Of a DNA stretch of 64,000 nt, positions 1 to 64,000 are shown one piece after another. This DNA is from Desulfovibrio sp. JC010 (lineage in GTDB: Bacteria > Desulfobacterota > Desulfovibrionia > Desulfovibrionales > Desulfovibrionaceae). The DNA lies in the NCBI RefSeq assembly GCF_010470675.1, contig NZ_VOIQ01000009.1, positions 1 through 64,000 of the forward strand, read 5' to 3'. The notes under the pieces were generated by a model that had not been told where the DNA came from, did not search any database, and worked only from the letters and a program-made list of their open reading frames with translations. How positions within the stretch are numbered: position 1 is the first letter of the stretch; each line of letters begins with the position of its first letter. A program made the translations under genes and the position numbers.

Positions 1-1
1 C

Positions 2-109
2 GCTGGCAAAGCTCATAAAGTTGCGATGGTCGCATCAATGAGAAAGTTACTTGGCATTTTGAATGCCCTAATTGCTAACGACCAATATTGGTCTGAGCAG
101 CCTGCGTAG
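2..109 (+). CDS. IS110-family transposase, C-terminal end (partial)
   Basis: An open frame enters from the left edge and gives 35 codons before TAG at 107-109. It contains HKVAMVASMRKLLGILNALI. The pattern HKVA-x-VA-x-MRKLL-x-x-LNA is typical of the end of the Transposase_20 half of IS110-family (DEDD) recombinases, which use a bridge RNA to choose targets. Only the tail is present, so catalytic residues cannot be checked. Only about 20 bases separate the stop from a palindromic repeat. The right end of the element must therefore be very short, as in the IS110 subgroup with the bridge RNA on the left side. The rest of the element lies outside the window. Confidence 0.8.
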   Translation, partial: AGKAHKVAMVASMRKLLGILNALIANDQYWSEQPA

Positions 110-128
110 CTTGACTTTTGCCACCGTT

Positions 129-212
129 GCTCCGGCGGCTCTCCGAGGTCCAGAGAAACTTTTTGAAAAAAGTTTCTCTGGACTCTTCAAAAACTTTCAT
201 CAGGGCTTCGCC
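129..212. repeat. palindromic intergenic repeat, family B copy 1
   Basis: This copy has CTCCGGCGGC at the left, a long hairpin (arms CCAGAGAAACTT and AAGTTTCTCTGG), then CTTCAAAAACTTTCATCAGGGCTTCGCC. The same layout occurs at 32086-32157, 48030-48099 and, inverted, at 48147-48232. Its left edge differs from the other copies (GTTGCTCCGG instead of GCCTCCGG) and touches the transposase remnant. Confidence 0.8.
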
Positions 213-220
213 ATTTTTAA

Positions 221-336
221 TTCGAAGAACGCAATAACGCGCTACTTGCGAAGCATAATAAAAGATTTTGAAGGGATGGGGTCTGGGGAAGGGAAACTTT
301 TGCAAAAGTTTCCCTTCCCCAGCCGCCGGAGGCATT
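221..336. repeat. palindromic intergenic repeat, family A copy 1
   Basis: The copy starts TTCGAAGAACGC and continues GCGCTACTTGCGAAGCATAATAAAAG. Next comes a GC-rich hairpin with arms GGGGAAGGGAAAC and GTTTCCCTTCCCC, and it closes with GCCGCCGGAGGCATT. A second copy with the same layout lies at 33233-33350. It covers the 3' end of the potassium-channel gene and probably acts as that gene's terminator. Confidence 0.8.
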
Positions 337-1405
337 ACAAAATTTCGCTGATAGCAGAAAGGTCGGAGATTTTGCCGACTGTGAGCAGGGTATCACCTGC
401 TTCGATGACTTCTTTTGGACCGGGGTTAAAAACCATTTCGCCGTTGCCTTTCCGGATGGCGATAATGATCAGGTTAAACCGGGGACGAATCTTGGATTCG
501 ATCAGATCCAGCCCGACCAGCTCGGAAGAATCGCTAACGAAAAGCTCTTCCATTTGCAAATCAATTTCGCTGCGCATGGTAATATCCATGAAACTGGTCA
601 CAGTAGGCCGCAGTACAGATTGGGCCATGCTTACGCCACCGATTGTATGCGGCAGTACCACCCGGTCCGCCCCGGCAAATTCGAGCCGTGAAATACTGGT
701 CGTGTTATTGCCGCGGGCAACAATATTCACGTTTATATTGGACTGACGGGCAATCAGGGTCACGTAGACGTTGGCAGCCTCATCGGACATAGCGGCAATC
801 AGCGTACCGGCATTGGACAACCCGGCCATGCTGAGAATTTCATCATTGGTGGCATCACCTTCAATGCAGGCGATCCCGGCTGCTTCCATCTGGGATACAA
901 GCTCAGGATTATTCTCGATAACAACAATATCCAAACCTTCATCCAGAACTTCTTTGGTCACAATTTGACCGATACGTCCATATCCGCAGACAATTATGTG
1001 CCCTTTCAATTTACCGATTGTATTCTGCATTCTGCGTCTCCCTAGAATTGCCTGCAACCGCCCTTCCACCAGCAGTTGGGAAAAAGCACCGATCAAATAT
1101 GCAAAACCACCCACACCACCGAGAATAAGAATGGATGTAAACAGCCTGCCCTGATCGGACAGAGGCAGCACTTCCATAAAACCTACAGTGGAAAGAGTGA
1201 TAACAACCATGTAAAAGCTGTTCAGTAAACTCCAACCCTCCAGCCACATGTAACCGATAATACCGCCGATGAAAACAAGAGTCATGTAAATGAAACCGGC
1301 GATTAAACCCCAGAACATTCCGAACTCCCGTCTCAAACGAAGCAGCTTTACGAATATGGATTTGGATTTCATTCCTGACAGCCCAGGTTGATTGTTAAAC
1401 GACAC
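335..1405 (-). CDS. TrkA-type potassium channel protein
   Basis: A 356-residue protein with two transmembrane helices around a pore loop (residues about 30-110), then a TrkA-N/RCK nucleotide-binding domain (IIVCGYGRIGQIV, GxGxxG Rossmann loop, acidic VIEN) and a C-terminal TrkA-C domain. This is the MthK/Kch-like layout of ligand-gated K+ channels in the inner membrane. The selectivity filter reads STVGFMEV, where the usual motif is TVGYG or TVGFG, so the second glycine is Met. The assumed start is GTG at 1405, two bases after the uvrB stop, which suggests co-transcription with uvrB. An ATG lies 11 codons further in but its spacing to a ribosome site is poor. Confidence 0.85.
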   Translation of the reverse strand: MSFNNQPGLSGMKSKSIFVKLLRLRREFGMFWGLIAGFIYMTLVFIGGIIGYMWLEGWSLLNSFYMVVITLSTVGFMEVLPLSDQGRLFTSILILGGVGGFAYLIGAFSQLLVEGRLQAILGRRRMQNTIGKLKGHIIVCGYGRIGQIVTKEVLDEGLDIVVIENNPELVSQMEAAGIACIEGDATNDEILSMAGLSNAGTLIAAMSDEAANVYVTLIARQSNINVNIVARGNNTTSISRLEFAGADRVVLPHTIGGVSMAQSVLRPTVTSFMDITMRSEIDLQMEELFVSDSSELVGLDLIESKIRPRFNLIIIAIRKGNGEMVFNPGPKEVIEAGDTLLTVGKISDLSAISEIL

Positions 1406-1407
1406 TG

Positions 1408-3414
1408 TTATCCGAGACTAAGAATCTTCTCCCGCAAGCTCTGAATGCGGTCACGCAGTTCGGCAGCCTTTTCAAATTCAAGTTCTGCCGCGTACTTGCG
1501 CATATCTTTTTCAAGCTTACGAACTTCTTTTTCCATTTTTGCGGGATCAAGTCCATACTCGGCCACATCTTCAGCCGCAATCTTGACCTCACCGCCCGAC
1601 CAGTTATCAGAGTACAATGTTCCCAGCATATTATCCAGTGATTTAGCAATGGTCCGTGGAACAATGCCGTGAGTCTCGTTGTACTCCATCTGTTTGGCAC
1701 GACGGCGGCTGGTTTCGTCCATGGCAGTGCGCATGGATCGGGTCACGTTGTCGGCGTACAGAATGACCCGCCCTTCGGAGTTTCGGGCCGCGCGTCCAAA
1801 GGTCTGGATCAGGGAACGGGTGGAACGCAAAAAGCCTTCCTTGTCCGCATCAAGAATGGCCACAAGGGAGACTTCCGGAATATCGAGACCTTCGCGCAGC
1901 AGGTTGATACCTACCAGCGCAACGAATTCCCCGGCCCGTAAAGACTGGATGATCGCCATTCGTTCCATGGTATCAATGTCGGAGTGCAGATACTTGGCTT
2001 CCACACCCATCTGATTAAAATAGTCGGTCAGGTCTTCGGCCATGCGCTTGGTCAGGGTGGTGATCAGCACCCGCTCGCCGCGCTTCTCGCGTTCCTTGCA
2101 TTCGGCCAGCAGATCATCCATCTGCCCTTTGACCGGACGAACTTCGATTTCGGGATCAAGCAACCCGGTGGGACGGATGATCTGCTCCACTACAAGACCT
2201 TGCGCTCGCTCCATCTCCCATGGCCCCGGAGTTGCGGAAACATAGACGGTCTGCCCGATTTTGTCGAGAAACTCCTCAAAACATAACGGTCGGTTATCAA
2301 GCGCGGAAGGCAGCCTGAATCCGAAATTGACCAAAGTGGTTTTGCGCGAACGGTCACCGTTGTACATGGCTCCCACCTGCGGCACGGCAATATGGGATTC
2401 ATCCATAAAGAGCAGAAAATCGTCCGGAAAATAATGAATCAGAGTTGCCGGAGGATCGCCTTCCTTGCGCCCATCCAGATGGCGGGAGTAGTTCTCAATG
2501 CCGTTGCAGTAACCAATCTCTTCGATCATCTCCAGATCATACATGGTGCGCTGCTCAATGCGCTGGGCCTCGATGAGCTTGTTGTCATTCTTATAGCTTA
2601 TCAGGGTATCGGTGAGTTCATTGCGGATGTCTTCCCGCGCGCGTTCAAGGTTATCCTGATCCGAAACAAAGTGACTGGCCGGATAGATAACGGTCTTGCG
2701 CCTGCGTCCGGTGACTTCCCCGGTCAAAGGGTCGGTTTCAAGGATGGAGTCGATCTCATCACCGAAAAATTCAATGCGCAAAGCCTGCTCGCGGGCATAG
2801 GCCGGGATGATTTCGATGACATCTCCGCGCACCCGAAAAGTTCCGCGATGGAAGTCGTAATCGTTGCGCTCGTACTGCACTTCCACCAGCTTATCCATGA
2901 GTGCTTCCATAGAAAGCTCCTGCCCTTCTTCCACCGGGATGATCATCTTGGCGTAGAATTCCGGTGAACCGAGACCGTAAATACAGGAAACGGAAGCCAC
3001 AATGAGCACATCACGCCGGGTCAGCAGGGCGTGGGTGGCGGAGTGGCGCAGTTTATCAATGTCATCATTAATGGACGAATCTTTTTCAATGTAGGTATCG
3101 GAATGCGGCAGGTAGGCTTCCGGCTGGTAGTAATCGTAATAACTGACGAAATACTCCACAGCGTTATTAGGAAACAGGGCCTTGAATTCATTGAAAAGCT
3201 GGGCGGCAAGAGTCTTGTTGGGTGCCATGACCAGTGTCGGGCGGTTCAGCTCTTTGACCACATTGGCCATGGCAAATGTTTTACCAGTACCGGTAGCTCC
3301 AAGCAGAATCTGGTCCTGCACACCGTGCCTGATATTTTCAACCAGTTGCTTCACCGCTTCGGGCTGGTCGCCCTTAAGAGTATAATCACTGACAAGCTCA
3401 AAATTGTTCGCCAT
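1408..3414 (-). CDS. uvrB: UvrABC excinuclease subunit B
   Basis: A 668-residue protein, normal length for UvrB, the damage-verifying helicase of nucleotide excision repair that is loaded by UvrA and recruits UvrC. Walker A GATGTGKT lies near residue 40, followed by the beta-hairpin region [12 protein letters not shown], Walker B-like DESH near residue 340, helicase motifs [28 protein letters not shown] and QTFGRAARN, and a C-terminal UVR coiled-coil motif ([14 protein letters not shown]). The start ATG at 3414 faces the unknown gene at 3515, so roughly 100 bases hold divergent promoters. The K+ channel gene follows after two bases. Confidence 0.97.
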
Positions 3415-3514
3415 TATGGTAGGTTCCCGACTTGTGCTGTTATATTAAAATAGTTATGTAGAATTGATTAACAAGCTGACAAGCTCATTAAAACATTCAT
3501 TTTGCGAGGTAGCA

Positions 3515-4012
3515 ATGATTCCTATAATCCAGATTGAAAACGGAGAAATCCCCAGCCCCCGCGGTTACGCTGTATCCATGGTCATCAAAAGCTTCAAAGG
3601 TCGCCGTGATGTAGAAGTACATCTTTTCCGCCCTGAATGGGACGAAGCCGACGCGGCTGAAATCAAATGGGACGGCCTGTTCGGAGCACCCGCAGCACTC
3701 GATGCCGTTCCCAATGAAGAAAAAGACCGCAAAATCGTGCTGGAATCCTTCACCATGGAAGAACGCGATCAGGTAGTTGATTACCTCAAGGAACATTACT
3801 CCTCAAGGCTGGAATCCATCTTCTCCACCCCCATGGAATTTCCCGTACCCGCAGGTCTGCCGCCCCTTTCCTCCATCACCGAGGGCAAAGACATCGGGCT
3901 GATCAAGTTCGAAAAAGTACCCCACTTCGACCTGCCCTTCGCCCTGCGCGGCCTCTATAACCTCGGCGCGCACCGTCCGCTGGTTGAGACACGTGAGGGG
4001 GATGATAATTAG
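3515..4012 (+). CDS. conserved protein of unknown function
   Basis: A soluble protein of 165 residues starting MIPIIQIENGEIPSPRGYAV, with no signal peptide, membrane segment or motif that I recognise. It is rich in acidic residues and prolines, and the C-terminus ends REGDDN. The ATG at 3515 has GAGGT seven bases upstream. An upstream in-frame TTG at 3464 is less likely because it has no ribosome site. The gene is divergent from uvrB and converges, across the hicAB cassette, on aat. Codon use resembles that of the neighbouring core genes, so it looks resident and not recently acquired. Confidence 0.75.
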   Translation: MIPIIQIENGEIPSPRGYAVSMVIKSFKGRRDVEVHLFRPEWDEADAAEIKWDGLFGAPAALDAVPNEEKDRKIVLESFTMEERDQVVDYLKEHYSSRLESIFSTPMEFPVPAGLPPLSSITEGKDIGLIKFEKVPHFDLPFALRGLYNLGAHRPLVETREGDDN

Positions 4013-4014
4013 GA

Positions 4015-4063
4015 ATGCATCCGGCGGTCCTTCAGGGACCAAAAAAACTTTTAATAGTTTTGA
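4015..4063. repeat. degenerate short copy of the family B palindrome
   Basis: ATGCATCCGGCGGTCC-TTCAG-GGACC followed by AAAAAAACTTTTAATAG keeps the end motif (TCCGGCGG) and the AAAACTTTTA tail of family B around a much shorter hairpin (GGTCC/GGACC, 4026-4040). It lies directly after the stop of the gene at 3515. Confidence 0.5.
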
Positions 4064-4101
4064 CTCTGTAATAGCGCATCAATATTTTATCCAAATTTAA
4101 A

Positions 4102-4130
4102 AGCGGAGGATTCATCCCGAATCCTCCGCT
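4102..4130 (+). terminator. terminator, left copy flanking hicAB
   Basis: Perfect 12-bp stem AGCGGAGGATTC / GAATCCTCCGCT with a five-base loop, followed by TTTACTTTTTG. It ends the plus-strand gene at 3515. An almost identical hairpin lies at 4808-4835. Confidence 0.85.
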
Positions 4131-4154
4131 TTACTTTTTGCAAACAAAACCATC

Positions 4155-4188
4155 TTGACATAATACCACAAAGTAATACCATACTCTT
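4155..4188 (+). promoter_or_regulatory. promoter of hicAB, probably giving a leaderless mRNA
   Basis: A consensus -35 TTGACA (4155-4160), then 16 bases and a -10 TACCAT (4177-4182). The expected start of transcription falls at the ATG (4189). No Shine-Dalgarno sequence precedes hicA. The repeated AATACCA units (4162 and 4175) could be operator half-sites for HicB. The -10 box is weak, so this is a sequence-based guess. Confidence 0.55.
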
Positions 4189-4443
4189 ATGAACAAGAAG
4201 CAACGCAAAACACTTGAAGCTGTCTTTAAAAACCCGATCAGTCCGTCGATTACTTGGACAGACATTGAGGCGTTGCTGGTCGCACTTGGTGCAACCAAAT
4301 CTGAAGGAAGAGGATCACGAGTTCGTATTAAACTAAACGGCGTAAGGGCAATCTTCCATAGACCACACCCGGAACCAACTACAGACAAAGGTGCGGTAAA
4401 ATCTGTTCGCCGCTTTCTTGAAGCGGCAGGAGTAAAGCCATGA
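4189..4443 (+). CDS. hicA: HicA-family mRNA interferase toxin
   Basis: A protein of 84 residues belonging to the HicA subgroup that starts MNKKQRKTLEAVF and ends DKGAVKSVRRFLEAAGVKP. HicA toxins have a double-stranded-RNA-binding fold and cut mRNA. The usual active-site GSHH motif is replaced here by GRGSRVRI. The histidines of IFHRPHP downstream may take the catalytic role in this subgroup; that last point is an inference. Toxin comes first and overlaps the antitoxin by four bases (ATGA). The pair sits between two copies of one terminator hairpin. Confidence 0.85.
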   Translation: MNKKQRKTLEAVFKNPISPSITWTDIEALLVALGATKSEGRGSRVRIKLNGVRAIFHRPHPEPTTDKGAVKSVRRFLEAAGVKP

Positions 4444-4778
4444 ACACAATTCAGTACAAAGGCTATCTGGGGAAATTCGACTACGATCCCGAAGCTGACA
4501 TTTTTCACGGCGAGGTTATCAACCTCAAAGATGTAATCACCTTCCAAGGCCGTTCCATAGACGAACTGAAAACAGCTCTGGCTGAATCCGTTGAAGACTA
4601 CCTTGATTTCTGCCGTGAAGAAGACGAAGAACCGGAAAAACCATATTCCGGTAAAATTCATTTACGCTTAAAACCAGAACTCCACAGAGAAGCCGCGTCA
4701 GCCGCAGCTATCTCCGGCAAAAGCCTTAATGCATGGATTTCAGATACATTGACCGAACGAGTAAAAGAAATTCGGTAA
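4440..4778 (+). CDS. hicB: HicB-family antitoxin
   Basis: A 112-residue antitoxin. The N-terminal half is the HicB RNase-H-like fold (YKGYLGKFDYDPEADIFHGEV, then ITFQGRSIDELKTALAESVEDYL). The C-terminus is a ribbon-helix-helix DNA-binding domain (GKIHLRLKPELHREA through SGKSLNAWISDTL). HicB binds and blocks HicA and normally represses the operon. Its start overlaps the hicA stop, indicating translational coupling. Confidence 0.9.
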   Translation: MNTIQYKGYLGKFDYDPEADIFHGEVINLKDVITFQGRSIDELKTALAESVEDYLDFCREEDEEPEKPYSGKIHLRLKPELHREAASAAAISGKSLNAWISDTLTERVKEIR

Positions 4779-4807
4779 GACGCAAAAGATTCCAGAACCA
4801 ATGAAAA

Positions 4808-4835
4808 AGCGGAGGATTCACCTGAATCCTCCGCT
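4808..4835. terminator. bidirectional terminator, right copy flanking hicAB
   Basis: 13-bp stem AGCGGAGGATTCA / TGAATCCTCCGCT with a two-base loop. It has a T-rich tail on the plus strand (TTTATCATTTC) and TTTTTC on the minus strand. It serves hicB on the plus strand and aat on the minus strand and is nearly identical to the hairpin at 4102-4130. Confidence 0.85.
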
Positions 4836-4844
4836 TTATCATTT

Positions 4845-5567
4845 CTAGCTCAAAATTTCCGTTATCAGATCATACTCCCCTTCCATGAATTCCCATCGTC
4901 CGCGCAGGGCAGGGAATTCAAGCGCCTCATCGAGCTTTTCCAGAAAGTGATCCCGGCTGACCTCTTCGGCCCCAAGGGATTTGAGATGGTCTGTGGGCTG
5001 CTGGCAATCAATGAAATGAAATTCGCGGTTCTGCAGCCAGTGTACGAGATAGGAAAATCCGACCTTTGAGGCATCCGGCTCAAGGAAAAACATGGACTCC
5101 CCGGAAAAGACCTTACCCAGTGAAATTCCATAAAGCCCTCCGGCAAGATTGCCGTGGCTGTTCCAGACTTCCACGCTGTGCGCGAAACCGAGCTTGTGCA
5201 GCTTCACGTATGCATCGATCATTTCGGGCAGAATCCACGTGCCGGCCTGACCGGGGCGGAATTTGCGGGCACAATTGGAGATCACGGCCTCGAACGCATG
5301 GTCGAGGGTGACCGTATATTCCCTTTTCCTGACCTTGCGCCGGACCCGGCGGGAAACATGCAGCTTGTCGAAATTAAGTATCAGGCGCGGATCAAGAGAC
5401 CACCACAGAATGGGCGAACGCTCATCATACCACGGGAAAATACCCGAGGCATAAGCTGATAACAGCCGTTCCGGGCTTAAGTCTCCACCGACCGCCAGCA
5501 GACCGTCCGGTTCCGCCTCATCCGGGTGGGGAAAAATGGGGTCTTCAATCAATCTGTAAACAACCAT
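4845..5567 (-). CDS. aat: leucyl/phenylalanyl-tRNA--protein transferase
   Basis: A 240-residue protein, the normal size of Aat. This enzyme moves Leu or Phe from aminoacyl-tRNA to proteins with an N-terminal Arg or Lys, marking them for ClpS/ClpAP. Family motifs visible are FPHPDEAEPDGLLAVGGDLS near the N-terminus, YASGIFPW, ILWWSLDPR, then GTWI, and GGLYGISLGKVFSGESMF with FIDCQQPTDHL. clpA and clpS follow upstream on the same strand, so the recognition and degradation steps of the N-degron pathway are encoded side by side. A terminator lies between aat and clpA, so aat probably has its own promoter in 5568-5670. Confidence 0.96.
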   Translation of the reverse strand: MVVYRLIEDPIFPHPDEAEPDGLLAVGGDLSPERLLSAYASGIFPWYDERSPILWWSLDPRLILNFDKLHVSRRVRRKVRKREYTVTLDHAFEAVISNCARKFRPGQAGTWILPEMIDAYVKLHKLGFAHSVEVWNSHGNLAGGLYGISLGKVFSGESMFFLEPDASKVGFSYLVHWLQNREFHFIDCQQPTDHLKSLGAEEVSRDHFLEKLDEALEFPALRGRWEFMEGEYDLITEILS

Positions 5568-5673
5568 AATAATCCTTTGGTTTTCCGCCTATACTTTATA
5601 ATAACTGATTATTATGATTTGGCAATAGAGTTTAGATTATTATATTGGAAGGCAATTTTACTAATCAGCAAAA

Positions 5674-5705
5674 AAAGGGAAGCTCCCAACGGAAGCCTCC
5701 CCTTT
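5674..5705 (-). terminator. terminator of clpS-clpA
   Basis: On the minus strand AAAGGGGAGGCTTCC pairs with GGGAGCTTCCCTTT (one bulge and G-U pairs) around GTT, followed by a run of seven T. It lies about 30 bases after the clpA stop. Confidence 0.8.
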
Positions 5706-5736
5706 GAATTTAATTTATGAATTAAGCAACTATCGG

Positions 5737-8043
5737 CTACTTGCCGACAGGCTTAAACTTGAAGCTGAGCTTCTCATCCTCGCCCTTGCCCTTGGTGGAA
5801 ACCTGTACGGTTCCGCCCTTGACCAGCTTGCCGAAGAGAATCTCGTCAGCAATTTCATCCTTGATGGAAGTCTGGATCAGGCGGGCCATGGGCCTTGCGC
5901 CATAGGCCGGATCATGGCCCTGCTCAGCCAGCCAGCGGCGTGACTTCTTGTTGACCTCGATGGTCACGCGGTTGTCGAGCAGCTGTCCGTTGAGTTCCTT
6001 GATGAACTTGTCAACGATGAGCTCCATGACATCAATCTGCAGGGAGTTGAACGGTACAATGCTGTCCAGCCTGTTGCGGAATTCAGGGCTGAAAATCTTT
6101 TCAACCGCCTTGAGTCCGCGCCCCTTGTCTTCGCCGCCCTTCACGCTGGCACCGAAACCGATTCCGCCCTTGGCCATTTCACGCGCTCCGGCATTGGAGG
6201 TCATGAGCAGGACAACGTGCCTGAAATCAGCCTTACGACCGTTGTTGTCGGTCAGAGTGGCGTAGTCCATTACCTGCAGCAGGATGTTGAATACATCCGG
6301 GTGGGCCTTTTCGATCTCGTCGAAAAGAATTACGCAATGCGGGTTCTTGCGCACGCCTTCGGTGAGCAGTCCGCCCTGATCAAATCCCACATAGCCCGGA
6401 GGAGCACCGATGAGGCGGGCCACCGCATGCTTCTCCATGTACTCACTCATGTCAAAACGCATGAAGTGTACACCCATGGTGGAAGCCAGCTGGCGGGCAA
6501 GTTCAGTCTTACCTACTCCGGTAGGTCCGGTAAGCAGGAAAGACCCGGTGGGCCTGCCGACCTGCTTCATGCCTGCACGGGAACGGAGGATGGCCTTGGT
6601 GATCAGGTCCACTGCCTCGTCCTGCCCGAAGACAACACCCTTCAGGTTCACATCCAATTCCTGCAAGCGGGAACGGTCGGACATGGTGATGCGGCGTGTG
6701 GGGATGCGGGCCATCTTGGAGATAACCTTTTCCACATCAGCAACCACAATGCGGTTGTCCTTGCGCTTGCGCTGGCTGAGATTATAGAACGCCCCGGCTT
6801 CATCAATGACGTCGATGGCCTTGTCCGGCAGGAAACGTTCATTGATATGCCTTGCGGAAAGCTCCGAAGCGGCCTTGATTGCCGAGGGAGCGTAATTCAC
6901 ATTGTGATGCTCTTCGTAATATGGCTTGAGCCCCTTGAGGATTTCTATGGTTTCTTCCACAGAAGGTTCGCCGATATCGATCTTCTGGAACCTGCGGGAA
7001 AGCGCACGGTCCTTTTCAAAATGGTTCTTGTATTCCTCGTAGGTGGTGGCCCCGATACAGCGGATTTCACCGGACCCGAGGAACGGCTTAAGAATATTGG
7101 ACGCATCCATTGAACCGCCACTGACCGCACCGGCCCCGACGATGGTATGGATTTCATCCACAAAGAGGATAGCCCCTTCCTTATTCTTGAGCTGGGCCAG
7201 CACTCCCTTGAGACGGGATTCAAAATCACCGCGATACTTGGTTCCGGCCAGCAATGCCCCCATATCAAGAGCATACACATCGGTATTTTCAAAGGAAGCA
7301 GGAATGTTTCCCTTGGCAATGGCAAGAGCCAGACCTTCGGCCATGGCGGTCTTACCCACACCGGGATCACCTACAAAAATGGGGTTGTTCTTGCGCCTGC
7401 GGGAAAGAACCTGCAGGGTACGCTCAACCTCGCTATCACGCCCGATGAGCGGGTCAATCTTGCCGTCCCGCGCACGCTCGGTGAGGTTGGTGGTAAATTC
7501 TTCCAGCGGAGATTCCTTGTCCTTGCCTCCGGCAGGCTTGCCTTCAGGGGAAGCTCCGCCGTCACCGGTCCGGGGATTGGGGCTTATATCCAGCCCTTCG
7601 GCCCAGTCACCGCTTTCGCTTATGGAGTGTGAAATATATTCAAGGATATCGAGGCGCGAGATGTCGTGTGTCTTCAGGAAGTAGACTGCGTAGGAGTCCT
7701 CTTCCTCAAACATGGCGGCAATCACATCGCCGACCTCAACCACATCCTTCCCGGCGGCCTTCTTCTGCCAGATAGCACGCTGCAAAACGCGCCTTACTCC
7801 CAGAGTCTGGATAACTTCAGTATCCACTCCGGTGGGCAGGGGTTCGAGATTCTCATCAAAAAAACGTTCCAGCTGGCTGCGAAGCTTGGGAAGCTCAGCA
7901 CCGCACCCGGCGATGATGTCCGCTCCCAACTCCTCCTGAATAATCGCGTACAGCAGATGTTCAAGAGTGAGGAATTCGTGATTTCTGAGCCTGACTTCGT
8001 TAACCGCAGAAGTCAATGCCTGTTCCAATGTCTTACTGAGCAT
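5737..8043 (-). CDS. clpA: ATP-dependent Clp protease ATP-binding subunit ClpA
   Basis: A 768-residue class I AAA+ unfoldase. It has an N-terminal Clp repeat domain (LEQALTSAVNEVRLRNHEFLTLEHLL) that binds ClpS, then two ATPase modules. Walker A motifs are GDPGVGKTAMAEG (about residue 220) and GPTGVGKTELA (about 505), and Walker B motifs are ILFVDEIHTIVGAG and VILFDEIEKAHPD. There is no ClpB-type middle coiled coil, and the length fits ClpA. A linker of about 20 Gly/Lys/Glu residues separates the N-domain from D1. It lies one base after the clpS stop, the standard clpSA pair. ClpP is not in the window. Confidence 0.96.
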   Translation of the reverse strand: MLSKTLEQALTSAVNEVRLRNHEFLTLEHLLYAIIQEELGADIIAGCGAELPKLRSQLERFFDENLEPLPTGVDTEVIQTLGVRRVLQRAIWQKKAAGKDVVEVGDVIAAMFEEEDSYAVYFLKTHDISRLDILEYISHSISESGDWAEGLDISPNPRTGDGGASPEGKPAGGKDKESPLEEFTTNLTERARDGKIDPLIGRDSEVERTLQVLSRRRKNNPIFVGDPGVGKTAMAEGLALAIAKGNIPASFENTDVYALDMGALLAGTKYRGDFESRLKGVLAQLKNKEGAILFVDEIHTIVGAGAVSGGSMDASNILKPFLGSGEIRCIGATTYEEYKNHFEKDRALSRRFQKIDIGEPSVEETIEILKGLKPYYEEHHNVNYAPSAIKAASELSARHINERFLPDKAIDVIDEAGAFYNLSQRKRKDNRIVVADVEKVISKMARIPTRRITMSDRSRLQELDVNLKGVVFGQDEAVDLITKAILRSRAGMKQVGRPTGSFLLTGPTGVGKTELARQLASTMGVHFMRFDMSEYMEKHAVARLIGAPPGYVGFDQGGLLTEGVRKNPHCVILFDEIEKAHPDVFNILLQVMDYATLTDNNGRKADFRHVVLLMTSNAGAREMAKGGIGFGASVKGGEDKGRGLKAVEKIFSPEFRNRLDSIVPFNSLQIDVMELIVDKFIKELNGQLLDNRVTIEVNKKSRRWLAEQGHDPAYGARPMARLIQTSIKDEIADEILFGKLVKGGTVQVSTKGKGEDEKLSFKFKPVGK

Positions 8044-8044
8044 A

Positions 8045-8353
8045 CTAGACCTCTTCGATTGTGCATTTCAGCGGGTAGCCTGCCTGCTGTGCAAGCTGCT
8101 TGACCATTTCAACGCGTGTTTCAGCAACTTCGGCCGTGTAAACTCCACAAACCCCAACCCCTTTGTTATGGACCTGAAGCATTATTTTCGTGGATTCCTC
8201 TTCTGTTTTCCTGAAAACCTGCATGAGAATAGCTACAACAAACTCCATGGAAGTGTAATCATCATTGTGCAGCAGCACCCGGAACTTCCGCGGTTCCTTA
8301 AGCTCATCCTCAAGCAGTACATCCGACTCAAAATTTTCTTTATATTCAGCCAT
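8045..8353 (-). CDS. clpS: ClpAP adaptor protein ClpS
   Basis: A 102-residue adaptor that delivers N-degron substrates to ClpA. It has the family core KFRVLLHNDDYTSMEFVV, in which the DD and downstream hydrophobics form the N-terminal-residue pocket. VFRKTEEESTKIMLQVHNKGVGVCGVYTAEVAE follows. The first 20 residues are acidic and flexible, as usual. It is the first gene of clpS-clpA. The 125-base upstream region is AT-rich and probably carries the promoter. Confidence 0.95.
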   Translation of the reverse strand: MAEYKENFESDVLLEDELKEPRKFRVLLHNDDYTSMEFVVAILMQVFRKTEEESTKIMLQVHNKGVGVCGVYTAEVAETRVEMVKQLAQQAGYPLKCTIEEV

Positions 8354-8478
8354 TTTTTTAACTTCAAATATTTTTATGTTTGACTATAGTTAACAATAAG
8401 AACAATTTCCCCACCTGTCGAGGAAGTTTTGTTTATTTTTAAGCTATAAAAAACCTATTGGGCTATAAAACCTGTACC

Positions 8479-9054
8479 TTAAAGCAGAACTTTAACTTCT
8501 TCAGGGGTAAAAACAAAATTTTCATCCGGGTCCAGTCCGGCTTTCATTCTATGGTCCCGGTTCAGTTCATGATAGGTTTTACGGCACGCATCAGCAGATT
8601 CCAACCCGAGCAGATCCGCGCAGGCCAAAATTCCGTCCTCTGTTCCCTCAATTTCAATAAACGGGCCAAAAGGCAACTGATCCAGACAAATATGACAATC
8701 CGCAAAAGCCCACTCTTCCCTGATTTTCTCATAACGAAAAACAGGCGCGTACCCCAGAACCTGCAAGGCGGCTACAGTCTCATCAAAATTAGATACCTCG
8801 GTCTCATGCTCGATATAGACCTTGGCTTTTCCCGAAACAGGCCCGGAAGGGATTCGCTTGACGGTCATGGTTGTTTTTTCCGCCTGCCGAACGCGCAGCA
8901 GGGCCGATCGCTTGTAAAGGGTACGTCCTGGATCATCTAGAACAATGTTGCGTTCATAATGCCGGGTCAGTAGGTTACCACCCTGCACTGCCATGATCTT
9001 CCGAGCTTTGTCGTGATCTGCATTCAGATATTTCAATTCGGTTTCAAGGGCCAT
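8479..9054 (-). CDS. CYTH-domain protein (class IV adenylate cyclase / triphosphatase family)
   Basis: A 191-residue protein with the CYTH signature ExExK at its start (ETELK, residues 4-8). It has the tunnel-lining basic and acidic pattern of the family (LRVRQAEKTTMTVKR, EHETEVSNFDETV, FIEIEG). CYTH proteins bind triphosphates with metal ions, and members include CyaB adenylate cyclases, thiamine triphosphatase and tripolyphosphatases. Sequence alone does not separate these activities. It resembles the CyaB-like branch in length and in the closing YHELNRDH region. It is divergent from the fluoride-channel gene. Confidence 0.8.
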   Translation of the reverse strand: MALETELKYLNADHDKARKIMAVQGGNLLTRHYERNIVLDDPGRTLYKRSALLRVRQAEKTTMTVKRIPSGPVSGKAKVYIEHETEVSNFDETVAALQVLGYAPVFRYEKIREEWAFADCHICLDQLPFGPFIEIEGTEDGILACADLLGLESADACRKTYHELNRDHRMKAGLDPDENFVFTPEEVKVLL

Positions 9055-9123
9055 TTTGCTTTTCTCTCTCAGCTTGAAGTGCTACAAAATATTAATAAAT
9101 AAATGCCACTGAAGGACTTAAAT

Positions 9124-9504
9124 ATGCATAAATTCTTGTACGTCGCGGCAGGCGGAGCAGCTGGAAGCCTCTGCCGCTACCTTGTTTCCGGTGTGGTTCA
9201 GCGCATGGCTGATTCAGCTTTCCCGGCCGGGACATTCGCCGTAAATATGCTCGGTTGCCTGTTTTTCGGATTGGTCACCGGGATGTTTGAAGACCGTCTC
9301 GGATTTCCGCCTGAAATGCGGCTGTTAATCCTGACCGGATTCATGGGCGCATTCACCACCTTCTCAACCTACATGTTCGAATCCGCCAATCTGGTCAAAT
9401 CCGGCCAATGGGTCATGACCGGACTGAATATCGGCGGACAGAGCATTCTTGGTTTTTTCTGTATTATCGGCGGGCTGGCACTGGGCAGACTGATAGTTTC
9501 CTGA
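9124..9504 (+). CDS. crcB: fluoride ion channel FluC/CrcB
   Basis: A 126-residue membrane protein of four helices. FluC works as a dual-topology dimer that expels fluoride. Family marks are AAGGAAGSLCRYLVS, the conserved Asn in TFAVNMLGCLFFGL, and GFMGAFTTFSTYMFE, which holds the Phe/Thr residues that line the pore and the central Na+ site. ATG at 9124 is chosen because AAGGA lies seven bases upstream. An in-frame ATG at 9103 would add seven residues and has no ribosome site. No fluoride riboswitch is visible upstream. DUF190 follows after 33 bases. Confidence 0.95.
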   Translation: MHKFLYVAAGGAAGSLCRYLVSGVVQRMADSAFPAGTFAVNMLGCLFFGLVTGMFEDRLGFPPEMRLLILTGFMGAFTTFSTYMFESANLVKSGQWVMTGLNIGGQSILGFFCIIGGLALGRLIVS

Positions 9505-9537
9505 TTTCAAATAACTGTATTAACCGGAGTACCTGAT

Positions 9538-9885
9538 ATGACATTAACCGAAAAGGCTGTAAGACTCAAAATCTTTACCGGAGAAGAAAACAGGCTCAAG
9601 CACCGCCCCCTATATGAAGTAATAGTTGAGGAAGCCCGCAATCAGGGACTTGCCGGAGCATCCGTCTACCGGGGGGTGATGGGTTACGGTGCCAACAGTC
9701 AGGTACGTACCACGTCCATTCTCAGACTTTCCGAGGACCTGCCGTTAATCATCGAAATCATCGACAAGGCGGACAAAATCGAAAAATTCACAGAATTCCT
9801 GAGCGAGAACATGACCGAAGGTCTCGTCACCTCGGAAGAGATCGAGATAGTAATCCACAAGCATAACAAAGGCGAAAAACAGTAA
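9538..9885 (+). CDS. DUF190 family protein
   Basis: A 115-residue DUF190 protein with a GlnB-like (PII) ferredoxin fold. The motif RHRPLYEVIVEEA is seen as KHRPLYEVIVEEARNQGLAGASVYRG, followed by GYGANSQVRT. These proteins are common neighbours of crcB. A regulatory role for the channel is assumed from context and not proven. The gene forms a two-gene unit with crcB and converges with cheB, the stop codons being only a few bases apart. Confidence 0.9.
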   Translation: MTLTEKAVRLKIFTGEENRLKHRPLYEVIVEEARNQGLAGASVYRGVMGYGANSQVRTTSILRLSEDLPLIIEIIDKADKIEKFTEFLSENMTEGLVTSEEIEIVIHKHNKGEKQ

Positions 9886-9890
9886 TCAGC

Positions 9891-10964
9891 CTAGCGGTTG
9901 CAGAAATTAACCACCGCTCCGGGAATATTCTTGAGCGGCATGATCTTATCCACCCCACCCAGCTTGATGGCTTCCTGCGGCATACCGAAAACAACGCAGG
10001 AAGCTTCATCCTGCGCAATGCAATGCGTTCCGACATCGTGCATTTCTTTCATGCCCTTGGCCCCGTCATCGCCCATTCCGGTCATAATCACCGCAACAGC
10101 ATTTTTACCGGCACTGGAAGCACCGGAACGGAAAAGAACGTCCACAGAGGGTCTGTGGCGACTGACCAGAGGCCCGTCTTTAATTTCAACATAATAACGG
10201 GCACCGGAACGCTTGAGCAGCATATGTTTGTTGCCCGGTGCAATCAGGGCCTGTCCTCGCAAAATACTGTCCCCGTCACGAGCTTCTTTTACGGTAATAC
10301 GGCAGATTGCGTTCAGTCTTGAGGCAAATGCGGCTGTGAATTTCTCCGGCATATGCTGCACGATTGCTATACCCGGACAATCAAGGGGCATACTCTGCAG
10401 AAAATTCTGAATTGCTTCGGTTCCCCCGGTGGAAGCACCTACCAGCACTACTTTTTCCGTAGTCTGCAGGGTTGTGGTCTTGGGGCGGGACTTAGGCAGA
10501 ACCGCATCAGCCGAAAGCTTGGGCTGCACAGTCATGGGCCGGGCGGAAAGCTTGCGCGGCTTGGTCATGGCTGCGGCTTTAACTACATCACAAACACGGA
10601 TGCTTGATTCTTCAAAAAATTGCTTGGTTCCGACTTTGGGTTTGGTGATGACATCAATTGCCCCGTACTCAATAGCCTTCATATATGCGTCAGACCCCTG
10701 CTCGGTGAGCGTGGAACAAATCACCACCGGGATGGGATGCTGGGTCATGAGCTTGCGTAAAAAGGTCAGTCCGTCCATCTTTGGCATCTCAATATCAAGA
10801 GTGATCACATCAGGGATAATCCGCTTCATAATCTCAGCAGCGGCAAAAGGATCTCCGGCACTGCCAACAACTTCTATGGACGCATCTGTTGAAAAAAGCT
10901 GCTGCAATGCCTGACGAACCAAAGCAGAATCATCAACAATCAAAACCTTTGTTTTCTTCTTCAT
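9891..10964 (-). CDS. cheB: chemotaxis protein-glutamate methylesterase CheB
   Basis: A 357-residue response regulator-esterase that removes methyl groups from chemoreceptors. The receiver domain covers residues 1-120 ([12 protein letters not shown]; phosphorylation Asp in [13 protein letters not shown]). A linker of about 60 residues rich in Lys/Pro follows. The esterase domain has the triad Ser in [11 protein letters not shown], His in [10 protein letters not shown] and Asp in [12 protein letters not shown]. It is the last gene of cheA-cheR-cheB, two bases after cheR. No cheW or receptor gene is in the window, so this may be one of several chemotaxis-like systems in the genome. Confidence 0.96.
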
Positions 10965-10966
10965 AA

Positions 10967-11836
10967 CTAAACCTTTTGATAAACAGTGGGAGCAATCTGC
11001 CTGACCGGAAGTTCCATTCCTGAAATACTCTCTGAATGCCCAATAAACAGGTAACCACCTCTGGATAGAGTTGAGCAGAATTTCTGAAACAGGGTGTACT
11101 GAGTAGCCCTATCAAAATATATGACAACGTTGCGACAGAAAATTATATCTTTCTGATCCTTAAAAGGAAAAGGCTCCATAAAATTCAAACGTTTGAAATC
11201 AACCTTATTCCTTAATTCAGGTTTCATGCGGACCAGCGGCTTAGCCTTATCCTTACTTTTAAGCAGATACTTTTTCTTCAAGGCCATAGGCACCACATCC
11301 ACTTTATTCATGGGATAAACTGCGTTCATGGCCTTGCGCAGAATATCAGTGGAAATGTCCGTAGCCAGCAATGAATATTTGAAATTAGCATTCTTTTCCG
11401 CAAACTCATTCATAACCATGCACAGAGTGTAAGGCTCTTCACCGCTGGAACATCCGGCAGACCAGACTTTGACCGGCCGACTATTACGCTGTGTCAAATC
11501 TGGTAAAATGGTACTGAGCATAAGCTCAAAATGTTTCGGTTCCCTGAAAAAATCCGTAGTATTGGTGGTAACCACGTCAATGAGCTGGGTCAGCTCCCTT
11601 TCAAAACCACCGGGGCTGAACAAAAAATCGCAATACTGGGAATGACTGGCAAAACCGAGAGCACGCAACCTTTTCTGAAGACGGGCCTCCAGCATGGTCT
11701 TCTTGGAAGGCGGCATCTTGATCCCGAATTCCTCTTTGATCAGCTTGCTGAATTTACCGAAATCAGCATCTGACATTTTGGGATTCAAATTCAGCGGTCC
11801 CCGGCCCTTATCCTGCTTATCTTTCTTCGCAGCCAT
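10967..11836 (-). CDS. cheR: chemotaxis methyltransferase CheR
   Basis: A 289-residue SAM-dependent methyltransferase that methylates receptor glutamates. The N-terminal all-alpha CheR_N domain has [22 protein letters not shown]. The catalytic domain has [15 protein letters not shown], the SAM loop [27 protein letters not shown] and a C-terminal [11 protein letters not shown]. Its ATG overlaps the cheA stop by one base, so translation is coupled. The first 20 residues are Lys-rich. Confidence 0.96.
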
Positions 11837-14013
11837 CAGCCTGCCGCCTTTACTTCTGCCAGAACTGTCCGGAAAAGTTTTGGAATATCAAGAATCAATG
11901 CAAGGGTTCCGTCACCTTTGATAGTTGCGCCGGAAATGCCTTCCACATCTCTGTACACACGGCCCAGACTCTTAATTACAGTCTGGTGCTCACCGATAAC
12001 AGTATCAACGACAACACCGATCCTGCTGCCTTCAAGCCCGGTAATTACAATCTGCTCAATGGGAGGGGATTCACCCTCAACTTCAAACCACTCGCGTATC
12101 CTGATGTAAGGAACAATTTCCCCGCGCAGGTTTACAAACTGCTGCCCGTTGGCTTCCTCCACATCCTTGGCGGTAAGTTCAACACATTCCTCTACAAGTG
12201 AAAGCGGAATAACAAAATAATCATCGCTGACCCGGACCTGCAATCCGTCAATAATCGCAAGGGTCAGGGGCAGCCTGATAGTTATGATCGTGCCTTTGCC
12301 TTGTTCACTGGTAATGTCGATACTGCCGCGCAGAGAATCAATGGCCCGCTTAACCACGTCCATCCCCACCCCGCGCCCGGAAACATTGGTCACGCTCTGG
12401 GCGGTGGAAAAACCGGGCTCGAAAATAAGGTTGAAAATTTCTTTGTCCGTAAGGTCCTGATCAGCTGAAAGAAGACCTTTCTCAATGGCCTTAACTTTGA
12501 TGGCCTCCTTGGACATGCCTTTTCCGTCATCTTCAATGAGGATCATGACATCGCCGCCGGAATGTTCTGCGGTAAGGGTGATAGTGCCCCGACGAGCCTT
12601 GCCCTCTGAAGCACGGGTTTCCGGATCTTCAATTCCATGATCTATGGAGTTGCGCAGCAGGTGCACAAGAGGATCGCCGAGCCTTTCAATAACCGTCTTA
12701 TCCAGTTCGGTCTCTGCACCATTGGTATGCAGGTCGATCTCCTTGCCCAATTCTTCAGAAAGGTCTCGTACCAACCGCCTAAACTTACTGAAAGTAGTGC
12801 CGATGGGCAGCATACGGATTCCAAGAGTGCTGTCCCGGAGTTCATCGGAAAGACGCTCCAGTTCCTCGGAAAGCGCGGTCAATGAAGGATCGCCTTTTGA
12901 ACTGACTACCTGGCTGATCTGGGCCTGCACAATAACCAGCTCGCCTACAAGGTCCACCAGATAATCAAGTTTTTCCGCCGAAACCCTTATGGATGAAGCG
13001 GTATCAACCTTTTTGCGTGCTTTCTTTGAAGCCGTCTTGAATTGCTTGGTCGCATTCTGTTCGGCCAGTGCGCTGTCCACCTTCTCTTTGCTGACCACAC
13101 CTTTTTCAGTGAGCAACTCACCCAGAGGTTTCTGGTCAGCCAGCACAGCATCAATGGCTTCGGAAGGGACATCCCCCCTTTCCACCAGAATTTCACCGAG
13201 TTTCTTCACCGGACCGGCTTCGACTTCTCCATCAATCTCATCAGCTGGAGCAAAATGGTCGGCAACATCTTCACGGGCCACTTCCCGAACATTCACTGTA
13301 ACCGGAATGTCGGTAAAAAAGAAAATTTCCTCAATAGACATGGAGTCGGAATCACTTTCAAAAACAACATCCCACCATGGCTCAGCGTCTTTATGAAGAA
13401 CCTTGGAACGAATATCCCCCAGCCGTCCCAGTTCCTGCAAAAGAGAATCAAGGCTGTCTTCATCGACTTCACTGCCCGCAGCAACCTTGATAATAATTTG
13501 AAAAAGACTCCGCAGAGGCTGATCTTCAGGTTCTGCGTCAACCTGCTTTTCAGCAGCCGGAGCTTCCGCAGCCTGTTCCTCTGCCGGTTCCGGTTCTTCT
13601 GCAGGGGCAGCAGCCTCAGCAGGCGCACCGCCAAGTGCGCCGGAAGCAACATCCTTCAATCCATCCAGAATGCCGTTGCCAAGAGCAAAGTCACCTTCAC
13701 CGGAAGGAGATTCAAGCATGGAATAAATATGATCGCGAGCAGAAAGAGAAAGGGTCAGCAGGGGTTTTGATATGGCAAGCTCCCCGTTCCTGACCATATC
13801 AAACACGGTCTCAACCTCGTGGGTAAATTCGGCAATAGCTTCAAAACCGAACATGGACCCGGACCCTTTAATTGTATGCAAGGCCCTGAAAACGCGGTTG
13901 ATTATATCCATATCATCAGGAACATCCTCAAGCTCAAGCAATGAGGTTTCAAGTTCACCCAGCAGTTCGTATGCTTCTTCCTTGAAAACTTGAGTGGTCA
14001 TATCATCGGACAT
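11836..14013 (-). CDS. cheA: chemotaxis histidine kinase CheA with extra GspE-N-like region
   Basis: A 725-residue CheA. Domains in order: HPt domain with phospho-His 46 (RALHTIKGSGSMFGF), an Ala/Glu-rich linker, a CheA P2-like region (about residues 155-240, LFQIIIKVAAGSEVDEDSL to FFFTDIPVTVNV), and a pair of similar helical units (about 265-320, KLGEILVERGDVPSEAIDAVL and PLGELLTEKGVVSKEKVDSAL). Then come P3 dimerisation, HATPase (HLLRNSIDHGIEDPETR, EDDGKGM, GRGVGMDVV) and a C-terminal CheW domain. The helical pair resembles the N-terminal unit of type II secretion ATPases and is not part of textbook CheA. First gene of the operon; it phosphorylates CheB and presumably an unlinked CheY. Confidence 0.95.
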   Translation of the reverse strand: MSDDMTTQVFKEEAYELLGELETSLLELEDVPDDMDIINRVFRALHTIKGSGSMFGFEAIAEFTHEVETVFDMVRNGELAISKPLLTLSLSARDHIYSMLESPSGEGDFALGNGILDGLKDVASGALGGAPAEAAAPAEEPEPAEEQAAEAPAAEKQVDAEPEDQPLRSLFQIIIKVAAGSEVDEDSLDSLLQELGRLGDIRSKVLHKDAEPWWDVVFESDSDSMSIEEIFFFTDIPVTVNVREVAREDVADHFAPADEIDGEVEAGPVKKLGEILVERGDVPSEAIDAVLADQKPLGELLTEKGVVSKEKVDSALAEQNATKQFKTASKKARKKVDTASSIRVSAEKLDYLVDLVGELVIVQAQISQVVSSKGDPSLTALSEELERLSDELRDSTLGIRMLPIGTTFSKFRRLVRDLSEELGKEIDLHTNGAETELDKTVIERLGDPLVHLLRNSIDHGIEDPETRASEGKARRGTITLTAEHSGGDVMILIEDDGKGMSKEAIKVKAIEKGLLSADQDLTDKEIFNLIFEPGFSTAQSVTNVSGRGVGMDVVKRAIDSLRGSIDITSEQGKGTIITIRLPLTLAIIDGLQVRVSDDYFVIPLSLVEECVELTAKDVEEANGQQFVNLRGEIVPYIRIREWFEVEGESPPIEQIVITGLEGSRIGVVVDTVIGEHQTVIKSLGRVYRDVEGISGATIKGDGTLALILDIPKLFRTVLAEVKAAG

Positions 14014-14121
14014 AAAGAATTCTCCAAGTCATTTGAATAGGCTGATAAACACTTCTATTTTTAAACATTTAATCAGTTTCAATCAAGCAGTATAATTATC
14101 ATACACGTAAAAAAACAAAAA

Positions 14122-14147
14122 AAGGCTCTTTTCAATCAAAGAGCCTT
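14122..14147 (-). terminator. terminator after the EF-G2 / DUF2062 unit
   Basis: 10-bp stem AAGGCTCTTT / AAAGAGCCTT with a six-base loop, followed on the minus strand by TTTTTTTGTTTTTTT. It separates DUF2062 from cheA. Confidence 0.85.
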
Positions 14148-14216
14148 ATGGTTTTTTCTGTTTCTGATAGATAACAGATGACAAAGCATCACTGTTAACC
14201 CTTATGTTTACAGCAC

Positions 14217-14720
14217 TTATAACTTCTTACGCCTGGCAAGCATCCTCAGAGTCTTACGCCTGCGGTAGCGGCGCACGAAAAACAGGGCGATAAAATATGA
14301 AATAATCGACAGAGGGATGCCGAGCACAACGCCACCGAAAATAAGAATACTCACACCCTGCCAGCCGATATCCATAAAATCTGAAACCTGCCACGCAGCA
14401 GGGTCGAAGGCAATGTCGATGGGCAGAAAAAAAGTCCCGATCTTGAATTGTACATAGTAAAACAGCAACCAATTAAAGGGGTTGGAAACCCAGGTGGCAA
14501 TTGCTGCTGCTATCTTGCTGCTGCGAGTAATAAAGGCCATAACCACTGCGATTACGGTCTGCAGCGGCAATCCCGGAATAACAGGAAAACACCCCCCGAA
14601 AACACCGCATGCCACTCCCATGGCAATATTATGAGGTGAGGCATTGATCCGCATCACCTTGAGATAATATAATTTGAAAAGCCGCTTAAACTTTTCCATC
14701 CTGCTGTAATCTTTCTGCAT
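14217..14720 (-). CDS. DUF2062 membrane protein
   Basis: A 167-residue inner-membrane protein. A basic N-terminus is followed by the DUF2062 core (NIAMGVACGVFGGCFPVIPG, then IATWVSNPFNWLLFYY) with about three to four hydrophobic segments and a very basic tail (RRYRRRKTLRMLARRKKL). The function is not known; some members occur next to or fused with glycosyltransferases. ATG at 14720 is preferred because AAAGGGAAG precedes it. An in-frame upstream codon at 14747 is possible. It follows the EF-G2 gene by about 40 bases and is probably co-transcribed. Confidence 0.8.
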   Translation of the reverse strand: MQKDYSRMEKFKRLFKLYYLKVMRINASPHNIAMGVACGVFGGCFPVIPGLPLQTVIAVVMAFITRSSKIAAAIATWVSNPFNWLLFYYVQFKIGTFFLPIDIAFDPAAWQVSDFMDIGWQGVSILIFGGVVLGIPLSIISYFIALFFVRRYRRRKTLRMLARRKKL

Positions 14721-14758
14721 CAACTTCCCTTTGCTGATTATTTTCAATTGTTCCCGGA

Positions 14759-16807
14759 TTAATCCAGAACATCAAAACTATGGAATTTCATGGCAAAACC
14801 GGCCCTTCCCTGTGTGGCCGATCTCAGATCGGTTGAAAAACCGAACATATTCCGCAGTGGAGACAAAGCCTGAACAATCTTCTGACTGTTACGGTCGAGC
14901 ATATTTTCAATACGCGCGCCCTTGGCTCCGAGAAGACCGATCACATCCCCCACAAATTCTTCAGGAACAGAAACCTCTACATCCATAATCGGTTCCATAA
15001 GCTTGGGAGAGGACGCGCTAAGTGCGGCTTTAAGTGCTTTTCCCGCAGCCATATGATAGCCGGGAACGGATGACTCACCGTCCCGTTTACGCAGCTCAAG
15101 GATGCGCACTTTCACATCCTGAACCGGAAATCCTTTAATCACGCCGCTCTGCAAACCGTCATCAACGCCCTCGGCCACCGCGTCCATCCAATCCGAGGAC
15201 CATGCATCAGGATCAATCTCGAAAACAATATCCCGTCCCGTTCCGCGCTCCTGGGGTTCCACCGCCAGACGCACATAGCCATAATGCTTATCTTCGCCGA
15301 GGAGCTTGTCGAATTCTTCCTCGGCCTCGGCATTACCGCCCGGCACTTCCTGATAAACAACCTGCGGTTTACCGGACCTCGGTTCCAGCTTGTACTCACG
15401 GCGCATGCGGTCCAGCACAACTTCAAGATGCAGTTCGCCCATACCGGAAAGAATGATCTGTCCGGTATCTTCGTCAGTCTTCAAAGCAAGTGTCGGATCT
15501 TCCTGCAGATACTTGTCCAGCACTTCATCAAGCTTATCGGATTCCTCCACATTACGCGGCTCAATGGCCATGGAAATAACCGGCTTGTACAGCTCAATCT
15601 GTTCCAGTACCAGCGGTGTGTCTGCAGTGGATAAGGTATCCCCGGTGCGGGTGTCCTTCAGCCCGGCAGCCCCCACTATGTCGCCTATCCCGGCAACATC
15701 AAGCCGCTCCTTGCGGCCGGCGTGCATTTTGAAAAGACGGGCTATCCGTTCACCCTTCCCCTGCGTGAAATTTGTAACCGTATCCCCGGCCTCAATCTTG
15801 CCGGAATAAATACGCATGAGCACCATCTTACGCCCGGAATCCATGACCACTTTAAATGCAAGAGCCTGAAACGGACCGCCCGCCACAGGCTCAACAACCT
15901 GTTCAACGCCTGTTTTAGGATTAATACCGCTGACCTTGGGAGCCTCAAGCGGACTGGGCAGATATTTGCCGACCCCGTCCATCAGCGGCTGCACGCCCAC
16001 ATTTTTCAATGCCGAACCGGCAAAGACCGGAACCAGCTTCAGTTCAAGAGTCGCCTTACGGATAACTTCATCAATATATGCGGGATCAATATCATCTTCC
16101 AGATAGCGTTCCATGAATTCGTCATCCACTTCGGAAAGCACTTCACACATGCGTTCCCGCCACGGTGCGACCAAGTCCTCATCCTGTGCGTCCAGATCAA
16201 GAGTGTCAAATTCTTCACCGTTGCTGTCCTGATCAAAGACCAGCTTCTTCATGCGGATAACATCATAAACCGCGCTGAATTCATCCCCGGCCCCGTCCGG
16301 GACCTGCACGGGCAGACTTTTAATCCCCAGCTTATCGGACATGGATTCGAGCACCGCATCAAAATCAGCACCCAAGCGATCCATTTTATTAATGAATACA
16401 AGCTTGGGAACCCTGTAGGACTCGCTCTGACGCCAGACAGTTTCCGACTGCGGCTCTACCCCGCCCACAGCACAGAAAACCCCCACCGCGCCATCCAGAA
16501 CACGCAGAGAGCGTTCCACTTCTATAGTAAAGTCAACGTGTCCGGGGGTATCAATGATATTGACGGTCTTATCATCCCAATAGCAGGTAGTTACAGCGGA
16601 TGTAATCGTAATTCCGCGCTCCTGCTCTTCGGGCATATAGTCCATGGTAGCGGTGCCTTCATGCACCTCCCCCAGTCTGTGGATGCGACCAGAGAAATAA
16701 AGCATACGTTCGGTAACCGTGGTCTTACCCGCGTCAATATGGGCAATTACTCCTATATTGCGTATCTTTCCAATACCTTTCACAGAAAAATCAGGCTTAG
16801 CATTCAC
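14759..16807 (-). CDS. fusA: second elongation factor G (EF-G2 type)
   Basis: A 682-residue translational GTPase. G1 AHIDAGKTTV, switch II DTPGHVDF and G4 NKMD are intact, followed by domains II-V ending FSTDLRSATQGRAGFAMKFHSFDVLD. It is not in a str operon (no rpsL, rpsG or tuf nearby). It carries an acidic insertion at GNAEAEEEFDKLLGEDKHYG in domain IV and a shortened domain IV loop compared with standard EF-G. That fits the EF-G2 paralogue group. In some bacteria the two EF-Gs divide translocation and ribosome recycling, but which role applies here is inference. It is followed by DUF2062. Confidence 0.85.
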   Translation of the reverse strand: MNAKPDFSVKGIGKIRNIGVIAHIDAGKTTVTERMLYFSGRIHRLGEVHEGTATMDYMPEEQERGITITSAVTTCYWDDKTVNIIDTPGHVDFTIEVERSLRVLDGAVGVFCAVGGVEPQSETVWRQSESYRVPKLVFINKMDRLGADFDAVLESMSDKLGIKSLPVQVPDGAGDEFSAVYDVIRMKKLVFDQDSNGEEFDTLDLDAQDEDLVAPWRERMCEVLSEVDDEFMERYLEDDIDPAYIDEVIRKATLELKLVPVFAGSALKNVGVQPLMDGVGKYLPSPLEAPKVSGINPKTGVEQVVEPVAGGPFQALAFKVVMDSGRKMVLMRIYSGKIEAGDTVTNFTQGKGERIARLFKMHAGRKERLDVAGIGDIVGAAGLKDTRTGDTLSTADTPLVLEQIELYKPVISMAIEPRNVEESDKLDEVLDKYLQEDPTLALKTDEDTGQIILSGMGELHLEVVLDRMRREYKLEPRSGKPQVVYQEVPGGNAEAEEEFDKLLGEDKHYGYVRLAVEPQERGTGRDIVFEIDPDAWSSDWMDAVAEGVDDGLQSGVIKGFPVQDVKVRILELRKRDGESSVPGYHMAAGKALKAALSASSPKLMEPIMDVEVSVPEEFVGDVIGLLGAKGARIENMLDRNSQKIVQALSPLRNMFGFSTDLRSATQGRAGFAMKFHSFDVLD

Positions 16808-16830
16808 AGGTCACCTTCCCGGTCTATAGC

Positions 16831-17631
16831 TTATTCAGCAACAGCAAGAGCTACACATTCCCGCTTGAAAAAGGAGCAGTTAAAACCATTCCATAGCCAG
16901 CAACCTTCCTGACCGTGAGTCAGTACAATGCTGAAATTCAGCAAGGCATCGCCCACAAGCTCAGCAGGGACTACTGCTGCATCGGATTCAACTTCAGCGA
17001 GGGAATCCTCATCCACTTCAACAAAATCAACATCAGGATGAACAAAAGCAAGCACATCCATGTCCGGGGAATCTTCTTCCTTACAGACGGATATACTGGA
17101 AATTTCCGGGGCACGCCAGTAGCGCACACCGGGACCGTACGGCAGCAGCATGAGATCAGTACGCAGGTCAACAATGGCACCGTCAGAGCCGGAAGACATC
17201 AAATGCTCAAGCAGTTCTTCGATCTTGTTCTGCGGCAGTTTGACCACGTCCTCCTGTCCTGCCAGTTCAAATCCGGCCAGCACAGCCTGCGAAATTTCGC
17301 CCTCTCCGCCAAAAACCGCAAGCACATTTTTCACACCGGCAGCAAGGGCCGGAACCAGCGCGGCCAGAATACGTACCGGGGAAACGGATTTCGCGTCCAG
17401 CAAAAGCACGGTCCACTCCAACGGCGTACTGGTTACTTCAGTTTCAAAGCCGCCGCGCCATGTATTCACGTCCCATGTCTTAAGCGGTGCGTCCGGAGAA
17501 TTTACTCCGTACACCTGTGCGATGGTCTTTTTCAGCCACGCACGCTGGGGCGGCAGGGTCGCTTCATAAGCCGCGCCAAAAGTTTCGTCTTCTACTTGAT
17601 ATTCCTGCAACCATTCTGGAAATTGAAACAT
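16831..17631 (-). CDS. conserved protein of unknown function
   Basis: A 266-residue soluble protein starting MFQFPEWLQEYQVEDETFG. Residues 60-125 (EWTVLLLDAKSVSPVRILAAL, then GVKNVLAVFGGEG) have the alternating pattern of a nucleotide-binding alpha/beta fold, loosely like the NAD-binding lobe of histidinol or aldehyde dehydrogenases. No catalytic motif supports enzyme status. The start ATG at 17631 is preferred over longer options because GGAGG stands nine bases upstream. That GGAGG is part of a short GCCTCCGGCGG relic of the family B repeat. It stands alone between a terminator and the EF-G2 gene. Confidence 0.7.
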   Translation of the reverse strand: MFQFPEWLQEYQVEDETFGAAYEATLPPQRAWLKKTIAQVYGVNSPDAPLKTWDVNTWRGGFETEVTSTPLEWTVLLLDAKSVSPVRILAALVPALAAGVKNVLAVFGGEGEISQAVLAGFELAGQEDVVKLPQNKIEELLEHLMSSGSDGAIVDLRTDLMLLPYGPGVRYWRAPEISSISVCKEEDSPDMDVLAFVHPDVDFVEVDEDSLAEVESDAAVVPAELVGDALLNFSIVLTHGQEGCWLWNGFNCSFFKRECVALAVAE

Positions 17632-17661
17632 AATAGATGCCTCCGGCGGTGTGTAAATAAA

Positions 17662-17689
17662 AGCCCGGCAGACTTTTGTCTGTCGGGCT
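17662..17689 (-). terminator. terminator of trxA-trxB-bamD
   Basis: 12-bp stem AGCCCGACAGAC / GTCTGCCGGGCT on the minus strand (one mismatch) with an AAAA loop, followed by TTTATTT. It lies about 25 bases after the bamD stop. Confidence 0.85.
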
Positions 17690-17713
17690 GATTTTGCAAT
17701 ATGTGCGGCAAGA

Positions 17714-18445
17714 CTAGAGCCAGTCAACAAGCTCTTTCCAGCTTCCCTGAAGCCTTTCGCGTTCTTCCTGCGAAAGGGTCTTCTGGTACTCGTAATAAGA
17801 CATCTCGGCCTGTTTCATGGCATATTTGCGCACTTCGGGCAGATCCTTGAAATTACGGACCACGTAGGCGTAACGCTTCCACGCGGAACCGAATTTTTCC
17901 GAACGCCAGAAAAAATCGGCAATATACAGTTCATGGTCAGCCAGAGCACGGCGGCATTTCACAATGTAGGCTTTTGAAGCTTTGGCGTATTCACTGTCCG
18001 GATAAGCTTCCTCTACCCTGTAAAAATATTCAAGGGCTTCGTTGATATTGTTCTGGGGTCGGTCAATTGAGCTGAACAGATTGAAGTTACTCAGTCCGAT
18101 CTGAAACAGAACATAAGGGATTTCCTCGTTACCGGGATGCAGTGCGGAAAATTCCTTGTAGGCTTCAGAAGCATCAAAAAACTTTTTATCCAGAAAATAT
18201 GCATCACCAAGGCTGATTTCAGCTTTTACAGTATAAGGGCTGAAAGGATAACGGTCCTTAAGCTTGGAAAAACACTCAGCAGCATCATAATATTCCTTCT
18301 CCTTCATAGCCTCCACACCGGCTTCATAAAGCTCCTGCGCAGTATCCTCAGGTTTGGGAAGAAAATAATAGTCTACAAGTCCACAGCCGGAAAGACTGAT
18401 AAGAAGAAAAGAGGCTAAAACAAAAGAGAAAAATTTATTTCGCAT
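17714..18445 (-). CDS. bamD: outer-membrane assembly lipoprotein BamD
   Basis: A 243-residue lipoprotein with a signal peptide and lipobox LSGC (Cys about residue 21), followed by TPR-like helical repeats: ELYEAGVEAMKEKEYYDAAECF, YFLDKKFFDASEAYKEF and ADFFWRSEKFGSAWKRYAYV. This is the YfiO/BamD layout. BamD sits on the inner face of the outer membrane in the BAM complex that folds beta-barrels. Its length matches BamD. The start overlaps the trxB stop by one base. Linkage to thioredoxin genes is unusual but could reflect a shared need in envelope or redox maintenance. Confidence 0.9.
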   Translation of the reverse strand: MRNKFFSFVLASFLLISLSGCGLVDYYFLPKPEDTAQELYEAGVEAMKEKEYYDAAECFSKLKDRYPFSPYTVKAEISLGDAYFLDKKFFDASEAYKEFSALHPGNEEIPYVLFQIGLSNFNLFSSIDRPQNNINEALEYFYRVEEAYPDSEYAKASKAYIVKCRRALADHELYIADFFWRSEKFGSAWKRYAYVVRNFKDLPEVRKYAMKQAEMSYYEYQKTLSQEERERLQGSWKELVDWL

Positions 18446-19365
18446 TATTTATGTTCCAGATACGCATAAGCGGCAGTGGCTGCTGTGGCACCGTCTCCCA
18501 CTGCCGTGACAACCTGCCTGCATTTTTTCGAACGGATGTCGCCTGCTGCGTATATTCCGGGAATACTTGATTCCATTTCGCAGGTTGTTTTTATAAATCC
18601 ATACTGGTCAAGTGCCAGCTCTTTTGGAAAAAAGCTGCACACTGCGTCAAAACCGACAAAAATAAAGACTCCGTCCACATCAAGAACGGAATAATCTCCG
18701 GCACTTACATCTTTGATCTCCAAACCGACCACTTCCGTATCACCGACAATTTTCGAAACAACAGAATTCATAACCGGTTCAATTACCGGATTGGACAGAC
18801 ACTTGTCCTGATAAACCTTATCGGCCCTGAATTCGTCCCTGCGATGCACAAGGTAGAGCTTCTTTACAAGCTTGGCAAGATAGATGGATTCCTCAAGCGC
18901 AGAATTTCCGCCGCCGATCACGGCAACAACTTTATCACGGTAAAAGTTGCCGTCGCACAGGGCACAGTATGAAACCCCGCGGCCGAGCAATTTTTCTTCG
19001 TTGGGAACCTTTAATTTTCTGAAAGTAACACCGGAGGTTATGATAACCACCTGAGTCTTAATATGATCACCGCTGGCAACCACAACTTCATGATACTCGT
19101 CTCCGGGAATAACCTGCAGAACTTCATCATAGACATGGTCAAACTTGTAGTCTTTAACATGCCTGTCCATTCTGTCGGCCAGCTCGTAACCCTTAATCCC
19201 GTCAGGGAATCCGGGAAAATTTTCAAGCTCATCCGTCAAGAGCATCTGTCCGCCATGGGACATCTTTTCGACAGCAAGAAAATGAACTCCTGCCCTCGCA
19301 AGATAAAGGGCGGCCGCCATTCCGGCAGGGCCGCCCCCGATTACAACGGCGTCATAAGACTTCAT
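18445..19365 (-). CDS. trxB: thioredoxin reductase
   Basis: A 306-residue flavoprotein. It has the FAD loop VVIGGGPAGMAAALYLARAG at the start, the NADPH loop AVIGGGNSALEE, the redox-active CALC inside YCALCDGNFYRDK (the usual motif is CATC or CAxC), and the C-terminal FAD motif GIYAAGDIRSKKCRQVVTAVGDGA. It passes electrons from NAD(P)H to thioredoxin in the cytoplasm. It lies three bases after trxA, so the pair is an operon with bamD. The coenzyme cannot be assigned safely; the HRRDEFRA region fits NADPH use. Confidence 0.95.
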   Translation of the reverse strand: MKSYDAVVIGGGPAGMAAALYLARAGVHFLAVEKMSHGGQMLLTDELENFPGFPDGIKGYELADRMDRHVKDYKFDHVYDEVLQVIPGDEYHEVVVASGDHIKTQVVIITSGVTFRKLKVPNEEKLLGRGVSYCALCDGNFYRDKVVAVIGGGNSALEESIYLAKLVKKLYLVHRRDEFRADKVYQDKCLSNPVIEPVMNSVVSKIVGDTEVVGLEIKDVSAGDYSVLDVDGVFIFVGFDAVCSFFPKELALDQYGFIKTTCEMESSIPGIYAAGDIRSKKCRQVVTAVGDGATAATAAYAYLEHK

Positions 19366-19368
19366 TAT

Positions 19369-19689
19369 TTACAGAGCCTTGCTGCTGATCATTTCCTTAA
19401 TGCTGCTTTTGGAAACTGCACCAGTGGTCTGGTCTACAACTTCACCATCCTTAAAGAGGATGAGGGTCGGAATAGCACGGATGCCGTACTTGCCGGGAGA
19501 AGCAGGGTTGTCGTCAACATTCATCTTGCAGATTTTCACCTGACCGGAGAATTCTTCAGCCAGCTCATCAATCACAGGGCCCATTGCACGACAGGGTCCG
19601 CACCACGGAGCCCAGAAATCAACCAGAACAGGCTTATCACTATTGAGAACTTCTTCTTGGAAATTGGAATCGGTTACCTGCAGAGCCAT
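19369..19689 (-). CDS. trxA: thioredoxin
   Basis: A 106-residue thioredoxin with the active site WAPWCGPCR, the cis-Pro loop RAIPTLILF and the usual VDVDDNP-like segment (MNVDDNPASPGKYGI). It reduces cytoplasmic disulfides and is recharged by TrxB encoded directly downstream. The AGGAG ribosome site precedes ATG at 19689. A hyphenated palindrome lies about 75 bases upstream and may be an operator. Confidence 0.97.
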   Translation of the reverse strand: MALQVTDSNFQEEVLNSDKPVLVDFWAPWCGPCRAMGPVIDELAEEFSGQVKICKMNVDDNPASPGKYGIRAIPTLILFKDGEVVDQTTGAVSKSSIKEMISSKAL

Positions 19690-19763
19690 GATTTTCTCCT
19701 TGTTACAGTATTCTGGTGTTGTGCCCTTCTAAAAAAAGGCACATCAAATTGTCTTCTTCCGGA

Positions 19764-19781
19764 ACACTCTCTTGTGAGTGT
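19764..19781. promoter_or_regulatory. palindrome upstream of trxA
   Basis: ACACTC-TCTTGT-GAGTGT, a perfect 6-bp inverted repeat with a six-base spacer. The half-sites recall CIRCE (GCACTC/GAGTGC), but the spacer is six and not nine, so HrcA binding is unlikely. It may be an operator or a leader hairpin of trxA. Confidence 0.35.
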
Positions 19782-19899
19782 CATTCAATTTTGAAATCTA
19801 ATTATGGTTCTCCACTGTGTCAAGACAGACACAACAGCTAACCACTTACTTTTGATAATACCCACCCTTAACGGCAAAGGCAACACCATCTTCCGATAT

Positions 19900-20970
19900 T
19901 TAACCTTCGCATATCCAATCGCACGGCACCACCCGCCCGCGCGGGATGGCATCAAGGTCCAGATCATGCCTGCAACCGGCACTGGCCATCAGATATCCGG
20001 CATAAGCAATCATGGCACCGTTATCAGTGCAAAGATGCATGGACGGCAAAACCAGCGGGATGGAAAATTTATCCGCAACATCGGCCATCACCGAACGGAC
20101 CACCGAATTGGCGGCGACACCTCCGGCCACAATCAGGGATTTAACGCCGCGATTTCGCTCAAGAGCCCTTTCAACTTTTACTTCAAGACTCCGTCCGACC
20201 GTATAGTTAAAGGAAGCCAGCATATTTTTGCGCTCTTCTGAAAGAGCCGGATCTTCATCGCCCTCTTCCGGTATACCCATCGCATCAAGGCGCAAATAAG
20301 AATGCTGGTTCACGTAATTAGCCACGGCTGTTTTCAGGCCGCTGAAGCTGAAATCAAGATTGTCATTATTTATGTATGGGACGGGAAAAGTTTTTTTATC
20401 AACTACCCCCTGTCTGCCGAGATCATCAACCAGCTTACCGCCGGGATAGGGAAGGTTCAGGGACTTGGCAGTCTTGTCAAAAGCCTCGCCAGCAGCGTCA
20501 TCCAAAGTGCGACCCAGCAGAGTGAATTTCAGCGGGCTTTCAATGAGATAAATATGGGTATGTCCGCCGGACACAAGCAAACCAAGAGACGGGAACTGCA
20601 ACTCCTGCTCCAGACCGGCAGCAGTAAGATGTGCCCAGAGATGATTAACACCGACAAGCTTGGCCCGACTGGAAAGCACCAGTCCTTTGGCAAAACTAAG
20701 CCCCATAAGCAGGCAGCCCTGCAAGCCCGGACCTCTTGCCACGGAAACCACATCAATATCATCAACGGTCAGATTCTGTTCCTTGAGCAGTTCACGAAAC
20801 AGGGCAGGAAGCACACGCAGATGTTCGCGGGAGGCAATTTCAGGAACCACGCCGCCGAAAAGGGCATGCACATCCACCTGTGAGGCAAGTTTTTCAGCAA
20901 TAAGTTTTCCGTCACGCACAAGGGCAAGCCCTGTTTCATCACAGGAGCTTTCAATACCGAGACAGAGCAT
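19900..20970 (-). CDS. tsaD: tRNA N6-adenosine threonylcarbamoyltransferase TsaD
   Basis: A 356-residue protein of the Kae1/TsaD/Qri7 family, which adds threonylcarbamoyl to A37 of ANN-decoding tRNAs. Visible motifs are LGIESSCDETGLALV at the start, the metal-binding histidines in VNHLWAHLTAA, SGGHTHIYLI, the GGVAANSVVR loop and CTDNGAMIAYAGY. Its ATG overlaps the fbp stop by one base, so the two are coupled. No obvious terminator hairpin follows. The 210 bases to trxA hold only the trxA leader. Confidence 0.96.
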   Translation of the reverse strand: MLCLGIESSCDETGLALVRDGKLIAEKLASQVDVHALFGGVVPEIASREHLRVLPALFRELLKEQNLTVDDIDVVSVARGPGLQGCLLMGLSFAKGLVLSSRAKLVGVNHLWAHLTAAGLEQELQFPSLGLLVSGGHTHIYLIESPLKFTLLGRTLDDAAGEAFDKTAKSLNLPYPGGKLVDDLGRQGVVDKKTFPVPYINNDNLDFSFSGLKTAVANYVNQHSYLRLDAMGIPEEGDEDPALSEERKNMLASFNYTVGRSLEVKVERALERNRGVKSLIVAGGVAANSVVRSVMADVADKFSIPLVLPSMHLCTDNGAMIAYAGYLMASAGCRHDLDLDAIPRGRVVPCDWICEG

Positions 20971-21986
20971 TATCCGTCATGCTCCTTATAAATTTTACTG
21001 ATAGTTTCCACTTCGTGGCGGGAGCCGATAAACAACGGAACGCGCTGGTGCAGGTCGTCCGGTTCGATGTCGAGAATACGCTTGGTTCCGTCTGTGGCCC
21101 TGCCGCCGGCCTGCTCTATAAGCATGGCCATGGGGGAGGCTTCACAGAGAAGACGCAACTTGCCGCGCGGCTTATCCGGATCACGGTGATCCGCAGGATA
21201 CATGAACACACCGCCGTAAATAAGGTTGCGGTGAAAATCAGCCACAAGTGAACCGATGTAACGTAGACTGTAAGGCTTGCCGTGAATATTGTCCTTGGAC
21301 TTGAAATAACCGACGACCTTTTTGGTAGCCTCGGACCAGAAGGGCCAGTACCCTTCATTTACTGAATAAATATTACCGCTATCCGGTATTTTCATATTCG
21401 GATGGGAAAGGAGAAATTCACCGACACCGGGGTCCATGGTAAAACCGTGCACACCGTCTCCGGTGGTGAAGACCAGCATGGTGGACGATCCGTATAAAAT
21501 ATATCCGGCCGCCACCTGCTCACAGCCGGCCTGAAGGACATCAGTGGACTGCACCGGAGTACCCAGCTTGCTCTTGCGGCGGAAGATAGAAAAGATTGTC
21601 CCGATATTGACGTTGACATCAATGTTTGAGGAACCGTCAAGAGGATCAAAAATGATAATGTAGTTTCCCTGCGGAAGTCCGTGGGGAATCTCGATTATGT
21701 CCGCATTTTCTTCCGAGGCCATGGCACAGAGAACGCCGGAACGGGCCATGCGGTGAATCAGAATACGGTTGGCATATTCATCAAGCTTCTTTACTTCCTC
21801 GCCCTGAACATTGACCTCACCTGTAAAACCGAGAACATCAACCAAGCCAGCCTTGTTCACTTCCCTTGAAATAATTTTGGCCGAAAGAACCAGTTCGTTG
21901 AAAAGATGTGTAAACTGGCCGGTGGCTCCGGGAATTTGCTTCTGGTGCAGTAACAGGTGCTCAGTAACAGTAATCTGCTGGGTCAT
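20970..21986 (-). CDS. fbp: fructose-1,6-bisphosphatase class I
   Basis: A 338-residue class I FBPase that catalyses the committed step of gluconeogenesis. The metal site [22 protein letters not shown] is complete, along with ASEEN, the substrate-binding region NEGYWPFW and [28 protein letters not shown], and a C-terminal [10 protein letters not shown]. It has a good ribosome site (GGAGG) before ATG at 21986. It is the first gene of fbp-tsaD. In an organism growing on lactate or similar acids it would serve sugar synthesis. Confidence 0.96.
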
Positions 21987-22070
21987 TTATCCTCCTTCGG
22001 AATGTCCCTGCTGCGTGATTTTCAGAAAGTAATAAGCTTTATACCAGATTTTTCGGATAAGACCTACATT

Positions 22071-22871
22071 TTAGAAAAAGAGAATGCCATCGTCATCATC
22101 AGCTTCGGAAACAGCTTTAGTCAGGTAAACTATCTGTGTATCACCCACATAACGGGCCAGCCAGACATAACGCTGACCGTCAACATTGACCACACCCCTG
22201 ACCTGTTCATCCAGCAATTCATCCCAGTCAATCTTCAGGAGAGCTTCCCTGTTCAGATCTTCGGAACCGGTCCATACTCCGCCGCCGTCCGGCTGCATGA
22301 TGATCAGCTTCTTGGGATCAGGACAGAAATTCAACAAAATCCGGGGATCAAAATGAACAACAACAAGCCCTTTAAAGTCCGCATCCTTAAAAAAAGGAGT
22401 AGCGAGATACATCTCTGGGCCGAACTCGGAATAACTTACAAAAGACTTCAGGTTGATCTCGTTCCAGTCCCCTTCATATTCAATGAGCGGTCCCGGCTTG
22501 AAAGGTTTGATCTCAGCTTCGGGAAGCTTAACCAGAATACTGGCTTCATCATCCACAGTCAGCACTCCGCTGATCCACGGAAAGCGCATAAAAAGAAGCT
22601 TGAACCAGTTTTCATCCGGATGGGAATCCACTGTGGAAAGATTCTCGCAAAGGGAAAGGATTTTAGCATCCACAGGGGTAAAAAGCAGAGCCAGCTTGTT
22701 GTCGTCAGGATCTTCGATCCCGCCGTGCTTCAAATTGATTTCTGGGTTGGGGTCAACGGTCTGCTGCGCATCATGCCAGACCTTACTGCCATATTCGCAT
22801 CCGCTGACACAAAACAGCAGCACTAAAAAAGCAAAAAGTGCGACAGATCGCACTGAATTTTTAAATTCCAT
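22071..22871 (-). CDS. lipoprotein with Cache-like sensor fold
   Basis: A 266-residue protein. Its N-terminus MEFKNSVRSVALFAFLVLLF ends in lipobox VSGC, so it is an exported lipoprotein. The body shows alternating hydrophobic strands like a PDC/Cache domain (WISGVLTVDDEASILVKLP, YSEFGPEMYLATPFFKDADFKGLVVVHFDPRILL, KLIIMQPDGGGVWTG). The second half is weaker. Cache domains bind small ligands outside the cell, but here no transmembrane signalling domain is attached, which is unusual. Ligand and partner are unknown. ATG at 22871 is favoured, 11 codons inside the longest frame, because it gives a clean signal peptide. Confidence 0.65.
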   Translation of the reverse strand: MEFKNSVRSVALFAFLVLLFCVSGCEYGSKVWHDAQQTVDPNPEINLKHGGIEDPDDNKLALLFTPVDAKILSLCENLSTVDSHPDENWFKLLFMRFPWISGVLTVDDEASILVKLPEAEIKPFKPGPLIEYEGDWNEINLKSFVSYSEFGPEMYLATPFFKDADFKGLVVVHFDPRILLNFCPDPKKLIIMQPDGGGVWTGSEDLNREALLKIDWDELLDEQVRGVVNVDGQRYVWLARYVGDTQIVYLTKAVSEADDDDGILFF

Positions 22872-22960
22872 AATTGATACCCGGATTCCGTGCATACACA
22901 GCACGAATCCTTATGCATATTATTAAGTTATCTCTTTAAATAAAGCCGAAACAGGGGAAA

Positions 22961-23842
22961 TTATCTGGTTGCCCTTGCTTCCAACCGTTCAGCCAGAAGT
23001 TCAAGGGTACTCATAAGCTTGCTCTTGGCATGCTTGAAATACGGATCTTTACTTGCATCGTCCCCGGCAACATCATCCAGCGGAGTCTCGCTGATCCGGC
23101 TGGAGATATCGGCCATAAAGGACATAAGCTCTTCTTTTTCCTCATCCGAAGCCTTGCAAAGCAGTTCGCGGTAGATCTCAAGAGCCCCCTCGAGGTCCCC
23201 CTGTGAAGCCAGCACTTCAGCCATGGTCTTGGTCCTGAGACTGTCCATGACAACAGAACTGGTCAGATCTTCACCGCTGTCACCGTCAAAATCAACAAGA
23301 GCCGCCGCTTCGGTTATTTCATCAGCGAGCAGATCACTGCTTTCAGGTTCAGGGCGATGAAAACCGCCTGCAGATTCATTAATGTCAGTTGCTTTTGCTG
23401 ATTCGGTATTTTTTTCTCCGCCTTCAAGCGCAACCCCGGTCAGCTGCTTAATACCCTCGGCCATGACATCAGACCATGACATGGGCGATCCGTGAAGGGC
23501 GGAAAAGAGAAAGGCCATGGCCCCGGCAACATCACTGTTGCCCTCGGAAACAGAAGCACCCCACATCTGCCAGAATGAGGGGTAGGAAGAAAAAAGTCTG
23601 GTCAGCGGAGCTACTGCCGCTTTTGCCTCTGATTCGCGGCCCAGCTTAGCAAGAGTCTCCACCAGCAGCAGGCGGGCTTCAAGATAGTCCGGATGACGGT
23701 CGAGCCCCATCCGAAGAGTGGTTACAGCCTTTTCATGGTTGCCCATTTCAACATAAAGGCGGGCCAGGGGAAAAAAAACTTTAGAGCTGGGCTCCAGAGC
23801 CAGAACTTCCTGATACCACTCAATCTTGCTTTGCATCTGCAC
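22961..23842 (-). CDS. TPR-containing protein
   Basis: A 293-residue soluble protein. TPR units lie near residues 18-85 (FFPLARLYVEMGNHEKAVTTLRMGLDRHP) and about 205-240 (TMAEVLASQGDLEGALEIYRELL), with a low-complexity acidic segment between. The repeats point to protein binding, and no enzyme motif is visible. It overlaps the 3' end of the ftsB-like gene by 23 bases, so the two are translationally linked. That might place it in cell-envelope or division work, an inference from context only. Confidence 0.75.
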   Translation of the reverse strand: MQMQSKIEWYQEVLALEPSSKVFFPLARLYVEMGNHEKAVTTLRMGLDRHPDYLEARLLLVETLAKLGRESEAKAAVAPLTRLFSSYPSFWQMWGASVSEGNSDVAGAMAFLFSALHGSPMSWSDVMAEGIKQLTGVALEGGEKNTESAKATDINESAGGFHRPEPESSDLLADEITEAAALVDFDGDSGEDLTSSVVMDSLRTKTMAEVLASQGDLEGALEIYRELLCKASDEEKEELMSFMADISSRISETPLDDVAGDDASKDPYFKHAKSKLMSTLELLAERLEARATR

Positions 23843-24146
23843 CTGCTCCCTGTTTATTTTCTTTTACTGATTCAGGAAAAATGTACAAAACTTCGTTATC
23901 CTTGACGTAATTCATCCTGCTGCGGATGATTTTCTCCTGATACGCGCGGTCTGTCTTAAGCCTGCGTATTTCCCTGCTGAGTTCAAGGGTCCGGTTGTCT
24001 GCAGCTTCAATCTTATGCTCCAGCTCCTGCACCTTTTCATCCAGTTCAAGATAGCCGAAAAATCCCTGTTCACTAAGTCCCAGACGGATTAAAAGCACAA
24101 GGTTGATTATGACCAGAAGTCCCAGCAATACTCTACGCCGCAGCAT
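23820..24146 (-). CDS. ftsB: septum formation initiator family protein (FtsB/DivIC-like)
   Basis: A 108-residue bitopic protein with one N-terminal membrane helix (RVLLGLLVIINLVLLIRLGL), then a coiled coil (LDEKVQELEHKIEAADNRTLELSREIRRLK) and the family end DRAYQEKIIRSRMNYVKDNEVLYIFPE. This matches FtsB/DivIC of the divisome, which bridges FtsL and FtsQ. The extreme C-terminus is a short Gly/Ala/Lys tail. The gene name is assigned by family and not by orthology tests. Confidence 0.85.
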   Translation of the reverse strand: MLRRRVLLGLLVIINLVLLIRLGLSEQGFFGYLELDEKVQELEHKIEAADNRTLELSREIRRLKTDRAYQEKIIRSRMNYVKDNEVLYIFPESVKENKQGAGADAKQD

Positions 24147-24157
24147 TGAACATGTCC

Positions 24158-24436
24158 TTACTGAAGACGGGTAAACATTTTTCTGGGCGACTCAACCTGT
24201 CCCAGCGGGACTCTGAGTTCAAGCAGAAAATTATCAGTGGCGGTTTCGATCCTTTCAACTTCGGCCTCACTCACCCTGATTTTTTCCATTTTGCTCATGA
24301 ACCCTTTAAGCACTTCAAGTTCTTCAACAAACCTGCTGTTTAAGTCAAGCTTTTCAAGCTCCTGCTCCATCTCAATAATTGTTTCAAGACAATTATTGAG
24401 TCTGAGCACCAGATTATGTCGATCATTGCCGTTCAT
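24158..24436 (-). CDS. small coiled-coil protein of unknown function
   Basis: A protein of 92 residues, almost entirely helical and charged (CLETIIEMEQELEKLDLNSRF, EELEVLKGFMSKMEKIRVSEAEVERIE). It has no signal or membrane segment. It lies between pgsA and the ftsB-like gene on the same strand and is probably co-transcribed with them. I do not recognise a family. Confidence 0.65.
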   Translation of the reverse strand: MNGNDRHNLVLRLNNCLETIIEMEQELEKLDLNSRFVEELEVLKGFMSKMEKIRVSEAEVERIETATDNFLLELRVPLGQVESPRKMFTRLQ

Positions 24437-24475
24437 GGTTAATCCTGTCTGTAAACTTTTTCTAGTAAATTTTTA

Positions 24476-25021
24476 TTATTCGCTAGTTAACCAGACTTTA
24501 TGCAAATTGTACATATAATTAGCACCGGAAAATACGGTCAGGAACACAGCCGCGTAGAGAATCCACATTCCCAGATCGTGCATGTCAATGCCGAAGTACG
24601 GATAATGCAGCAGCAGCGGTCCGAGCGCAAAGCTCTGGGTAACGGTCTTGAGCTTACCGAATTTATCGGCAGCCAGCACCAGCCCCATATCTACAGCGAT
24701 AGCTCTCAGTCCGGTAACAGCAAGCTCTCGGCAAACAATCACAACGGAAATCCAACCACTTACATACCCCATGTAGCTGAGCATGATCAGTGTAGAGCAA
24801 ATAAGAAGCTTATCCGCCAGAGGATCAAGAAACTTACCGAGATTGGTTACCTGATTGCTGCGCCGGGCAACATATCCATCAAAAAAGTCGGTCAGCGAAG
24901 CCAGAAAGAAAACAAAGGCCGCCAGAAACATGGTCAGTTTGTTCGGGTAGTAGAGAAGAACTACAATTAAAGGTACCGCAAGAATACGTCCAAGAGTCAG
25001 GGAATTGGCAAGGTTGAACAT
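24476..25021 (-). CDS. pgsA: CDP-diacylglycerol--glycerol-3-phosphate 3-phosphatidyltransferase
   Basis: A 181-residue integral membrane enzyme of the CDP-alcohol phosphatidyltransferase family. The signature DG-x2-AR-x8-G-x3-D-x3-D is complete in DGYVARRSNQVTNLGKFLDPLADK. It has about five membrane helices and the start MFNLANSLTLGRILAVPLIVVL typical of PgsA. It makes phosphatidylglycerol phosphate, the first step toward phosphatidylglycerol and cardiolipin. It is first in a run with the small coiled-coil, ftsB-like and TPR genes. Confidence 0.95.
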   Translation of the reverse strand: MFNLANSLTLGRILAVPLIVVLLYYPNKLTMFLAAFVFFLASLTDFFDGYVARRSNQVTNLGKFLDPLADKLLICSTLIMLSYMGYVSGWISVVIVCRELAVTGLRAIAVDMGLVLAADKFGKLKTVTQSFALGPLLLHYPYFGIDMHDLGMWILYAAVFLTVFSGANYMYNLHKVWLTSE

Positions 25022-25092
25022 AAAGTGTCCCGGGTCGAGAAATTCATTTAGTCAGAGCGGCTGCCCTGAAGCCTGATTAGCCTTTGCGTAAT

Positions 25093-25115
25093 GCGGGGAC
25101 CATATTGGCCCCCGC
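25093..25115. other. isolated GC-rich hairpin between pgsA and mrp
   Basis: GCGGGGACC-ATATT-GGCCCCCGC gives about eight paired bases around a five-base loop with no T-tract on either strand. It stands in the 174-base gap between the mrp stop and the pgsA start. It could be the end of an unseen small RNA or a processing site; nothing else is visible in the gap. Confidence 0.3.
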
Positions 25116-25195
25116 AGGAACTGCATGATTCTGTGCCGATGAAGACAGTATGTCAACCCGGCAGTTGATTTACGCCATAAAAAAGACGTTTTTTA

Positions 25196-26092
25196 TTAGG
25201 TATGGGTGCTGGAAGCGACCTCAAAGCTGCTTTCTGCGGCTTCGGCGATTTCTTCAGCCACCTTGCGGAAAGCAAGCTTGGCCGGGGAATCTTCCTCAAG
25301 CAGAACTACAGGCTTGCCGAGATCACCGGCAACAACGGTGGTGGGATCAAGGGGAACCGCACCGAGGAAAGGCAGGCTGTACTTTGCAGCAAGCTCTTCA
25401 CCGCCGCCCTTTTTGAAAAGGTCGATATTTTCGTGGCAATGAGGACAGACAAGCCCGCTCATGTTTTCAACCACACCCATGATGTTGGCCTTGGCATACT
25501 GCAGAAAGTTGATAGCCTTACGTACGTCGGCAAGGGAAACTTCCTGCGGGGTGGTCACAACCACTGCAAGGGATTCGGGAATGGTTTTCAAAACGGTCAT
25601 GGGCTCATCACCGGTACCCGGAGGGGAATCGACTACGAGAAAGTCAAGCTCGCCCCACTGAACGTCGGAAATAAACTGACGGATGGCGGAAGTCTTCATG
25701 GGACCGCGCCAGAGCACAGCCTGATCCGGGTCCTTGAGCAGGGATTCCATGGAAACGACATGCAGGTTGTCATTTACCTTCTTGGGAACAACGAGGTTTC
25801 CGCGCTCAACATCAAGCTGTCCGGTAATTCCGAGCAGATGCGGAACACTAGGACCATGAATGTCAACATCAAGGATACCGACCTTGAACCCTTTGTCAGC
25901 AAGGGCTGCTGCGATGTTGACCGCAACGGAACTTTTACCTACGCCGCCTTTGCCGCTCATTACAAAAATTTTGTATTTGATCTTCTGCAGAGTTGAGGAA
26001 ATCAACTCATTCTGCAGAGCCTGGGCTGCACTTGCCTTTTTGTCGCCGCCCTTCTGCGGGGCAGAAGAACAGGAACTGCACGATGAACTCAT
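25196..26092 (-). CDS. Mrp/Nbp35-family iron-sulfur cluster carrier ATPase
   Basis: A 298-residue P-loop ATPase. It has a deviant Walker A VMSGKGGVGKSSVAVNIAAALA, VGILDVDIHGPSVPHL, LVVDSPPGTGDEPMTVL and the C-terminal cluster-binding pair CPHC in MSGLVCPHCHENIDLF. An N-terminal Cys cluster (SSSCSSCSSA) is also present. This family (ApbC/Mrp/NBP35) carries Fe-S clusters to target apoproteins in the cytoplasm. ATG at 26092 is chosen because AAAGG lies seven bases upstream and the Cys cluster then sits at the extreme N-terminus. A longer in-frame start at 26143 lacks support. It lies downstream of pcm and the DUF368 gene. Confidence 0.9.
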   Translation of the reverse strand: MSSSCSSCSSAPQKGGDKKASAAQALQNELISSTLQKIKYKIFVMSGKGGVGKSSVAVNIAAALADKGFKVGILDVDIHGPSVPHLLGITGQLDVERGNLVVPKKVNDNLHVVSMESLLKDPDQAVLWRGPMKTSAIRQFISDVQWGELDFLVVDSPPGTGDEPMTVLKTIPESLAVVVTTPQEVSLADVRKAINFLQYAKANIMGVVENMSGLVCPHCHENIDLFKKGGGEELAAKYSLPFLGAVPLDPTTVVAGDLGKPVVLLEEDSPAKLAFRKVAEEIAEAAESSFEVASSTHT

Positions 26093-26149
26093 ATCAATGC
26101 CTTTGTTGTATATTAAAAAATCAGGGAACTTCTCCCCGTTCAACTTCAG

Positions 26150-27106
26150 CTAGTCTCTGGCTGAAGATACCCATTCCAAGATAATCACTGCTGCGAATCC
26201 GGCAACCATCAAAAGCACGGCACTCGCAAATTCCCCGTCATAAGCAGGAGGCAGCACATTGGCCTCGCTCAGCACGTGGACCTTACCCCGTATCACCACT
26301 GAATCAAGAACCTCTTTCCAGGGCCAGATTTTACGCATGGCCCCGGCCATGAATCCGGTCAAGAGACTAACGGTTATGGCGTGGTGTTTTTCCAGCAGAA
26401 AATGCAGCACACGGGAAAAAAGAGAAATACCGAAAGCGCAGCCGCAGACAAAAGCCAGCAGAATGGCCCCGTTTTCCAGATTTGTGGGATTGCGGATGGC
26501 TCCGGTGATAAATTCGTATTTACCCAGCAGCAGAAGGATAAAAGCTCCGCTGATACCGGGCAGAATCATGGCGCAGATGGAAATTGAAGCGCAGATAAAA
26601 ACAAACCAGAGAGTGTCGGGCGTAGTTACGGGAATCAGACCAACCAGAAAATAACTGAATACGGCCCCACAGATGCCCGAAAGAATATTCTTTGCAGAAA
26701 TCTCACCAACCCGCCTGCCCACAACAAGGATTGAAGCGGCAATAAGCCCGAAGAAAAGAGACCAGACCTGCACCGGATGGGTGCCCAGCAAAGTATGGAT
26801 AACACGGGCCATGGAAACCATAGCCACAACAATCCCGAACAGCAGGGGCAGCAGAAATTTAAGATGCGCTTCAGCAACTGCCCCGGTCAGATCAAATTTG
26901 AGCAGACTTTTGATGAACCTGCCGTTGAAAGAACGAATGGAATCAATGAGGTTATCATAAATTCCGGTGATAAAAGCCATGGTGCCGCCGGAAACACCGG
27001 GAATAATATCAGCCACGCCCATGCAGATACCTTTAAGAATAAGTACCAGATAATCACGCGCAGACTCAGGGCCCGGACCATTTTTCCATGCTTGAATGAA
27101 ATTCAT
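26150..27106 (-). CDS. DUF368 undecaprenyl-phosphate translocase family (PopT-like)
   Basis: A 318-residue polytopic membrane protein with about eight to nine helices. It has the DUF368 hallmark repeated sequence GVADIIPGVSGGTMAFITGIYDNLI near the N-terminus and ICAMILPGISGAFILLLLGKYEFI in the middle, an internal duplication. Members of DUF368 have been shown to recycle undecaprenyl phosphate across the inner membrane. That role here is by family. It lies between pcm and mrp on one strand. Cell-wall precursor genes galU and glmM are elsewhere in the window. Confidence 0.88.
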   Translation of the reverse strand: MNFIQAWKNGPGPESARDYLVLILKGICMGVADIIPGVSGGTMAFITGIYDNLIDSIRSFNGRFIKSLLKFDLTGAVAEAHLKFLLPLLFGIVVAMVSMARVIHTLLGTHPVQVWSLFFGLIAASILVVGRRVGEISAKNILSGICGAVFSYFLVGLIPVTTPDTLWFVFICASISICAMILPGISGAFILLLLGKYEFITGAIRNPTNLENGAILLAFVCGCAFGISLFSRVLHFLLEKHHAITVSLLTGFMAGAMRKIWPWKEVLDSVVIRGKVHVLSEANVLPPAYDGEFASAVLLMVAGFAAVIILEWVSSARD

Positions 27107-27112
27107 AACGAC

Positions 27113-27757
27113 CTACCAGCCTTGCTTGCCCACCAGATCAACAAAGGCGCAGCCGCCCATGTCGGTGGTTTCGATTTTACCGTCAGTCTTAGTTACCAGC
27201 ATGAGCCGCTGCACACGCCGCTGCCCGCCTACGGGAATGACCATGATACCCGGATCAGCCAGTTGGTCAATGAGGTATTGCGGAATCTCAGGTCCACCGG
27301 CAGTAACAATTATACGGTCATAGGGTGCATTCTCCGGCCAGCCCATGGTGCCATCATCCAATTTGAGCTGAACATTGAAATAACGCAGATCAAAAAGCAG
27401 CTTGCGCACGGAGACAAAAAGCTTGCGGATACGTTCTATGGAAAAGACATCCGCGCCCATCTCGGCCAGCACTGCGGCCTGATAGCCGGACCCGGTACCG
27501 ATTTCCAGAACTTTGTGCCCCGGTTCTATACGCAGCAACTCGGACATGACTGCAACGATGTACGGCTGAGAAATAGTCTGCCCTTCACCGATGGGCAGGG
27601 CACTGTCGGAATAAGCACGGGAAGCAAGGGCATCCTGAACGAACAGGTGCCGCTGAACTTTACGCATGGCGTCCAGAACATTTTTATCAGCCACTCCACG
27701 GGCTTCAATCTGCTCTTCCACCATCTTCTTTCTGGAACGTTTCGGATCGATACGCAC
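27113..27757 (-). CDS. pcm: protein-L-isoaspartate O-methyltransferase
   Basis: A 214-residue SAM-dependent enzyme that repairs isoaspartyl residues in aged proteins. Family motifs are VPRHLFV-like [32 protein letters not shown], the SAM loop [16 protein letters not shown], and [20 protein letters not shown] with IPVGG. It is the first gene of the pcm-DUF368-mrp unit, with six bases to the next gene. It is divergent from the CBS-domain gene, so the 231-base gap 27758-27988 holds promoters for both. Confidence 0.95.
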
Positions 27758-27988
27758 TTATCCCCCGGCAGGCTTGCCCATGGCAATGCCTGAAAATTAT
27801 TTTAACCATGAATTGCCGGGCAAATAATAACAGCCGGATTAATTCATTGTTTGCAGTTGAAAATCAGATTTTAGCGGTCAAGTCAACCTGAATGGTCCAA
27901 ATTGACGTTTAAAGCCGTTTTTTCCACATACATCTTGACACAAAAGCGACATAAAGAGAGATTATAGTAAGGACAAAAGGAGGACCAC

Positions 27989-28426
27989 ATGCTGAAAGTC
28001 AACGATCTCATGACCACGGAACTGTTCACCCTTAGCGAATCTGATAATTTAAAAATGGCCAGGTCGCTCATGGACCTGCAACGCATAAGACATATCCCCA
28101 TTGTTAACGATGAACGGGAATTCATCGGACTTGTAACCCACAGGGATATCCTGAGGGCTACAATCTCCCAGCTGGCCGACATTGACCCGGCCACACAGGG
28201 TGAAATTGATTCCGGTATTCCTGTCGGCGAAATCATGCGCACCGACATTAAAACCATTTCAGCAGATACATCGCTTAAAGAAGCCGCAGAAACACTGCTT
28301 AACCATAAGTACGGATGCTTCCCGGTGGTCAACGATAAAAACGGACTGATCGGCATCCTCACCGAAGCGGATTTCCTGAAGCTGACCATCAGCCTGATGG
28401 ACGCTCTGGAGAACAGTGACGATTAA
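27989..28426 (+). CDS. protein of two CBS domains
   Basis: A 145-residue protein consisting only of a Bateman pair. CBS1 is near residues 1-60 (VNDLMTTELFTLSESDNLKMARSLM, HIPIVNDEREFIGLVTHRDIL) and CBS2 near 80-140 (VGEIMRTDIKTISADTSLKEAAETLL, CFPVVNDKNGLIGILTEADFL). Such proteins bind adenine nucleotides and act as sensors for an unknown partner. It has a near-perfect ribosome site (AAAGGAGG) before ATG. It is a single-gene unit ended by the hairpin at 28494-28530. Confidence 0.88.
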   Translation: MLKVNDLMTTELFTLSESDNLKMARSLMDLQRIRHIPIVNDEREFIGLVTHRDILRATISQLADIDPATQGEIDSGIPVGEIMRTDIKTISADTSLKEAAETLLNHKYGCFPVVNDKNGLIGILTEADFLKLTISLMDALENSDD

Positions 28427-28493
28427 CCCGCCCTCCTCCTGAAAAGCCCGTCCGGACATCGGTTCAGATGCGGCCTTTCGTGTATTCATAAAA

Positions 28494-28530
28494 AAAGGAA
28501 TTGAGCACCACACTCAATTCCTTTTTTTTA
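28494..28530. terminator. bidirectional terminator between the CBS and YdjM-like genes
   Basis: 12-bp stem AAAGGAATTGAG / CTCAATTCCTTT with a seven-base loop, flanked by A-tract and T-tract on both sides (AAAAAAAGG ... CCTTTTTTTTA). It suits the convergent genes on either side. Confidence 0.9.
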
Positions 28531-28977
28531 AAATTCCCCATCCAGCATCAGATGTGAAAAATATCCGACCACAAATGCCACATAGTACGGCAGCAAAAGC
28601 GGGAACGGCTGCCCATAAATATAATAAGGCAGGATCAACATGGGCATGGGCACCAGCAGCATGGCCCACCAGGTATGGGTCCAGCCCCGGTGGGCACTGA
28701 CACCGGGAAGCATGGCAAGAACTCCCAGATAGGCAGCCCATTTAAATTTTTCCAGATAAATCAAAGATAAAGACATAATAAGCATGGCGGAATAAAATAT
28801 CCTCTTGCCCTTTGAATCCGTATCAATATCCGGGAAAAGCGCGCCCAGCACGCAAATCACAAACAACGAAACCACCTGCTCCGGATCGATGACATACAAC
28901 CCGATCTGAACCAATCCCACAAGCACCAAGGCCCCTGCTACAACGGACCCCGTAATATGACCTTTATATCCCGGCAT
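28528..28977 (-). CDS. YdjM-like membrane-bound metal-dependent hydrolase family
   Basis: A 149-residue membrane protein of the DUF457/YdjM group. Conserved motifs are GHITGSVVAGA at the start, LGALFPDIDTDSKGKRIF, HRGWTHTWWAML and a C-terminal GYFSHLMLDGEF. The His and Asp residues are thought to bind metal. The protein has about four helices. Its substrate is unknown. It is a single gene between two terminators. Confidence 0.8.
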   Translation of the reverse strand: MPGYKGHITGSVVAGALVLVGLVQIGLYVIDPEQVVSLFVICVLGALFPDIDTDSKGKRIFYSAMLIMSLSLIYLEKFKWAAYLGVLAMLPGVSAHRGWTHTWWAMLLVPMPMLILPYYIYGQPFPLLLPYYVAFVVGYFSHLMLDGEF

Positions 28978-29015
28978 TTAATAACTACTTATTTTAAATT
29001 ATCACAAAAAAAAAA

Positions 29016-29037
29016 TGTCCCTCTGCAAAGAGGGACA
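29016..29037 (-). terminator. terminator of the SufCB-like pair
   Basis: 9-bp perfect stem TGTCCCTCT / AGAGGGACA with a four-base loop, followed on the minus strand by a run of nine T. It lies about 27 bases after the SufB-like stop. Confidence 0.92.
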
Positions 29038-29063
29038 CTTTTTTCATTAATATGTCAAACAGC

Positions 29064-30224
29064 TTACATAGCGTCGCTGGCGTCGAGTTCTTCGATCTGC
29101 TTGTCGATTTCCTTCTGCAGCTTCTCGGGCAGACCCATGATGTCCACGTTGAGGAAACCGCGCACGATGGTCGAGGTTGCTTCATCCTCATCCATACCGC
29201 GAGCCATGAGATATTCGATCTCTTCCTGCGCGATCTTACCGACTGCGGCCTCGTGGGAAAGCTCAACACCTTCCACGGTTCCTTCCAGTTCGGGAACAGC
29301 ATGAATACGTCCGCCGCCGAGAATCAGTCCCTGACACTCGATATGACCACGTGCGGGAACGTGGTTACCCTGAATATGACCACGGGATATGATGGTACCG
29401 CCGGTGGTGATGGTGCGGGAAATGGTCTCGGCTTTGGTGTTGGGTGCGTTCTGGATAATGCGGGTTCCGGTATCGATGTAGGAACCTTCAGGTGCCACCA
29501 GAACAGAGTTGAAACGTGCAACCGCGCCTTCACCGTTCAGGAAAATGGTCGGGTAGGATTGAACGTCCTTAACCTTTTTCATGAGCACGTAGTTGTTGAT
29601 GAGAGCTCCGCCCTCTTCAACAACACCCATGGTGCGGGGACGTACAACAGTATTTTCACCCCAGTTATGAACCATGGTGAAAGTAAGCTTGCCGCCCTTT
29701 TTAACGTAAATTTCAGAAAGTCCGAAATGTCCGCCGGAGAATTTCTCATGGGCAGCAGCACAACCGGTTATGATGTGCAGCTCGGAATTCTCTTCTACAA
29801 CCACGATGTTGTGGATGTTCTGCCCGGAATTTTCCGCCTTGAGAAACAGGCAGGACTGCACGGGCTTTTCGATCTTTGCACCCTTCTTGGTGCGCACGAA
29901 ATAACCGCCGTGCAGGTTTGCTGCGGCGTTGCGGGTAAACTCATCTTTTTCTTTATCAATAAGGTTGAAGTAATAGTCGGGCAGGCCGTCATATTTTTCA
30001 AGGGCCTTTTTGATATCCATTACTTCAACATCTTTATCATTGGTACCGCAGTGCACGTTGGAGTGATCCACCTGCATGAAAGTGGCACTGACATCAGTGG
30101 AATCCACATCCACACCGGCCATGATCAGCTGTTCTTTTTCCTCAGCTTCGATTGAAGCGAGATCTTCGATTACTGCGTGTTCCAGACCTTCAAATTTAAA
30201 ATCATTCAGATCAATTTTACTCAT
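29064..30224 (-). CDS. SufB/SufD-family Fe-S scaffold protein (minimal two-gene system)
   Basis: A 386-residue beta-helix protein of the SufBD family. The family core is seen in NIHNIVVVEENSELHIITGCAAAHE, TFTMVHNWGENTVVRPRTMGVVEEGG, GNHVPARGHIECQGLILGG and the C-terminal ELSHEAAVGKIAQEEIEYLMARGMDEDEATSTIVRGF. It is shorter than E. coli SufB (about 495) and close to SufD length. The ATPase partner lies directly upstream. No second SufBD gene, SufS, SufE or SufU is present. This matches the minimal SufCB-type systems described in anaerobes, in which the complex alone is the scaffold. Confidence 0.88.
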   Translation of the reverse strand: MSKIDLNDFKFEGLEHAVIEDLASIEAEEKEQLIMAGVDVDSTDVSATFMQVDHSNVHCGTNDKDVEVMDIKKALEKYDGLPDYYFNLIDKEKDEFTRNAAANLHGGYFVRTKKGAKIEKPVQSCLFLKAENSGQNIHNIVVVEENSELHIITGCAAAHEKFSGGHFGLSEIYVKKGGKLTFTMVHNWGENTVVRPRTMGVVEEGGALINNYVLMKKVKDVQSYPTIFLNGEGAVARFNSVLVAPEGSYIDTGTRIIQNAPNTKAETISRTITTGGTIISRGHIQGNHVPARGHIECQGLILGGGRIHAVPELEGTVEGVELSHEAAVGKIAQEEIEYLMARGMDEDEATSTIVRGFLNVDIMGLPEKLQKEIDKQIEELDASDAM

Positions 30225-30249
30225 GATATTTCTCCGTGGATTTATTCTG

Positions 30250-31014
30250 CTAGTTCAGGCATTTCACGCATTCTTTGTATCCGTACTTGCGGATATGCTC
30301 CAGAATGTCGCGAGGTCTGGCTTCACAGCAGAGATGTCCATTGAAAAGAACCTGTCCACGGTCAGCATTGATGTAATCAAGAATGTGCCCGGTATGGGTG
30401 ATGATCAGGCCGCAGGTATTGGTGCCTTTTTTCATCTTCTGCTCTTTCATGCTAAGGTCGATGTTCGGCTTGATTTCGCCGTCGAGCAGGGTGCGGACCA
30501 TTTTACCGATCAGGTGCATGTTTTCGAGGTCAACACCGGATTCAGGCTCATCAAAAAGCAGCAGGCCGGGATTTTGGGCCATGAGCTGGAGCAGCTCGGA
30601 ACGCTTGATTTCACCGCCGGAGAAACCGGAGTTGATATCACGGTCGAGAAAATTCGTCATATTAACACGCTGGGCCAGCATTTCCACATCAACGTCGGAA
30701 CCGTTTCCGCACATCTTTACCAGATGACGGGTCTTCAAACCGTGAATGGTCGGGGGACGCTGAAAGGACATGCCGATGCCGAGACGGGCGCGCTCATAAA
30801 TGGGGGCGTAAGTGATATCTTCACCCTTGAAAGTAATTTTACCCTTGGTAACTTCATAATTGCTGAAGCCCATGAGGGTCATGAGCAGGGAGGTCTTACC
30901 GGAACCGTTGGGTCCGAAAAGGATAAAGGTCTCCCCTTCTTTTATATGTAAGTTGAGGCCCTTGATGACCTCTTTATCACCGATATTGACGTGCAAGCCT
31001 TCTATCTTAAGCAT
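30250..31014 (-). CDS. SufC-like ABC ATPase of Fe-S cluster assembly
   Basis: A 254-residue ABC ATPase with no membrane domain. It has Walker A LFGPNGSGKTSLLMTLMGF, the SufC-type Q-loop region GIGMSFQRPPTIHGLKTRHLV, the signature NSGFSGGEIKRSELLQLMAQNPGLLLFDEPESGVDLENM, and a switch His in IITHTGHILDYI. It powers the SufB-like scaffold encoded 25 bases downstream. Four cysteines near the C-terminus (residue region CCEARPRDILEHIRKYGYKECVKCL) are an unusual Cys-rich tail. First gene of the unit; its 284-base upstream region shows no clear operator. Confidence 0.9.
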   Translation of the reverse strand: MLKIEGLHVNIGDKEVIKGLNLHIKEGETFILFGPNGSGKTSLLMTLMGFSNYEVTKGKITFKGEDITYAPIYERARLGIGMSFQRPPTIHGLKTRHLVKMCGNGSDVDVEMLAQRVNMTNFLDRDINSGFSGGEIKRSELLQLMAQNPGLLLFDEPESGVDLENMHLIGKMVRTLLDGEIKPNIDLSMKEQKMKKGTNTCGLIITHTGHILDYINADRGQVLFNGHLCCEARPRDILEHIRKYGYKECVKCLN

Positions 31015-31298
31015 TGAAATTCCTCACTTTATAAGCGAAAAGCCAAAAATGGAGTTATTTAGTCGAAATAAGTACGCCTTGAAGAGCTAATAAAATTCAC
31101 ATTCCAAGTCCAGCGTAAATAATGATTAATTTCACAATATCCGGCCCTGTGCTCAACAAAACGTGCCCTGAAAAAATGGTAACGGTTGCGGAAAAGTCAA
31201 GCCGCAAAATTCAAAATCTCAAATTTCCTGCACACAAAGATTTACTTCAATGCGGATTATGACTAATTTGATAGCTCATTTTTTCAGGAGAGACTTTT

Positions 31299-32042
31299 AT
31301 GGCTAAAAAGAAAATTAATTCCCTTTCAGATCTTAAGGGTTTGAAATTTAAAGATAACAAAAAAGAAGAACATGTTCCCAAGGCGGTACGCAAAGCACTG
31401 GAAGCAGTAAAGAAAAAGCCCGCCCCTATCAAAGAAGAAGAGAAAGAAATTGAAGTGGATGATGATCAGGCTTTCATGGATGCCATGGTCGGCGTGGACC
31501 GCATGGACAATTCTACCGTAGCAGTCCAGAAACCCAAACCGACCCCGGCTCCCAAAAAATCAGAAGAGGACGAAGGCAAAGAATACCTGAGCAGCCTCGT
31601 TTCCGGTAAGATCGAATTCGAACTGGAATATTCCGATGAATTCATGTTCGGCTTTGTGCGCGGCACAGATTCCAAGGTTTTCCAAAAGCTGAAGCAAGGT
31701 GCCTTCAGCCACGAATCCCATATCGACCTGCACGGCATGAATTCCGAACAGGCTTTCGACAACCTGCTCTTTTTCATCCGCGAATCATTCCTGCAGGGCC
31801 AGCGTTGCGTGCTGGCCGTGACCGGGCGAGGCAAGAATTCCCCCGGCGGTCATTCTGTACTCAAACGCGAAATTCAGGAATGGCTGACCCGCGATCCTTT
31901 TCGCCGCGTGGTACTGGCCTTCTGCACTGCCCAGCCCAAGGACGGCGGAGCCGGAGCAGTATACATCCTGCTGCGCAAACAAAAGAAAGTGCAAGGCAAA
32001 GTCAAATGGGATAAAGGCATTAACTGGGGAAAAGAGTTTTAA
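31299..32042 (+). CDS. Smr-domain protein
   Basis: A 247-residue protein. It has a basic and acidic disordered N-terminus of about 110 residues, then an Smr domain with IDLHGMNSEQAFDNLLFFI, CVLAVTGRGKNSPGGHSVLKREIQEWL and VLAFCTAQPKDGGAGAVYILLRK. The DLHG and G-x-G-x-HS motifs are those of the SmrA/SmrB endonuclease group that cuts RNA or DNA, for example mRNA at collided ribosomes. Whether this member acts on ribosomes is not shown. AGGAG precedes ATG. A family B repeat follows the stop. Confidence 0.9.
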   Translation: MAKKKINSLSDLKGLKFKDNKKEEHVPKAVRKALEAVKKKPAPIKEEEKEIEVDDDQAFMDAMVGVDRMDNSTVAVQKPKPTPAPKKSEEDEGKEYLSSLVSGKIEFELEYSDEFMFGFVRGTDSKVFQKLKQGAFSHESHIDLHGMNSEQAFDNLLFFIRESFLQGQRCVLAVTGRGKNSPGGHSVLKREIQEWLTRDPFRRVVLAFCTAQPKDGGAGAVYILLRKQKKVQGKVKWDKGINWGKEF

Positions 32043-32085
32043 GAGAACAGTTGATGCGCTTCGCGCTTTTTGATGAAATGATTTT

Positions 32086-32157
32086 GCCTCCGGCGGCTTA
32101 AACCCTTTTTGAAAAAAGGGTTTAAGAATCCCAAAAACTTTTATTAGGCTTCGCCGG
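32086..32157. repeat. palindromic intergenic repeat, family B copy 2
   Basis: GCCTCCGGCGGC, hairpin arms TTAAACCCTTTTT and AAAAAGGGTTTAA, then GAATCCCAAAAACTTTTATTAGGCTTCGCC. Almost identical to 48030-48099. It lies between the Smr gene and the WecG-STAS gene and can act as a terminator. Confidence 0.85.
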
Positions 32158-32179
32158 GTTAAATTCAAAAGGATTCTTT

Positions 32180-33202
32180 GTGGAAATTTTTGATAATCCT
32201 GATCGTATAAAGCTCGCTTTTGGAATTCCGTTTTTTAATATGGATTTCAATGAGCTGATGCTGACCGTGGGAGAACGGGCCGGGGCGAAGGAAAAAACCA
32301 TGATCTTCGCGCCCTCTTTCCCGTGGATGCTGGATTATGCAAAATCGCCATCCCTTTGTCCTTTTACGGCGGACTTCATTCTTCCTGCGGATTCATCTCT
32401 GGTAAGCATGGCGGACAAGGCCGGAATCAAACTAAAAATGCCGCTGGAATATTTTGAGTTCCCGGAGCAGATTGCCCGCATCTGCGCCCATTACGGATAC
32501 AGCCTGTTGCACATTTCCGAAACCGCGCTCAAAACGAATATACTTGTCCGGGATGGTTTTGTGCCCTTGTCATGGGATTTGTTCACCCATTTTAAGACCA
32601 CGGGTGAGCTGGATGATATTGACGTGCAATCAATCTGCGGAAGTGCCAATAACCTGCGCCCTGACATAGTACTCATCTCAGCCCGCGCTGATTCAATCCG
32701 TTCCTGCATTCCCAAAATCTACGAACAGTTGCATGACTGTGTGCTAATCTGCATTCCGCACGATGTGGACAAGAATAAATTCGAAGACAAGCTGGACAAT
32801 ATTTTCACGCCTTTGCTGCTTTTGCGAGAAGAAATGAATTTCCTTGAAAACCTGAAAGCCAAATCCGCGCTGGCCCTGCCCTCTTCTGTCAGCCATGATG
32901 AAAGCAGTATCCCGCCCAAAATAGAGATTCAGGGAACGCTCGACACCGCACTGATCCCGGACCTGCTGCGTACCGGAACCCGCATGCTTAAGCGCAACTT
33001 CTCACCGGCACTGGATTTATCCGAAACACGCAACGCATCCCTCAAAGGGCTTGAAGCCCTCAATTTCCTGAGCCGCAAATTCCGCGAAGCCGGCAAGAAA
33101 ATCACTATCAGCGATGTTTCACCGGAGCTGAATAAAACCATCCATCACACCGGAGCTGCTGTTCTTTTTGATAAATTTCCGGGAATCCAAAATGAGTTGT
33201 AG
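32180..33202 (+). CDS. degenerate WecG/TagA-like domain fused to a STAS domain
   Basis: A 340-residue protein. Residues 10-215 follow the WecG/TagA/CpsF glycosyltransferase fold (FGIPFFNMDFNELMLTV, ADFILPADSSLVSMADKAGI, ICAHYGYSLLHI, RPDIVLISARADSIRSCIPKIYEQL). The motifs that hold the catalytic Thr and Asp (TPN and PDG in active members) read APS and PAD, so activity is probably lost. Residues 248-340 look like a STAS domain (KIEIQGTLDTALIPDLL, PALDLSETRNASLKGLEALNFLSRKF, GKKITISDVSPELNKTI). The serine of anti-sigma antagonists is replaced by the region RNASLKG. The GTG start has AAAAGGA six bases upstream. Isolated between two palindromic repeats. A regulatory or scaffold role is a guess. 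Confidence 0.6.
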   Translation: MEIFDNPDRIKLAFGIPFFNMDFNELMLTVGERAGAKEKTMIFAPSFPWMLDYAKSPSLCPFTADFILPADSSLVSMADKAGIKLKMPLEYFEFPEQIARICAHYGYSLLHISETALKTNILVRDGFVPLSWDLFTHFKTTGELDDIDVQSICGSANNLRPDIVLISARADSIRSCIPKIYEQLHDCVLICIPHDVDKNKFEDKLDNIFTPLLLLREEMNFLENLKAKSALALPSSVSHDESSIPPKIEIQGTLDTALIPDLLRTGTRMLKRNFSPALDLSETRNASLKGLEALNFLSRKFREAGKKITISDVSPELNKTIHHTGAAVLFDKFPGIQNEL

Positions 33203-33232
33203 CAACTATCTTAATACTTTCGCAAAGCTCAA

Positions 33233-33350
33233 TTCGAAGACAGTTTAAACGCGCTACTTGCAAAGCATACTAAAAAGTTTTGAGGGGATGGGGTCTGGGG
33301 AAGGGGAACTGTTCCCAAAAGTCCCCCTTCCCCAGCCGCCGGAGGCATTC
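33233..33350. repeat. palindromic intergenic repeat, family A copy 2
   Basis: TTCGAAGACAG, then GCGCTACTTGCAAAGCATACTAAAAAG, a hairpin with arms GGGGAAGGGGAACT and AGTCCCCCTTCCCC, closing GCCGCCGGAGGCATTC. It matches 221-336 in layout while the arms differ. It overlaps the priA stop region and probably ends transcription from both sides. Confidence 0.8.
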
Positions 33351-35693
33351 CTACAACATATTCACCGGATCTAAATCCATGGTGATGCGGATCTGTTTTT
33401 TGTCTGGATTGCAGCGCAATATTTTTGCATACAGCTCACGGGTTTTGAGCCAGTCGTCAGATTTCAATAAACAATTAAACCGCTTGCGTCCGCGCAACTG
33501 GGCCAGTGGCGCGGGCACAGGTCCCATGGCCATAATCCCGGCCTCTTTTGCAGCTTCGCGAATATGGCTGAAAAACGGCGGGCAAAGCTGTTCCCCTTCC
33601 CAGCCCATGGGATGACTGATGCGGATCAGGGTTAACTTGGTGAATGGCGGATAGCGGAACCGCTTGCGCTTCTCAATTTCCTTTTCGAAAAATGTCTTGT
33701 AGTCGGCGGAAGTGACTGCACCCCAGATGGGATTCTGCGGGTTGCGGGTCTGAATAATGACTTCCCCCGGCTTCTCACCGCGACCGGCGCGCCCGGAAAC
33801 CTGCACCAATAACTGAAAAGTACGTTCTGCGGAACGGTAATCGGGCAGATTGAGACCCAGATCACCCTCAGAAACCACCACCAGCGTCACGCCGGGGAAA
33901 TTGTGTCCCTTGGAAAGCATCTGGGTACCGACCAAAACCTGCGCATCACCACGGGCAAAGCTCTTCAGGATTTCATCAAGCCGCTCCTGCCTGCGAGTGG
34001 AATCGCGGTCCATGCGTAAAATTTTCGTTTCCGGCGGCAGTGCCTTGGCGACCTGCTCTTCCAGACGCTCCGTGCCCCCGCCCAGAGGCATGAGATTGCT
34101 GCCCCCGCATGTGGCACAGGGCAAAGGAAAATGATAGGCATTGCCGCAATAATGGCAGATCACCCGCTCGCGCCCCTTATGATAGGTCATGCTGACATTG
34201 CAATGGGGACACTTGAGGGACTCTTCGCAATCCGTGCAGTAGATGAGTGGGGAAAAACCACGGCGGTTAAGCATGACCACGGCCTGCTCGCCCTTCTCGA
34301 CCACCTCTTTCAAGCGCGCTTCGGTCTCGGGAGCAAAAGGCTGCTCCGGATTCTTGATGGAGCTGGTATCGACCACCTTGACCGCCGGAAGCACGGATTT
34401 CCCGACCCGCTTCTCCATGGCGATAACATCAAAAGCACCCTGCTGCGCGGCATGAAAGGTCTTGATGTCCGGGGTTGCGGAACCGAGCACCAGCAGGCTT
34501 CCGGTCATGTGGGCCAGCACGTAAGCTACTTCCTTGGCCTGATAAGGAAGACGCTCCTCCTGCTTGTATGATTCATCATGCTCTTCATCCACGATAATCA
34601 GGCCGGGATTGCGCACCGGGAGGAAAAGAGCCGAACGGGTTCCTACAATCAGGGCCGGACTGTCATCCTCAGCCAACGCACGAAAGATGGCTTCCTTACG
34701 CACCGGGGTCTGGTAGCCGTGATAGAGATATTTGCGGGCATCCGGAAAGAGAGGACATATGCCGTTCCAAAGGGCGTAAGCAAGAGCAATTTCCGGCACC
34801 AGTACTATTACCGACTTGCCCTGCTCCATGCATTTACGGGCCGCAGTCATGTAAACGAGAGTTTTACCGCTCCCGGTGATTCCGTGCAGCAGCTTGACCG
34901 CGCTTTTGGGTTCGTCCAGCGCAGTAAGCAGTTCATCAATGGCTGCCTGCTGCTGCTCTGACGGCACGAAGTCCCACTTGGGTCCGGTAGCTGAACACTT
35001 CTCGGAGGGATTGCGTTCTTCTTCGGGCGGAGGGCCGATCTTGACCAGCGAATCGGAATGAAGCTTCTTGATCACCCCGGTGGTCCAATCGCCCATGATG
35101 TTTTTGAGGAATCCTTTTTCGCGGGGTCCGTTTTCAAAAATAAATTCCAGAATCTGCAACTGACGTGCGGCGTTGGGGCGCACAGGCCATGGCGGATCGG
35201 AAGTCAGGCTGACGTATTCCTCTTTTTCAATAGAAGCAGGCAGGCTGACATTCATGCGCCCTTCATCGTAAATTTTAACCAGCTCCATCCTGCGCTCGAC
35301 AGGCATCCGGGCAATATCCAGAGCCTTCAGACGGGCGGGGAAATCTCGATCCGCAACCTTGAAGGAAATTTTGGCACTGCGGAAACGTTTGGGCACCACA
35401 TTTTCCAGCACCTTGCCAAGGGGCTGCATCTGGCGGGCACCGATGTTGCGGTATAATTTGAAATGATTGGAATTTAAAAGCGGCTCACGTTCAAGAGGCC
35501 AGATAACGGATTTAAGTTCGACCCCCTCAGGAGGAATGTCCACTGTCTCAATGAGAAAAGCCACGCGTACGGAACGGCCCAAAGGCACGAGAACCCGCTG
35601 TCCTTCCATTAATTTGGGAAGGTCGGCGGGTGCTTCGTAAGTGTAAATTGAATATGGCGGGCTGGCCAGACAGGCCTGCCAGAGAGTGCTCAT
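33351..35693 (-). CDS. priA: primosomal protein N' (replication restart helicase PriA)
   Basis: A 780-residue PriA, normal length. It has an N-terminal 3'-DNA-binding domain, Walker A LLHGITGSGKTLVYM, DEEH box IIVDEEHDESYKQ, LGSATPD, and the Zn-binding Cys array YCTDCEESLKCPHCNVSMTYH ... CHYCGNAYHFPLPCATCGG. Motifs V/VI are LVGTQMLSKGHNFPGVTLVVV and QVSGRAGRGEKPGEVIIQTR. It restarts stalled forks by loading DnaB. It is the last gene of the long ftsH-priA run and its start coincides with the stop of the preceding unknown gene. It is followed by a family A palindrome. Confidence 0.97.
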   Translation of the reverse strand: MSTLWQACLASPPYSIYTYEAPADLPKLMEGQRVLVPLGRSVRVAFLIETVDIPPEGVELKSVIWPLEREPLLNSNHFKLYRNIGARQMQPLGKVLENVVPKRFRSAKISFKVADRDFPARLKALDIARMPVERRMELVKIYDEGRMNVSLPASIEKEEYVSLTSDPPWPVRPNAARQLQILEFIFENGPREKGFLKNIMGDWTTGVIKKLHSDSLVKIGPPPEEERNPSEKCSATGPKWDFVPSEQQQAAIDELLTALDEPKSAVKLLHGITGSGKTLVYMTAARKCMEQGKSVIVLVPEIALAYALWNGICPLFPDARKYLYHGYQTPVRKEAIFRALAEDDSPALIVGTRSALFLPVRNPGLIIVDEEHDESYKQEERLPYQAKEVAYVLAHMTGSLLVLGSATPDIKTFHAAQQGAFDVIAMEKRVGKSVLPAVKVVDTSSIKNPEQPFAPETEARLKEVVEKGEQAVVMLNRRGFSPLIYCTDCEESLKCPHCNVSMTYHKGRERVICHYCGNAYHFPLPCATCGGSNLMPLGGGTERLEEQVAKALPPETKILRMDRDSTRRQERLDEILKSFARGDAQVLVGTQMLSKGHNFPGVTLVVVSEGDLGLNLPDYRSAERTFQLLVQVSGRAGRGEKPGEVIIQTRNPQNPIWGAVTSADYKTFFEKEIEKRKRFRYPPFTKLTLIRISHPMGWEGEQLCPPFFSHIREAAKEAGIMAMGPVPAPLAQLRGRKRFNCLLKSDDWLKTRELYAKILRCNPDKKQIRITMDLDPVNML

Positions 35694-36457
35694 TACTGCT
35701 CTTTACCCGGTTTGAGACATTTTTTTAGAAACTCAAAAACCTCACCGGACGGCACTGCGCATCCCTTGGATTTACTGATGGCTACAGGAGCGAATTCCGC
35801 AGGAGCAATCTTTTTACGGATGCTCTTCCACTGGATATTGAAATCAAGGGTTTCCTCACCGACTTTCATGATCCCGGTATGGGGCAGCATGAATCCGGCG
35901 AACTTGGAATATGTGCCGAAACGGACTTCCCGCTGCGGAGCAAGCACAATCCTTATCGGTGCAAAATTCTCATTATTGAACCAAATCTGGGGAGAGTTAT
36001 CATCACCCTGCTCCGCACCGAAAACAAATGCCGGGATGTCATCAAAGAATCCGTAGCTTTTGGTCGCATTGGTCATGCCCATCTCCATCCAGTCGGCGAC
36101 AGGATCATCCGGTGCCCAGAATTGAAGCATGGAAACAGGCATATCCGCCGCAGGCGGACACTGGGCAATGGTCTTAAAATATTGCCCCACGGATTTTGCC
36201 GTGACAGTCGCATTGGTCCCGGTCTCGGTAAAGGTCTGCTGCCAGTGATCATGTCCGCGTTTGATAACAAGGGTGGTTCCCGGCTCTGACGGAAAAGTCA
36301 ATTCCGCTTCATAGGAAGTCAGCGCACCGTATTTCCGGTACATTGTCTCATCAATTCCCTCGTCAGACGGAAAAAAAGCCCTTGCCGGGCCACTGCAAAG
36401 CAGGCTCACGGCAAGGACTGAAAATACTACATAAGTATATAAATTCTTTACGAACAA
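35693..36457 (-). CDS. exported protein of unknown function, LolA-like pattern
   Basis: A 254-residue protein. Residues 1-27 are a signal peptide (hydrophobic run YVVFSVLAVSLL, likely cut after ARA). The mature part is rich in beta-strand patterns (LTSYEAELTFPS, TLVIKRGHDHWQQTFTE, IWFNNENFAPIRIVL, KFAGFMLPHTGIMKVGEETLDFNIQWKSI). That order is like outer-membrane lipoprotein carriers of the LolA/YehS fold, but no diagnostic motif secures it. It starts ten bases inside the galU end, so it is coupled to galU, and its stop meets the priA start. Confidence 0.6.
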   Translation of the reverse strand: MFVKNLYTYVVFSVLAVSLLCSGPARAFFPSDEGIDETMYRKYGALTSYEAELTFPSEPGTTLVIKRGHDHWQQTFTETGTNATVTAKSVGQYFKTIAQCPPAADMPVSMLQFWAPDDPVADWMEMGMTNATKSYGFFDDIPAFVFGAEQGDDNSPQIWFNNENFAPIRIVLAPQREVRFGTYSKFAGFMLPHTGIMKVGEETLDFNIQWKSIRKKIAPAEFAPVAISKSKGCAVPSGEVFEFLKKCLKPGKEQ

Positions 36458-37317
36458 GACAAAAGCTCCCGCAATCTGGCTACAACGTCATCACGCAATT
36501 CTTCATCCTGAAGGGCGAAGTAAATATTTGCGGTAAGATACTCCACCCAGTCCCCGGCGTCAAACCTCTGTCCGCGCAGTTTCACGGCCAGCAGCTTGTT
36601 ATCCTGCGCCAGTCCCTGCAGGGCATCGGTGAGCTGGATTTCTCCGCCCACACCCGGCTCAAGATTTTCCAGATGATCAAAGATTTCCGGCAGCAGAACA
36701 TAACGACCTACGATTGCCAGTCTGGAAGGAGCTTCGCCGATGGCGGGCTTTTCAACCAGAGAACGGACCCGGTACATACCCGGAGCGAACTCTTCACCCT
36801 GAATGATACCGTAACGGTTAACCTTGTTCTCGGGTACTTCGATTACGCCGACCACCGCCATATTCTCGGTGCGTGCGGCATCAATAAGCTGCTTGATGCC
36901 CGGCTCCAGACCGAACATGAGGTCATCGCCGACCATTACGGCAAAAGGATCGTTTTTACATACTTCCTTGGCACAGAGAACAGCATGTCCGAGGCCGAGT
37001 TGCTTTTTCTGACGCACGGAAATGATGTTAACCATCTCCGCAACTTTTCTTACTTCTTCAAGAATCTCAGTCTTGCCGCCGCGCTCAAGCACATCTTCAA
37101 GGGAAAGGTTGTAATCGAAATGGTCTTCAATAATTTTCTTATTCTGGTTGTTAATGAAAACAACATCAGTCAGTCCGCTGGACATGGCCTCTTCCACCAC
37201 ATGCTGCACAACAGGCTTCTTAAAGATAGGCAGCATTTCCTTGGGAATGTTTTTGGTGGCAGGCAATGATCTTGTACCCCATCCAGCAACCGGAATAATA
37301 ACTTTCTTGATGACCAT
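36448..37317 (-). CDS. galU: UTP--glucose-1-phosphate uridylyltransferase
   Basis: A 289-residue nucleotidyltransferase that makes UDP-glucose. The family start is KVIIPVAGWGTRSLPATKNIPKEMLPI (consensus GxGTRxLPxTKxxPKEMLP), followed by GLGHAVLCAKE, VMVGDDLMF and EKPAIGEAPSRLAIVGRYVL, and EIQLTDAL. The substrate-binding glycine/arginine motif is intact. The GAGATATG-type ribosome site precedes ATG at 37317. It lies about 50 bases after glmM, so glucosamine and glucose activation are co-encoded. Confidence 0.96.
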   Translation of the reverse strand: MVIKKVIIPVAGWGTRSLPATKNIPKEMLPIFKKPVVQHVVEEAMSSGLTDVVFINNQNKKIIEDHFDYNLSLEDVLERGGKTEILEEVRKVAEMVNIISVRQKKQLGLGHAVLCAKEVCKNDPFAVMVGDDLMFGLEPGIKQLIDAARTENMAVVGVIEVPENKVNRYGIIQGEEFAPGMYRVRSLVEKPAIGEAPSRLAIVGRYVLLPEIFDHLENLEPGVGGEIQLTDALQGLAQDNKLLAVKLRGQRFDAGDWVEYLTANIYFALQDEELRDDVVARLRELLSCS

Positions 37318-37368
37318 TGATCATATCTCCTTGAAATATTGAATGCTTTGTAGCGACCAAACGAATTA

Positions 37369-38718
37369 TCAGCGTAAATGCTCTTCCAAAACTCCTGCAA
37401 GCTCGGAAGTATAAAGATCAACTTTGGAACTGTCTTCTGCTTCAACCATAACTCTGGCTACGGATTCAGTTCCGGAATAACGCAACAGAACACGTCCCTT
37501 TCCGGCCAATTCCTGCTCAACCTGTTTGAGGGCTTCCTGCACAGCGGGAACTTCCTCAAAAGGTCTTTTCCGCTTAACGTGAACGTTCTGTAATTTTTGC
37601 GGATAAAGCTCAAGCAGTCCGGAAAGTTCGGAAAGCGGTCTGTTCTTCACACACAGTATACGCAATAACTGCAAGGCTGCAAGCAACCCGTCGCCTGTGG
37701 TGCTGAATTCCTTAAAAATAAGATGGCCGGACTGCTCACCACCGAGGATGGCTCCTTCACGGCGCATGGCTTCCACCACGTGACGGTCACCCACCGGGGT
37801 ACGCAACAATTGTCCGCCCTTTTCTTTCATGAAATTTTCAAGGGCCATGTTACTCATTACAGTGGCAACAAGCATATTATGAGTGAGTTTACCGCGTTCC
37901 ATAAGATCGGCAGCGCACATGGCCATGATGACATCGCCGTCAAGGACCTGCCCCTTTTCATCAACAACAATGAGGCGGTCAGCATCACCGTCAAGGGCGA
38001 GACCGATATCGGCGTGCTCCTCCACTACCCGCTGTCCGACAACTTCGGGATACAGGGATCCGCATTTGGCATTGATGTTCAGCCCGTCCGGCTTGTCGCC
38101 GATACGCACAACTTCCGCTCCCAGCTCTTCGAACATATGGCCGAGGCTGTAGGCAGCACCATTGGCGCAATCGAGAACAAGCTTGACTCCTTTCAAAGTC
38201 ATATCCTGCGGGAAGCTGTATTTGAGATAAACAATGTAGCGTCCGCGGGCATCTTCAATCTTGAAGGCACGCCCGACTTTCTCTGCCTGCGGATAATCCC
38301 ACTGGGTATCCGGAGACATGACCATTTCCGCAATTGTATCTTCAGCTTCATCGGGAAGCTTGTAGCCGTTGGCATCAAAAAATTTAATACCGTTATCCAT
38401 GAACGGGTTATGGGAGGCGGAAATGACAATACCGAGATCGGCACGCATATTACGGGTCAGAAAAGACACCGCAGGAGTCGGCATGGGGCCGACCTGGAAT
38501 ACATCCATACCCATGGCACAAAGCCCGGAAGTAAGTGCGGATTCAAGCATATACCCGGAAAGGCGGGTATCTTTACCGATAATTACTTTATGCTGCTGTT
38601 TTCCGTTTCTGAAATAAGAACCGGCCGCAAGCCCCATACGCAGGGCAACTTCAGCGGTCATGGGGTGAATATTAACCTGACCGCGCACACCGTCGGTCCC
38701 GAACAAACGTTTAGTCAT
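37369..38718 (-). CDS. glmM: phosphoglucosamine mutase
   Basis: A 449-residue alpha-D-phosphohexomutase converting GlcN-6-P to GlcN-1-P for UDP-GlcNAc synthesis. The start [16 protein letters not shown] carries the FGTDG motif. The phosphoserine loop is [17 protein letters not shown], the metal site [17 protein letters not shown], the sugar loop [11 protein letters not shown] and the phosphate loop [12 protein letters not shown] at 38718 is preferred; an in-frame TTG at 38730 lies inside the ribosome-site region. It follows cdaA-cdaR, the same order as in Firmicutes, where GlmM and CdaA interact. Confidence 0.97.
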
Positions 38719-38749
38719 CCATCTCTCCAAAATATAAGCAGGCCGCTCA

Positions 38750-39673
38750 TTATTGCGCTTGGGACGTCGGCCTTGATATAGTTACGGTTATTGCTTCAGG
38801 CTTTCTCTTTTTCACAGTGCAGCCCTTAGGCAGGCTGACTTCGAAAGGAATGACATTCTTCCCTTCCGGGATAGCCGTATTCAAATCAATTGAAGCAGTA
38901 ATCTCATCTCTGAATCCATTTTGCCTGAAGAAAGGCTTTGGCCCTTCCACAAGCAGCCTGACGTAATTCTGACTGGCGGTAAAGTCAATATCATCCGGCC
39001 CTAAAATATAAAGAGGCACCTTGACCCACATCTTTCCGGAGCGCACTGCAAAATCAAGACTCACACTGACCAGCCCCGGATTGGACTCCACAGTCTCCGG
39101 TAATTGCAGGGGAACTTCCCCATGCCAGAATCCGGGAGAATCGGTATCCAGCATAATCGGCTGGGTTCTGACCTGTTTGATTTTTTTAAGCACCGAAGCC
39201 GGTCCGCGCAGGGTTACTTCATCCGGTTCACTGAATTTTTTCTTAAGGGTATAATCGCGGTGCAGATCACCTTCCCATGCCGGCAATACCCGGACCCGCT
39301 TCTTCACAAACATATCCATGGCCAGATTGATATGTGAAGGATTGATCTCCACAACCTCAAGGGCACTGCCCAGTCCGAGGTTTTCCGGCACAATGGTAAT
39401 AGGATTGTTACCGACCACCAGATGTCCGGTATCAAGGGAATAGGCCATTTTCTTGGTATCAAGATTGCGGATCAAGCCTTTGGGGCCGCGCAGCCGCACG
39501 GAAACCTTGCTGATCATACCATCGCGGATAATCATGCCTTGCGGGGGATTGATAATTTCCAAAGGAAACTCCACCCACGTCTCAACAAGGTCACGCCCGG
39601 TAACCAGATACCAGGTCAAAAGGGCCATCATCAGGGCCGTTGCGGCTATTTTCCAGTGCTGTACTTTCATCAT
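38750..39673 (-). CDS. cdaR: YbbR-domain protein, CdaA regulator CdaR
   Basis: A 307-residue protein with one N-terminal membrane helix ([17 protein letters not shown]), then about three YbbR-like beta domains (for example [39 protein letters not shown]). Each domain ends in a pattern such as [18 protein letters not shown]. It is the extracytoplasmic regulator of the diadenylate cyclase CdaA, whose gene overlaps it by four bases. Confidence 0.92.
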
Positions 39674-40419
39674 GTCAAAACGTTTTTAAGAACCCTTTTC
39701 AGACGCACAATATCAAGCTTGGTAATCAACTTGCCGCCGATGGCCGCAGACATAGTCCCGCGTTCTTCAGAAACAACAAGGGCGATGGCATCGGTTTCTT
39801 CACTGATCCCCAAGGCCGCCCTGTGCCGGGTGCCGATGGCGCTCTGTCTGGTGGAGACCTGCGCCAGCGGCAGAATACAGGATGCCGCAACCACTTTGTT
39901 GGACTTGATAACCACCGCTCCGTCATGCAGCGGGGTATCCGGCCAGAAAATATTGATCAGCAGCTGCTTGCTGACCTGTCCATTGATCTCGACCCCTTTT
40001 TCTAAAATATCACCCAGCGGGACGTTTTTCTGGATGACCAGCAATGCCCCGATCTTCTGGCGGGCCATGGAATCCATGGCGGCACAGATTTCATCGATAA
40101 CCGCAATTTCAAAATCCTGCTTACGCCAGAAACGGCCTGCGCCCATCTGGGCCAGACCTTTACGGATATCCCTCTGAAAAAGGACAATAATTACAAGGAA
40201 GATGGAACTAAGAAAATTGGTCAGCAGCCAATTGAGGGTATAAAGACCGAAGACATCAGAAAGGTAGTAAACCAGCAGGACCAGAAGAAGTCCCCAGATA
40301 ACCGCAGCAGCACGAGTGCCGCGCACCAGCAGGATAATATAAAAATAGACAATCGCCACCAGACCGATGTCCAGCAGCTCTTTCCAGGAAATTTGAAAGC
40401 CCAGAAACTCAAACATCAA
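39670..40419 (-). CDS. cdaA: diadenylate cyclase CdaA
   Basis: A 249-residue membrane enzyme making c-di-AMP from two ATP. It has three membrane helices in residues 1-90 and then the DAC (DisA_N) domain with its two active-site motifs: DGA in TPLHDGAVVIKSNKV and RHR in AIGTRHRAALGISEETDAIALVVSEERG. The cdaA-cdaR-glmM order is well known from Gram-positive bacteria. Finding it here indicates c-di-AMP signalling in this Gram-negative lineage. Its ATG overlaps the folP stop by four bases. Confidence 0.95.
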   Translation of the reverse strand: MMFEFLGFQISWKELLDIGLVAIVYFYIILLVRGTRAAAVIWGLLLVLLVYYLSDVFGLYTLNWLLTNFLSSIFLVIIVLFQRDIRKGLAQMGAGRFWRKQDFEIAVIDEICAAMDSMARQKIGALLVIQKNVPLGDILEKGVEINGQVSKQLLINIFWPDTPLHDGAVVIKSNKVVAASCILPLAQVSTRQSAIGTRHRAALGISEETDAIALVVSEERGTMSAAIGGKLITKLDIVRLKRVLKNVLT

Positions 40420-41258
40420 AAATCCCCGCCGATCTCCTTCACTATTTTCAACGTCTGGCTGGTCAAGCCGACTTCATGCACCCGGTGAATCGGAACTCCG
40501 CGCGCTGCCAGTACAGCTGTTGCTGCTTGAGTGGCATTCTGCCGCTCATCGGGTTCCAGCCCCAGCAGTTTACCCCACAAAGACTTGTTTGAAAGTCCCA
40601 TGTAAACCGGAAAACCCAGATCCATGAAACGGTCAATCCGGCGCAGAATCTCCAGATTGTGCCCAAGAGTCTTGCCGAACCCTATACCGGGATCAATCAC
40701 TATATGACTTTCGGGTAAGCCTGCTTTTATGAGTTTTTCAAGACTTTTTTCAAAAAAACTCAAAATATCTTCTATGACACTATCATAACTCGGTGCCAAT
40801 TGCATCTCTTCCGGGGTTCCCTGACTATGCATGAGCACGTAGCCGGGTTTTAAATCAGCCACAACTTCCAACAGAGCCGGGTCCTGCGCAAAAGCGGAAA
40901 CATCATTCACAATGGCTGCTCCGGCCTCGATTGCGGCACGGGCCACCCCGCTCTTGACTGTATCAACAGAAACCACATGCTCACGGCTGAGTTCCTTGAT
41001 CACCGGAACCACGCGGGCAAGTTCATCTTCCAGAGAGACAGGATCGGCAAATGGCCTGGTGCTCTCACCGCCCACATCAAGGATATCCGCACCCTGTGCA
41101 GCGAGCATGCGGCCATGTTCAACGGCCTGCTGCAGATCATAATTTTTGCCCCCGTCATAAAAGGAATCGGGGGTGACATTGACAATACCGGCAATAAAAA
41201 AAGGGGCAGGGCCTAACACCCTGCCCCCCTTAACGGTCCATGAATAATCGCGGGACAT
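40416..41258 (-). CDS. folP: dihydropteroate synthase
   Basis: A 280-residue TIM-barrel enzyme that joins p-aminobenzoate to dihydropterin pyrophosphate. Signatures are PFFIAGIVNVTPDSFYDGGKNYD, DILDVGGESTRPFADPV, VSVDTVKS, VNDVSAF and a C-terminal IHRVHE. The gene is 13 bases after ftsH, a linkage seen in many bacteria, and overlaps cdaA. There is no fused FolK or FolB. Confidence 0.97.
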   Translation of the reverse strand: MSRDYSWTVKGGRVLGPAPFFIAGIVNVTPDSFYDGGKNYDLQQAVEHGRMLAAQGADILDVGGESTRPFADPVSLEDELARVVPVIKELSREHVVSVDTVKSGVARAAIEAGAAIVNDVSAFAQDPALLEVVADLKPGYVLMHSQGTPEEMQLAPSYDSVIEDILSFFEKSLEKLIKAGLPESHIVIDPGIGFGKTLGHNLEILRRIDRFMDLGFPVYMGLSNKSLWGKLLGLEPDERQNATQAATAVLAARGVPIHRVHEVGLTSQTLKIVKEIGGDF

Positions 41259-41271
41259 AAATCCTGTATCC

Positions 41272-43332
41272 TTATTCGGAACTCTTTTTATCTTCTTTTT
41301 CTTCAGTCTCTGCCGATTCTTCGGAGAGCTTGAATTCTTCTTTCACTTCAGTTTTGGCTTCAGGCTTGTCTTCAGTCTGTTCTGAAGGCTGCTCTTCAAA
41401 AGCGAATTCACCCTTGTCTGCATCATCTTCCTTTTCAGATTCGGCAACAGGAGTATATCCGGCCTTGGAAGTAGAACCGTAAGCCCTTGAAGCTGTCGCA
41501 GCATTGGAAGGTGCTACGGACTCAAGGGGAGGAAGGGTCCCACCGGCCATGAGGGTATCGAGGTCGTTACCGTCGATAGTCTCACGCTCAAGCAGAGCTT
41601 CGGAAACAGCATGCAAAGCCTTTTCATTTTCAGAAAGGAGCTTGTTTGCAGTCTCGTAAGCAGTGTCGATAATCCTTCTGACCTCGGAATCGATGAGGCG
41701 AGAGGTATCTTCACTGAAGTCCTTGTGCTGCACAAGTTCCTTGCCGAGGAAAACCTGATCCTGACTTTCACCGAAAGTCATGGGACCGAGTTTCTCACTC
41801 ATACCCCACTGGCAGACCATGGAACGGGCCATCTTGGTAGCGCGCTCAATGTCGTTGCTGGCTCCGGTGGTGACCTGATCAAGGATCAGCTCTTCAGCCA
41901 CACGTCCGCCGAGCAGCATGACCAGAGTATCTTTGAGGTACTCTTTATTATAGTTATGACGGTCATCCACAGGCAGCTGCTGGGTTACACCCAGAGCGCG
42001 CCCGCGGGGGATGATGGTAACTTTGTGTACGGGGTCGCAGTTTTCCAGCAGCTTGGCGATGAGAGCGTGACCTGCTTCGTGATAAGCGGTGGTCTTCTTC
42101 TCTTCATCAGTAAGAATCAGGCTGCGGCGTTCACGGCCCATGAGGACTTTGTCTTTGGCCTCCTCAAAGTCGGCCATCTTGACGTAGTCCTGATTGTTCT
42201 TCGCTGCGTACAGAGCGGCCTCGTTAACGAGGTTTTCGAGGTCCGCACCGGAAAAACCGGGGGTTCCGCGGGCAATAACATCAAGATCAATCTCACCGGC
42301 AAGGGGAGTCTTGCGGGTATGAACCTTGAGGATATGCGCACGGCCCTGAACATCCGGGGTAGGCACAACAACCTGACGGTCAAAACGACCGGGACGCAGC
42401 AGCGCGGGGTCGAGGACATCAGGTCTGTTGGTTGCGGCGATGAGGATGACACCTTCGTTGGACTCAAAACCGTCCATCTCAACCAGCAGCTGGTTCAAGG
42501 TCTGTTCACGCTCATCGTGTCCGCCGCCGAGGCCAGCACCACGCTGGCGACCCACCGCGTCAATTTCATCAATAAAGATAAGACAGGGCGCATTCTTCTT
42601 ACCCTGTGCGAAAAGATCACGCACACGGGAAGCACCGACACCGACAAACATTTCAACAAAGTCGGAACCGGAAATGGAGAAGAAGGGAACTCCTGCTTCC
42701 CCGGCAACAGCGCGGGCAAGCAGGGTTTTACCGGTACCGGGGGGGCCCACCAGCAGTACACCCTTGGGAATGCGTCCGCCGAGGCGGGTAAACTTTTTGG
42801 GTTCACTAAGGAACTGGACAACTTCGGCAAGCTCATCCTTGGCTTCGTCAACTCCGGCAACGTCTTCAAATGTTACGCGGGCTGTTTCCTCATTTATCAT
42901 GCGTGCTTTGGAACGCCCGAAGGACATGGCTCCGCCACGGCCTCCACCGCCTCCCTGCATCTGACGCATGAAGAAGATCCAGACCCCGACCAGAAGCAGC
43001 ATGGGAAACCATGATATGAACAGAGTCATATACCATGGAGCCTCTTCCTCAGGCTCGGCCACAACTTCGATTTTGTTTTTCAGCAGATGCTGAACAAGGG
43101 CCGGATCATCAGGATTGTAAGTGACAAAACGTTTGTCACCGACCATTACCCCGCTGATTTTCTGCCCCTGAATCTTTACTTGAAGGACTTCTCCTTCATC
43201 GACTCTGCTTAAAAAGTCGGTGTAGGAAAGTTTGAGCTGGGAAGTCTGCGGCTGATTAAAAAGATTGAACAAAACAATCATCACCAGCATGATGGTTACC
43301 CAGACCAAGAGATTCTTGGCAAAACTATTCAA
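41272..43332 (-). CDS. ftsH: ATP-dependent zinc metalloprotease FtsH
   Basis: A 686-residue membrane AAA+ protease. It has membrane helices near residues 5-25 and 105-125, AAA Walker [18 protein letters not shown], pore loop [17 protein letters not shown], Walker [17 protein letters not shown], second-region-of-homology RPGRFDRQ and the zinc site HEAGHALIA. The last 80 residues are an acidic Glu/Ser/Lys tail with repeated EEK and EAKTE units that is longer than in E. coli. It degrades misfolded membrane proteins and some soluble ones. It is the head gene of the eight-gene run and is upstream of folP. Confidence 0.96.
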
Positions 43333-43529
43333 AGTCTATCTCCTTGGATATGCGTCCGCCCGGCCGGAACATGTCAATATGCGGCAGGCAGCGGACTGAA
43401 TTTACATTATTTCTTCAGTATCGATCAGTTATTAATAAGACTAATTGGGGAAAAGGCAAGCCATAAACAAAAATATTATTAGCACTTGCCCTTTACCAGC
43501 AAAATTGGTAGCCATTTCTTCTTCGAAGC

Positions 43530-43623
43530 GGAAGTGTATCGTAACCGGTGTTGCGCCTGGACTTCAAATCCAGTGGACGGGTTAACCCTCGTCGGTAGGT
43601 TCGACTCCTATACACTTCCGCCA
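43530..43623 (+). tRNA. selC: tRNA-Sec (anticodon UCA)
   Basis: An unusually long tRNA with an 8-bp acceptor stem (GGAAGTGT / ACACTTCC), discriminator G and encoded CCA. The anticodon stem CTGGA/TCCAG has loop CTTCAAA and anticodon TCA at 43564-43566. A long variable arm (GACGGGTTAACCCTCGTC) is present. These features identify the selenocysteine tRNA, so the genome decodes UGA as Sec. No selA, selB or obvious in-frame-UGA gene is in the window. The adjacent restriction-modification genes suggest that the 3' flank has been an insertion site. Confidence 0.95.
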
Positions 43624-43705
43624 TTCTTTTTTTACCAGCCTACTACATCTTGACCAAGCCCGCTTTGCTGGCATAAATTATATATAAATAATATATGGAG
43701 GCAAA

Positions 43706-44704
43706 GTGAGTTTTACATTTATTGATCTTTTTGCCGGAATAGGTGGATTCCACCAAGCTGCCAAACATTTTAATGGTGAATGTGTTTTCGCGAGCGAAAT
43801 TGATAAATACGCTCAAAACGCATATTTCCATAATTATCATATCCATCCCGCAGGCGACATCACCCAAATACCTGAGCAGGAAATTCCTGAACATGATTTT
43901 CTGTTTGCCGGATTTCCGTGCCAGCCATTCAGCATCATAGGCCAGCAAAAAGGCTTTTCAGACACACGTGGGACCCTCTTTTTTGACATCGTAAGAATTT
44001 TAAAAGCCAAAAAAACATCATATATTATATTAGAAAATGTCAAACAATTATCAACACATAATAAAGGTAAAACTTTAAAAACTATTCTCAGAGTATTAGA
44101 AGGACTGGGCTACAAAACCTGGCATAAGGTCTTGAATGCTATTGACTTCGGGCTACCACAAAAAAGAGAACGCACAATCATTGTGGGTACTTTGAATAAT
44201 CAATTAAATTTTGAATGGCCCAAAAAAACAATCGCAATGAAATCTTTGTCTCAAATCATTGAATCTGATGTTGACAAAAAATTTTATGCAAGTGCTGATA
44301 TTCAAAACAAACGCCAACAAAAGCACAAAAGTCAATTTGATCTTGCCATTTGGCATGAAAATAAAAGCGGAAATATTACAAGCTATCCATATTCTTGTGC
44401 TTTGAGAGCAGGAGCATCATACAATTATCTTCTTGTAAACGGAAAAAGAAGATTGACTCCTCGCGAAACTTTAAGACTTCAAGGCTTTTCCGAAGATTTC
44501 AAAATAGTTTGTTCCGACTACCAGACAAAAAAACAAACTGGTAACGCTGTTCCCGTTCCTATGATTCAAGCTGTATTAGAAGAGGTACTCCATGCAAAGG
44601 CCAAAACTGAGAGACTCCAAATCAAAGCAATCCCAACAGTCATACCCACTGGGCTGTTTCCCCAAAGAAACCACACAGGAAATATGCAAGAAATTAATTT
44701 ATAA
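43706..44704 (+). CDS. type II DNA (cytosine-5-)-methyltransferase
   Basis: A 332-residue C5-cytosine methyltransferase. Motif I is FIDLFAGIGGFHQA, motif IV has the catalytic Cys in FAGFPCQPFSI, motif VI is ILENVKQL, motif VIII QKRERTIIVG, motif IX RRLTPRETLRLQGF and motif X QTGNAVPVPMIQAV. The start is GTG at 43706 with GGAGG four bases upstream. The target-recognition region lies between residues 180 and 250 and the site it reads is unknown. AT-rich compared with its neighbours. The 3' end overlaps the restriction gene by 113 bases. Confidence 0.94.
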   Translation: MSFTFIDLFAGIGGFHQAAKHFNGECVFASEIDKYAQNAYFHNYHIHPAGDITQIPEQEIPEHDFLFAGFPCQPFSIIGQQKGFSDTRGTLFFDIVRILKAKKTSYIILENVKQLSTHNKGKTLKTILRVLEGLGYKTWHKVLNAIDFGLPQKRERTIIVGTLNNQLNFEWPKKTIAMKSLSQIIESDVDKKFYASADIQNKRQQKHKSQFDLAIWHENKSGNITSYPYSCALRAGASYNYLLVNGKRRLTPRETLRLQGFSEDFKIVCSDYQTKKQTGNAVPVPMIQAVLEEVLHAKAKTERLQIKAIPTVIPTGLFPQRNHTGNMQEINL

Positions 44705-45323
44705 TGCAGTAGTAGGCAAGAGCAACATAACAGGAGACGATTGGGGCGAAATTTTCGCTCACGCTGTTGGCGGCACCCACCTAGCAAGCCCGATAGGTCT
44801 GGCTGATGTTGTAAAAAATAATGAAGCATGGTCTGTAAAAACCGTTCAGAGCAAAAAGCCGCATACAACAAAATCGGTCAGAATTATATCAGGTCGAAAC
44901 AACCTAACGTACTCGTATGATATTGATAATCCATTTAAAAACGTACAACTCTCAGGGGAATGTGTTCTCAACATCTGGAATGAACGACTAGATATCGTAC
45001 ATCAAAAATTTTCTAATTTAAGAACAATTGTACTAATCCGCAACATGGACTCATTTGAATTTACGTTGTTTGAAATCGACACACATCGAGTTCTAACTCG
45101 CGAGTTCAAATGGGAAATAAATAAAAATAGAAATTTTATTGCTCGCGATCTTTCATCTAACAAACACACCTTCACATGGCAGCCCAATGGATCACAATTT
45201 ACAATAATACATCCTGTTCCTGCATCAGCAATCAAATTTAAATTAAAGCATCCGCCCACTCTCAACTATGAAAAAACATTAGAACAAATTGGATATGACA
45301 ATTCTTGGATAAACTTTCTTTAG
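44592..45323 (+). CDS. putative type II restriction endonuclease
   Basis: A 243-residue protein that starts inside the methyltransferase gene (overlap 113 bases) with its own ribosome site GAGG six bases before ATG 44592. The region GGTHLASPIGLADVVKNNEAWSVKTVQ looks like a PD-(D/E)xK core: Asp in GLAD, then S-V-K where Glu/Asp-x-Lys is usual. This fits restriction enzymes found beside C5 methyltransferases; the cognate identity is inferred from position. The gene has low GC, rare codons and few similarities to the core genes. The first 40 residues are a basic, Gln/Ser-rich extension created by the overlap. Confidence 0.75.
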   Translation: MQRPKLRDSKSKQSQQSYPLGCFPKETTQEICKKLIYNAVVGKSNITGDDWGEIFAHAVGGTHLASPIGLADVVKNNEAWSVKTVQSKKPHTTKSVRIISGRNNLTYSYDIDNPFKNVQLSGECVLNIWNERLDIVHQKFSNLRTIVLIRNMDSFEFTLFEIDTHRVLTREFKWEINKNRNFIARDLSSNKHTFTWQPNGSQFTIIHPVPASAIKFKLKHPPTLNYEKTLEQIGYDNSWINFL

Positions 45324-45334
45324 CAAATAAATAA

Positions 45335-45363
45335 AAGCTCCAGCCGACATCGGATGGAGCTTT
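45335..45363. terminator. bidirectional terminator between the restriction gene and argH
   Basis: AAGCTCCA and TGGAGCTT pair around a GCCGACATCGGA loop that itself can pair (CCGACATCGG). It is followed by TTTTTC on the plus strand and TTTTATTTATTT on the minus strand. Confidence 0.85.
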
Positions 45364-45386
45364 TTCATTTCTGCCAATAAGTATTT

Positions 45387-46769
45387 CTAACTGGCCAGCC
45401 ACCCCTGCAATTCACTGATCTGCGCGTCAACGGACTCCGGTCCGGTACTACCGGGGGAAACCCTGCGTTTTACAGCAGCTTCGTAGGAAAGCACTTCAAA
45501 GACATCTTCTTCAATTTTATCGGAGAAAGTCTGAAGTTCTTCAAGGCTCATATCTTCAAGTCCCCTGCTCTCTGCTTCGGCCTTGGCAACAGCGGAACCG
45601 GTGATATGGTGCGCTTCGCGGAACGGGATGCCCTTGCCCACGAGGTAGTCAGCCAGTTCGGTAGCATTCAGGAAGCCCTTTTTCAGGGCAGCTTCCATAT
45701 TTTCAGGATTAAAGCCCATGGCATCCATCATATCAGCCATGATGACCACGGAGGCGTGTACGGTCTTATCGCAATCAAAAAAAGGCTCTTTGTCTTCCTG
45801 CATGTCGCGGTTATAAGCCAGCGGCAGACCTTTGCAGGTGGTCAGCAGGGAAATCAGATCACCGAAAACACGTCCGGTTTTACCGCGCATAAGTTCACAG
45901 ACGTCCGGATTCTTCTTCTGGGGCATGATGGATGACCCGGTAGAAAACTCATCAGGCAGCTTGATAAAACCGAAGCAGGGGTTGGCCCAGATGATCAGCT
46001 CTTCGCAGATGCGGCTCAAATGGGTCATGACCAGACTTCCGGTGAACATGGCTTCCATGACAAAGTCACGATCGGAAACAGCATCAAGACTGTTGCGGAA
46101 AGTCTCAGTCATGCCGAGATGTTTTGCGGAAGTCTCCGGCTTGAGCGGATAGGTGGTTCCGGCCAGAGCGGCAGCACCCAGCGGGCATACATTTGCTCTG
46201 TTGATGCAATCCACTACCCTGCTGTGGTCACGCTTGAACATCCATGCATAAGCCAGCATGTGATGGGCAAGACTCACAGGCTGTGCGGGCTGCAGATGGG
46301 TATAACCCGGCAGCAGCACTTCCCTGTTCTGGTCAGCCTTGGCAGTGAAAGATGCGATGAGTTTTTCCAGCGCGGTCTTCCATGCTTCAAGGGAACGCAG
46401 CACGTGCAAACGGAAGTCAGTAGCAACCTGATCGTTACGGCTGCGTCCGGTATGCAGTTTACCGCCCACAGGTCCGACAATCTCGGTCAGCCTGCTTTCA
46501 ATATTCATATGGAGATCTTCCATCTCCTTTTTCCATTCAAATTTGCCGGATTCGATCTCTTCCAGCACCTGATCAAGGCCCTTGACCAGAGTTTCGGCCT
46601 CTTCAGCGGTCAGCACGCCCTGCTCGGCCAGCATTGTGGCATGGGCCTGAGAGCCGGAAATGTCTTCACGGTACAGGTTCTGGTCGTAGCTTACGGATTC
46701 AGTGTAATCTTCTACGGACTGGGCTGTCTTGGCAGCAAACCGGCCGCCCCATAATTTATTATCTGCCAT
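45387..46769 (-). CDS. argH: argininosuccinate lyase
   Basis: A 460-residue fumarase/aspartase-superfamily enzyme that splits argininosuccinate into arginine and fumarate. [17 protein letters not shown] starts the family core. Signatures are [55 protein letters not shown] and the catalytic loop [19 protein letters not shown] at 46769 is chosen over an upstream Arg-rich extension, because the extension comes only from GC-rich spacer. It is eight bases after argG and is the last gene of argF-argG-argH. Confidence 0.97.
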
Positions 46770-46777
46770 ATTCCCCC

Positions 46778-48013
46778 CTAATCGACGTCTTCGACGTCGC
46801 CTTCTTTGATCCATTCGGAACCGGAGGAAGTCTTGCCCTTAAGACGCAGGCCCACCAGCTTGATGAATCCTTCAGCGTCTTTCTGATCGTATACTTCGTC
46901 TTCTTCGAAAGTAGCGAGATCTTCACGGTACAGGGAGTAAGGAGACTTACGGCCTTCAGGAATTGCGTTACCCTTGTAGAGCTTCAGTCTTACGGTACCG
47001 GTAACGGTCTTCTGGGTTTCGTCGATCATGGCCTGCAGCGCGATACGCTCAGGAGCGAACCAGAAACCGTTGTAGATCATTTCAGCGTACTTGGGGATCA
47101 GGCTGTCGCGCAGGTGCATTACCTCGCGGTCCATGCACAGACCTTCGAGGTCGCGGTGCGCAACGTGCATGATGGTTCCGCCGGGGGTTTCGTACACGCC
47201 GCGGGATTTCATGCCCACGAAACGGTTCTCAACCATATCCACGCGACCGATACCGTGCTTGCCACCCAGCTCGTTAAGTTTTTCAACCAGAGCTGCCGGG
47301 GAGTACTTGGTACCGTTGATTGCTACGGGATCACCCTTTTCGAAATCAATGGTGATGATTTCAGGCTCGTCCGGAGCTTCCTCGATGGGACGGCAGTAAC
47401 GGTAAGATTCCGGGGAAGGAGCATTCCACGGATCTTCAAGCTCGGCACCTTCAAAGCTGACGTGCAGCATGTTGGCATCCATGGACCAGGGTTTCTTACG
47501 GGTGGTGGGAATCTCAATGTCGTTTGCTTCTGCAAACTTCATGAGATCGGTACGGGACTTGAGGTCCCATTCACGCCACGGAGCAATGTGCTTCAGCTTG
47601 GGGTTCATGCCCATGCCGCCCAGCTCGAAACGGACCTGATCGTTACCTTTACCGGTAGCACCGTGAGCCAAAGCCTGCGCGCCTTCCATCTCCGCGATCT
47701 CAACCATTCTCTTGGCGATGAGCGGACGTGCAATGGAAGTACCGAGCAGGTAGCGGCCTTCATAGATGGCACCGGCACGGAATGCGGGAAAAATAAAATC
47801 GCGTGCGAATTCTTCACGCAGATCTTCAACAAAAGCCTTGGTTGCGCCGGTCTTGAGGGCTTTTTCCTCAATACCGTCCAACTCCTCACCCTGACCGAGG
47901 TCAGCAGTAAGGGTGATCACTTCGCAGTCATACTCCTGCTTGATCCATTTAAGGATGATGGAGGTGTCCAGACCACCGGAATATGCCAGTACTACTTTAT
48001 TAATTTTGCTCAT
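46778..48013 (-). CDS. argG: argininosuccinate synthase
   Basis: A 411-residue enzyme that joins citrulline and aspartate with ATP. Family start [22 protein letters not shown] (PP-loop SGGLDTS), then [68 protein letters not shown]. The C-terminal acidic tail ends EGDVEDVD. A pair of palindromic repeats stands between it and argF, so it probably has partly separate transcription. Confidence 0.97.
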
Positions 48014-48029
48014 TTTTTATAAATCCTTT

Positions 48030-48099
48030 GCCTCCGGCGGCTTAAACCCTTTTGCAAAAGGGTTTAAGAATCCCAAAACCTTTTAGTTTGGCTTCGCCG
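48030..48099. repeat. palindromic intergenic repeat, family B copy 3
   Basis: GCCTCCGGCGGC, hairpin arms TTAAACCCTTTT and AAAAGGGTTTAA, then AAGAATCCCAAAACCTTTTAGTTTGGCTTCGCC. It stands in the argF-argG gap facing copy 4 in inverted orientation. Confidence 0.85.
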
Positions 48100-48146
48100 C
48101 TTTCAGCGTTAAATTATCTTTTAATTAAATCTATCTTTAATCCCTT

Positions 48147-48232
48147 CCGGCGAAGCCTAATAAAAGTTTTCGGAGAGTCCAGAGAACCCTTTTCCAAAAG
48201 GGTTCTTTGGCCCCCGGAGGGCCGCCGGAGGC
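48147..48232. repeat. palindromic intergenic repeat, family B copy 4 (inverted)
   Basis: Read on the minus strand: GCCTCCGGCGGCCC, hairpin arms AAGAACCCTTTT and AAAAGGGTTCTC, then GGACTCTCCGAAAACTTTTATTAGGCTTCGCC. It shares the GGACTCT segment with copy 1. With copy 3 it makes a large inverted pair about 200 bases long. Confidence 0.85.
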
Positions 48233-48240
48233 ATTCTTAA

Positions 48241-49218
48241 CTATTCAATAGTATGCATGTGCGGGACAGCCTGCACGGGGCCGAGCAGCTTTTCTACTGC
48301 ATCGTAGTCCACTTCGATACCGTTGACCGCCCATTCGAGGATGGCTTTCTGCATGTGCAGCCTGTTTTCAGCCTGATCAAAAATGATTGAGCGTGGTCCA
48401 TCAAGAACTTCAGCAGTGACTTCCTCGCCACGGTGTGCGGGCAGGCAGTGCATCACCTTGCAATCAGGGTCGGCATGCTCAAGCAGCTTATCATTAACCT
48501 GATAAGTGGCAAAAGCCATTTCGCGCTTCTTCTGCTCTTCTTCCTGTCCCATGGAAGCAAAGACGTCGGTGTTCACATAGTGAGCACCTTTAACTGCTTC
48601 GACGGGATCATGGCTGAGATTGATCTTTGCGCCCATGGACAATGCCCGGGAAAGAATATCGTGATCCGGCTCGTATCCTTTGGGGAACGCGAGGGTCAGG
48701 TAGAACGGGAAGTAAATGGCGGCATTGATCCATGAATGAGCCATGTTGTTGCCGTCACCTACCCATGCCACGTGGACATTCTCAAGATCAGGAGTTCTTT
48801 CGTAAATGGTCAGCATGTCGCTCAGGACCTGACAGGGATGGTAGCGGTCAGTCAGGGCATTGATAACCGGAACAGAACCGTGCTCCGCAAGGGTGCGCAC
48901 CTTCTGCTGCCCGAAAGTACGGACAACGAGCGCATCAGCATAGCGGGAAAGAACCTGTGCAGTATCTTCCAGCGGTTCACTTCTGCCGAGCTGTGATTCA
49001 GCCGGGGTCATGAAAATGGAATGGCCGCCGAGCTGCTCGATAGCTACGTCAAAAGAAACGCGGGTACGGGTGGAAGCTTTTTCAAAAATCATGATAACGG
49101 TCTTCCCTTCAAGGGCGTTATTCCTGATTTTATTATCTTTCAGTTCTTTTGCGCGCAGCAGGAGCTGGCCGAGTTCTGAACGGGGAACATCATTGATTTT
49201 AAGAAGATGTCTGATCAT
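48241..49218 (-). CDS. argF: ornithine carbamoyltransferase
   Basis: A 325-residue transcarbamylase making citrulline. The carbamoyl-phosphate motif is FEKASTRTRVSFDVAI. Also present are the ornithine-side SMG loop (DVFASMGQE), VINALTDRYHPCQVLSDMLTI (HPxQ) and HCLPAHRGEEVTAEVLDG (HCLP). The length is normal for the catabolic/anabolic OTC class. It is the first gene of the arginine run. A promoter lies at 49317-49345. No clear ArgR box is recognisable. Confidence 0.97.
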   Translation of the reverse strand: MIRHLLKINDVPRSELGQLLLRAKELKDNKIRNNALEGKTVIMIFEKASTRTRVSFDVAIEQLGGHSIFMTPAESQLGRSEPLEDTAQVLSRYADALVVRTFGQQKVRTLAEHGSVPVINALTDRYHPCQVLSDMLTIYERTPDLENVHVAWVGDGNNMAHSWINAAIYFPFYLTLAFPKGYEPDHDILSRALSMGAKINLSHDPVEAVKGAHYVNTDVFASMGQEEEQKKREMAFATYQVNDKLLEHADPDCKVMHCLPAHRGEEVTAEVLDGPRSIIFDQAENRLHMQKAILEWAVNGIEVDYDAVEKLLGPVQAVPHMHTIE

Positions 49219-49316
49219 CGTAAAACTCCAGATATATTTGAGGTGAGCCTTAACTGACAGTAAAAAATAGCAATCGGGAATTATTGCCTGTTAGACCCGC
49301 CATTGTAAACCATAAA

Positions 49317-49345
49317 TGTATAATCATGGCCTGAAAAAAGGACAA
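49317..49345 (-). promoter_or_regulatory. candidate promoter of argF
   Basis: On the minus strand: TTGTCC (49340-49345), 17 bases, TATACA (49317-49322), about 100 bases before the argF start. The region CCATAAATGTATAATCATGG around the -10 is a weak palindrome and might be an ArgR site. Confidence 0.45.
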
Positions 49346-49424
49346 AAAACGGGATTTACTCATGCGCAGCATATGGACGGCCCCGGCCGGGACCATACTG
49401 CAGGGGATCGGGTTGGCTTTTAAG

Positions 49425-49880
49425 CTACTGCCAACCCAAGGTTCGCAGTCGAACCTCAGGAGATACGGATTCAACAGCTGAGTCGGTGAGTGAATACATT
49501 TCAGGGCCGTGATCATACCCGGCAAGGTGCAGCATTGCATGCGCAAGCAACCTTACAGTGTGCTCTTCCGGCTGTTGGCCGTAGAGTCTGGTTTCACGGA
49601 CAAGGGTATCCACAGACAAAACTATCTCTCCTAAAAAACTATTCTTTTCCAGATCCGGTGTCTCGGAAAAAGGGAAGCTGAGCACGTTGGTCGGCCCTAT
49701 GCACCCCAGAAATTCTTCATTGACTTCAGCAATGGCGGCATCATTGACTATTTTAAGGTCAAAGTCAAAGCCTTCAAGCCCCAGAACCTCAAGCAGCATA
49801 TCCGCCATACGATGCAACTCCCGCTTTGTAAGAGGGAAATTCGCATCCGGCATACATTCTATGCTCAGGTTCACACTCAC
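49425..49880 (-). CDS. ybeY: endoribonuclease YbeY
   Basis: A 151-residue zinc endoribonuclease for 16S rRNA maturation and 70S quality control. The motif H-x3-H-x5-H appears as LAHAMLHLAGYDHGPEM, where the residue after the first His is Ala and not Gly. FLGCIGPTNVLSFPFSE precedes it. The start is GTG at 49880, which overlaps the phoH stop (TAGTG). Longer in-frame GTG starts exist inside phoH but the overlap supports this one. The C-terminus is longer than usual (SVESVSPEVRLRTLGWQ). Confidence 0.92.
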   Translation of the reverse strand: MSVNLSIECMPDANFPLTKRELHRMADMLLEVLGLEGFDFDLKIVNDAAIAEVNEEFLGCIGPTNVLSFPFSETPDLEKNSFLGEIVLSVDTLVRETRLYGQQPEEHTVRLLAHAMLHLAGYDHGPEMYSLTDSAVESVSPEVRLRTLGWQ

Positions 49881-50860
49881 TACTTTCCGCCCTTGCACTC
49901 GTAATGGTCGTAAGCTTTTACGATACGGGCTACCAGCGGATGACGGATAACATCGGAATCCTCGAACTTGATAAAGCTGATTCCGCGAACATCATGCAAA
50001 ATGTTAATGGCATCCACCAGACCGGAAGGATCACGGTTAGGCAGATCGATCTGGGTGATATCCCCGGTAACCACTGCCTTGGAGCCGAATCCCAGACGGG
50101 TGATGAACATCTTCATCTGTTCCGGGGTGGTATTCTGGGCTTCATCGAGGATGACAAAGGCATTGGAAAGCGTCCGCCCGCGCATGAAAGCCAGCGGCGC
50201 GATTTCGATAATGTTTTCCTCAATCATATCCTGCACCTTGCCCATATCAAGCATATCGTACAGGGCATCATAGAGAGGACGCATGTAGGGATTGACCTTG
50301 TCCACGAGATCACCGGGCAGAAAACCGAGCTTCTCCCCGGCCTCTACTGCCGGGCGGGTCAGGATAATCCGGTTAACCTCTTTGCGCTGCAGGGCGTAAA
50401 CTGCCATGGCCACAGCAAGATAGGTCTTCCCGGTTCCGGCAGGACCGACTGAGAAAACCATGTCGTTCTCACGAATGGCGGAAAAGTAGGCCCGCTGGGT
50501 CAGAGTGCGCGGAGTCAGGGTCTTTTTCGGGGAAACCGCAAAAAGTTCATCTCGGAAGATTTTAATCAGGTCGGCCTGCGGATCACGGCAGAGTATACGG
50601 TAAGCAGCTTCCACATCCTGCGGAAAAACCTCTTTGCCGGACTTGAGCACCCTGTAAAGCTGGGTAAAGGATTTCGCCACCGGATCAATGAGTTCTTCAT
50701 TATCGGAAATAAGCTGCAGGGAATTGCCCCTGCTTTCAATCCTCACTCCGGACTGGCGTGAAATGAGATCAAGATTGGAATTCTGGGCACCGAACAGCAC
50801 ACTGGCCAGCCCCACATTATCAAATTCAAGCTTTACCCGAAACGTTTCTTTATCTGCCAT
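49880..50860 (-). CDS. phoH: PhoH-family ATPase
   Basis: A 326-residue PhoH/YbeZ protein. It has an N-terminal region, then PhoH core with Walker A FSVGPAGTGKTYLAVAMAV, TRPAVEAGEKLGFLPGDLVDKVNPYMRPLYDAL, Walker B FVILDEAQNTTPEQMKMFITR and GDITQIDLP. It is the usual partner of YbeY in ribosome or RNA quality control. The two genes overlap here as they commonly do. Confidence 0.95.
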   Translation of the reverse strand: MADKETFRVKLEFDNVGLASVLFGAQNSNLDLISRQSGVRIESRGNSLQLISDNEELIDPVAKSFTQLYRVLKSGKEVFPQDVEAAYRILCRDPQADLIKIFRDELFAVSPKKTLTPRTLTQRAYFSAIRENDMVFSVGPAGTGKTYLAVAMAVYALQRKEVNRIILTRPAVEAGEKLGFLPGDLVDKVNPYMRPLYDALYDMLDMGKVQDMIEENIIEIAPLAFMRGRTLSNAFVILDEAQNTTPEQMKMFITRLGFGSKAVVTGDITQIDLPNRDPSGLVDAINILHDVRGISFIKFEDSDVIRHPLVARIVKAYDHYECKGGK

Positions 50861-50937
50861 TAATCATTTCCTGTTAATTTTGGAGCATGGATACGGCAGG
50901 ATTCGAGAATATGCAACTAATTAAGGTAATCAGAAAA

Positions 50938-51306
50938 TTACGCACCAAGCAGATCATCCACTGCTGCCAATATGGCTTTGGCGTTAAAAGGCTTGGTAAA
51001 GGTATACTTCACACCGAACATCTTAATCCAATCAAGTGAATCATAATTTGCAGAAGAACTGCCGCCGGACACTGCGATAATCTTTACGTCCGGATTTTCT
51101 TTCATCAACTCTCTGACAGTCTGCACGCCTTCTTTCTCAGGCATAAAAATATCTGTAATGACCAGATCAACCAAGTTCCTGTCGTACCCCTGAACAGCCT
51201 TTACTCCGTCTTCGGCTTCGGTGACAAGGTGCCCTTCTTTCTCCAGCATTGCTTTAAGGACCTGACGTGAAATTGGATCATCATCTACGACGAGAATCCG
51301 GGGCAT
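50938..51306 (-). CDS. single-domain response regulator (CheY-like)
   Basis: A 122-residue receiver domain with no output. The acidic pair is in ILVVDDDPISRQ, phospho-Asp in LVITDIFMPEKEG, then IAVSGGSSSANYD, and the Lys in FTKPF. It may be a phosphate shuttle for a kinase elsewhere, since no sensor kinase gene is adjacent and the cheA operon is 37 kb away. It is a single-gene unit with its own ribosome site. Confidence 0.9.
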   Translation of the reverse strand: MPRILVVDDDPISRQVLKAMLEKEGHLVTEAEDGVKAVQGYDRNLVDLVITDIFMPEKEGVQTVRELMKENPDVKIIAVSGGSSSANYDSLDWIKMFGVKYTFTKPFNAKAILAAVDDLLGA

Positions 51307-51438
51307 ATAAACTCTCCTTAACTTCCCAAAATAATAAATAAGACAATGGATAAGAGCTGTCGGAAATATTTCACCGCAGCTATCACGCTAGGGATTAACT
51401 GTTAAAAAAATTATTTTCAAGACATTAAAAGAAAAATA

Positions 51439-52602
51439 TTAGTAGCGTGCTTTGCGGCTGCCCTTGAAAATTTCATATTCCAGCAGGCGGCATTCGATCT
51501 TGGCATTATAAAAGATGATTCTTTTCGAGGACTTCAAACCGATAAATTTAGCCAGATCGAGGTTCCCGGTAAAAATATAGCCCTTGTATCCCTGACATTT
51601 GTTTTTGAAAAAATCACCTATGGCGGCATAAATTTTCTCAAGCTTTGTCCTGCTGCCCAGACGCTCACCGTATTCAGGGTTCATAAAGACCACCCCGCCG
51701 CCATCAGGTACCTGCGTTTCACGGAAATCACAGACATCAAATTCAATGTGATGCTCCACCCCGGCAGCACGGGCGTTTTTCTTTGCCGCCTCTACAGCCT
51801 CAGGATCAAGATCAGTGGCAATGATCCGACCTTCGATGGAATCGCGCTCACGATCCTCGGCATCAATGCAGAGATTATCCCAGTATTCAGGATTATAGCC
51901 GGGCAGTTTCATAAAAGAAAAATACTCACGCATCAAACCCGGAGCACCGTTCAGAGCCACCAGAGCGGCTTCAATGGCCAAAGTTCCGCTACCGCACATG
52001 GGGGAAACAAAATTGCCGCGCCCGTACCATTTTGCGGCCCGGATCAATGTAGCAGCCAGAGTTTCCTGCAAGGGTGCCTTGGCCGGGAATTTGCGGTAAC
52101 CGCGACGGGAAAGAGGCACACCGGACGTATCAAGATAGACAGTACATTCGTCATCCCTCCAGTGCAGAAAAACAACAATACCGGACATATCAGGCCCCGA
52201 AGAAGGACGCCTGCCGCTCTTCTCGCGAATGCGGTCCACAATGGCATCTTTGACCTTCACATTGGCGAAGCGGGAGTCGTTGACGGTTTCAGTACGTACA
52301 GACGAAGTCACGGTCAGGTAATCATCCGGCCCGAGAATATTTTCCCAGACCATATCTTTCACCTGATTATACATCTGGTCCGGGGTATCGGCCTTAAAAC
52401 GCTTAAGCTGATACATAACCCTATGGCCGCAGCGCACCCAGAGATTAAGACGCATGCAATCATTCAATGACGCCTTGGTCTCCACACCGGCGGGAAGCTC
52501 GGCCCGGATTTTAAATCCCAGACGCCCCATCTCTTCAGCGAGATAGGGACTGAAATTCTTTGGACAGGTAACCAGCACAATACTTTTACGTTCAAAATCC
52601 AA
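51439..52602 (-). CDS. RlmL/YpsC-like THUMP-domain RNA methyltransferase
   Basis: A 387-residue protein. A THUMP domain lies near residues 1-150 (FSPYLAEEMGRLGFKIRAELPAGVETKASLNDCMRLNLWVRCGHRVMYQL) and a SAM methyltransferase domain after it (YLDTSGVPLSRRGYRKFPAKAPLQETLAATLI, FVSPMCGSGTLAIEAAL, IIATDLDPEAVEAAKKNARAAG). Motif IV reads MNPEYGERLG, where family members normally have NPPYGERLG. It is expected to make m2G in 23S rRNA like RlmL/RlmK-N. ATG at 52602 has GGTGAGG five bases upstream and is preferred over 52680. The motif IV change could alter activity. Confidence 0.82.
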   Translation of the reverse strand: MDFERKSIVLVTCPKNFSPYLAEEMGRLGFKIRAELPAGVETKASLNDCMRLNLWVRCGHRVMYQLKRFKADTPDQMYNQVKDMVWENILGPDDYLTVTSSVRTETVNDSRFANVKVKDAIVDRIREKSGRRPSSGPDMSGIVVFLHWRDDECTVYLDTSGVPLSRRGYRKFPAKAPLQETLAATLIRAAKWYGRGNFVSPMCGSGTLAIEAALVALNGAPGLMREYFSFMKLPGYNPEYWDNLCIDAEDRERDSIEGRIIATDLDPEAVEAAKKNARAAGVEHHIEFDVCDFRETQVPDGGGVVFMNPEYGERLGSRTKLEKIYAAIGDFFKNKCQGYKGYIFTGNLDLAKFIGLKSSKRIIFYNAKIECRLLEYEIFKGSRKARY

Positions 52603-52698
52603 CATACGAACCTCACCGGACAAAATATGCCCATCAAAACGATATTTCACGCGGGACGCAGACCATGATCCTGCATACACACTTTAAGACAATAAAAA

Positions 52699-52727
52699 AA
52701 GGCCCTGCCGTAACGCGGGCAGAGCCT
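52699..52727 (-). terminator. terminator of putP
   Basis: On the minus strand AAGGCTCTGCC pairs with GGCAGGGCCTT around CGCGTTAC, followed by TTTTTATTG. It lies about 30 bases after the putP stop. Confidence 0.8.
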
Positions 52728-52758
52728 TATAAACATAACTAAGCTAAACAACAAGCTC

Positions 52759-54231
52759 TTATTTCTTAAGAATCGCTTCCATTTCATCAAAATCAGCCAG
52801 AATCTTCTCATCCTTTTGAGGGGCAACCATATTCACAGCCATGATGGTCAGGAAGTTGGCCACAAAACCGGGAACGATTTCATACATGGTTGCGCCCAGT
52901 CCGGCGTCTTTCCAGAATACGAGCACGAGTGTACCAACAATCATGCCGGAAAGTGCTGAAATCCAAGTGGTTTTTCTGCTGAACAGAGAAAACAGGACTA
53001 CCGGACCGAAAGCGGCACCGAATCCGCCCCATGCATAGGAAACAAGGCCGAGAACGGTATTGCCCGGAGTCAGGGCCATGCTCATGGCAATGATGGAAAT
53101 AACCAGAACACAGAGACGCCCCACGAGCATGAGTTCTTTATCAGATGCTTCGCGGCGCAGAATTTTTTTGTAAAAATCCTCAGTCAGCGCGGAGGATGAA
53201 ACCAACAGCTGGGAGTCAATGGTGGACATGATAGCAGAGAGGATAGCCGCCAGCAGCACGCCGCCCACCCAGGGATTGAAAAGCTTGGTGATCATATAAA
53301 TGAATACCTTTTCCTGTTCGCCGCCATGAAGTCCGTCAAACATGGGAATGGCAACCATACCGACCACAACTGCTCCGGCAAGGGAAATTACAACCCAGAT
53401 CAGGGCGACAGCGGTAGCCTTGGGCAGTTCTTTAATGGAACTGATCCCCATAAAGCGGGTCAGAATATGCGGCTGTCCGAAATAACCAAGCCCCCAGGCC
53501 ATGGTGGAAATAACGGCGAGAATGGAAAGAGGCGCGCCTGCACCGTTGTGAAAAAGACTGGTGGAAATATGTTTGGCCGCCATTTCAGCTTCGATGACGG
53601 AAATACCACCATTGTCGATGGTACCCAAAATAGGAACAAGGACAATGGCGAAAAACATCAGACCGCCCTGAAAAAAGTCGGTCCAGCAGACCGCCATGAA
53701 TCCGCCAAGAAAGGTGTAAGCAACAATAACGATTGCCCCGGAAATAACAGCCACGGAATAATCAATGTTGAACATGGACTCAAAGAGCTTACCCGCAGCC
53801 ACCAGACCGGAAGAGGAATAGATGGTGAAAAACATCAGAATAATGACCGCAGAACCGACCCGCAGCAGGCTGGTGGGATCGTTAAAACGTTTTTCAAAAA
53901 AGGATGAAATTGTAAGGGTGTCGGTCATCTCGGTGTATGCGCGCAGACGGGCGGAAACAAAAATCCAGTTCAGGGCAGTACCGATAAAAAGGCCGATGGC
54001 GATCCATGCCTCAGTCATACCGCCAAGATAGACAGCACCGGGCAACCCCATAAGCAGCCAGCCGGACATATCACTGGCCTGTGCGGAAAGAGCTGTAACC
54101 CAGCCGCCAAGACCGCGTCCGCCGAGAATGTAGCCTTCAATATTTGAAGTACGCTTGTAGAAATACCAGCCAACTGCCAGCAGGAAAACCAGATAAACAC
54201 CAAAAGTAAGCAAAGTCTCAGTCTGAATCAC
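52759..54231 (-). CDS. putP: sodium/proline symporter
   Basis: A 490-residue sodium:solute symporter of the SSS family with about 13 helices. Family signs are LGGRGLGGWVTALSAQASDMSGWLLMGLPGA, where the SAQASDMSGW region holds Na+ and substrate residues, then VAYTFLGGFMAVCWTDFFQGGLM and the C-terminal sequence LAAILSAIMSTIDSQLLVSSSALTEDFY. Its closest relation is PutP. GTG at 54231 has AAAAAGGA six bases upstream. Uptake of proline or a related compatible solute is expected; substrate assignment is by family only. Confidence 0.88.
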   Translation of the reverse strand: MIQTETLLTFGVYLVFLLAVGWYFYKRTSNIEGYILGGRGLGGWVTALSAQASDMSGWLLMGLPGAVYLGGMTEAWIAIGLFIGTALNWIFVSARLRAYTEMTDTLTISSFFEKRFNDPTSLLRVGSAVIILMFFTIYSSSGLVAAGKLFESMFNIDYSVAVISGAIVIVAYTFLGGFMAVCWTDFFQGGLMFFAIVLVPILGTIDNGGISVIEAEMAAKHISTSLFHNGAGAPLSILAVISTMAWGLGYFGQPHILTRFMGISSIKELPKATAVALIWVVISLAGAVVVGMVAIPMFDGLHGGEQEKVFIYMITKLFNPWVGGVLLAAILSAIMSTIDSQLLVSSSALTEDFYKKILRREASDKELMLVGRLCVLVISIIAMSMALTPGNTVLGLVSYAWGGFGAAFGPVVLFSLFSRKTTWISALSGMIVGTLVLVFWKDAGLGATMYEIVPGFVANFLTIMAVNMVAPQKDEKILADFDEMEAILKK

Positions 54232-54461
54232 AATAAATCCTTTTTGAACAAGTAAAGAAAACAAAAACAACCTAAAACGTAAAAAGGGGCTACTATTTAA
54301 CCATCATGACCATTGTGCACAAGATATTTTTTTTCGGCGTTGATTATACGGAGTTTTTGGTGTTGCGGATTAAATTATTCCGTTTTTTGCATAAAAAGAT
54401 CATTATTTTCATTTGAAACAAATCTATTTACGAAGAACAACACTAGCGTTAGATTTGCAAT

Positions 54462-55817
54462 ATGAATAAACGACTCGGCTTTCTCATACTCTTCAGTCTC
54501 TGCGCAATCGTCGCTGTTCTGGGCGGCAATTTTTATCTCAATACCTACGCTCCTTTCCTTAATGGAAATAAAGCCTACGACAGTGCAGATTATGAAACCG
54601 CACTGGATAATTACTATCAGGCCGCGGAAAACAATTACGCTCAGGCGCAATATAATCTGGGACACATGATCCTCAACGGTTACGGCACAAAACAGGATCC
54701 GCTGATAGCTTTTGAATGGATTGAAAAAGCAGCAAAGCAGGGACTGCCCATAGCCTGCACCGGACTCGGCAAGCTTTACCTCGACGGAAACGGAGTCATA
54801 AAAGACGAATTGCAGGCAATCAAATACTTCCGCTTCGCATCGTTAAAAAATGAACCGGAGGCTAACTACCACCTCGGCCGGATCTACCTGAACGGGCTGG
54901 GAGTAATGCCCAACAATATTCAAGCATTCAAATGGTTTAAAAAATCAGCCCGTACCGGAAACGCAGCCGCCCAATATCAGCTCGGAAAAATGTACAGACA
55001 AGGAAGAGGAACCCCGATCGATATTGAAGCATGCATGGACTGGTATACAAAAGCCGCTGAACAGGGAAACACTGTAGCCCAGAACAGCCTTGGGCTTATC
55101 TATTATAAAGAAGGAAAATATGAACCGGCGCACAAATGGCTTCTCAAATCAGCCAAGCAGGGAAACGCCAATGCGCAAGACCTGCTCGGAGTAATGTACG
55201 CATACGGTAAAGGTGTGGATAAGAATTACAAAAAAGCTTTTAAATGGTTCAAAAAAGCAGCCCTGCGTAACAAGGCAGACTCCCAGTTCAACCTCGGCTA
55301 TCTCTATTATTGCGGCAAAGGGGTCGCGCGAAACTACCCTATGGCCCTGCTTTGGTTCCGCAAGGCTGCTGCGCAGAAGCATATCAGATCAATTCAGGCT
55401 CTCGGCGAAATGTATTACAAAGGAACCGGGGTCAGCAGAAATTACAAACAAGCCATGGGCTATTTCCAACTGGCCGCTTACCGCAAGCTACCGGAAGCAT
55501 ATCATTATCTGGGTTTGTCATACTACTATGGCCATGGAGTAAATAAGGACTACAGCATATCTATCCAATATTTCAGAAAAGCCGCAGCTGCGAAGAACAA
55601 ATACTCACAATACGCCCTTGGTAAAATTTATGAAAAAGGTAACGGTGTTCCTGTGAACCTGACCAAAGCCTATGAATGGTACACCCTGGCGGAAAAAGGC
55701 GGGCTGGCAAAAGCGAAAAAAGCCAAAAAAGAGATTGCCTCCCAAATGAGTGTTCAAGAGTTCAAAAAAGCACACGACATGGCTGAAAAAATCTATGCAA
55801 ATCAACTTGACAGCTAA
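54462..55817 (+). CDS. Sel1-repeat protein with membrane anchor
   Basis: A 451-residue protein. The N-terminal segment LGFLILFSLCAIVAVLGGNF is a signal anchor. Ten Sel1-like repeats of about 36 residues follow, each with the pattern AQYNLGHMYxxGxGVxxDYxxAxxWFxKAA (for example AQYQLGKMYRQGRGTPID, SQFNLGYLYYCGKGVARN, SQYALGKIYEKGNGVPVN). A degenerate helix pair precedes them. The repeats form a curved scaffold for protein binding outside the membrane. The partner is unknown. AT-rich 190-base leader upstream. Confidence 0.85.
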   Translation: MNKRLGFLILFSLCAIVAVLGGNFYLNTYAPFLNGNKAYDSADYETALDNYYQAAENNYAQAQYNLGHMILNGYGTKQDPLIAFEWIEKAAKQGLPIACTGLGKLYLDGNGVIKDELQAIKYFRFASLKNEPEANYHLGRIYLNGLGVMPNNIQAFKWFKKSARTGNAAAQYQLGKMYRQGRGTPIDIEACMDWYTKAAEQGNTVAQNSLGLIYYKEGKYEPAHKWLLKSAKQGNANAQDLLGVMYAYGKGVDKNYKKAFKWFKKAALRNKADSQFNLGYLYYCGKGVARNYPMALLWFRKAAAQKHIRSIQALGEMYYKGTGVSRNYKQAMGYFQLAAYRKLPEAYHYLGLSYYYGHGVNKDYSISIQYFRKAAAAKNKYSQYALGKIYEKGNGVPVNLTKAYEWYTLAEKGGLAKAKKAKKEIASQMSVQEFKKAHDMAEKIYANQLDS

Positions 55818-55877
55818 GCCCGGTTGCAAAGAATATAGCGGTTCACCAAGACCAAACTTCAAACAAAGAGATCGCTT

Positions 55878-56261
55878 ATGCTGACACTCATACTGGCAGG
55901 GATCACCCTGCTGACCATAATCGGAATTTCAATTTATGCGAAAAAGAAAGGCCAAAGCGGATTCGGAGTCTTTTTTCTACTCTACTGCATAATTTCAATC
56001 ATCGTTTACATAGTAACCCTGCCGGAAGGCAAACCGTTCATGCTGGTGGATATTCTAGGCCAGATCGGAGTCATCGTGACCTCCATAGGCGTAATCGTTG
56101 CCCACGCCAAAGGGGCCAGAAAAATTCTATACGCCCTGCCCGGCCTGATCATCCTTGGGATATCACTCTCCATCCATATGAGTAAATTCCAGCCCCCCGC
56201 CCAAAACGGGACCGCAACCAACCAGACCGTAATCATGGATTCCAACCGGACCAAAGAATAA
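55878..56261 (+). CDS. small membrane protein of unknown function
   Basis: A 127-residue protein with about four hydrophobic segments (LTLILAGITLLTIIGISIYA, FFLLYCIISIIVYIV, GQIGVIVTSIGVIVAHA, LPGLIILGISLSIHM) and a short hydrophilic tail. It has no motif that I know. It follows the Sel1 gene by 60 bases on the same strand and ends before the terminator at 56265. Confidence 0.65.
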   Translation: MLTLILAGITLLTIIGISIYAKKKGQSGFGVFFLLYCIISIIVYIVTLPEGKPFMLVDILGQIGVIVTSIGVIVAHAKGARKILYALPGLIILGISLSIHMSKFQPPAQNGTATNQTVIMDSNRTKE

Positions 56262-56264
56262 ACA

Positions 56265-56300
56265 AATCCCCTGCCTTGAACCGTCAAAGCAGGGGGATTA
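56265..56300 (+). terminator. terminator of the Sel1 / small membrane protein unit
   Basis: AATCCCCTGCCTTGA pairs imperfectly with TCAAAGCAGGGGGATT around ACCG, followed by ATTCTCTC. It lies a few bases after the stop at 56261. Confidence 0.7.
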
Positions 56301-56368
56301 TTCTCTCAAAAAATTTAATTTACTTAACCGACCAGCTTAACCAAAGCAGCAATTGAGGCAGCCCGAAC

Positions 56369-56608
56369 CTACTGAATAACCCGCCGCTCCGGATTCATCT
56401 TATCAATCACATCATAAATCATTTCCGCGAATTTACGCAGCCTGTCAGCATACCGCTCATCTTCAGCTTCAGCAACCAAAGCATCCTGCTCCGCCAGAGT
56501 TGCAACCGTCTGCAATTGCACCGCGCCCTGCGCCATGGTCATCCGTCCGGCCTTCATTTCCTCAGAAATATATTTAACCTGATCCGCATATTTTTTTAAA
56601 TGATTCAT
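56369..56608 (-). CDS. small phage-type protein of unknown function
   Basis: A protein of 79 residues with mostly helical, charged sequence (HLKKYADQVKYISEEMKAGRM, LAEQDALVAEAEDERYADRLRKFAEM). No signal or motif. It lies downstream of the CI-like gene and may share its transcript, as phage accessory genes do. Confidence 0.5.
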   Translation of the reverse strand: MNHLKKYADQVKYISEEMKAGRMTMAQGAVQLQTVATLAEQDALVAEAEDERYADRLRKFAEMIYDVIDKMNPERRVIQ

Positions 56609-56675
56609 AGGCCGTATCCATACATAATATCAAACAAAACTCAAGCCCCGGCCAGATCAAACAAGTCCGCAACGA

Positions 56676-57065
56676 CTATCTGCCGTAGACAATGCTCAAA
56701 GAGGAACCTTCCGGCAATTTGTCCGTAAGGGCCTCCATAAGCTCGCTGACGGTGAGTTCGCGCTGCAGCTCACGGGTGATCCGTTTTTCAATTTCCACAT
56801 AGGTCAAAGCACCGGAAGGTTCATCGGAGAGAACCCGGTATTTCGGCCCGCTCCCGGTACGAATCCAGTTGGGATCAACCCCGGCAACCTCAAGTGCTTT
56901 AAGCAGCCAGTCTGAAGGGATGGAATTCCTGCGTTTGGCATCTGAAATAGAAGACTGCCTGATGCCAAGCACCTCCGCCAGCTTCACCTGTGTAACTTTA
57001 GCATCAAAAATTAGAACCTCCCCCAACCGGGCCAATGCTCCTTTGAAATCAAGATTATCAGTCAT
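56676..57065 (-). CDS. phage CI-like repressor N-terminal protein
   Basis: A 129-residue protein starting MTDNLDFKGALARLGEVL. It has a helix-turn-helix region (TQVKLAEVLGIRQSSISDAKRRNSIPSDWLLKALEVAGVDPNWIRTGSGPKYR) that resembles the DNA-binding half of CI repressors. It is followed by a helical C-terminus (RITRELQRELTVSELMEAL), and there is no S24 peptidase half. ATG at 57065 has GGAGAGG five bases upstream. The gene is divergent from a full S24 repressor; the gap contains operator-like repeats. Confidence 0.75.
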   Translation of the reverse strand: MTDNLDFKGALARLGEVLIFDAKVTQVKLAEVLGIRQSSISDAKRRNSIPSDWLLKALEVAGVDPNWIRTGSGPKYRVLSDEPSGALTYVEIEKRITRELQRELTVSELMEALTDKLPEGSSLSIVYGR

Positions 57066-57136
57066 AAAAGCCTCTCCATAAAAACAATTCGTCACTACGC
57101 CGCCCATACGGCTTGTGCTTATTTATTATTTGAAAT

Positions 57137-57230
57137 AACTTTTACCCGCTTTTACAAACTTAAAAGCTAAAAACTAGGTAAAAAGTTTTCTTCATTTCCT
57201 TTTTTTGGTTTATAGACAAACTTTTTACCC
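57137..57230. promoter_or_regulatory. operator-like repeats between the divergent regulators
   Basis: GGTAAAAAGTTT (57177-57188) and AAACTTTTTACC (57218-57229) form a perfect 12-bp inverted repeat 29 bases apart. A related AACTTTTACCC half-site lies at 57138-57148. The region is AT-rich and holds promoters for both regulators. Confidence 0.65.
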
Positions 57231-57270
57231 ATTTCAAGAACTATTTTATAAAAAGAGTGATACACTTCCC

Positions 57271-57945
57271 ATGTCCGATATTGTTGAACGTTTTTTAAGC
57301 ATTAAAAATCTTGTGGGTATCAAGCGCAACGAGTTCTGTAGACGGGTCGGGGTTTCGGCCACCACTCACGATAATTACCAGAAAGGCAAAGGCACGCCCA
57401 AGGCCCCCTTTCTGTGCAAAGTCTGCGAAGAATTCTGCATCAACGGACACTGGCTGCTCACCGGGGAAGGCGAACCTTTCATGGATGAATCCCCCGCTCC
57501 GGCGCGTCCTGCCGACCCCAATGTGCTGAACACCGGAGAAAACATAAATCTCATCGGCCTCGCCCAGTGCGGCATTGACGGCTGGTCCCAGACCATGCCC
57601 ATCGCCATCAACAGCTCTGTACCAGAATTTCACAAGGACTACATCGCCGCCCTGACCATCGGAGATTCAATGGTTCCCGCAGGAATCCTGCCCGGCAACA
57701 TCGTCTATTGCGATCCACGCCTGCAGCCCTCCATCGGGGAGCCTGTATTCGTCATGCGCCGCGATGCGCAGCAGGAAGAATCGGCCGGGGTGAAAATCTA
57801 CAACGGGCAGGATGAAAAATGGGTCTATTTACAAGGCTGGCTTGGGAAGCAGGGAGATAAGCCGCAGAAGGAATTTTGTATTCAGCAGCTTGTTGACGAG
57901 GTTGGGTTGATTGCTCCGGTTGTTATGATAAGGCGGCGGGTGTGA
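57271..57945 (+). CDS. LexA/CI-like repressor with S24 peptidase domain
   Basis: A 224-residue phage-type repressor. The N-terminal HTH is SIKNLVGIKRNEFCRRVGVSATTHDNYQKGK, a linker rich in Pro follows, and the S24 domain has the catalytic Ser in TIGDSMVPAGILPGNIVYCDP and Lys in AGVKIYNGQDEKWVYL. Such repressors cut themselves during the SOS response. ATG at 57271 is chosen as the frame start that keeps the HTH at the N-terminus; upstream in-frame codons overlap the operator repeats. No integrase or structural phage genes are present, so this is a relic or a domesticated regulator. Confidence 0.85.
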   Translation: MSDIVERFLSIKNLVGIKRNEFCRRVGVSATTHDNYQKGKGTPKAPFLCKVCEEFCINGHWLLTGEGEPFMDESPAPARPADPNVLNTGENINLIGLAQCGIDGWSQTMPIAINSSVPEFHKDYIAALTIGDSMVPAGILPGNIVYCDPRLQPSIGEPVFVMRRDAQQEESAGVKIYNGQDEKWVYLQGWLGKQGDKPQKEFCIQQLVDEVGLIAPVVMIRRRV

Positions 57946-57988
57946 GGAGGAGCGACAAATCTAAACAGTTCAGCACAAATAAATAGAA

Positions 57989-58012
57989 AGCCTCCGGCTA
58001 TCAGATGAGGCT
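57989..58012 (-). terminator. candidate terminator of the PemK-like toxin gene
   Basis: AGCCTC and GAGGCT pair around a 12-base loop in the gap after the toxin stop, followed on the minus strand by TTTCTATTT. The stem is short, so confidence is modest. Confidence 0.45.
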
Positions 58013-58035
58013 GAATTTAACAGACAGCACAATAC

Positions 58036-58362
58036 TTAAAATAAATCTCTTACCGCATTAAGAATCTCACTAATTTTACTACTCGTTAGCTTCGCGACCG
58101 GATTAAGAATATCCCGGTTTGCGGTTAGAATTTTGGAATAAACAGCAAAACTCTCATCCTTCTTTAAATATCCCTGATCAATATCGCTTTCAAGGATTGA
58201 AATTCTCGGAAGATGTATATGGTTTTGCGAAGTCACTGCGCACAAAATGTAATCATTACGTCCATGCATAGCGAGAACAATCGCCGGACGCTTTTTAGCA
58301 TTAGTCAAATCTGTGTATGGAAAAGGAACCGTAACTATTGAACCTACTGTAAGTGTGCCCAT
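58036..58362 (-). CDS. PemK/MazF-family mRNA interferase toxin
   Basis: A 108-residue PemK/MazF fold protein: VGSIVTVPFPYTDLTNAKKRPAIVLAMHGRNDYILCAVTS, then the C-terminal ILTANRDILNPVAKLTSSKISEILNAVRDLF. The FPYTDLTxxKKRPAIVL core carries the basic residue of the active site and the family's Ser/Thr-rich end is present. It cuts mRNA at short motifs. The gene overlaps the upstream gene by 19 bases and has a strong ribosome site (GGAGGAGG) within it. Confidence 0.85.
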   Translation of the reverse strand: MGTLTVGSIVTVPFPYTDLTNAKKRPAIVLAMHGRNDYILCAVTSQNHIHLPRISILESDIDQGYLKKDESFAVYSKILTANRDILNPVAKLTSSKISEILNAVRDLF

Positions 58363-58946
58363 GCTTCATCCTCCTCCGGTGAGTCCCAAACTTCAGCAAG
58401 AGATGACTCTGAAGATACTAAACAGAAATCAGATAATTCATTAATTTCATTAACTGCTGCCAGATACTTGGTATAAAGTTCATGCGGCTTTTCTTTCAAT
58501 TTCTCCCATTCAGAAGCATACCTTAAAAAGGTTTTAGTCTCGCCAACTTCACAAGCGAGACCTATGATAAAATCAAGCATTTCTGGATTAGAAGGCTCAA
58601 GATCACATGCTACCTTTGCATACGAAAGAGCATCTTCAGAATCTCCGCACACTGCCATGGATGTAGCATAATTAAATAAAAGCAGACTATCTGTCTTATG
58701 CTGCAAAGACATCTTATGATACCTGTGCATAGCTTTTATATCATTTTGAACACTGGCAATACTTCCCATGGCAGAAAGCCCTTTCGCAATATCTATACGC
58801 TTCAAATCCGCAGCTTTATCAATGAGAGAACGCAACAGTCTGGCTCGACTTATTTCATCGATTTCGTTGTTGTTCATCAAGTCATTAAGACTACCGATTA
58901 TTTCATTAAATATCACTTCAGCAGCGGGAATTGGAATACTCATCAT
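58344..58946 (-). CDS. TPR-like protein with antitoxin-like C-terminal tail
   Basis: A 200-residue protein. Residues 20-160 are helical repeats of TPR type (IDIAKGLSAMGSIASVQNDIKAMHRYHKMSL, LLFNYATSMAVCGDSEDALSYAKVACDLEPSNPEML). The last 20 residues, SLAEVWDSPEEDEAWAHLQ, match the short acidic toxin-binding tails of MazE/PemI-type antitoxins (SLAxxWxxPEDDEAW). It overlaps the PemK-like toxin downstream, in the position of its antitoxin. No DNA-binding domain is visible, which is unusual for that role. ATG 58946 or 58943; both follow AAGGA. Confidence 0.65.
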   Translation of the reverse strand: MMSIPIPAAEVIFNEIIGSLNDLMNNNEIDEISRARLLRSLIDKAADLKRIDIAKGLSAMGSIASVQNDIKAMHRYHKMSLQHKTDSLLLFNYATSMAVCGDSEDALSYAKVACDLEPSNPEMLDFIIGLACEVGETKTFLRYASEWEKLKEKPHELYTKYLAAVNEINELSDFCLVSSESSLAEVWDSPEEDEAWAHLQ

Positions 58947-59092
58947 AATTTCCTTATTTTCATCTTACATCAAGATAATTAGCTATTATACCCTATAAAG
59001 CAAGCATATTTTCAAGCTTCAACTTATTAGAAACAGCAATAATGCTCACCGAAATATCCCGCGCCAAATGAAGCAAACTGCAGTTACTCCCC

Positions 59093-59167
59093 CCACAAAA
59101 ACACCCCCTCAAAACATCTATACGGATGATGCTCTGAGGGGGTGTTTATATTAATGTTGGTACGAAA
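59093..59167. repeat. 75-bp direct repeat, left copy flanking higBA (terminator plus tRNA-Leu 3'-end echo)
   Basis: 59093-59152 is a terminator hairpin (AACACCCCCTCA / TGAGGGGGTGTT with inner CATC/GATG) and 59158-59167 is TGGTACGAAA. The same sequence lies at 59812-59886 exactly 719 bases away with about 68 of 75 positions identical. It ends the higBA transcript. Confidence 0.9.
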
Positions 59168-59173
59168 TATTTA

Positions 59174-59467
59174 CTACACTGCCCTATCCTTAGGCTCCAC
59201 CCGCAAAGAAACTCCAAGCGCACCCAGCACTTTCAGGATCGTGCTATAACGAGGCTGAGAACCGGGACTTAAAGCTTTATACAGACTCTCCCTGCCAAGT
59301 CCTGAATCCTTGGCAAGCTGAGTCATGCCTCTGGCCTTGGCAACATTGGACAGGGCAATCAACAGATCGTCAGGATCACCAGTGGCAGCTGCAACGCTCA
59401 GGTATTCGGAAATCATTTCTTCGCTGTCTAAATATTCGGATGTATCAAAAGGTTTTGTCTTAACCAT
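59174..59467 (-). CDS. higA: HigA-type antitoxin (HTH)
   Basis: A 97-residue XRE-family antitoxin. A short N-terminal extension (FDTSEYLDSEEMISEYLSVAAATGDPDDLL) that contacts the toxin precedes the HTH ARGMTQLAKDSGLGRESLYKALSPGSQPRYSTILKVLGALGVSL. It matches the putative addiction-module antidote family. It follows the toxin gene by two bases. The stop is at the edge of the left direct repeat. Confidence 0.88.
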   Translation of the reverse strand: MVKTKPFDTSEYLDSEEMISEYLSVAAATGDPDDLLIALSNVAKARGMTQLAKDSGLGRESLYKALSPGSQPRYSTILKVLGALGVSLRVEPKDRAV

Positions 59468-59469
59468 GA

Positions 59470-59769
59470 TTACTCCTCTTTTATTTCTGCGGCCAATTCA
59501 TGGGCCTTTTTGATGTCTCGCTTTTGGCTGGATTTGTCCCCGCCTGCCAGCAGGAAATACAATCTATCTCCTACCTGAGTATAATAAACACGATAACCGG
59601 GTCCGACAGAAATTCTCATCTCAAAGACCTCTTTACCTACCGACTTACAATCACCGAATAAACCACGTTTAGCCCGGTCAATTCGTAGGAAAATATTGGC
59701 TTTTCCAGTACGGTCTTTGAGCTTGGTAATCCACTTGTCGAAGATTTCTGTGCTATCAAACTGATTCAT
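59470..59769 (-). CDS. higB: HigB/RelE-superfamily toxin
   Basis: A 99-residue protein of the RelE superfamily (addiction-module killer group). Family signs are IFDKWITKLKDRTGKANIFLRIDRAKRGLFGDCKSVGKEVFEMRISVGPGYRVYYTQVGDRLYFLLAGGDKSSQKRDIKKAHELAAEI; the GPGYRVYY and GGDKSSQKRDIKKA parts are diagnostic. It should cut mRNA on the ribosome. Toxin before antitoxin is the usual order for this subgroup. No Shine-Dalgarno sequence precedes ATG. Confidence 0.9.
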   Translation of the reverse strand: MNQFDSTEIFDKWITKLKDRTGKANIFLRIDRAKRGLFGDCKSVGKEVFEMRISVGPGYRVYYTQVGDRLYFLLAGGDKSSQKRDIKKAHELAAEIKEE

Positions 59770-59774
59770 GCCAA

Positions 59775-59803
59775 AATGTATCCATCTGAATACAAAATGT
59801 CAA
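59775..59803 (-). promoter_or_regulatory. promoter of higBA, probably leaderless, with operator palindrome
   Basis: On the minus strand: TTGACA (59798-59803), 17 bases, TACATT (59775-59780). Transcription should start at or beside the higB ATG (59769). TGTAT-N8-ATACA (59777-59794) lies between the boxes and is a candidate HigA operator. Confidence 0.6.
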
Positions 59804-59811
59804 TAATGACT

Positions 59812-59886
59812 CCACAAAAACACCCCCTCAAAACATCTATGCGGATGATGCTCTGAGGGGGTGTTTATATTTGCAATGGTGCGAAA
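59812..59886. repeat. 75-bp direct repeat, right copy (terminator of tRNA-Leu plus tRNA 3' end)
   Basis: 59812-59871 is the same terminator hairpin as at 59093-59152 (59 of 60 identical) and 59877-59886 is TGGTGCGAAA, which is the CCA end of tRNA-Leu. On the minus strand it ends the tRNA transcript. It is the original site; the other copy encloses higBA. Confidence 0.9.
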
Positions 59887-59960
59887 GGAGAGACTCGAAC
59901 TCTCACGGCTAGGCCGCTAGATCCTAAATCTAGTGCGTCTACCAATTCCGCCACTCTCGC
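59877..59960 (-). tRNA. tRNA-Leu (anticodon UAG)
   Basis: A class II tRNA on the minus strand: acceptor GCGAGAG / CTTTCGC with G-U, encoded CCA, anticodon stem CTAGA/TCTAG with loop TTTAGGA and anticodon TAG (plus-strand 59924-59926). It has a long variable arm and T-arm GTTCGAGTC. Its 3' end and the following terminator are duplicated at 59093-59167. Confidence 0.96.
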
Positions 59961-60042
59961 AACCAAATATTATGGGCTATTTTTCAAATACCGTCCCTCG
60001 TGGATTAAACCACAAAAGACGATATCCCGTGCAGCCGTTGCG

Positions 60043-60071
60043 TTAATATAAGCAGTGTTACAGCTTGTCAA
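60043..60071 (-). promoter_or_regulatory. promoter of tRNA-Leu
   Basis: On the minus strand: TTGACA (60066-60071), 17 bases, TATTAA (60043-60048), about 75 bases before the tRNA 5' end. Confidence 0.7.
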
Positions 60072-60110
60072 CAAAAATCGCTAAAATTCCATGGAAACGG
60101 TCATTTCCGG

Positions 60111-61475
60111 CTAACCTGACATGGCCGCAAGCAGCTTTTTAAGCTTTGCTTCAAGCTCGCTAAAGTCTTTTGCCAGCAAACGCAGACACGGCTCGATTCC
60201 TTTTGCACCTGAATCACAGACAACGTCGATCATTTCCGGTTCCGGATGCTCGGACATGGCCTTGCAGGTGCCCCATTCCAAGGTGTTTTCCTCGGTTCCG
60301 GGGATCTCGCCCGGCTCGTCGGCACGATCAAACCATGCTTCCACAAACCCGCACTCAGTCACCGAAGCCATAATCCGTTCGTTGAGTCGCAGCCCGGCAG
60401 CACATCCGATTTCCGAGTTGGACTTGCGGGCGCAGAGCAGCACCTTGGCGATATGGGTGGAAGCTCCGAATTCAGGATGTCCGCAAACCATAACTTCGCC
60501 TTTGCGGGTGCAGGATATCCTTCCGCTGAACGCAGCAACATCATCTATGTCTCTGGCATACGGCAAGGCCGCAGCCACATTCATGCGCACTTCCGGGATC
60601 AATTCATTTAAGCCCTTCATGCACTCAAGACGCAAGCCGAATTCATGAAGCTCCGAAAGTACACCCTGCTTCATCTTTTCAATGAGCATGGGTGCCAGAT
60701 GGTTGGGCGGTCCGCTGCCTTCGCCTAGATCAAACCCGGCCCGCAGTGCGAGGTTCAGGTACTCCTGTGCCTTACGCACGGAGGTTACCATATCATAACC
60801 TTTTGCCAGCCCGGAAGCGATGGTGGCGGAAAGCGTACACCCGGTACCGTGGCTGTTTTTTGTTTTTACGCGCTGCTGCATGAGCGGGATGGGCTGTTGC
60901 CCTTTAATGCCCAGCCAGTCTGTAGCAGCCACAGAATCAAAGTGTCCGCCTTTTACGAGCACGGCTTTGGGACCCATTTCAAGCAGAATTTCTATGGCCT
61001 TGAAAACATCCTCACGGCTCTTGATTTCCATGCCTGTGAAGAGCTCGGCTTCGGGCACATTGGGGGTCAGCAGGTCTGCCAAGGGAAAAATTTCCTTCAT
61101 GGCTTCCACGGCATCATCCTTGAGCAGCTTGGCTCCGCTGGTTGCCACGCATACAGGGTCGATTACCAGCGGAAAATCCTTATCCTTTAAAGTCTCACCC
61201 ACAGCCCGGATGATGGGTGCGGAAAAAAGCATTCCGGTCTTGGCGGCCCGGACCTTGATATCTTTGCAAACCGTTTCAATCTGGAGGGATACAAACTCAG
61301 GGGAAACAGCCTCAATCCCGGTAACCCCGGTTGTGTTCTGGGCGGTCAGCGCGGTGATGGCACTGGCCCCGTAACACCCGGCCATGGATATGGCTTTCAG
61401 ATCGGCCTGAATTCCGGCCCCTCCGCCGGAATCAGAACCTGCAATGGTCAAAACGCATGGAAGCGGTTTCATCAT
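60111..61475 (-). CDS. thiD: hydroxymethylpyrimidine kinase fused to ThiN (ThiDN)
   Basis: A 454-residue two-domain enzyme of thiamine synthesis. Residues 1-265 are ThiD: PCVLTIAGSDSGGGAGIQADLKAISMAG, AKTGML, VIDPVCVATSGAKLL and KNSHGTGCTLSATIASGLAKG (the conserved GTGC). Residues 275-450 are a ThiN domain (IPEVRMNVAAALPYARDIDDVAAFSGRI, HPEFGASTHIAKVLLCARK, DVVCDSGAKGIEPCLRLLA). That domain is known to replace ThiE as thiamine-phosphate synthase in archaea and some bacteria. No TPP riboswitch is visible upstream. Single-gene unit. Confidence 0.93.
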   Translation of the reverse strand: MMKPLPCVLTIAGSDSGGGAGIQADLKAISMAGCYGASAITALTAQNTTGVTGIEAVSPEFVSLQIETVCKDIKVRAAKTGMLFSAPIIRAVGETLKDKDFPLVIDPVCVATSGAKLLKDDAVEAMKEIFPLADLLTPNVPEAELFTGMEIKSREDVFKAIEILLEMGPKAVLVKGGHFDSVAATDWLGIKGQQPIPLMQQRVKTKNSHGTGCTLSATIASGLAKGYDMVTSVRKAQEYLNLALRAGFDLGEGSGPPNHLAPMLIEKMKQGVLSELHEFGLRLECMKGLNELIPEVRMNVAAALPYARDIDDVAAFSGRISCTRKGEVMVCGHPEFGASTHIAKVLLCARKSNSEIGCAAGLRLNERIMASVTECGFVEAWFDRADEPGEIPGTEENTLEWGTCKAMSEHPEPEMIDVVCDSGAKGIEPCLRLLAKDFSELEAKLKKLLAAMSG

Positions 61476-61665
61476 GCCTCCTTGGGCAATTGTTTTTCAT
61501 TTATTGCGGAATTTTACCCATCGGCCCGCCCGCGGTCAACAGATGCATTATTTATAAATGAATTCATATGAAATATAGACATAAACTTAACACTATGGTT
61601 TATTTAAAATGACCCAAACCAATTAGAGATTACAGCAACCCCCTAATGAACCTGTAAGGCAGATT

Positions 61666-63426
61666 ATGAAAATATCACTCTTGGAAAACTGCACATCCGA
61701 ATCCATAAAAGAGAAGTTGTCCGGGCTGTTGCTTAAAGATCTGGTGGAACTGGATGAACTTCAAAACATGCTTGATGTCAGCTATGCGGCCACAGGAATG
61801 CCTTCCGGGATCATCGATGCTTTCACCGGAGAAGTATATGCCGGGGCCGGATGGCAGAAAATATGCGTTGATTTTCACCGTTCACATCCTGAAACATGTG
61901 CCAAATGCATTGCCAACGACACCGCAATCACGGACAAAATCAAAAAGGGCAAACACCACGGCTACAAATGCTCCAACGGTATCTGGGACATCGGCGTACC
62001 CATCATGTGCATGGAGCAACACATTGCGACTTTCTTTCTGGGACAATTCTTCTACGAAGACGAGGAACCGGACCGAGGGTTCTTCATCAAACAGGCTGAG
62101 CAATACGGATTTGACCGGAAAGAATACCTTGATGCCCTTGATGAGGCTCCCCGCTTCAAACGCCAACGCGTAGATGAAATCCTGAAATACAACATCGCCC
62201 TGGCGGCCTTCCTTTCAGATTCGGCCTCAAAAGCCATGCGCAATTTTTATGAAATAGAACAACGCAGGGAAGCGGAAAATGAAATCAAAAACCTGCGTAA
62301 CTATCTTGTCAACATTATTGACTCCATGCCCTCAATCCTGATCGGCGTGGACCCCAACGGTCAAATAACCCAATGGAACAAAGAAGCGGAAAACATCTCA
62401 GGTATCAAACAACATGAAGCCATCGGTACAAACATTGAGCAGGCCATGCCGGACCTCTCTACCCAGATGTACCGCATTCGCACAGCCATTAACACCCGCC
62501 GCAAGCAAAGCTACGTCAACCGCCCTACACCTGACGGAAGCACAACAGCATGTGAGGATGTAACCATCTACCCTCTGATAGCTAACGGGGTAAATGGTGC
62601 GGTAATCCGTATTGACGATGTGACCAACCGGGTCAACCTCGAACGTATGATGCTGCAATCGGAAAAAATGATGTCTATAGGCGGACTGGCCGCAGGCATG
62701 GCCCATGAGATCAATAACCCACTGTCGGGTATAATGGGGCACGCCAGTAATATCAGAAAAAGACTTTACGAAGACCTCAAGCCCAATCTTGCCACGGCAG
62801 AAGACTGCGGCATATCCATAGAACACATGCGAAACTACCTGAATGAACGCGGCATAGGACGCATGTTGGACGGTATAAGTGAAGCAGGAGAGCGAGCCGC
62901 CACAATAGTGCGTAACATGCTCGCCTTCAGCCGAAAAAGCGAACAAAATTTTACTCCGCAAAATCTGGCGGACTTACTGGATAGAACAATTGAACTGGCT
63001 TCCAGCGACTACGACCTGAAAAAAGAATTCGATTTCCGCAAAATAAGAATTAAGCGGGAGTACACCGGAGGCATGCCTGCTGTTTTATGTGAAGGCAATG
63101 AAATTCAGCAGGTATTCCTTAATATTGTGCGCAACGGAGCTGAGGCCATGGGAGAAAATGCGGCGGATTCATGCTTCACCTGCAAAGTATACAAAGAAAA
63201 CAACATGGCCGTAGTGGAAATCGCAGATAACGGCCCCGGCATCCCCGAAGAAGTCCGCCAACGGATCTTCGAACCCTTCTTCACCACCAAAGAAGTGGGC
63301 AAAGGAACAGGGCTGGGATTGTCCGTTTCATATTTCATCGTCAACGACCAGCATAACGGCTTTATGGACGTTGAATCCATGCCCGGAGAATGGACCAGAT
63401 TCATAATCAAACTGCCCTTTAAATAA
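61666..63426 (+). CDS. PocR-PAS sensor histidine kinase
   Basis: A 586-residue soluble kinase. It has an N-terminal PocR sensor (about residues 20-195) with Cys-rich FHRSHPETCAKCIANDTAITDKI and YKCSNGIWDIGVPIMC, a PAS domain (about 205-320, IDSMPSILIGVDPNGQITQWNKEAENISG), and HisKA phospho-His in GLAAGMAHEINNPLSGIMGH. The HATPase has N-box QQVFLNIVRNGAEAM, G1 DNGPGIPEEVRQRIFEPFFTTKEVGKGTGLGLS. The kinase has no transmembrane region, so it senses something inside the cell. PocR domains bind hydrocarbon-like small molecules such as propanediol. No partner response regulator gene is adjacent. Confidence 0.9.
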   Translation: MKISLLENCTSESIKEKLSGLLLKDLVELDELQNMLDVSYAATGMPSGIIDAFTGEVYAGAGWQKICVDFHRSHPETCAKCIANDTAITDKIKKGKHHGYKCSNGIWDIGVPIMCMEQHIATFFLGQFFYEDEEPDRGFFIKQAEQYGFDRKEYLDALDEAPRFKRQRVDEILKYNIALAAFLSDSASKAMRNFYEIEQRREAENEIKNLRNYLVNIIDSMPSILIGVDPNGQITQWNKEAENISGIKQHEAIGTNIEQAMPDLSTQMYRIRTAINTRRKQSYVNRPTPDGSTTACEDVTIYPLIANGVNGAVIRIDDVTNRVNLERMMLQSEKMMSIGGLAAGMAHEINNPLSGIMGHASNIRKRLYEDLKPNLATAEDCGISIEHMRNYLNERGIGRMLDGISEAGERAATIVRNMLAFSRKSEQNFTPQNLADLLDRTIELASSDYDLKKEFDFRKIRIKREYTGGMPAVLCEGNEIQQVFLNIVRNGAEAMGENAADSCFTCKVYKENNMAVVEIADNGPGIPEEVRQRIFEPFFTTKEVGKGTGLGLSVSYFIVNDQHNGFMDVESMPGEWTRFIIKLPFK

Positions 63427-63500
63427 GCAACCTGCAAACGTTCAAAAACTACCTGTAGTCTGTCCTTGCCAGCAGCATGGTTCAACTATATGTATGCCCC

Positions 63501-64000
63501 ATGACAAAAAGCATCATCGCTAAAAAACAACCGCAGCCGAAATTCCTGCCCATGACCAGAAAGGAAATGGACAAGCTGGGCTGGGACAGGCCGGACATCA
63601 TTCTTGTTTCCGGAGACAGCTACATAGACCACCCCAGTTTCGGTATTCCCCTGCTTGGCCGGGTCCTTTCCTCACATGGATTCAAGGTCGCCCTCATCTG
63701 CCAGCCGGACTGGAATGACCCCAAAGCTCTGGCAGAGCTGGGACGTCCCCGCCTTTATGCCGGAGTTTCCGCCGGGGCACTTGATTCCATGGTCGCCCAC
63801 TACACATCTTTCCGCAAAAAAAGAAGCGATGATGCCTACACCCCCGGAGGCAAAGCCGGAGCACGCCCCAACCGGGCCTGTATAATCTACACCAACCTGA
63901 TCAAAAAAGCGTTCAAGGGACTCCCGGTGATCATCGGGGGGATTGAGGCTTCCCTGCGCCGAATTTCCCATTACGACTTCTGGACCGATAAAGTCCGCAA
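63501..64000 (+). CDS. YgiQ-family radical SAM protein, N-terminal part
   Basis: An open frame of 166 codons continues past the window end. It has [96 protein letters not shown] and [18 protein letters not shown]. This is the UPF0313/YgiQ N-terminal region; the radical SAM CxxxCxxC lies further on and is not in the window. The function of YgiQ is not established. ATG 63501 has no strong ribosome site. Confidence 0.88.

Follow-up and report, generated by a model that had tools for sequence, protein, structure and literature searches.

A hicAB toxin-antitoxin cassette between two copies of a predicted protein-gene terminator beside aat in Desulfovibrio sp. JC010

A small hicAB toxin-antitoxin cassette of Desulfovibrio sp. 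JC010 was very probably inserted in this lineage at the single terminator of two convergent genes, with duplication of the terminator hairpin, as judged from the comparison with related genomes. The locus was studied in a window of 64,000 nucleotides (contig NZ_VOIQ01000009.1, positions 1 to 64,000 of the forward strand), to which all coordinates without a genome or locus label refer. The left neighbour (3515-4012, + strand) encodes a protein of 165 amino acids for which no family match was found in Pfam and NCBIfam; the gene is kept beside uvrB and aat across the genus. The right neighbour is aat (4845-5567, - strand), encoding leucyl/phenylalanyl-tRNA-protein transferase (PF03588). The strands of the two genes confirm the convergent arrangement described in the first-pass annotation, which had also placed hairpin copies about 706 bases apart on either side of hicAB and had proposed that the operon was inserted at one terminator.

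Both hairpins were found; the distance from start to start is 706 bases, AGCGG standing at 4102 and at 4808. The left copy (4099-4133) contains a palindrome at 4100-4132 with a 14-bp stem and the loop ATCCC, and the right copy (4805-4838) a palindrome at 4806-4837 with a 14-bp stem and the loop ACCT. The stem, AGCGGAGGATTC...GAATCCTCCGCT, is common to both. The block of identity between 4099-4133 and 4805-4838 comprises the palindrome and one base on each side, and the loops alone differ. The folding energies were determined as -24.9 kcal/mol for the left and -28.2 kcal/mol for the right hairpin, corresponding to z values of about -8.5 and -8.3 relative to shuffled sequences. In a terminator scan both hairpins were terminator-like on the + strand, and the right one is predicted to serve both hicAB and aat.

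The cassette between the hairpins (4134-4804, + strand, about 0.67 kb) holds hicA and hicB as its sole genes. The hicA toxin gene (4189-4443, + strand, 84 amino acids) matched PF07927 with an E-value of 1.5e-11 and the toxin family PHROG 8887, and the hicB antitoxin gene (4440-4778, + strand, 112 amino acids) matched PF05534 with 5.2e-22 and PHROG 9151. The order is hicA-hicB with a 4-base overlap, and by its domains and operon layout the pair is classified as a HicAB type II toxin-antitoxin system. A phmmer search with HicA (E up to 0.1) found no relative of solved structure. The stretch 4134-4804 contains neither a transposase nor an integrase, has no tRNA, and shows no terminal inverted repeats. 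A promoter-like site, TTGACA-16-TACCAT (4155-4182, + strand), is located about 22 bases from the left hairpin, and its -35 element is conserved in the relatives G003 and G001. The site stops 6 bases short of the hicA ATG, and no Shine-Dalgarno sequence was seen in 4155-4191. The predicted hicAB transcript would start approximately at this ATG and would thus be leaderless; the same may hold for the hicA mRNA of G003 and G001.

The state of the site before the insertion was deduced from related genomes, one per species, so that the comparison is between species. In G007, G009, G010 and G001 the gap between the 3515 gene and aat measures 56-145 bp and contains one hairpin belonging to this stem family and no hicAB, which is the empty site that the first-pass annotation had suggested looking for. 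To the left of the left hairpin the flank (CAATATTTTRTCYAAATTT / CAATATTTTRTCYAAATTTWAAAGCGG) continues the sequence of G001; to the right of the right hairpin the flank (TCATTTCTAGCTCAAA / CTTTATCATTTCTAGCTCAAA) continues that of G009. Each hairpin therefore retains its ancestral outer flank, and the stretch between them is new. In the aat tree this genome was placed inside the clade of G007, G009, G010, G003 and G016 (95/96) with G001 next, the inner order of the clade being unresolved. The genome is nested among relatives with one hairpin, and one gain accounts for the pattern. No relative with both hairpins and without hicAB was encountered. The one-hairpin empty sites, the two flank matches, the nested position in the tree and the restriction of the exact stem to the aat site among 297 genomes of the order make the insertion with terminator duplication very probable, and the earlier proposal is upheld. 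The insertion appears young and clean, the edges of the cassette being placed to within a few bases. Other inserts are present in the same gap: G003 has an SGNH-hydrolase-like gene and G016 a VOC-like one (both named by reading the translations), and neither is accompanied by a duplicated hairpin. The gap of G003 was considered as a case of the same site use and was rejected, the SGNH-like gene sitting to the left of one hairpin without duplication.

It might be argued that the two terminators are independent, hicAB having carried its own, and that they resemble each other by chance or through reuse of a stem within the genus. In favour of this, the 12-base arm at up to 2 mismatches is about 4 times commoner in the genome than its reversed control (449 versus 112), an excess which may reflect the Shine-Dalgarno-like GGAGG. 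The exact arm, however, has four matches in the whole 4.39 Mb genome, all of them in these two hairpins. When 297 genomes of the order were scanned for the full stem pattern with a 3-6 base loop, it was found twice here, once in G001 at the hicAB-free aat site, and nowhere else. The background was obtained by comparing every hairpin within 2.46 Mb of sequence from five genomes of the genus, to which this genome contributed 0.86 Mb (approximately one fifth of its length) and four relatives 1.6 Mb; the dispersed hairpin families GGATTCTTAAACCC... and CCAGAGAACCC... had been removed beforehand. Four near-identical terminator pairs were observed among the 951 pairs at most 6 kb apart, compared with 0.22 expected from 43,589 distant pairs, of which just 10 reached a similarity score of at least 16. 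On the scans of the genome, the order and the background, chance likeness was rejected, including the chance alignment of unrelated terminators that the first-pass annotation had named as a way to overturn its proposal, and independent terminators are considered extremely improbable. A dispersed repeat as the source of the stem was also rejected, the dispersed hairpin families of this genome being others. These REP-like families (types GGATTCTTAAACCCTTTTGCAAAAGGGTTTAAG and CCAGAGAACCCTTTTGCAAAAGGGTTCTCTGGAC) occur in the window at 148-322, 32097, 33295, 48041 and 48179 and at many places in L093-L132, and they are often paired around genes.

The other near-identical pairs of the background sample share one kind of location. 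Three of the four sit at tRNA genes, where a tRNA 3' end and the terminator are duplicated around islets without an integrase, at tRNA-Leu (higBA, 0.7 kb), tRNA-Val (3.2 kb) and tRNA-Ala (4.2 kb). The hicAB pair at aat is the only one of the four without a tRNA, none being present within 150 bases. At tRNA-Val (L127 14537-17818) the 3' half of the tRNA gene and the terminator are duplicated around a 3.2 kb islet with an RHS/YD-shell protein and no integrase, and at tRNA-Ala (L151 4018-8336, G003) around a 4.2 kb islet of VWA, PP2C and protein kinase genes, likewise with no integrase. A fifth case was found outside the 2.46 Mb sample at tRNA-Ser of G007 (L089 1254-2844), with a higBA-like pair and a SecB-like gene; this toxin-antitoxin unit with a chaperone, TAC-like, lies between two copies of the tRNA end and terminator.

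The higBA unit of the window (59074-59886) consists of two 94-base repeats 719 bases apart around two genes, all on the - strand. The far copy, with about 10 nt of the tRNA-Leu 3' end and the terminator, is at 59074-59167, and it is followed by an antitoxin gene of HI1420 type (higA-like, 59174-59467), a RelE/ParE toxin gene of HI1419 type (higB-like, 59470-59769) and the near copy of the terminator and the tRNA-Leu(TAG) 3' end (59793-59886), the tRNA itself being at 59877-59960. The unit is absent from tRNA-Leu(TAG) in G016 and G009. The first-pass annotation had stated that this cassette matches the hicAB unit; the agreement holds for size and layout and fails for the target, since the higBA repeat is composed of an attachment-site-like tRNA 3' end and terminator. 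In G003, G010 and G001 a partial second copy of tRNA-Leu(TAG) was detected about 49 kb off (L065 1500-1700; G003:C1:640237 and 689379; G001:C1:2775699 and 2824682), and in G010 an integrase-like frame, read by eye, adjoins the partial copy. These copies would fit a large element residing in the tRNA gene that carries higBA here. Adjoining the higBA unit, a PemK/MazF-like toxin gene overlaps a 200-amino-acid TPR-like gene (58036-58946), possibly another toxin-antitoxin or defence pair. A tandem of higBA and a relBE-like pair occurs near tRNA-Thr in G003 (L048 1470-2755), and the same terminator-tail and promoter segment (TTTTTCCACCCAGCCGGATATTGAC) precedes each of the two, as in a modular toxin-antitoxin array.

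The closest hicAB copies, with 76-78% DNA identity, belong to G003, G001 and G015 and lie at tRNA-Pro(CGG). The operon of G003 and that of G001 have a partial tRNA-Pro 3' end on one side and a complete one on the other, both accompanied by a terminator; the hicA promoter there begins directly after the terminator, TCTTGACAT and part of the spacer being conserved. The adjoining integrase remnant comprises the final 45 codons of a tyrosine integrase; it was matched by PHROGs (PHROG 1 integrase, 1.8e-6) and missed by Pfam. Long open frames of the same integrase are present in G011 and G008, about 0.8 kb or less from partial tRNA-Pro copies. The hicAB homologues of G003 and G001 are identified as cargo of a decayed tyrosine-integrase element at tRNA-Pro. 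In G001 (C1:2092962-2096299) the tRNA-Pro(CGG) 3' end occurs in three successive copies, two partial and one whole, which matches the expectation for site-specific accretion (PMC5704250); the array has the form of stacked islets with hicAB in one of them. In G015 an IS transposase, recognised by reading, is inserted upstream of hicA. The tRNA-Pro(CGG) site of this genome has one tRNA end, one terminator, no repeat and no hicAB.

Relatives of hicAB are present on plasmids and in islands, and the distribution is patchy. Only 2 viral contigs of IMG/VR encode a relative of this HicB, and a viral carrier bearing the same hairpin was sought in IMG/VR and rejected. Among 63 hicAB loci of other phyla examined for duplicated hairpins, 12 had some flanking direct repeat, mostly belonging to local repeat families. 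The clear parallel is a Bacillota locus (L207 2640-4425), where a 119-base repeat composed of a tRNA 3' end and terminator stands on both sides of hicAB, so that the layout recurs in another phylum. In an Anaerolinea MAG (L199 2758-5107) hicAB is inside an array of approximately 95-base repeats with integron-like cassette spacing.

The mechanism was assigned with less confidence than the insertion. The preferred reading, held at slightly under an even chance, is that hicAB forms a CIME-type islet without an integrase, which landed at a terminator outside any tRNA gene and the ends of which were produced by a tyrosine recombinase that had this terminator as its site. The target is the single bidirectional terminator common to the convergent 3515 gene and aat, a full hairpin of which now stands on either side of this recent, lineage-specific insert. 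In the CIME-type reading hicAB would have been cargo beside the attachment site of a tyrosine-integrase element, the two hairpins would be the attL- and attR-like ends, and the integrase would have acted from elsewhere or would since have been lost. With a full hairpin on each side, the 3515 gene, hicAB and aat would each keep a terminator at the end, and read-through into the toxin operon would be prevented; the insertion is probably transcriptionally neutral because each neighbour retains its terminator and hicAB is closed on both sides. This CIME-type reading is supported by the other three near-identical pairs and the fifth case, at tRNA-Ser, and by hicAB in G003 and G001, placed between copies of the tRNA-Pro 3' end and terminator beside the integrase remnant. 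Against it, no relative of that remnant was found in this genome and the aat site is not a tRNA gene. The duplicated block is the palindrome only with no asymmetric core outside, and between the identical arms the loops, where the overlap region would be expected, are unlike in both sequence and length. Apart from the G001 aat site, no further copy of the hairpin was found in the 297 genomes of the order or in the viral contigs of IMG/VR, and so no integrase-bearing element is known at this terminator.

In the first of two serious rival readings, the cassette arrived on foreign DNA by transformation or transduction and was joined by homologous recombination or microhomology, a route that we regard as rather unlikely. 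It would have come either ready-flanked by the terminator, from the aat site of an unsampled relative, or joined at T-rich terminator edges, those of hicAB's own terminator and of the aat terminator, the gap acting as a minimal mobile element site at which cassettes are swapped between two conserved genes. Such exchange is favoured by the different inserts in the same gap, where G003 has its SGNH-hydrolase-like gene, to the left of one hairpin, and G016 its VOC-like gene, and also by hicA directly following a terminator with the conserved TCTTGACAT in G003 and G001 too. The import does not by itself explain the exact hairpin duplication, however, and shifts the event to another genome; moreover, the hairpin is not duplicated with the inserts of G003 and G016. 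The second rival, a break directed at the hairpin, is judged distinctly unlikely. The terminator would be extruded as a cruciform or single-strand hairpin and cut at its base and tip, and filling in of the ends around a captured hicAB fragment would leave a full palindrome at each end; alternatively, an unknown element would give a 34-base target duplication at hairpins. The extent of the duplicated block, the palindrome and one base per side, agrees with this, and identical arms with differing loops are what processing of the tip could yield. On the other hand, there is no transposase and there are no terminal inverted repeats at the cassette ends, a 34-base target duplication is long for known transposons, and the other duplicated terminators of the genus, which reach into the tRNA, are left unexplained. 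A transposon or MITE with inverted ends was rejected, the best inverted match being equalled by 348 of 2000 shuffles. It is quite improbable that one process of the genus recognises the intrinsic-terminator hairpins of protein and tRNA genes alike, drops promoter-bearing toxin-antitoxin cassettes there and copies the terminator; insertion by such a process would always be transcriptionally neutral.

The locus bears on the question of the route by which toxin-antitoxin pairs without mobility genes enter chromosomes. Together with the tRNA cases of the genus it suggests that terminators are safe landing sites at which neighbouring transcription is undisturbed, and it offers a concrete place for testing excision and re-integration. 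No specific description of terminator-duplicating toxin-antitoxin inserts was found in the open-access literature.

Among the known systems, a CIME is a cis-mobilizable element, a decayed ICE or IME flanked by attL and attR (PMC5704250). The hicAB unit resembles it in form, with cargo lacking integrase and transfer genes between two attachment-site-like repeats (4099-4133 and 4805-4838), in the one-repeat empty site of four relatives, and in the accretion-like stacked partial copies at tRNA-Pro, where the same hicAB family stands beside an integrase remnant. It differs in being only 0.67 kb and one operon, its site is the terminator of protein genes, the repeat is a bare hairpin and the att function is putative. 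Minimal mobile elements of Neisseria are incorporated solely by homologous recombination in their flanks (PMC3898611); the gap between conserved genes holding hicAB, an SGNH-like gene, a VOC-like gene or nothing, with no mobility genes, is similar, whereas these elements are not defined by a duplicated terminator, and species rather than strains were compared here. Chromosomal and mobile hicAB modules are already known (PMC2701414), and the gene order, the 4-base overlap, the patchy spread and the relatives on plasmids and islands are shared with them, the duplicated terminator at the borders being the difference. Toxin-antitoxin cassettes of integrons are likewise small and promoter-bearing with hairpin-forming repeats as borders, but the repeat at hicAB is an almost perfect palindrome whose loop has 4-5 bases, inspection showed no attC-type core sites in it, and there is no integron-style cassette array around hicAB in the window. 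From tRNA-targeted islets the hicAB block differs by the absence of a tRNA 3' end, which the higBA unit at 59 kb has. None of hicAB modules, CIMEs and minimal mobile elements fully accommodates a toxin-antitoxin cassette with exact copies of one protein-gene terminator at its borders. In appearance the hicAB unit is a miniature of an islet type already known, and it is unusual in having landed at the terminator of protein genes instead of at a tRNA gene.
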